DNA of 24,104 nt from Chromera velia (Eukaryota; Sar; Chromeraceae), in the NCBI GenBank assembly GCA_018398765.1, contig JAHBMJ010001947.1:1-24104 (forward strand), given 5' to 3'. Position 1 is the first letter of the stretch, and each line of letters starts with the position of its first letter. Both the position numbers and the translations under genes were made by a program. The notes beneath the pieces were generated by a model. That model searched no databases and was not told where the DNA came from. It saw only the letters and a list, made by a program, of their open reading frames with translations. Shown here in pieces: positions 1-24,104 of the stretch.

Positions 1-233
1 CCCCCCCCCCCCCCCCCCCCCCACACACACACGTACACGCACACGCACACACATACACACATGCACACATACTAACAAACACACATACAAAAGAGGAAAG
101 GTTAGGGAAGAGAAAGAGAGAGAGGAGAGGACAGGGGGACAGAGAAAAAGAGAGAGAGCAAGAGAGGGGGAGAGAGAGAGAGAGAGAAAGAGAGAGAAAC
201 AGAGAAAGAGTGAGACACAGAGAGAGAGAGACA

Positions 234-299
<66 letters not shown>

Positions 300-356
300 C
301 TCATATATATACATGGACAACAAGACACACGTACAGACAGACAGAGTCTCATGCAC
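1..356. repeat. Poly-C, (CA)n and (GA)n simple-sequence block
   Basis: The window opens with 22 C residues. CA/CG dinucleotide runs follow to about position 90, then an interrupted GA tract to about 300, then a short TA and CA tail. Serine/leucine-rich translations of the GA tract are artefacts of the repeat. No gene is seen. Confidence 0.95.
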
Positions 357-1451
357 ACACGGAGTTAAGTAAATGCACTGAAAACGCCTTCAAGCATATG
401 CAAACACCTTCACAAAGGAATGGAATTGTTTTGATCTATGTTGATTGAAATGTAACCTTTTATTTTCGCACTGCGAGTAAATGCCAGGCGCTTCCATGCA
501 CCAAACGTTTTGCACAAAAACTAACTTGGATAATCTTGGACGAGCAGAAGTTGATGTTAGTTGATGTACAACGCCATCTGATCACATCTGCCCATCGGCA
601 TACAGGAAAATGACATACAACTGCGTTACAGGGGGCAATGTTCGGCAACCCTTATGGTAGGATATGTTGGGGCAACCTTCTTTTTGTTCTGACAAAATTG
701 GTTGAGGTCAGAAGAACGGCACAGAACAACTGCACTGCATGCAAAGTTTGACACCGCCGACTGCATGTGTTGCATTCAATGAACGTACATATTGCATGAG
801 GGCCGGGGTGTTGCATGTTGCACAGTTGCATGCTGCAACTAGGCGTGCGCTCCCAGATGTATGGGGCCGGGGACGATGCAGACCGGAAAAGTTGGAGACG
901 GCGTACAGTTTCCAGCTACCGCCTATGAAAAAATTATTGATGAAAAAAACCGCCAAAAATTCTAGCATGTTTTAAATTTAGTCCCCCAAAATGTTATTTA
1001 CTTGGTTGCAGAGTACGGGGTTTAAAAACCTTAATTTTTAAATTTCATAGAGTTACTAGACTGTAAAGGCAAAAAACTATAAAAAATATTTGAGTTTTGA
1101 AATTCAATTTTTTTCTGACTTTTTTAAAAAATATAGTCTTTGATATTTCATTCTTGAATCACCTTAAAACTATCTGTATTTTATAAAAAAATAGTTTGCA
1201 GTTGTTGTAAGATATTCTCAAAATATTGGTTTCATATCATGGTTAGTTTGAGAGTTAGGACTGGGAAGAAGGCTCAAATAATTTTTCCACAGGCGGTAGG
1301 AGGAGAAATCGAAGCCTGCTTCCCGTGAACTGATCGACCAATCCCTGACTCAATACGCCAGTCTTCTAGGGTATTCTACATATTTCCAGTCTCTCTCTCT
1401 CGGTTATTTGGTATTTTCGCACATTTCTGTACATTGCCGAGACCTGTGACA
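357..1451. other. Intergenic, no supported gene
   Basis: No reading frame here has protein-like composition, and I see no RNA gene. The TTGCATG/TGCATG motif recurs between about 735 and 835, ending in a hairpin at 824-840 with 7-bp perfect arms and a 3-nt loop. From about 960 to 1260 the sequence is AT-rich with A and T runs. It could hold the promoter of the gene remnant starting at 1452, but I cannot point to an element. Confidence 0.5.
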
Positions 1452-2318
1452 ATGTCGTTGAACGCCTTTCTCCAAATCCCGGACTGTGGCTTCGTCACAT
1501 CGGAGTCTGGAGACGGGCGTGATGAGGAGGAGTTAGATGCTCAAGAAGTGGTGTGGAAAAGCGCCTAGAAGGCACTGTGCTTGTGCATCGACGCTGCAGA
1601 CACCTCTGCTTCCTCAGATAGAGCCAAGGATTGTAGAAAGCAATATATTAGACGAGACCAATGGTACGACCTTGAAGGTTGGCGGTGGCATATGGATTTT
1701 GACGATCGCCCAGCTGTAGGAGGGAAGAAGCCACGCATATACTTCAAGACGAAATGGTTTGACAAGGATCTGGACAGAGAGGAAGAGGGGGTAGAAATTT
1801 TCAGATGATTTGTTCTCGTGAAGGATGCAGAGCTTAAAGAGAATTTCGGGGCGATTCACTTTTCAGACACCCTGGCCACTGCCTCCTTTCCCATTCCCTT
1901 TTCTGCCCTGGAGTCCGTTTTATGGGACCCTAAAATGCAGAACAGGTGGTGCGGCTACACCAATCTGGACCCGAAGCTGAAGGTGAACAAGAATTTCGGC
2001 GCACCCGCCGGAGACAACCTCCGCACCTCGCAAGAAGTGCCATACATCAAGATGGTCCGCGTGCGGCATGTCAAACGTATGTGCGCATTGGGGTACACCA
2101 TGCTGCTCCTCTCCTGCCTCGCTGAGTCTGAGGATGGAAACATGTTGTAGTTTTGTGAGTGGACGTGTCTGTACATCTGTGAGGAGACGGAACCCTCCGT
2201 CCTTTCCTTTCTGAACGAAGTGATAAACCACAAGGATCGTAGGGGTCTCCCGATCTGTTTCCTCCGTGGCCTTATATTCAAGAAAGGGGGGGGTTCCAAC
2301 TCTGTCAGAGCGAATACG
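1452..2318 (+). pseudogene. Decayed upstream half of a probable MYND-finger gene
   Basis: One frame stays protein-like from the ATG at 1452 to the foldback element edge at 2318, broken only by TAG at 1566, TGA at 1806 and TAG at 2148. Segments between the stops are ordinary soluble protein, with stretches such as KTKWFDKDLDREEEG and LSFLNEVINHKDRRG. An eight-G run at 2286-2293 marks a possible slip: beyond it the neighbouring frame (reading FQLCQSEYGL) looks the more natural. I recognise no domain. The MYND frame at 3508-4188 starts immediately after the inserted element on the same strand, so I infer that the two were once one gene of roughly 500 residues. Alternatives are an unrelated pseudogene, or true exons separated by introns that bypass the stops. 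No clear intron borders flank the stops. Confidence 0.5.
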
Positions 2319-2344
2319 GCTTGCCTCGTCAGACATACAAACTC
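2319..2344 (+). repeat. Left terminal inverted repeat of the foldback-like element
   Basis: It begins GCTTGCCT and ends AAACTC. It pairs with 3481-3506 in reverse complement at 23 of 26 positions, with mismatches at repeat positions 9, 12 and 20. The two C/T mismatches are transitions. Confidence 0.65.
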
Positions 2345-2417
2345 TTAGAAATACTGCCTGGATAACCTTAGGGAAGTCTGAGTATATTTAAAGGAATGCC
2401 TAGGAGATTTAGGGTAC

Positions 2418-2516
2418 ATGCCTGGTGGACCCTAGGGGTCTCCCGGGCAAGTGCCTAGTAGACCCTAGGTACCATCTAGGCAAGTTCCTATCTTATCCTC
2501 GGCAGTCTCTTAGCAA
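2418..2516 (+). repeat. Left array of the 33-bp repeat (three units)
   Basis: Units are 2418-2450, 2451-2483 and 2484-2516, each exactly 33 bp and each ending in CAA. The first two share GCCT-GTGGACCCTAGG-like cores, while the third is more diverged. Degenerate copies appear on both sides (about 2345-2417 and 2517-2549). CTAGG/CCTAG half-sites recur. Confidence 0.75.
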
Positions 2517-2606
2517 CATCTTCAGTTTTTCTAGACAACATTAGCTGAGTTTTCAACTTTAAAAACGTAAGTAAAAGTATTTAATTGATGAATATTTACA
2601 GGAATG

Positions 2607-3176
2607 TCATGCCTGCGCTCGGTCAGGCATGTCTTCATCTCGCTCTGCCCCTGCTCTTTCATCGAGAAGCTCTGACTTATAGTATTCAGGAGAGCTGAAG
2701 AGCACCTTATCAGCCTTTGTTAGGGTTTCCATACTTTCTAAAAACCGAGTAACAGCGGACCATCTTGTAATATGAAACTCTGGCAAGGCCGCTTTGAGCG
2801 CTTTGATGTGGGAAGCTTGCCAAAACTGCACCAAGTAATCATTTGGAGACGCTTCACAAAGCTAATCCACCATTTATCCGTAGGTGTACTCTGTGTTCAA
2901 ACTCCCTCCATGGTGTTCTCTCCATTTTGACAAGGACTGAGCAAAAGCAACAATCTTATCTGGGGTGAACTGAATGCTGCCGTCTGTTTGTGCATCCTGA
3001 AAGAACGCTTGAGCGTCATCTGCTGACTGTGAAGGGGGCGGGAAAAATGCAATAAGGTCCCACCCAATTCTATACCCGTGTTTCCCAGTGAAAGTCTGAA
3101 ACCCACAACCTACCCCTGCATCAAGATCAAACCAGCCGTAGAGAGAACATTTCCTTTGTGTTCCATGTCGGTCCAT
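2607..3176 (-). pseudogene. Broken reading frame inside the foldback-like element, unknown function
   Basis: On the minus strand one frame runs from an ATG at 3176 to a stop at 2607. It is interrupted by TAA at 2874-2876 and by a TAG 9 nt further on. The first part (about 100 residues) is rich in aromatic residues, with stretches like KCSLYGWFDLDAGVGCGF. The second part contains HITRWSAVTRFLESMETL. I recognise no transposase catalytic motif. The TRW-x-AVTRFLE stretch is faintly like the C-terminal segment of hAT-type transposases, which is too little to assign. Its position between inverted repeats suggests that it encodes an element protein, now degenerate. It may instead be a captured host fragment. 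Confidence 0.45.
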
Positions 3177-3319
3177 GAGGTTGCCTTGAAAAAATATTTT
3201 GCATGCTGACTCTTAATGCTCTAAAATCATATTATGATTATTTCTACATAAGTATCATTATCTAACACCATTTTTTCAAAGAACTTTTTGTCTAAGCTTG
3301 CTTACGATAGGATAAAAAC

Positions 3320-3480
3320 TTATCTAGATGGTGCCTAGGAATGTTTTAGTGTTTACCCGGTAGCTTTCTAGGAGTTACTAGGCACTTGCCTGGTAAACCC
3401 CAGGTAGACTGCCTAGAAGACCTCCCAGTCTACTAGGCATATTCCCTAATCTACCTAGTAGTTTCATAGCATTTTACCGG
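3320..3480 (-). repeat. Right array of the 33-bp repeat, inverted
   Basis: In reverse complement, 3353-3385 and 3320-3352 are clear 33-bp units of the same family as the left array. The shared core in opposite orientation is GGCAAGTGCCTAGTA. Units between 3386 and 3480 are indel-damaged but keep the GCCTAGTAGAC core. Confidence 0.7.
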
Positions 3481-3506
3481 GAGTTTATATGTCTAACTAG
3501 GCAAGC
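3481..3506 (-). repeat. Right terminal inverted repeat of the foldback-like element
   Basis: The reverse complement starts GCTTGCCTAG and ends TATAAACTC, matching 2319-2344 at 23 of 26 positions. The protein-like MYND frame resumes 2 nt beyond it. Confidence 0.65.
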
Positions 3507-3507
3507 T

Positions 3508-4188
3508 GTGAAACTCGTACAGTGCAAGAATTCCGCCTGGCCCGAGCTGGACGAGGAACAGTGGGATCAGTGGACTCTTGAGGTGTCTCTGACACTCAAC
3601 AAAATCGCTTACGTATATTTCCAAAATATGAAACACCTCGACCTCTTTCAGATCATTCGCCGCTTTCCAATGGGCCCCACCCTTGGGGATGAAGCTCCCC
3701 CCCTTGCCCTAGGGGTCTGTCTTCTCCCCCCTCTCTGTGCTATTCAGTCATGCTACAAGTTCATGCCGTACACAGTTGACCCCCGACACCCCCAACTTCC
3801 CCCTAACTCGTGTTGCAATAAATGCGGTATTCTAACTGGGCAGGTGAAAACTATGTGCTGTGCTAAGTGCAAAGCACGCCGCTACTACAGTAAGGAATGC
3901 CAACTTGCCAACTGGCCGACTCACAAGCGGGAGTACAGGCTTTATATGCAGGTGTTTGGAAAGAGGAGCTCGGAATGGACCCCTGAGGTGGTCAAACCCT
4001 GTCACGAAGATTTCCAGACCCTCATGGAATCAAGCTTGCGAAAGAACATTACAGAGGAAGAAAAGGCCCAAGACCGGGCACAGATGGTTTCGTTTTTTGA
4101 GAGCATGAAGAAAGAGGGTATGTTGCCTGAGTGGGCCCACTTTGGAGGCTCCTGCACCGATTCGAGGTGTACTTGCTGTAACTCCTAA
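3508..4188 (+). pseudogene. MYND-type zinc-finger protein, 3' half, with two lost zinc ligands
   Basis: An open frame of 226 codons ends in TAA. It begins with GTG (no early ATG) directly at the edge of the foldback-like element, so the true N-terminus is missing. MYND fingers bind two zinc ions and mediate protein contacts. Counting from that GTG as residue 1, residues 103-143 follow the MYND pattern C-x2-C, C-x2-C, Y-C-x3-C, H-x3-C: C103, C106, C118, C121, C131, H139 and the Trp before the His are present. Two ligands are replaced by tyrosine, at residue 127 (codon 3886-3888, RRYYSKEC) and residue 143 (codon 3934-3936, HKREY). Each is one G-to-A step from a Cys codon. The second zinc site should therefore fail. 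The C-terminus ends in a Cys-rich CTDSRCTCCNS. The upstream half is probably 1452-2318. I judge it a decaying gene, but a divergent functional protein is possible. Confidence 0.65.
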
Positions 4189-4739
4189 GTTGGGGCCTAA
4201 TTTTTTCATGATATATTCAAATTACAGGTAAATGAAATCAATTGCTCAGAGTGCAATGTACATTGTTTTTTAGACTGTTTTTATTCTAGTTCTAGTTGTT
4301 TAGTAATTTATTTTAGATTATTACTGTGCGGCTGCCATGATTTTTAGTGTTTAGTTTAGTCTCAGATTTATAATTAAAAAAAAAAGAGAGAAAAAAAAGA
4401 TAGATTGATTGATTGACTGGTTGATATACTATAGGATATACTACTGAGGTGCTAGCTGAAGGGATATGTGATGATAGTTCATAATAGTGATTTAATTGAT
4501 GCATATCGACTATAGTGTAAATTTTATATTAAACTGAGTTCCTGTCTAGGCTCCTGTAAGAATGATTATTGTTCAATAATATGAGTCTAAAAAGTTTAAT
4601 ATTGAACTTTGAATTTTTGTATTGTATTGAATTGTATAAGATTAAATTTTAGAGCTAGTATAAGAGAAACGTGTATTTGAAGTTAAATTAAAAAAAAGAT
4701 ACTATATATAACTAAATTCGGGGGAGGCATTGACTTAAA
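4189..4739. other. AT-rich spacer, no gene seen
   Basis: The AT-rich sequence has an A-run and GATT repeats around 4375-4425 and no protein-like frame. Composition changes sharply at about 4740 to pyrimidine-rich plus-strand sequence, which I take as the 3' edge of the large retroelement. Confidence 0.5.
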
Positions 4740-4914
4740 GTTTGTTCCTAGCGTCTAGCCTATACGTCTTTCGTCTCTTCCTTCTGTCCTGGTTACTGCT
4801 CTCACTGCTAGCTCTCTCTCTCATGCGCCCTCATACTTGACGCTCCTCCATCTGAATGCCTTCTTCGGCATTTGCTAAGTACTTCCTACCTCTCAGTCAT
4901 GACCAGCGCACTGC

Positions 4915-6079
4915 CTACTCCAGGGGACCTCCTTCCTCCCAGCCCTCCCCCTGCACTCCTCTGGTCCCCCGAATGCACGCGCTTGCCGCTTTCAGGTGGG
5001 CAATCTGCAGCCGGGCTCGGATCCGGCCGTACGTCTCAGCCGCTCTTGCTCACGTGTTGCCCCCATTTCTCACTTAATCGCTGTGCCACCCTCTTCAAGA
5101 ACATCTTTGCCTCCCCCTTTATTGTCTCGTCGACCGCACTCGCGAGTAGGGTGAAGTTGCACCCTCTGTCCGCGCTTGTCTATGCATGTTTCCTCTTCTT
5201 TTCTTCTGCTGCTGCTTTGAGGGCTTAAGTCCAGGTCACCTTCTCCCTCGAGGCGGCGTGTAGGTTTATCACCCTGGTATTGAAAATTGCCAGCCTCTAT
5301 GGAGTATAGGCCCCATGGACTTGGAAGTCCCCCCTTAGCAGCAGACATCCCTACACGTCCCCTTTCTCCCTAATGATCGGCTCCTTTACGTGAACCGCTC
5401 CCGCGGGGTATGCTTCCGCTGCTAAACTCGCCTATGTACGGTTGACTTCGTCATGTCGCAGCGTGGGCAGTCCCCCTACTGGGTAGTTAAGGGTGTGTTG
5501 CAGACTCCACCTTCCCCTACATCCCTCACATCTGCTCTTCTCCCCCCCTACCCTCCCCTAATATTGGATTGTCATCGCATCCCGGAATTCGTCTGGGCTG
5601 AGATTCATTCCGTGTTCCTTCAGGGGGGTGGCCGTCAGCCATCCTGACTGCCTCTTTTCTTTTGACTGCCTGACTTTCTCACGCTGGTCCTCACTGGCTG
5701 CCTGCCCTGACTGGCTGCCTAACCTCTCCCACTCCTTCTCTACTGCTTCTTTGTGGGCTGCCCTTGCCTTCTGCCCCCTCTTCATGTGCTCGTCTGCGTC
5801 TATGTTCTCTCCGTAAAGGATGGCCTCTGTGATCGCTTCACTGGCTGCGGCTCAGGTCTTGTAGTCCCTGTCTGCTGTTTTGGTAGGTTTAGGGATGCCT
5901 AGGCCTAGCAGTTGGACCGGGAGGGCGGCAACGTCTCTCAGCCATACATTGTGTTAGGTGGGGGGCCCTCCGTTCCGTCGTCTTTTCATCAGGGCGGGGA
6001 TGAGACGGTCTCTGATCATGCCTTCCAGCTACCCCATCTATCTCCCCGCCCCTGGCACTACCCGCGCCATAAATTTCTA
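4915..6079 (-). pseudogene. Retroelement C-terminus: zinc finger plus nuclease-like tail
   Basis: After the thumb the frame shifts, then reads FMARVVPGAG, EGMIRDRLIPALMKRRR and WLRDVAALPV, typical of the post-RT region in this element type. At 5558-5785 the text includes SGWLTATPLKEHGMNL and FRDAMTIQY. It then stops at TAG (5558-5560), where relatives, as I recall them, have Trp soon after the Tyr. A finger follows at about 5438-5533: C-EG-C, H, then GGLPTLRHDEV. Its last Cys is Tyr (codon 5483-5485). Further on the same frame gives RGDFQVHG, AIFNTRVINLHAASR and [17 protein letters not shown], split by four or more stops. A last frameshift near 5045 leads to [20 protein letters not shown] and the final stop at 4915. 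The tail resembles a PD-(D/E)xK nuclease fold with N where D is expected (FNTRV), an assignment from memory of relatives. Confidence 0.65.
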
Positions 6080-6520
6080 TTCATGTTGCAGGGATTTGGA
6101 ACAGGCTGTGTATGCTTCATATAGGGCAAATTTTGCTGCTGTTGCGACTCTCTCCACGTTTCCGGCCCACTCTTTCACCTTCTCTTGCACCCATTTCTCT
6201 TTATGTGCGTCCGTGCCTACATGCCCCCCTAGGAGACGTGTCTCCTCTACTACCTGCAGGTTGGGGAACTCTGCAAAAATCTCCTTAGCTTTCTGCAGAA
6301 ATTGCGGGAGCACTGCAAGGATCAACTTGTCTACCTCCACTACATACCCTGCCGCAGGCCCCCTCTTGACTAACTCATATAGCCATGCTCGCAGCTGGCA
6401 TAACCAGCCAGTATTGGATACGTCATCCGTATACCAGAGCTGGTGCCAGTATCTCTGTGGGGGATCGGGTTCCTGCTGCTGTTGTTTTTTCTTCTCCGTT
6501 CTGGCTGCCACCCTTGTACT
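6077..6520 (-). pseudogene. Reverse transcriptase motif C (YTDD) and thumb
   Basis: The minus-strand frame contains HQLWYTDDVSNTG, with the catalytic Asp pair at 6422-6427. This is RT motif C, the polymerase active site that copies element RNA into DNA. It is followed by LRAWLYELVKRGPAAGYVV, the conserved W-x-L..GP..GY block seen downstream of YxDD in many non-LTR-type RTs of aquatic eukaryotes, and by a thumb-like helical segment ending at a TAG (6077-6079). Relatives that I recall read YADDAS here. This copy has Thr and Val, both compatible with transitions. A TAA at 6521-6523 separates it from the preceding Ser-rich stretch in the same frame. Confidence 0.85.
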
Positions 6521-6523
6521 TTA

Positions 6524-6800
6524 TCTGTCCGCTGTGAAAAACCAGTCGCTTCCGTTTCGGGCCGACGCGGAGGCGGCTGAAGAGGACGATGTTGTGCGAT
6601 GCGAATCGCCAAGGGGTGGGGCTGGTGGGCGAGCTGAGGGGGGGTACAAGTGGAGGGAGGAGGGGGAGGAGGAGGAAGATGAGGGGGAGGACGAGGAGAA
6701 AGAGGCATGGAGGGAGGAGGAGGAGGAGGAGGAGGAGGAGGAGGGGGAGGGGGAGGGGGAAGAGGGGGAGAGAGAGGAGGGGGAAGATAAAATGGGGGAG
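6524..6800 (-). repeat. Poly-serine/proline coding tract from (GAG)n
   Basis: The plus strand is GAG/GGA-rich from about 6640 to 6800. On the minus strand, in the RT frame, it encodes runs of serine with some proline. It lies inside the RT gene between motif B (about 7430) and motif C (about 6425). Acidic plus-strand translations are artefacts. Confidence 0.8.
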
Positions 6801-6904
6801 GAAGCTGAAGATGATGAAAGGGCGGCTGCCTGTCTACCTATCTTGTGTGTCGGGTTATCCTCTCTTCCTGTCTGGTTTGGCGTATGAGTGGTTGTAGCGG
6901 TGGG

Positions 6905-7370
6905 TGTATGCTCTTCGGCTTCCTGTCTTCTGTCTCTCGCGCCTGTCTGTTTCTCTCTGTTTGTCTGGCTGCTCTCGCTTATCTCTGGCCGATTCTCTCT
7001 GTCTGCCTGTCTGCTCCCATTCGCCCCTAACTGATTCTCTCTATCCGGGTGGCTGCTCTCACTCGTTCCTAGCTGTGTCTCTCTATCCACCTGTCTGCTC
7101 TCACTCGCCCCTAACTGATTCTCTCTGTCTAACTGGCTGCTCTCACTCGTTCCTGGCTGTGTCTTGCTGTCTGCCTGTTTGCTCTCACTCACCCCTGTCT
7201 GACTCTCTCTGTCCGGCTGGCTGCTCTCGCTCGATTCTGACTATGTCTCTCTGTCTGCCTGTCTGCTCTCACTCATCCTTGTCTGTTTCTCTCCAGCTGC
7301 CTGGCTGCTCCCACTTACTTCCGACTGTGTCTTGCTTTCCGTCTGCCTACTCCCGCTGCCTCGGAGAGCT
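6905..7370 (-). repeat. 42-bp minisatellite encoding a 14-residue repeat inside the RT
   Basis: About ten units with the minus-strand pattern S-E-S-[SR]-Q-x-D-R-E-[TN]-Q-x-G-x, exactly 14 residues each. Two unit types alternate (SESSQ..N and SESRQ..T), giving an 84-bp higher-order period. The array is in the same frame as the RT on both sides. It carries one TAG, at 7231-7233. It lies between RT motifs B and C, where the polymerase fold normally tolerates only a modest loop. Confidence 0.85.
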
Positions 7371-8110
7371 TGGATGAGGGGGAGAATGGTGATGGCGTAC
7401 CCTGCCATCGACATCAGGTCCCCTTGCGTCTATCCCTCTCTGCTGCCGATGGTGGTGATCCTGTGGGTTCCTCTTAGAAAGAGCTCTGCATCCCCCCTAT
7501 AGCAGTTGAAGAGGAATGTGGAAGCTCTGGGCCAGAGTATGCGGGCATTCCACAGCCCTGCTGTGCGATTTGCTGCGTTGAAGGCGTTTTCAGCGTCTAT
7601 TAGGAGGGTTTTGAATGCCTTCTCGGGGTCGTCGCCGGCTTCCTGTGTGAGGGTCTCCCAAAGCTCCCTCACTGCATGAATTCCCCCTTCCAGGCCTCCC
7701 ATGAGGCCACTGCACAGCTGATCGGCTCCGCATGCCTCCTGCAGTTCCTCTCTAGTCTCCTTCATCACTGTTTTTCCGAGGGGGCGCCTGATCGCCTCCC
7801 CGATTCCTATCGGGTGCACGCTGAGGCATTTGTCTAGCGCGACTAGTCGGCATACCATGAATGCCTTCACCTGGTCCCACTCGAACACCCTCCTCCCCAT
7901 TTCTGTTGCTAAGTTTGCGAGTTCTTCCCTTAACTCTCTACTCTCCCTCCCTAGGCTCAGGACTGCGGTACAGAACTGTGTGCTATCGAATCTAGACGGC
8001 CCCGCACTACCTTGGAGGCGGTATGCTACTGTAGCGATGTCCTCTTCGGTGATTAGGAGGGGTGTGAGAGTGGGGTCCCACCGTGGGGAGGCCCTCTCTG
8101 GGCATCGCTT
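7371..8110 (-). pseudogene. Reverse transcriptase fingers and palm (motifs A and B)
   Basis: Minus-strand reading gives PTLTPLLITEEDIATVAYRL, GSAGPSRFDS, then LVALDKCLSVHPIGIGEAIR and PLGKTVMKE, the fingers of this RT type. Motif A is LLIDAENAFNAANR, with the catalytic Asp codon at 7595-7597. Motif B reads SREG-stop-TQGD, where the TAG at 7430-7432 replaces the residue before TQGD. The frame then continues AGYAITILPLIQALRG into the 14-residue repeat. Upstream, near 8070-8110, the frame shifts by one relative to LKAKHPPGKTPQ. The three catalytic Asp residues survive, but the gene cannot give a full RT. Confidence 0.85.
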
Positions 8111-8860
8111 CTAGTGCTGCTGCTTGGGGTGTTTTTCCAGGGGGATGTTTGGCTTTCAGGGTCTCTGCTACCTGGTAGGTTTATTCCTAGGTTTGTCCTC
8201 TCTTAGTGAAGGTATCTTTCCCATCCAGGACTCCCTCTTTCTCTTGGCTTGTCAGTATCCATGTTCCCCTCCTCATCTCCCCCACCTGGATGAAGTTTCG
8301 AAATTTCCTCATCTCGGGCCCAGACTCGGGGAGGCCCGCTGCTTTCTCGAGTTCTTTCCTTTTTGATCGGCTCTCGCTCTCCCCCCTCTTGCTGCTGCTG
8401 TGGGCTCTTTTACTAATTTTGGTTGCCTCCTGAAGGAGGGTTTCTCTTCTTTTCTCCCCCTGCTCCCATAAATCTAGCCTGCTCTCAATGGTCTCCCGTA
8501 CCTTCCTTACCTTTTTGATACGGGGGTCCCTCCAGAGGGTAAGGTCTAGCATCAGCAGGAGCACTTCGCTTGAGTTGTCCCCGCTCCTAATCCCTGCAAT
8601 TAAGAATTGGGTCAGCCGTACTAGCCTCCTTCCTGTGCCCTTTTTGGGGAATGTGTACTGCTCGCTGGGGTGTAGACGCTGTGCACGCCTCCATTCTCTC
8701 TCCCACCTTCCCTGAGCGAGGGGGGGCTTCCCTCCTGGCTCTCTAGGGGCCCCATAGGCTACCTCTATGAGGCGGTCGGCCTCCTCTCTTATCAGGAGGC
8801 GCTTCTCCTCCTCGGGCGCTCATAATATTATGCCTGCGTTCACCTCGCTTTCCTTCTCTC
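8111..8860 (-). pseudogene. Retroelement protein, conserved block preceding the RT
   Basis: Minus-strand reading runs through LLIREEADRLIEVAYGAPRE, GRWEREWRRAQRLHPSEQYT, LVRLTQFLIAGIRSGDNSSE, then a charged helical segment (RKVRETIESRLDLWEQ), and LKAKHPPGKTPQ just before the RT fingers. This arrangement (Trp/Arg helix, charged linker, KHPP motif, RT) is the usual N-terminal flank in this RT family, as I recall it. Breaks are a TGA near 8820, a TAG at 8187-8189 and a TAA 6 nt further on in reading order. The frame differs from the KQQQ repeat upstream and from the RT palm downstream. Function is unknown, perhaps RNA binding. Confidence 0.65.
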
Positions 8861-8874
8861 TCAGTGGTCGATCG

Positions 8875-9390
8875 TGCGGAGCCTCGCGTGGAGGGCCCCT
8901 TTGGTCTTCTCCTGCTGCTGTTTAGCTATGTAGGGGGCCTCGGCTGTCTTCTCCTGCTGCTGTTTGGCTGTGTGGGGAGCCTTGGCCATCTTCTTCTGCT
9001 GCTGTTTGGCTGCACGGGGGGCCTCGGCCGTCTTCGCCTGCTGCTGTTTGGCTGTGCGGGGGGCCTTGGCCGTCTTCTCCTGCTGCTGTTTAGCTGCGCG
9101 GGGGGCCTCGGCCGTCTTCTCCTGCTGCTGTTTGGCTGTGCGGGGGGCTTTGGCCATCTTCTCCTCCTGCTGTTTGGCTGTACGAGGGACCTCGGCCGTC
9201 TTCTCCTGCTGCTGTTTGACTGTGTGGGGTGCTTTGGCCGTCTTCTCCTGCTGCTGTTTGGCTGCGTGGGGGGCCAGGCCCTCGGCCATCTTCTCTTACT
9301 GTTGTTTGGCTGCATAGGGGGCCTTGGCCGTCTTCTCCTGCTGTTGTTTGGCCATGCGGGGGGCCTTGGCCATCTTTTTCTGCTGCGGCT
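8875..9390 (-). repeat. 42-bp minisatellite encoding a KQQQEKTA-type 14-residue repeat
   Basis: At least nine full units, plus two or three more upstream, read KQQQEKTAxAPRxA on the minus strand, each 42 bp. The predicted product is a lysine/glutamine/alanine-rich helix, possibly coiled coil. One upstream unit has TAA in place of the third Gln codon (near 9300). Leucine- and cysteine-rich plus-strand translations are artefacts. Confidence 0.85.
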
Positions 9391-9765
9391 TCTCGGCAGA
9401 TGCGGTTCACTCTGACTAGCGCCTCGCCGTATGTCTGCCAAGGCCCCCCCCCCTGCTGGCTGCTCCTCCTCACTTTTGTATGGAGGAAGCGCTGAGAGAC
9501 ATCCGGGCAGAAGTTGCGAACCGGATATACAGTGACCTTCGCCCCCTTTCCTTGGCTGAAGTGAAAGGTCCATGTGACTGCTTCATGGCCCTCTGGTGGT
9601 CTGGCGCCGCTGAAGCGGAGTTGTTTGAAGAAGTCCCGCCCCCTGCTGGTTTCTCCTGTGGGCTGCTAGCCGGGCACTGGCTTCTGTGTGTCTCCAGTTC
9701 CTCCCCACAGGTGGAGCTCGATTTGCTTTTTGCTGACGTTGAGGACCCTTCCTAAGTATTTCCCC
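9391..9765 (-). pseudogene. Retroelement protein, conserved N-terminal block of unknown function
   Basis: On the minus strand one frame reads RDFFKQLRFSGARPPEGHEA and TWTFHFSQGKGAKVTVYPVR, followed by NFCPDVSQRFLHTK. This is well-ordered, aromatic-rich text unlike the surrounding low-complexity sequence. A ten-G run at about 9446-9455 shifts the frame to WQTYGEALVRVNRICREAAA, which leads into the KQQQ repeat. I do not recognise the domain. It may be a small beta-rich domain conserved in this element family. Upstream, at about 9660-9765, the text is basic and less distinctive. Confidence 0.45.
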
Positions 9766-9867
9766 CCCCCTTCGTTCGCTCCGGCAGTTACTACTACCAC
9801 GTCCCCTTCTTGCGGGGGCCTTTCGGGTAGAGGGTCCTGGTCCATAGCTGCGGGGAAGAGTGCTGCT

Positions 9868-10015
9868 GAGGAGGAGGAGGAGGAGGAGGAAGAGGAGGAG
9901 GAGGAGGAAGAGGAGGAGGAGGAGGAAGAAGAGGAGGAAGAGGAGGAGGAGGAGGAGGAAGAGGAGGTGGAAGAGGAGGAGGATCCGAAGAGGAGGAGGA
10001 GAGGGCAGAAGTGGA
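9868..10015. repeat. (GAG)n/(GAA)n purine tract
   Basis: This is the second long GAG-rich tract of the element. It reads as poly-Ser, poly-Pro or poly-Leu on the minus strand depending on frame. The tract is probably a coding Ser/Pro linker, but the frame is not determinable. Confidence 0.85.
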
Positions 10016-10189
10016 GGAACTAGCGGAAGAGGAGGACAAGGGGTCTGAGCCGCCCCCCTCCCCTTCGTTGCTTCGGTCTTTGTCTCTGGGTCCAGGGCTC
10101 CGGGGCAGGGGAGCGCTTGGCGGTGGAGGGGGGGTGTCTAGTGGAGTGTTGTGGAGGTTCTGACATGTTCTTACGCCGGGAGAGTAGGC

Positions 10190-10510
10190 TCAGGTGTCTG
10201 CTGGAGCTTGGAGGGGGCAGATGAGACCGTCTGTGCTGCACGGTCTCCCTTGCCAGACATATTGGCACGATATGCACCTTCCTCCCAACCTATGGCATGC
10301 ACAGCATTCGCTCACCCTCGCCTCTTGCAAGTTCTGGGGTAGGGGGGTGGGTATTTTGGTGCTGTGTCTGGCTGTTGTGTCTTTATTTTCGCTGTCCGAA
10401 TGCTCTGAGTCCACCAGATCAGGGGGTTCGTTATCCTTTTCCTCTTTCTCCTTTTTCTTGCCGCCGCGCCTCTCTTTCCATGTCCTTTTAAGGCGCTGCT
10501 CGCGAACTCT
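10190..10510 (-). pseudogene. Retroelement N-terminal Cys-rich knuckle and basic region
   Basis: The minus-strand frame holds a lysine/arginine/glutamate-rich segment (RTWKERRGGKKKEKEEKDNE), an acidic Ser stretch (DSEHSDSENKD), then a Cys cluster at about 10218-10313: ECCACHRLGGRC, ISC, GRPCSTDGLICP. Related elements, from memory, carry a C-x-C..G-x-C..C-x-C-V..G..C module at the N-terminus. In this copy the position expected to be CQCV is CQYV (Tyr codon 10259-10261). The likely role is nucleic-acid binding or protein folding around zinc. The frame is continuous across this segment to the assembly gap. Confidence 0.5.
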
Positions 10511-10559
10511 CTTTACACCTCTTGAAGAGGTCTGTTGGGGCTTTGTCCGGCACTCCCAG

Positions 10560-11430
10560 GTACCCCTTTGGGCGGGTGGGGGTCTCGGCTGGTGTGTCAC
10601 TGAGGCTTTCGGGGGTTTGCGTGTGTGGGGGGGNNNNNNNNNNNNNNNNNNNNNNNNNNNNNNNNNNNNNNNNNNNNNNNNNNNNNNNNNNNNNNNNNNN
10701 NNNNNNNNNNNNNNNNNNNNNNNNNNNNNNNGGGGGGGGGGGGCCTTATGTATGTAGGGTGAGTGTTTGTGAGGGTGCTGGTAGTTGGAAGGGGGCTGCC
10801 TCTGGGGTATCACTGAAGCTTTCTGGGATTTATGGGTGTGTGTGCATATGTGTGCATGTATGCGAAGTAGGTGGCTTCAGAGGTTCTGGTGGTTGGAAGG
10901 GAGATGCCTCTGGGGTGTCGCTGAGGCTTTCTGGAGTCTGTGAGTGTGTGTGCTTGTGTGTGTATGTGTATGTGGGGTAGGTGGCTTTGGGGGTTCTGGT
11001 GGTTGGAAGGGGGCTGCCTCTGGGGTATCGCTGAGGCTTTCTGGGGTCTGTTGGTATGTGTGCGTGTGTTTGCGTATATGCGGGGTGGGTGGCTTCGGGG
11101 GTTCTGGTAGTTGGAAGGGGGCTGCCTCTGGGGTGTCGCTGAGGCTTTCTGGGGTCTGTGGGTGTGTATGCTTGTGTGTGTGTATATGTGGGATGGGTGG
11201 CTTCGAGGGGTTCTGGTGGTTGGAAGGGGGCTGCCTCTGGGGTGTCGCTGAGGCTTTCTGGGGTCTGTGGGTGTGTGTGCGTGTGTGTGCATGTATGCGG
11301 GGTGGGTGGCTTCAGATGTTCTGGTAGTTGGAAGGGGGCTGCCTCTGATATGTCGCTGAGGCTTTCTGGGGTCTGTAGGTGTGTATGCTTAATATGTGTG
11401 TGTGTGGGTAAGATGGGTTTCTTCGGGGGT
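10560..11430 (-). repeat. 108-110-bp tandem repeat encoding a Pro/Thr/His-rich 36-residue unit
   Basis: Copies of GGCTTTCTGGGGTCTG and GGAAGGGGGCTGCCTCTGGGGT recur about every 108 to 110 bp; GCTTTC occurs at about 10605, 10818, 10926, 11036, 11144, 11253 and 11361. On the minus strand units read DPRKPQRHPRGSPLPTTRTP or the neighbouring frame TPESLSDTPEAAPFQPPEP. Unit lengths not divisible by 3 make the frame drift. The spacing across the assembly gap (213 bp) fits two units. Confidence 0.85.
10634..10731. other. Assembly gap (98 N)
   Basis: The run of N lies inside the 108-bp tandem repeat and is flanked by G-runs. The array length across it is uncertain. Confidence 0.99.
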
Positions 11431-12622
11431 GCGGCGGCCGGTTGGAAGGGGGCTGCATCAGGGTTCAGTGAGGAGCGCGTCGGGGACTGGGTGGAGGGCA
11501 TGTTGCGGGAAGGGAAGGGGTTTGCTGTCTGTGCAAGTGCGGGATGGGGTGCAGTCCTCATAGGAGTGGGGTTACGGAGGAGTCCTGGGTCCGGACTGAG
11601 TGTTCGCAGGGTGGGCAGCTGTAGTGGGGGGGCGTTATGGATGGTAGTGCTCGGTGGTGGGAGGCGGCGGTGGGGGTGTGTATGAGGGGGGAAGGCGAAC
11701 TTCAAGGGGCACCATCTGGTAGTCCTGCAGTCTTCAGGTTCGTCAAAGTCTCTGTCGTCCCATAGGTCTCTTTCCTCGGGGGGGGGGGAAGGGGGTCGGA
11801 GGGGGAAAGGGTCTGAGTTTTGTCTGGGGATGCTCGCTTTGTCAAATCTCCATCTCCTGGGTGGTGGTGGGGTTGGGGGGATCCTGGTGAGTTGTGAGGA
11901 GGGTGTGACGGTGCCTATATGAAAACGTTCTGGTGTGTGGTTGGGGGATGCGGGGGGCCGCGGTTAAGGTTAGGTGTGGGTGTGTCTTTGGATGCGTATG
12001 AGGGGACCTTCCTGCGGGCTGGCGCCGGGTTTGTCTTAAGCGCCTCCTTCTCCCCTGAGGCCAGCCTCCCCCGTCTGTCCGGGGGAGGGTCCAGCCATGG
12101 GTTGGCCCCCCTCCCCCGCCGCACAACAATCCCCTAGAGGCACACGTATCCCCCCCTCCTGCTTGCGGGGGGAGGAAGGGCCAGCCGCCGTGTCACAAGC
12201 GTTTGGGCCCTCCTCCCCCCCAGCCGTATCATAAGCGTTTAGTTGCTTGCTTGGCCGTCGGACTCCCCTCCCGCTGTCTTTCTATTGCTGGCTGTTTCTT
12301 TTTATGTCTTGCTGTCGCTGGCTGTGTCTATCTACATCTGTCTGAATCTGTGTCCGTCTGTATCTGTCTGCATCTGTCTGTGTCTATCTGTGGCTGCCTG
12401 CATCTGTCTGTATCTGCCTGTAGCTGTCTGTGTCTGCTTTTGGCTTTCTGTGTCTCTCTGTCGCTGTCTGTGGCTGCCTGCATCTGTCTTGTCCTGCCGT
12501 CTTTTGCCTGTCTCCGTCTGCGCCTGCACTGCGGCTGCTCTGGTCTGCCTTTTTGCTTTAACTACTGTCCACGCTTAGCTTTCTATCTGTCTGTCTATGC
12601 CTGCTTATATATCTGTCTGTTC
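11431..12622 (-). other. Retroelement 5' region, low complexity, unassigned
   Basis: The minus-strand text is proline/threonine/histidine-rich with no recognisable domain. From about 12330 to 12520 the plus strand is a CTGTCTGTATCTGCCTG-type pyrimidine repeat of about 6 bp, read as Gln/Thr/Asp/Arg-rich on the minus strand. No intact frame links the UIM-like start (12988) to the 108-bp array. Confidence 0.5.
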
Positions 12623-12666
12623 TTAGATCTGAGTCAAGGGTGCCTGAGAAGAGAAGGGAGAAGAAT

Positions 12667-12700
<34 letters not shown>

Positions 12701-12988
12701 CGAGGAAGAGGGAGATGAAGAGGAAGCGGAGGAAGGAGAGGAAGGTGAGTCAGAACAAGCAGGAGGGGCAGGGCCTGGCGTCTCCGACAGCGAGTTCTCG
12801 ATCCCCTTCTGGAGGGCCTCATCATCTGTCAGCCCCGCATTGGGTGTGAGGTCGGCTCCGGCTGGGCTGACATTTAGTCGGCAGACTATTGGGGTGATGG
12901 ATGGCCTTGCCTGCCTGTCTGCTCGCTGATCATCGGGGGGGGTTGTGCGGATGGCTGCCTCCACCATCTTTTTGACTATCTGTGGCAT
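12623..12988 (-). pseudogene. Probable start of the retroelement protein, with a UIM-like motif
   Basis: The ATG at 12988 lies about 20 bp inside the shift from AT-rich flank to element DNA. The frame reads MPQIVKKMVEAA, a polar linker, then DDEALQKGIENSLSE (12782-12826). It then becomes poly-serine from the (GAG)n tract and ends at 12623. The 15-residue stretch fits the ubiquitin-interacting motif layout (acidic triplet, Leu, small residue, Ile, Ser, acidic end), with Gly in place of the usual Ala. The start-codon position supports it as the element's N-terminus. The function is inferred from one short motif only. Confidence 0.4.
12640..12760. repeat. (GAG/GAA)n purine tract
   Basis: Third GAG-rich tract of the element. 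It encodes poly-Ser on the minus strand in the frame that starts at 12988. Confidence 0.85.
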
Positions 12989-13010
12989 CTGGGGCTGTGC
13001 GGGTGCGTTA

Positions 13011-13374
13011 AATAAAAAATCATTAAAAATGAAGGGGCATGTACCAGAAAGAAGTTACTAAGAAGTCAATACAATTCAATACAGCGAATACACAATTTAT
13101 TAACCGTTTTATAGGATAGGATTGATGTTCCGGGTACTTCCGGCAGTTTACTGGCAATTTACTGTCTAAAAACCGTGGGAAAAGGCCTTCAAAAGGCGTA
13201 GCATACCAAAAACAAAAACTGCTCTATCTAGCAATGTGTACTTTAGTTTAGGTTTGGATATATAAAACCCCGAATTCATTTTTTAAAAGTATCAAAGTCT
13301 ATATCAAGGCTAAGAGCATTAAAAAATTTCTGGTAATGAAGGATATATATATAAACATATCTCGGATTGTTTCA
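13011..13374. other. AT-rich spacer and 3' flank of the channel gene
   Basis: This sequence is AT-rich with no protein-like frame. It should contain the 3' untranslated region of the minus-strand channel gene, but no convincing polyadenylation signal was seen. A small duplication (GGCAGTTTACT / GGCAATTTACT) lies near 13141-13163. Confidence 0.5.
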
Positions 13375-16300
13375 TCATGGCATTCTCCGATAGTAACCTC
13401 CTTGTTTTCGTAAACCTGATGACGGCGTATCCTCACGACCCCTGCGGGTCTCCGCTCCCCTTTCTCTCTCCCTCTCTTGTTCCCTCTCTCTCTCCCTTCT
13501 CCTTCCCTCCCGCTCTCTTTGGGTTTCCCGTCCCTGTGCGAGGGCCGTCCTTCGCTCCCACTCCAACATCTCGACTTGGATGGGGCCCAGACCGGGATCC
13601 TGCACATGCATATGTATGCAGTCGGAGGTAGACAAGAAATTAAAAGTGCGCACTGACATGATAGACGGGCAGAAGAAGGGACATAAGGAAAGAATTCCAA
13701 CCGCGCTGACTGACCGACCTACCAGCTCGATCAGAAGAAAGCTCAGGGCCCGAGCTTCCCGTCGCCATCCTTCGGCTTCTCCCGCCGCCGTCTCTAACTT
13801 CTCCGCTCTTTCCTCTAAAGTCTCCAGCTGCCTGGCTTGATGTTGCATGACCTGAAGAAAAAACAAGGAAATATGAGGAGACGCATACAGAGACAGGTAC
13901 GGGGGGATCGCAGGTGCAGACGCAGATTGCGGGGGGACTTTTGGGGAAGGAACAGGATCTTGTGTCAAAGAAAGGAGAATGTTTTTCATGCGAAGAGCTC
14001 TGGCTTGTGGCCCAGGAAAGAGAGGACAGACGAAGGGCACGCTGACATCACCAGAAAGGACTTCGACACGGAAGAAGTTAAAAATAGTTAACAGTTTGCG
14101 AATAGTTAACAGTCTACTTTGCAGTTTGAAGCACGTGTGGGAAGAAAACCGAGTTACCTCCGAAACGAAGTCGTATGTTTCCGTCTCGGAGCGAGGAGGA
14201 GTTGAAAAAGGGGGCGAAATGAAACTTCAGAAAGCTTACCTGAGCAGCACGAGCAAGAAGAGCTTCGTATTGAAGTGCCAATGCCACCATTTCCCTTCCG
14301 TGTGTTCTTCCTCTCATTTGGTCTCTCGCTTGCGGACTCATACCTCCTTGCTCATGCAGTCTCTCTTTTTCCCCCCCCTCCTCTGTGCGCGGGCTTCTCT
14401 GACCAACGCCTTCGGCCTCCCTTGACTGTACATTATCTCTCGTCCTCTGTCTCTCCGTTCCACCACTCCCATCTCTCCCGGCTCCTTTGGAACGACGCCC
14501 ACCGAGATCCTCCGCAGCCGTGGCATCAGACGCAGAAGAGGATGCATCACTCTGCTCTCGTCTGATCTTCTCAATCAGATCCCTTGACCTCCTCCGCTGG
14601 TTCCCCATTTCAGTCAACAGACGCACAAGCTGGGTAGGGTCTGAGCTGCTATCCCCCCCGCCCTCATGCGGACTCCCACCTCCATCTTCATGCCGCTCCC
14701 TCGTTGCCTCAGCAACCGGTAAGGCACTAACAAAAGATGTTATCAGGGGCGATCCATTAGGAGGCCGCTGGTTTGTCCCTTCCTGAGAAGATGAGGCGAC
14801 AGACACAGGACAGAGCGCGGTCTCCCTGTTTTCTGCTTCACCTTCTCGCTGCCCCTGGTTTGCTGAACGATTCAACACTGTGGAGGGTCCAGGAGACAGG
14901 CCGCTGCCCCCGTTGATTTGCATTGAAAGAGGAGAGGGTCCCCGGTTCTTGTCGTCCCCCTCTGTCATTCCTCCGTCCTGCATTCTCAGCCAAGGGGCAA
15001 ACAACCTCTGTGAAGGCTTTCTGATCTCTGTGCTACGATATGTTCAAAACATGCAACAACTTTTTGTCTTTATTCGCCCACCTCTGCGAATGAGTGTTTC
15101 CTCTGTAGAACGAAATCAAAACAGTCAGAGCAAAGAGGATGCTGCATTTGCTTTCAGGACCACCTCAAGGGGTCTTTCTGACTGTTCCTTACTCGCCGCC
15201 CCACAGGCTCTCGAGTTACAGAGACAAGAGCGCACTCGGGTGAAGCAGACAGACGTACAAAAAAAACAGTCAGACAGACTCACCACTGAAGGAGCCTGGT
15301 CTCGCCTGAACGCTACGCGTTTTGTTGACTTTGAGCCGACTGAAGCTGCTGGATTGGCTTCGCTTCTCTCGTGGGGTCTCTGTCCAGAGAGGCTCATGCT
15401 GAAGGAAGAACGCACGACAATCAATGCAGATAGATAGAGGAAGAACATGAGTCGAGGAAGTGAACGTCAGAGGGAAAGGAAAAAAGAGGAAGAATGAGGG
15501 TAGAACGACACCGACAGAAAAGAGAGAAACCGAAAGAGAGAAAGTTGGACAGACAGACAGTCGGAGATTCCTTCCAGAAAGCCATGTCGACCGCCAAATA
15601 GTAAGGGGGTCCTCAGAATTTTGACTTGATTGAAGCACGGCGTCGTGTGAAGGGGTGATTTTGGAGAGCGACGAAGAGAAGCAGAAACTAAAAAATTGTC
15701 CATGGCAGAAAGAAGGCGACGAAAAGGAATGCAGTCGGGAGCTCACAATGGAGTCTGAACGCCCAGCCAGGCTTTTGCCGCTCACTTACCCACCTTACGC
15801 ATCCCTCCGAAGCCTGAGCGTAGCGTCCGTCCCATCCTCCGCTTGAGGCCCCCTCCCTGATTCTGCCTCCCCCCTCTTGATCTGAATTCCCCGACTCCTG
15901 CAGTCCCCCTGCTCCTCCTCTCTGATACGCAGCCCTGTAGGCCTGGGAGGAGTGCACAGACTTTGCTCCAAAAAAGTTTGACCTGCTTCCGAATTGAACG
16001 CTCCTGAAAGGAAACAAGAATTAAGTCGAAAGAAAGGGAAAGAAAAGGCAAGACGAATGGAAGGAAGGCAACGCCACCCATCAAGGTACGTCTGCGGAGT
16101 CTGGGAGTTTCTGACAAAAACAACCCATACACAAAAGAGACGGACGAAAGTCCCATGGAGATTTCAGGAAGTGTAACAAACTCTCAGGAGGGTAGTCTGA
16201 GAGAAAGGCAATGGAGGCTTCTCTAGTTTCTAATCACACCTTTTTGATCTTTTCCTTCCTCGAACGAGCAAAGAAATTGTGCAGCTCTTTTCTGTTTCAC

Positions 16301-16586
16301 GCCAGTTGCTGCAAGTAGAGAACGCACCAACCACTCTGGATTACAGTCCTTCAAGTCTTTTTTTGCCACCCCTCTGAATGACGCAAGTAAAAAGAAGACC
16401 CGCTTTCACACCTTCCAATTACTGAATTAAGAGGCTCCCTCCCTCCGGCACTGACCCCAAACGATCCCTCGAGAGTTGTTGAGTGAATCTCCGTTCAAAT
16501 TTGACCACAGCAGACTCGTTGATCCAGGGCATGAACCGAAGACCGGTGCCTCTTCGAGGAAGCATCGGCAGGAAGGGAAGGCAATT
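13375..16586 (-). CDS. Channel exons 15-21: disordered and coiled-coil C-terminus
   Basis: Exon 15 (16456-16586) starts NCLPFLPMLPRRGTGLRFMP. Exon 16 (15790-16003) is Gly/Ser/Gln-rich. Exon 17 (15284-15398) is basic (HEPLWTETPREKRSQSS). A 17-bp microexon (15193-15209, EPVGRR) is needed to reconcile phases and is the least certain join. Exon 19 (14240-15007, 256 codons) is polar and disordered, with PTQLVRLLTEMGNQRRRSRD and an Ala-rich helical end, LALQYEALLARAAQ. Exon 20 (13723-13851) is a coiled coil (QARQLETLEERAEKLETAAG). Exon 21 (13375-13599) is Arg/Glu-rich, ending GGYYRRMP then TGA. It could be a separate gene if the joins near 15200 are wrong, but every frame phase fits one transcript. 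Confidence 0.6.
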
Positions 16587-19500
16587 CTGCAGGCAGAAAA
16601 CAAAACAAGGACACACAAACGCAAACAGAAACTTCCGCCGTGTGAGAAAAAGTGAATGAATGAATGAATGAATGAATGAATGAATGAATGAATGAATAAA
16701 TGAATGAATGAATGAATGAATGAACAAATGAACAAATGAACGAACGAATAGACGCATGAACGAACGAGCGAACAAACAAACAAACGAACAAATGAATCCA
16801 AAAAATGCTTAAAAGCAATTAAGCAGAGGGACTTTCACACCAAAACGGTACGCAGTTTTCCTGCTTTTTCTCTCAGCTCTTTTGCTTCGACTGCACAGAC
16901 TGCGATGCTTGATTTCAAGTCACACGAAACACTCACAACAGTAGCTGACAACGACCTTTCTCCCTTTCAAATCGACCCATTGACAACTCACAGGATCTGA
17001 GTGTGAGAGCACACTGTAGGCACGAGAAAGTCTCCGTCGAGCGTTTGGAATAGCACACCCCATCCCCCCAGAGCTCGGCACTCCCCCCAGAGGCCCGCCG
17101 CTCTTCTCCAAATAAAGTTGCGGACACGCACCGTGCATGTGTGATGCCTCCAGATCTGCAGAGGAGGACGCCTTCCCCCTCAGGTCTGCCACTGCAGGCC
17201 CCAGGAGCCCCTCTTCCAAGTTGTCGTACACAAGCCGTCCTCCGATCTTTTTGGAATAGAGCCACATGAGAAGAGAGGTCTTCCTATCGTCTAACTGAAG
17301 CACTGCAGACAGACAGACAAAGAGGTGATCAAGGATGCAAGAAGGAAGATAGATAGGCAGACATACGTATGCAAGACAGACTTTAGGTGGACAGAAGCTG
17401 CGTCCAGATCAAGGGAGTCAACCCCGAAGAGGAAACGGAAAACAGTGTCAGTCGTGCATAAAATCGACGTCGTTTACTCCCTGTTTGTCCCTCTATTTGC
17501 CTGTCTCGCTGAGGATGCCTGTTCATGATGCTGACCGTAAGATTGTCGTAATTCCTGAAAGGAAACCGGGTCCTCCCCCATCTCAGCCTCCGCCTGCATA
17601 TTCACAAATACGTACATACATACCCAAACGCACACGTGCTCACAAACTCTCTCAGAGAGATGCAGAGAGACAGAGAGTAGTAGCAGTAGCAGTAGTAGCA
17701 GTAGAAGAAGAAGAAGAAATAGAAGAATTCCAAGAGGAAAACGTGCAAGGTGGGAACAAATCAGTGCAACCAAAACGTTCCGGAAAATGTGCAGACGGAA
17801 GGGGAGAGCAAAAAGTCTTCAAAGACAGTCACATCAGCAAATCCCTCACCAAGCAGCCCAAGTCTGCATGTCTGATGTATCCACGTCTGCTTGAGCGAGC
17901 TACCACTGACCAGATTCAAGTGATGCTCAAGGTCGGAAATCCGTGGGAGAGCGTACCACTTTCTGCAAAAGAGAATTCAGTGCACTTACTCATGTCCTCA
18001 AGGGGTCAGATTGACAACCAGGGGGAGAAAGAGGGAGGCGATCAGCAAGAGTCACGTTCGTTGGACTGTCAAGCCAGACGCTCCCTGAAATCGATCTGTA
18101 AGAACACCATCTGACATGTCTTTGCATCGTTTTCTCCATCGGTCTTCCCGCTTTCTCCGTCTGTCTACATTTCTTCCCGAACGAATGCACACTTATGAAC
18201 CCACTTGCTCTTTCCCTATCCCATCATCCCGCTTCGCATCGTGCCCCCACTGCATGCACCCGCACAATGATCTGCAAACAGCCCTTGCCCTTCCCACGCA
18301 CCCCCCCTCCCCCCACCTATAGATAGCAGACAGGGCAGCATCGAGGATGTCCGCAAGGAACGAGGCCTCCACTTCGCACTCCCTGATTTGGTCTTTGATC
18401 ACTTGGAAGGCGTCGACCACAATGGCCAGAAAGAAGTTCACCAGCACTGCAACAACCAAACAAACAAACAAGCGAAGAATGCAAGAAGAATCGGTAGACA
18501 GGCAAGGACGAAAGGCAGATGATGAGTCGGTCAGCCAGACGAAAAGGAGTCAAGCAAAGTAGCGGAACTAGCGAAAGGAACAAGACTTTTTCCTAGAAAA
18601 TGAAGCCCCGCAGCTATCCTTTGAATGAATGCAAGAGGAGGCTCTGAGAGGAGCGAACACTTTTCAGCCAAACCCACGAGAACATCTGTTTGTGTCCCTC
18701 TGTCCGACGCACCTTCCTTCCTCCCCTCTTCCCAAACGCCAACTGACCGAAGAAAACGACAAACCCAAACGTGAACAGGTACAGTCCCAAAAGCAGATGG
18801 GACCCGTTCCCCTCAGGCCACGGCCAGTCCCCAATCAACATCATCGATTGAGTCATCGACGCCGTCTCGAATGTCTCTGCATGCAGACACACACCCAATC
18901 GGCCAGACAAGACAGGCAGAACGGCTGCGAAATAAGCAGAAACACGTGTCGGCAAAAACACAGAGTCACGCAGGCCTACAGGCGCAGGCGAAAGAGAACG
19001 CCCGACTTTGCACCCACATCGACAATCCGTGGAGGCAGACGGAGGGAACATGCAGTTGACTGACTAACTGACTGACTGACTGACCAAAGCTGCTGTATCC
19101 CATCGGACCGAAGGCCCAAGTGGCAAGGAAGGCCAGACAGAAGAAGAGGATGCCGAAGATGATCACAAAATGCCACATGTCATCTGAAAGAGAACAGAGC
19201 AGAATAGAACAGAGGAGCAGCGCAGTTTGCACGATGAACCAGAAAATTTGTTCTCGTTTTTGTGTCACCTTCAATTCAAATTGTCAAGTGCGTCGCATTT
19301 CTACGAGAAAGGAATGCCAGAATGACATTGAAGGCTGCGTAATTTGAGCGTCTGCCTACTCTCCTCCTTTCCAGTATCCCTCTATTGACTGAGAGGTCCA
19401 TCGTTTTCTTCACTGTCTGCTCCGCTTTCTTCGAACCCCTTGCACTCCCCCAATGGCCCTCTCAATTGTGCTGTCTTCTTCTTTTCTTTCCTTTTCTGCC

Positions 19501-22500
19501 TTTTCCTCGTTTCTCAATCCCGTCTTCCAAACTCCAAGTATGCCCCACCAAGCCAAGCCAAACAAACACCCGGCCCTTCTCACCAAGGCAGAGCGCCAGA
19601 GTCTCCAAGAGGACCCCTACCCGCGGATGTCCAGAAAAGAAAAGGAGGAGACGGAAGAAGAAGAGGTAACAGAGCAGATACGCAACAAGCCGGGAGTATC
19701 TGCATAACCATTCACAAAACAGTTGCGCACGTGCAAATATCAAAAACGATCGAAAGCAAACTCAACTTGCACATCTCTGATCTTTCGCTCTCCGCAAAAT
19801 AAACCCATGCAGCCAAGAGACTCCAGGGTCATGCAGTCGGAAAGAGACATCTCACCCACGTGGAGGGGAACGAAAACGAAGTCAAAACGGCACCCCCTCG
19901 TTACTTCTCTTTGCGCGAAATTCATCCGAAAAAAAGGAAAGTACAGCACTTTTGGAGATTGATTTTCTGGCGAAAGGAGAAAAATTGGGCGATTCGGAGG
20001 ACGCGTGAGCAGCTCGAAGCCGTAGAGAGAGATGCACCCCGGGCCCCACGGAAGAAAAGAGAGAAAAAAAAAGGAAAACGATCACCCAGCAGTGGCCCTT
20101 CATCAATCGATGCCCTCACTCATTAATTGGAGCGGCCTGAACGGATATTCTTACTCTTTACTCTGACAACCGGAACGTCTCTACTCTCAAATCCATGCAA
20201 GCAGGCAGGCAGACACGAAGGAAGGCAGCGAATGAACTCACAAACCGGCTCATCGAGGCTGCTTGTGCGACTTCGTGGAAGGTCTCAAAGAACTCTCCCT
20301 GCATCCATTCATCCATCCACCCATCCGTTTATGGTTGCACAAGTCCACAACAGAAAGTATGAGGGGACACGCTCACAGAGACAAGCGGCCAGACAAATTG
20401 GCAGCCAGACAGAAAAGTGGCATTGCCGTCCGGATCGCTTCACATGCAGGCTTGCAGTGAAGGCTGTGTTCCAAGCTCTTGCGTGGGAAACAATGGAGAA
20501 AAGTAGTCTTTCACAGGGCAGCGTTCGAAGTTGCCAGTTGCAAGATCAATAAAGAGACGAGAGGTAGAAGGAGAAAGACACTGAAACAAGAACGTCGCAG
20601 GATTAAACGAAAACAGGCACGAGGGAAAGAGAGAAAGAGGGAGGAGAACGTGAGAGATGAAGGAGCAGAGAGATATCGATTCATCAGTTAAAACGGGTAC
20701 GCACACGAACCTCCGAAGCCCCCCCCCCCTGTGCGAGCGTGCTTCTCAAGCTCTCCTGTCCATTGCCTCCACTCCGGAAGAGCGAGATTTCCATTGCACA
20801 GAAGGCAAGAACGACGACTGCGAGAAGGCAGTCGAAAATTGCGGCCCTCGGCATGGGCCTCTTCCACCTCCATGACCTCCTGCGAGAAGACGTTTCATTC
20901 CATCAGTGTGGGAAGGGAACAATAAGGCATGCAGAAAGAGGCAGAAGAGAGGCAAGAGTCATTAATTGTTGGATATTGAGGGCAATTAGTGAAGTGGACA
21001 CCGGCGGGAAAAGACGGAAGTCAGAAAGACAAACAATTAGGGGGAACAGTACAGGCACATCATTCGAGACTCTTTTTTCCTTTTTTTTTTCGGACAAAAA
21101 ATTCATCTTCCGCTCATGCAGGCCATGAAAAAAAAGAAGCAATCAACCATACAGGCAGGCGACTAGCCACCCACCCATCTATCTATCCAATAAACCGACC
21201 GACCGACCAGATTGTCCGGCTATTCCAGCAGATTCCGATCACTGCAAGAGAGCCGATGGCGATCTGCGAAGAAGCAAAAAGAAGAACAAAGAAGAACAAA
21301 CAGAATGAGCAAGAAAGACCAGAATTCATCCCATTCTAGCTCTATCATCTTGTCTTCCTTGAAGAACAAAAGAAACGGCTGCAAGAAAAACACAGGGCAA
21401 GTGCACTGTCTTGCGCACTTGCATTTAAACCCAGACCACCCAGTGACCGACCTTCATGGAGAACCAGAGCATAGATGTGTTCTCGACTGTGCTGTCGATT
21501 AGGAACACACCCAGGAGCCGGTCAGACTGGAGCCTGTGAAAAGGAAAACCGAAGGGGGGGACGCAGCAATATACAGCGAGAAGAGCAGAAACAGGAAACG
21601 GAAAAGCATCTGCGAGTAGAGAGAGCATCACCAGAATCACAAAGTTGGACGAAAGGAGGAGAACCCGACGACAAACACGGAGGCCCACAGTCAGCCATCA
21701 AAGTCAACCAACCCCCCCGTACAGAACGATGACACCAACGCCCCACCCACCCCACACCCATGCAGACAAAGATTCCCTCCCACCTACCGTTGAAATTCGA
21801 CAGAGACAAAAGAGACCACAGACTTCGACCCTGAAGGCACCAACCCTAGGACCAGAACGCCGATGGTCAGCTTCGTTGTCTGCAGAGAGATCGAGAATTA
21901 AGCAAGATGGAGCACACAGCGAAAGCTTCAGTCGGAAAGAGAAGGACGGGCATCAGTTGTGTGGATGAGATTGAAATGTCAGCAAAAACTTCGGTGCTGC
22001 TGTCGCTTGATAGCGTCAGAAGATTCCCAGCTGGGACGGCGGTGGTAACAGAAAATGTTGTCTCGACAGAAGCGGTGCTGTATTAGCCCCCTTTTCATTT
22101 GTTCCCTCTTTTTTTAAAATTCTACTTTCTGTCTGGATGAGAGCGAGTAGGGAATAGCACACAACACAAACAGGAAGAGAGCAAGGTACGTTTGGAGTGA
22201 GGCCTGCCTGACCTGTTCATCCACCCATCCACTTTCCCTTAGGTGTCTGTTGGGATTTGAGAAGAAGGTCGAGAAGACAGTCTCCCCCAGGAAGTTCCGT
22301 GGTTGTGTCTGCATCCGTCCGTCAGATCGTTGACTCTTTTACACATTCGTTCGTTCGTTCGTGCGTTCGATCGCTCGTTCATTGACTCACTGATTCATTC
22401 ATTCATTCATTCATTCATTCATTCATTTATTCACCCATTCTTCAATCATACATTGAGAGGAACTAAGGGGAAGGGGAAGGGGGTGACTGAGAGATTCTGT

Positions 22501-23395
22501 ATTCTTTTCTTGCAGTACAGGCAGGAGAGAACCAACAACTTACCCCGGCAAACTCGGTGTCATCCGTGTTCTGGCTGTCTGTCCTGTCAACGCATTCAAA
22601 GAAGGCTTCCCCCCCGTCTTTATACGTCACGCTTGCAGTGGCTCCTGCCTTCAAGGGAATGCCAGGCGGGTCCTGGGCGACGCCCGCGAATTCTTCGGAC
22701 AGGCCGTTGCAGGCCTTCAACGGAGACCGGGACTGGAAAGCCACTGGGACGAGAGGAATCGCAATACTACTCAGGTAGGGCTCTACCCTCTCCAGCACCA
22801 CCCCAGCGTCTGCTTTATCAGCAGGCGCGTCTATCGGAGTGTATTTACAACTTCCGACTCGCCAGTATACCAAGGGACAGGAGGAGCCCGTCTCCAAATC
22901 CTCTGTTGTCAGAAGAGCGTCCTTCAGGGCTTTGCACTGGTCATCATCTGTGGGTAGACAGCTGACCACCTCTCCCGTCAGACCAGCACTGCGACCCCCA
23001 AAGGCAGTGTACTCGGGGGCAAGGAATAGAAAAGGAGAGAACTTCTGGCTTGTCGTCGTAAAGTCATCCAGATACGCCCATAAGTCCGGGTACCCACTGA
23101 TTTCTGCAACCCGAGATGCTTGAAACTTTGCTCTCAGGGACTGCTGAACTTGAGAAAGGCTTTCGTAGTTGTCGTCTATCACCAAGCTGAGGACAAACAC
23201 AACGAAGAAGAGAAGAAATGCCGAGCCTTTTCCAAGACTGCTGTTCATTTGACTCTCAAGTTTGAGACGCAATGCAAGGTTGTCCCTTTGAAGCAGAGTC
23301 TCTCTACATGCTGTCACTACTGAACTGCCCAGCGCAGACTTGCCAAGATCAGAGGAACCGGGACGCGCAGCCGTCCTGCGCCTTCCCAGCACCAT
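13375..23395 (-). CDS. Polycystin/TRPP-type cation channel with long coiled-coil C-terminus, about 21 exons
   Basis: Minus-strand exons, all GT-AG with matching phases: 22544-23395, 22213-22308, 21788-21879, 21452-21533, 21196-21263, 20711-20879, 20246-20298, 19305-19351, 19085-19183, 18748-18876, 18317-18446, 17911-17962, 17536-17593, 16992-17302, 16456-16586, 15790-16003, 15284-15398, 15193-15209 (tentative microexon), 14240-15007, 13723-13851, 13375-13599. They total 3837 nt, a frame of 1278 residues plus TGA. Layout: S1 about residues 58-73, ectodomain to about 375, S2 about 375-390, S3 about 415-435, S5 about 490-515, pore with IGDW about 535, S6 about 560-580, then a cytosolic tail with helical and coiled-coil parts. 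Family knowledge: polycystins are membrane non-selective or Ca2+-permeable channels. The ATG at 23395 is the first in-frame ATG after a stop at 23576-23578, but an extra upstream exon joined at the AG near 23507 is possible. S4 and the S4-S5 linker look incomplete. Confidence 0.75.
16651..16797. repeat. Compound microsatellite (GAAT)n-(GAAC)n in channel intron 14
   Basis: On the plus strand, GAATGAAT... at 16651-16730 passes into GAAC/AAAC-type repeats to about 16797, with one AATAAATG interruption. It lies wholly inside the intron between exons 14 and 15. Its sequence is complementary in layout to the tract at 22343-22440. Confidence 0.9.
16992..17962 (-). CDS. Channel exons 12-14: proximal cytosolic tail
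   Basis: Exon 12 (17911-17962) reads KWYALPRISDLEHHLNL and follows S6 directly by phase. Exon 13 (17536-17593) reads AEAEMGEDPVSFQELRQSY. Exon 14 (16992-17302) starts LQLDDRKTSLLMWLYSKKIG and becomes Gly/Ser/Pro-rich. I see no EF-hand loop. Donors are GTCAGT, GTCAGC and GTGAGT. Confidence 0.65.
17644..17728. repeat. (GA)n and (GTA/GCA/GAA)n repeat in channel intron 12
   Basis: On the plus strand a CTCAGAGAGATG.. purine run is followed by GTAGTAGCAGTAGCAG and GAAGAAGAA. It is intronic between exons 12 and 13. Confidence 0.8.
18317..19351 (-). CDS. Channel exons 8-11: S4 start, S5, pore and S6
   Basis: Exon 8 (19305-19351) reads NYAAFNVILAFLS, matching the AFNV-x-L start of polycystin S4. Exon 9 (19085-19183) is S5 (DMWHFVIIFGILFFCLAFLA). 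Exon 10 (18748-18876) holds the pore: MTQSMMLIGDWPWPEGNG, where IGD sits at the LGD selectivity-filter position, then the first part of S6 (LYLFTFGFVVFF). Exon 11 (18317-18446) completes S6 (VLVNFFLAIVVDAFQVIKDQ) and enters a charged helix. The N-F-F-L-A-I-x-x-D pattern at the end of S6 is diagnostic for the TRPP group. All four joins are phase-consistent. The Lys/Arg-rich S4-S5 linker expected after AFNV is missing from the chain. Confidence 0.85.
19054..19084. repeat. (GACT)n repeat at the 5' splice site of channel intron 9
   Basis: On the minus strand the intron starts GTCAGTCAGTCAGTCAGT, so the donor is the first of several identical GTCAGT copies. Alternative donors would add 4 nt each and shift the frame. 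Confidence 0.75.
20246..21263 (-). CDS. Channel exons 5-7: S2, S3 and S3-S4 loop
   Basis: Exon 5 (21196-21263) gives IAIGSLAVIGICW, a short S2. Exon 6 (20711-20879) gives IFDCLLAVVVLAFCAMEISL, a clear S3, then a Gly/Ser loop coded partly by an 11-G run. Exon 7 (20246-20298) gives EFFETFHEVAQAASMSR, like the loop before S4 in polycystins. The exon 5 donor is ambiguous because (GTCG)3 offers three GT sites. The one ending at 21196 keeps the S3 frame. With the site ending at 21204, exon 6 would read EVMEVEEAHAEGRNF and lose S3 unless one T of a T4 run is an error. Confidence 0.65.
21452..22308 (-). CDS. Channel exons 2-4: distal ectodomain
   Basis: Exon 2 (22213-22308, 96 bp) reads NFLGETVFSTFF and LRESGWVDEQ, matching the polycystin pattern of a Gly-Trp/Tyr turn before the next strand. 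Exon 3 (21788-21879) reads TTKLTIGVLVLGLVPSG then SVVSFVSVEFQR, a beta-hairpin typical of the polycystin domain. Exon 4 (21452-21533) reads RLLGVFLIDSTVENTSML. Phases 0, 0, 2 and 0 fit across all joins. Acceptors are TGCAG, TGCAG and ACAG. Intron 1 carries a long (TTCA/TTCG) microsatellite. Confidence 0.75.
22343..22440. repeat. Compound microsatellite (GTTC)n-(ATTC)n in channel intron 1
   Basis: On the plus strand, GTTCGTTCGTTCGTGCG passes into ATTCATTC with a CATTTATTCA interruption near its end. The reverse complement of 16651-16797 has the same order of blocks and the same kind of interruption. Confidence 0.9.
22544..23395 (-). CDS. Channel exon 1: N-terminus, S1 and most of the ectodomain
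   Basis: 284 codons from ATG (MVLGRRRTAARPG) to the donor GTAAGT. A basic cytosolic start is followed by the first membrane span (GSAFLLFFVVFVLSLVI). An extracellular-type region follows, containing LWAYLDDF, paired cysteines (CLPTDDDQC, SCPLVYWRVGSC) and FFECVDR, as expected of the polycystin ectodomain between S1 and S2. This is by far the longest channel-core exon. The others are 47 to 169 bp. Confidence 0.75.
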
Positions 23396-23625
23396 GATCG
23401 GCACTTCTACTTGATTGTTTCCCTTTTTTTCAAATCTCCGACACCTCGTTGTACAGTCGCTGTCTCTTCCGTCAAACGTCTCATGGAAACCAGTAAGGAC
23501 ATCCTGAGCGCAGAAAGAGCCTTTCAAAGGAAGCTTTCCGTGGTTTGCATAATCAAAAGTGCTTGAAACAATGATTCACAGACCGATCAACTCAAATTAG
23601 TGTAAAAAGCACATGCAAAGAATGC
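23396..23625. other. 5' flank of the channel gene
   Basis: On the minus strand the frame stays open up to a TGA at 23576-23578 but contains no ATG. An AG acceptor-like site (TTTCTGCGCTCAG) lies near 23507. It is either 5' untranslated sequence or the edge of a further upstream exon. No promoter motif is identified. Confidence 0.4.
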
Positions 23626-23656
23626 ATGCATGCATGCATGCACATGCATGCATGTG
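23618..23656. repeat. (ATGC)n repeat
   Basis: ATGCATGCATGCATGCACATGCATGCATG lies at the point where the truncated retroelement tail begins. It is self-complementary and could mark a breakpoint. Confidence 0.85.
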
Positions 23657-24096
23657 AAATCGCGCGCTCGTCTTGCGCACGCAAAATTGATGCAACCCGC
23701 CTGCACAGAAACGCCAAGAAAGCAGGGGCTGCAGCTAAGGAGAAGGAGGGGAAGAAACATACCCACTACGATGATGCCTGCAGAGCAGTGGGCATTCGTT
23801 TTGTCCCTTTGGTTTTTGAGACCTATGGAAGGCCTGGGGGGGAAACAGTGCGGTTCGTGAAAGAGATGGTGAGACAGGCTACAGAAAGGTTGGGGGAGAT
23901 GAATGATGCGCCAGCACGTCAGAAAATTGCTGACAGATGGTGGAAAACGTTGTCAGTAGCGGTTCAGAAAGCAGCAGCGTCTACAATCTTGGCATCTGTG
24001 CAGGCAAGCCGCGGTGCACGCGGTACACAGGTTACAGAGATGCTGCTTGGGAGGGAGTTTTCGGCCTACGTGGGCCTTGCAGAGAAGAAAGAGTAA
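23626..24096 (+). pseudogene. 3' tail of a second, 5'-truncated non-LTR-type retroelement
   Basis: An intact frame runs to TAA at 24094-24096. Protein-like homology seems to start at about 23683 (DATRLHRNAKKAGAAA), after the ATGC repeat. Text such as YDDACRAVGIRFVPLVFETY, GGETVRFVKEMVRQA, DRWWKTLSVAVQKAAASTIL and ASVQASRGARG matches the layout of the extreme C-terminus of RT proteins of the kind found at 4740-13010. That layout is a charged helix, F-x-PLV, G..E, W..LS..LQ, then the final helix. The RT itself is absent, so this looks like a copy truncated at its 5' end during insertion, as is usual for target-primed retrotransposition. The in-frame ATGs lie in the repeat and are probably not real starts. 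The window ends 8 bp after the stop. Confidence 0.65.
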
Positions 24097-24104
24097 AAGA
24101 ATGG

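Follow-up and report, generated by a model that had tools for sequence, protein, structure and literature searches.

A mobile element with inverted arrays of an 11-bp repeat in Chromera velia, probably an internally deleted cut-and-paste DNA transposon

On a contig of 24,104 nucleotides from Chromera velia (hereafter the window, analysed at its full length; contig C1942), a short stretch with inverted repeat arrays at both ends lies inside a host reading frame, which raises the question of what kind of mobile element it is and how it may have moved. A sequence-only reading had labelled it a Foldback-type element. Comparison with related copies in the assembly (177.8 Mb in 4,040 contigs searched) points instead to a cut-and-paste DNA transposon that is non-autonomous, carries an internal deletion and behaves like a deletion derivative of the dSpm/CACTA kind, a reading to which we give a probability of about 0.6. 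The coordinates of the features are collected in Table 1.

Limits, genome copies and target site

A genome pattern search allowing up to three mismatches found 40 ends of the window type (family 1) on 24 contigs, and none with the reversed control pattern. These pair into 16 two-ended copies of 792–1,772 bp, plus 8 single ends, and the copies stop where the window copy stops, as had been predicted from the window alone. The imperfect 30-bp terminal inverted repeats (TIRs) open with CACGGCTTGCC (CACGG) in most family-1 copies; the first bases are CA in 33/40 ends and TA in 7/40. The 26-bp inverted repeat of the sequence-only reading is real, being the inner part of this TIR, and the element extends 4 bp past it at each end, to 2315 and 3510 rather than 2319 and 3506. 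Between copies, the 250-bp ends are on average 93.7% identical (90.0–96.8%). Over both 250-bp ends, the differences comprise 3,215 transitions versus 527 transversions, counted over non-independent pairs, a bias that may reflect cytosine deamination or methylation. One family-1 copy, on C148 (L081), contains 390 N bases, and 357 bp of its interior are 91% identical to a stretch ~3.4 kb outside a family-4 element on C3003; another repeat may be present in this interior. Scans of the window against Rfam and for tRNAs returned no matches.

Table 1. Positions, strands and supporting evidence of the features described in the window
Feature	Position	Strand	Description	Evidence
Element copy, putative non-autonomous DNA transposon	2315..3510		1,196 bp	genome copies share both limits
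Left TIR	2315..2344	+	30 bp, TACGGCTTGCCTCGTCAGACATACAAACTC	family-pattern search of genome
Right TIR	3481..3510	-	30 bp, 25/30 identical to left TIR; read inwards CACAGCTTGCCTAGTTAGACATATAAACTC	family-pattern search
Target site duplication, left copy	2313..2314		AA	2-bp flanks identical in 15/16 two-ended copies
Target site duplication, right copy	3511..3512		AA	same 2-bp flank comparison
Left subterminal array	2397..2517	+	~eleven 11-bp units, CCTAGG-like core	autocorrelation; limits by eye
Right subterminal array	3306..3460	-	~fourteen 11-bp units, opposite orientation	autocorrelation; limits by eye
C-terminal remnant of element-borne protein pA	2610..3176	-	two in-frame stops	frame reading, pA comparisons
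Internal deletion junction	3177..3178		common to five other copies; ~560 bp of the C484/C810 form absent	copy comparison
Host reading frame left of insertion	1818..2314	+	in-frame stop 2148-2150	same frame as 3513-4188 once joined
Host reading frame right of insertion	3513..4188	+	MYND zinc finger ~3814-3933	Pfam zf-MYND, E 1.1e-6

With the C of CACGG taken as base 1 of the element, the 2-bp flanks on the two sides are identical in 15 of the 16 two-ended family-1 copies, compared with 25 of 240 mismatched pairs, and the 3-bp flanks in none of the 16; the sole copy without matching flanks is that on C1976. Flanks of the copies on C2789 and C3222 agree over 4 and 6 bp, owing to short repeats at the insertion site. 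The 15 target site duplications (TSDs) comprise five TA, two AT, two TG and one each of AG, TC, GT, CA, GA and AA, showing a 2-bp target duplication with little sequence preference. A Tc1/mariner-type element with TA targets would share the 2-bp length and the five TA sites, but it is contradicted by the ten duplications that are not TA and is the least probable of the readings considered.

Empty sites with a short duplication, from which the sequence-only reading had hoped for support, were found for a relative and not for family 1 itself. Among the fetched family-1 loci none was seen, the only matches that span a join being tandem-repeat matches around C2521, and in the assembly search the joined flanks of the window copy match only the window itself; the short duplication stands at the 15 copies just described. 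Exact empty sites are available for a related family-2 element on C2000 (779 bp, ends CATGGTTTACCC and CACGGTTTGCCC, a remnant of the element-borne protein pA inside, TSD TT), which is nested in a repeated retroelement gene with a Copia-type reverse transcriptase by eye. When its flanks were joined with one TT kept, 20 places matched across the join at 87–94% identity among 40 rows scored of 65 candidates; two other scored rows are C2000 itself and 18 are a more distant relative (68–70% identity). All seven sites read out of the 20 are uninterrupted and exact, one of them with a base change adjoining, so the C2000 duplication is TT.

The host frame broken by the window copy codes for a MYND finger and also contains stops of its own. 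This frame is continuous across the site once the element and one AA are removed, and because element plus duplication amount to 1,198 bp, which is not a multiple of three, the insertion shifts it. Upstream, the joined frame contains three in-frame stops; the break in the host gene may therefore predate or postdate the insertion, or the upstream part of the gene may contain introns. A position within a coding frame that closes without the element and one TSD could also be expected of a spliced, introner-like element that leaves the host gene working despite the insertion, and introners bearing direct as well as inverted repeats have been described from Amoebophrya (PMC7789003). However, the exact ends lack GT..AG and the host frame also has the three upstream stops, on which grounds this highly improbable reading was rejected. 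Elsewhere in the window, tandem repeats with 42-bp based periods lie at 8904–9386 and 6922–7354, and open frames on both strands overlap them; an array of a 108-bp unit at 10773–11390 is close to a stretch of N bases (which translates to X); and a 156-aa minus-strand frame at 7433–7900 resembles a reverse-transcriptase fragment by eye and matches nothing in Pfam at E 0.01.

Subterminal arrays of an 11-bp repeat

Inside each end, ~120–155 bp are occupied by an 11-bp repeat with a CCTAGG-like core. These stretches had been described as inverted arrays of a 33-bp unit; they are inverted, and periodic beyond chance, but the 33-bp unit proves to be three turns of a diverged 11-bp repeat. The match fraction at 33 bp is 0.49 in the left arm (z 6.4) and 0.42 in the right arm (z 4.6), and the match is raised at lags of 11, 22, 33 and 44 bp in both arms, giving a basic period of 11 bp. 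Averaged over these four lags, the match is 0.401 in the left arm (0.247 shuffled) and 0.364 in the right arm (0.254 shuffled), with 0/1000 shuffles as high in either case, versus 0.251 in a 500-bp interior stretch (0.250 shuffled; 460/1000 as high). Broken into lines of 11 bp, the left arm gives TGCCTAGGAGA, TTTAGGGTACA, TGCCTGGTGGA, CCCTAGGGGTC, then TCCCGGGCAAG, TGCCTAGTAGA, CCCTAGGTACC and ATCTAGGCAAG, with further lines after these, and one motif of the 11-bp type lies inside the TIR near position 8. The units are diverged, and Tandem Repeats Finder does not list them. The inverted symmetry on which the sequence-only reading had staked its case is well above chance: the 210-bp arms align with a local score of 42, the highest score among 500 dinucleotide shuffles being 21, and with a score of 31 against a shuffle maximum of 21 once the 30-bp TIR is removed.

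A 33-bp subrepeat corresponds to three helical turns of an 11-bp site, and a protein could therefore dock along a single face of the helix in each arm. Weaker 11-bp tendencies, in stretches chosen by eye and with no multiple-test correction, are seen in family 4 (left 1/1000, right 0/1000 shuffles as high), where a 12-bp base fits the left stretch equally well, and, on the same terms, in family 2 (left 3/1000, right 1/1000). A search of the open-licence literature gave no match for a transposon with 11-bp helical subterminal inverted repeats. For transposons in Chromera, the same literature led only to the paper on Amoebophrya.

Variable numbers of 33-bp units between copies, which had been expected of a Foldback-type element, are not borne out. 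The left arm measures 210–217 bp in 16/16 copies and the right arm 260–265 bp in 15/15 measured, the right arm on C3511 not having been located and being ~16 bp short by alignment. Inverted arms with tandem subrepeats beyond chance do favour a Foldback-type element, and the 2-bp TSD alone does not exclude one, because Foldback structure may arise in several superfamilies; most Foldback elements are described as Mutator-derived. TSDs of 8–10 bp are common in Foldback rather than strictly defining: 8–10 bp are described for Tetris, and mostly 9 bp, together with a variable repeat number, for Tm1. Here, however, the TIR spans only ~30 bp, and because the arm length is constant and the TSD is 2 bp, a classical Foldback element is rejected and the label itself is very unlikely to be right. 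What holds of the earlier description is a mobile element with inverted subrepeat arrays, and the Foldback call gives way to a better-supported architecture.

Internal deletions, proteins and related families

Family-1 copies have both arms in common and differ in the middle, with several different internal deletions. The copy on C3275 retains 3,047 bp from the left end, where the match ends; this left part and the right end of the copy on C663 together imply a putative parent of ~3.4 kb, which is a composite and not an assembled sequence. An identical deletion junction is present in six copies (the window and C2789, C2521, C1976, C1367 and C3511), and a CCTCGTC variant in the left TIR occurs in 6/6 junction-sharing copies and 0/10 others. 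On the simplest reading, one deletion would have arisen once and then been copied to six places with different flanks. That one junction and one end variant recur at six sites argues that the deleted form was mobilised in trans.

The putative parent has two coding areas on opposite strands, pA on the minus strand and pB on the plus strand. In the window, the internal frame is broken, as had been noted: the 189-codon minus frame 2610–3176 has stops at codons 101 (TAA) and 105 (TAG). In longer copies, pA continues upstream through acidic, proline-rich and RG-rich stretches. A search with pB gave 7 rows, spread over 5 contigs that all carry family-1 ends. The pA core from C3003 gave 32 rows up to E 1; beyond family 1 the matches fall on 17 contigs, and 14 of these contigs match at E 0.001 or better. 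An invariant YGW marks a core found also in C3003, C2000, C1035 and C3873. Over four divergent members 18 columns are invariant, including one aspartate and one glutamate; beside the YGW these include R260, D264, Q294, G299, W330, L331, P335 and W343 (C3873 row numbering). Between element ends, pA is found in four TIR families, namely family 1, family 2 (C2000), family 3 (C454:78646-79844) and family 4 (C3003). Its C-terminal side faces the nearer TIR, ~295–365 bp away, in families 1, 3 and 4, the C-terminus being deleted in family 2. Pack-type capture, in which pA would derive from a host gene, was rejected because four TIR families contain pA, though not fully, given that the open-frame relatives on C1035 and C3873 may lie outside elements; in ~1,020 bp downstream of the open pA frame on C1035, no convincing TIR was seen.

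The internal protein had been described as carrying no recognisable motif, and no transposase motif was found in the remnant or in the longer copies. Against Pfam, pA, pB and other frames have no significant relative apart from zf-MYND in the host gene, the TRAPP14_N match (E 7e-4) being below its own cut-off and on low-complexity sequence; pA likewise has none in PHROGs (one member searched) or the PDB (best E 0.78 and 0.3). The profile search for a transposase fold that the sequence-only reading had proposed for 2607–3176 (minus) thus returned only chance-level or below-cut-off matches in Pfam and the PDB. A predicted fold of the window pA remnant, made without an alignment, is unreliable (mean pLDDT 47.5).

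Two rival readings give pA or pB a different role. The first is a separate, undescribed lineage with CAYGG ends and 2-bp TSDs in which pA itself would be the core transposition protein. It draws on pA being the only protein that recurs between the families read, on the orientation of its C-terminal side towards a TIR ~295–365 bp away in families 1, 3 and 4, and on its lack of a significant Pfam, PHROGs or PDB match. However, the conserved core is short, the single aspartate and glutamate among its invariant columns offer no obvious DDE triad, and the open-frame relatives on C1035 and C3873 may lie outside elements, so that we regard this reading as doubtful. The second would place the element in the PHIS group (PIF/Harbinger-ISL2EU-Spy), with pB or pA as the second, DNA-binding protein. 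The opposed pA and pB coding areas of the 3.4-kb parent would suit such an arrangement. Some members of the group make 2-bp TSDs. A PHIS lineage whose TSDs are TA is described in PMC12730594. Yet TA accounts for only 5/15 duplications here and the rest vary, neither pA nor pB has a Myb/SANT match in Pfam, and the CA..TG ends suit the CMCT clade (CACTA/EnSpm-Mirage-Chapaev-Transib) better; PHIS membership is unlikely.

For families 2 and 3 combined, 34 ends were counted: 10 are single, two form a pair 16.0 kb apart, and the others make up 11 two-ended elements (601–1,842 bp, including C2000). The ends of the family-4 element on C3003, with TSD GG and CCTAGG-type repeats, were found by self-comparison. 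The widely spaced pair consists of two family-3 ends facing each other (G000:C3765:11074-27068) and could represent an autonomous element or a pair of one-ended copies. None of the copies read yielded a transposase. Neither PF02992 (EnSpm-type, searched to E 0.001) nor PF18759 (Plavaka, searched to E 1) matched anywhere in the genome. Of their controls, that for PF02992 gave no signal in any of the 14 control genomes and that for PF18759 a signal in one only, below its cut-off, so that the empty result is no evidence of absence.

Proposed mechanism and comparison with known transposons

In the favoured reading of a non-autonomous deletion derivative, a transposase made elsewhere would cut the CA..TG ends and join them to a target at positions staggered by 2 bp. 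The two ends would be paired by a helper protein, most likely pA, bound to the helix-phased 11-bp sites in each of them, a role modelled on that of TNPA, which binds the subterminal repeats of Spm/En. The internal deletions would come from incomplete gap repair, a process that generates internal deletions in other DNA transposons, and because the ends are kept, the deletion derivatives could spread in trans. A broader proposal, which we hold as a tentative possibility, is that of an undescribed eukaryotic DNA transposon lineage with CAYGG ends, 2-bp TSDs, 11-bp helix-phased docking arrays, an orphan pA that would be end-binding or even catalytic, and autonomous copies of maybe up to 16 kb.

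The closest parallels are plant CACTA/EnSpm deletion derivatives such as dSpm and Tgm, which, as described in passages of PMC2613891 and PMC8978399, have CAC..GTG ends with a short TIR, subterminal repeats in both orientations, and internal deletion derivatives that keep their ends. Subterminal repeats, TNPA and trans-mobilised deletion derivatives all figure in the CACTA account of PMC2613891, and in the C. velia element, too, the subterminal repeats are inverted between the two ends. By contrast, the pentamer here is CACGG and not CACTA, with 7/40 ends beginning TA; the TSD is 2 bp, whereas EnSpm families are stated to make a 3-bp TSD (PMC12730594); and the 11-bp-period subterminal motif and the orphan pA differ from CACTA/EnSpm, no tnpD/tnp2 transposase having been seen in the copies read. 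For the CMCT clade as a whole, the same source gives 5'-CA..TG-3' termini 'in most cases' and TSDs of 2–5 bp (PMC12730594), with which the CA start of 33/40 ends and the 2-bp TSD agree, while the clade-defining DDE transposase with C(2)C and H(3-4)H motifs was not found in the copies read. The subterminal repeats and deletion derivatives fit this clade too, and by its ends and TSD the element would be placed nearest it, as a resemblance rather than demonstrated membership. It has neither the CACTA pentamer nor a 3-bp TSD and yielded no defining transposase, and on these grounds it is not filed as a CACTA or CMCT member.

With Foldback, Tetris, Tm1 (Mutator-type) and Galileo (P superfamily), the C. 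velia element shares inverted ends with tandem subrepeats, and differs from them in its short TIR, constant unit number and 2-bp TSD. In Galileo, such subrepeats are described as containing transposase binding sites (PMC3688188). How end-binding proteins and subterminal repeats evolve together is a question posed in the soybean CACTA study (PMC2613891), and four TIR families with one orphan protein form a comparative set for such co-evolution.
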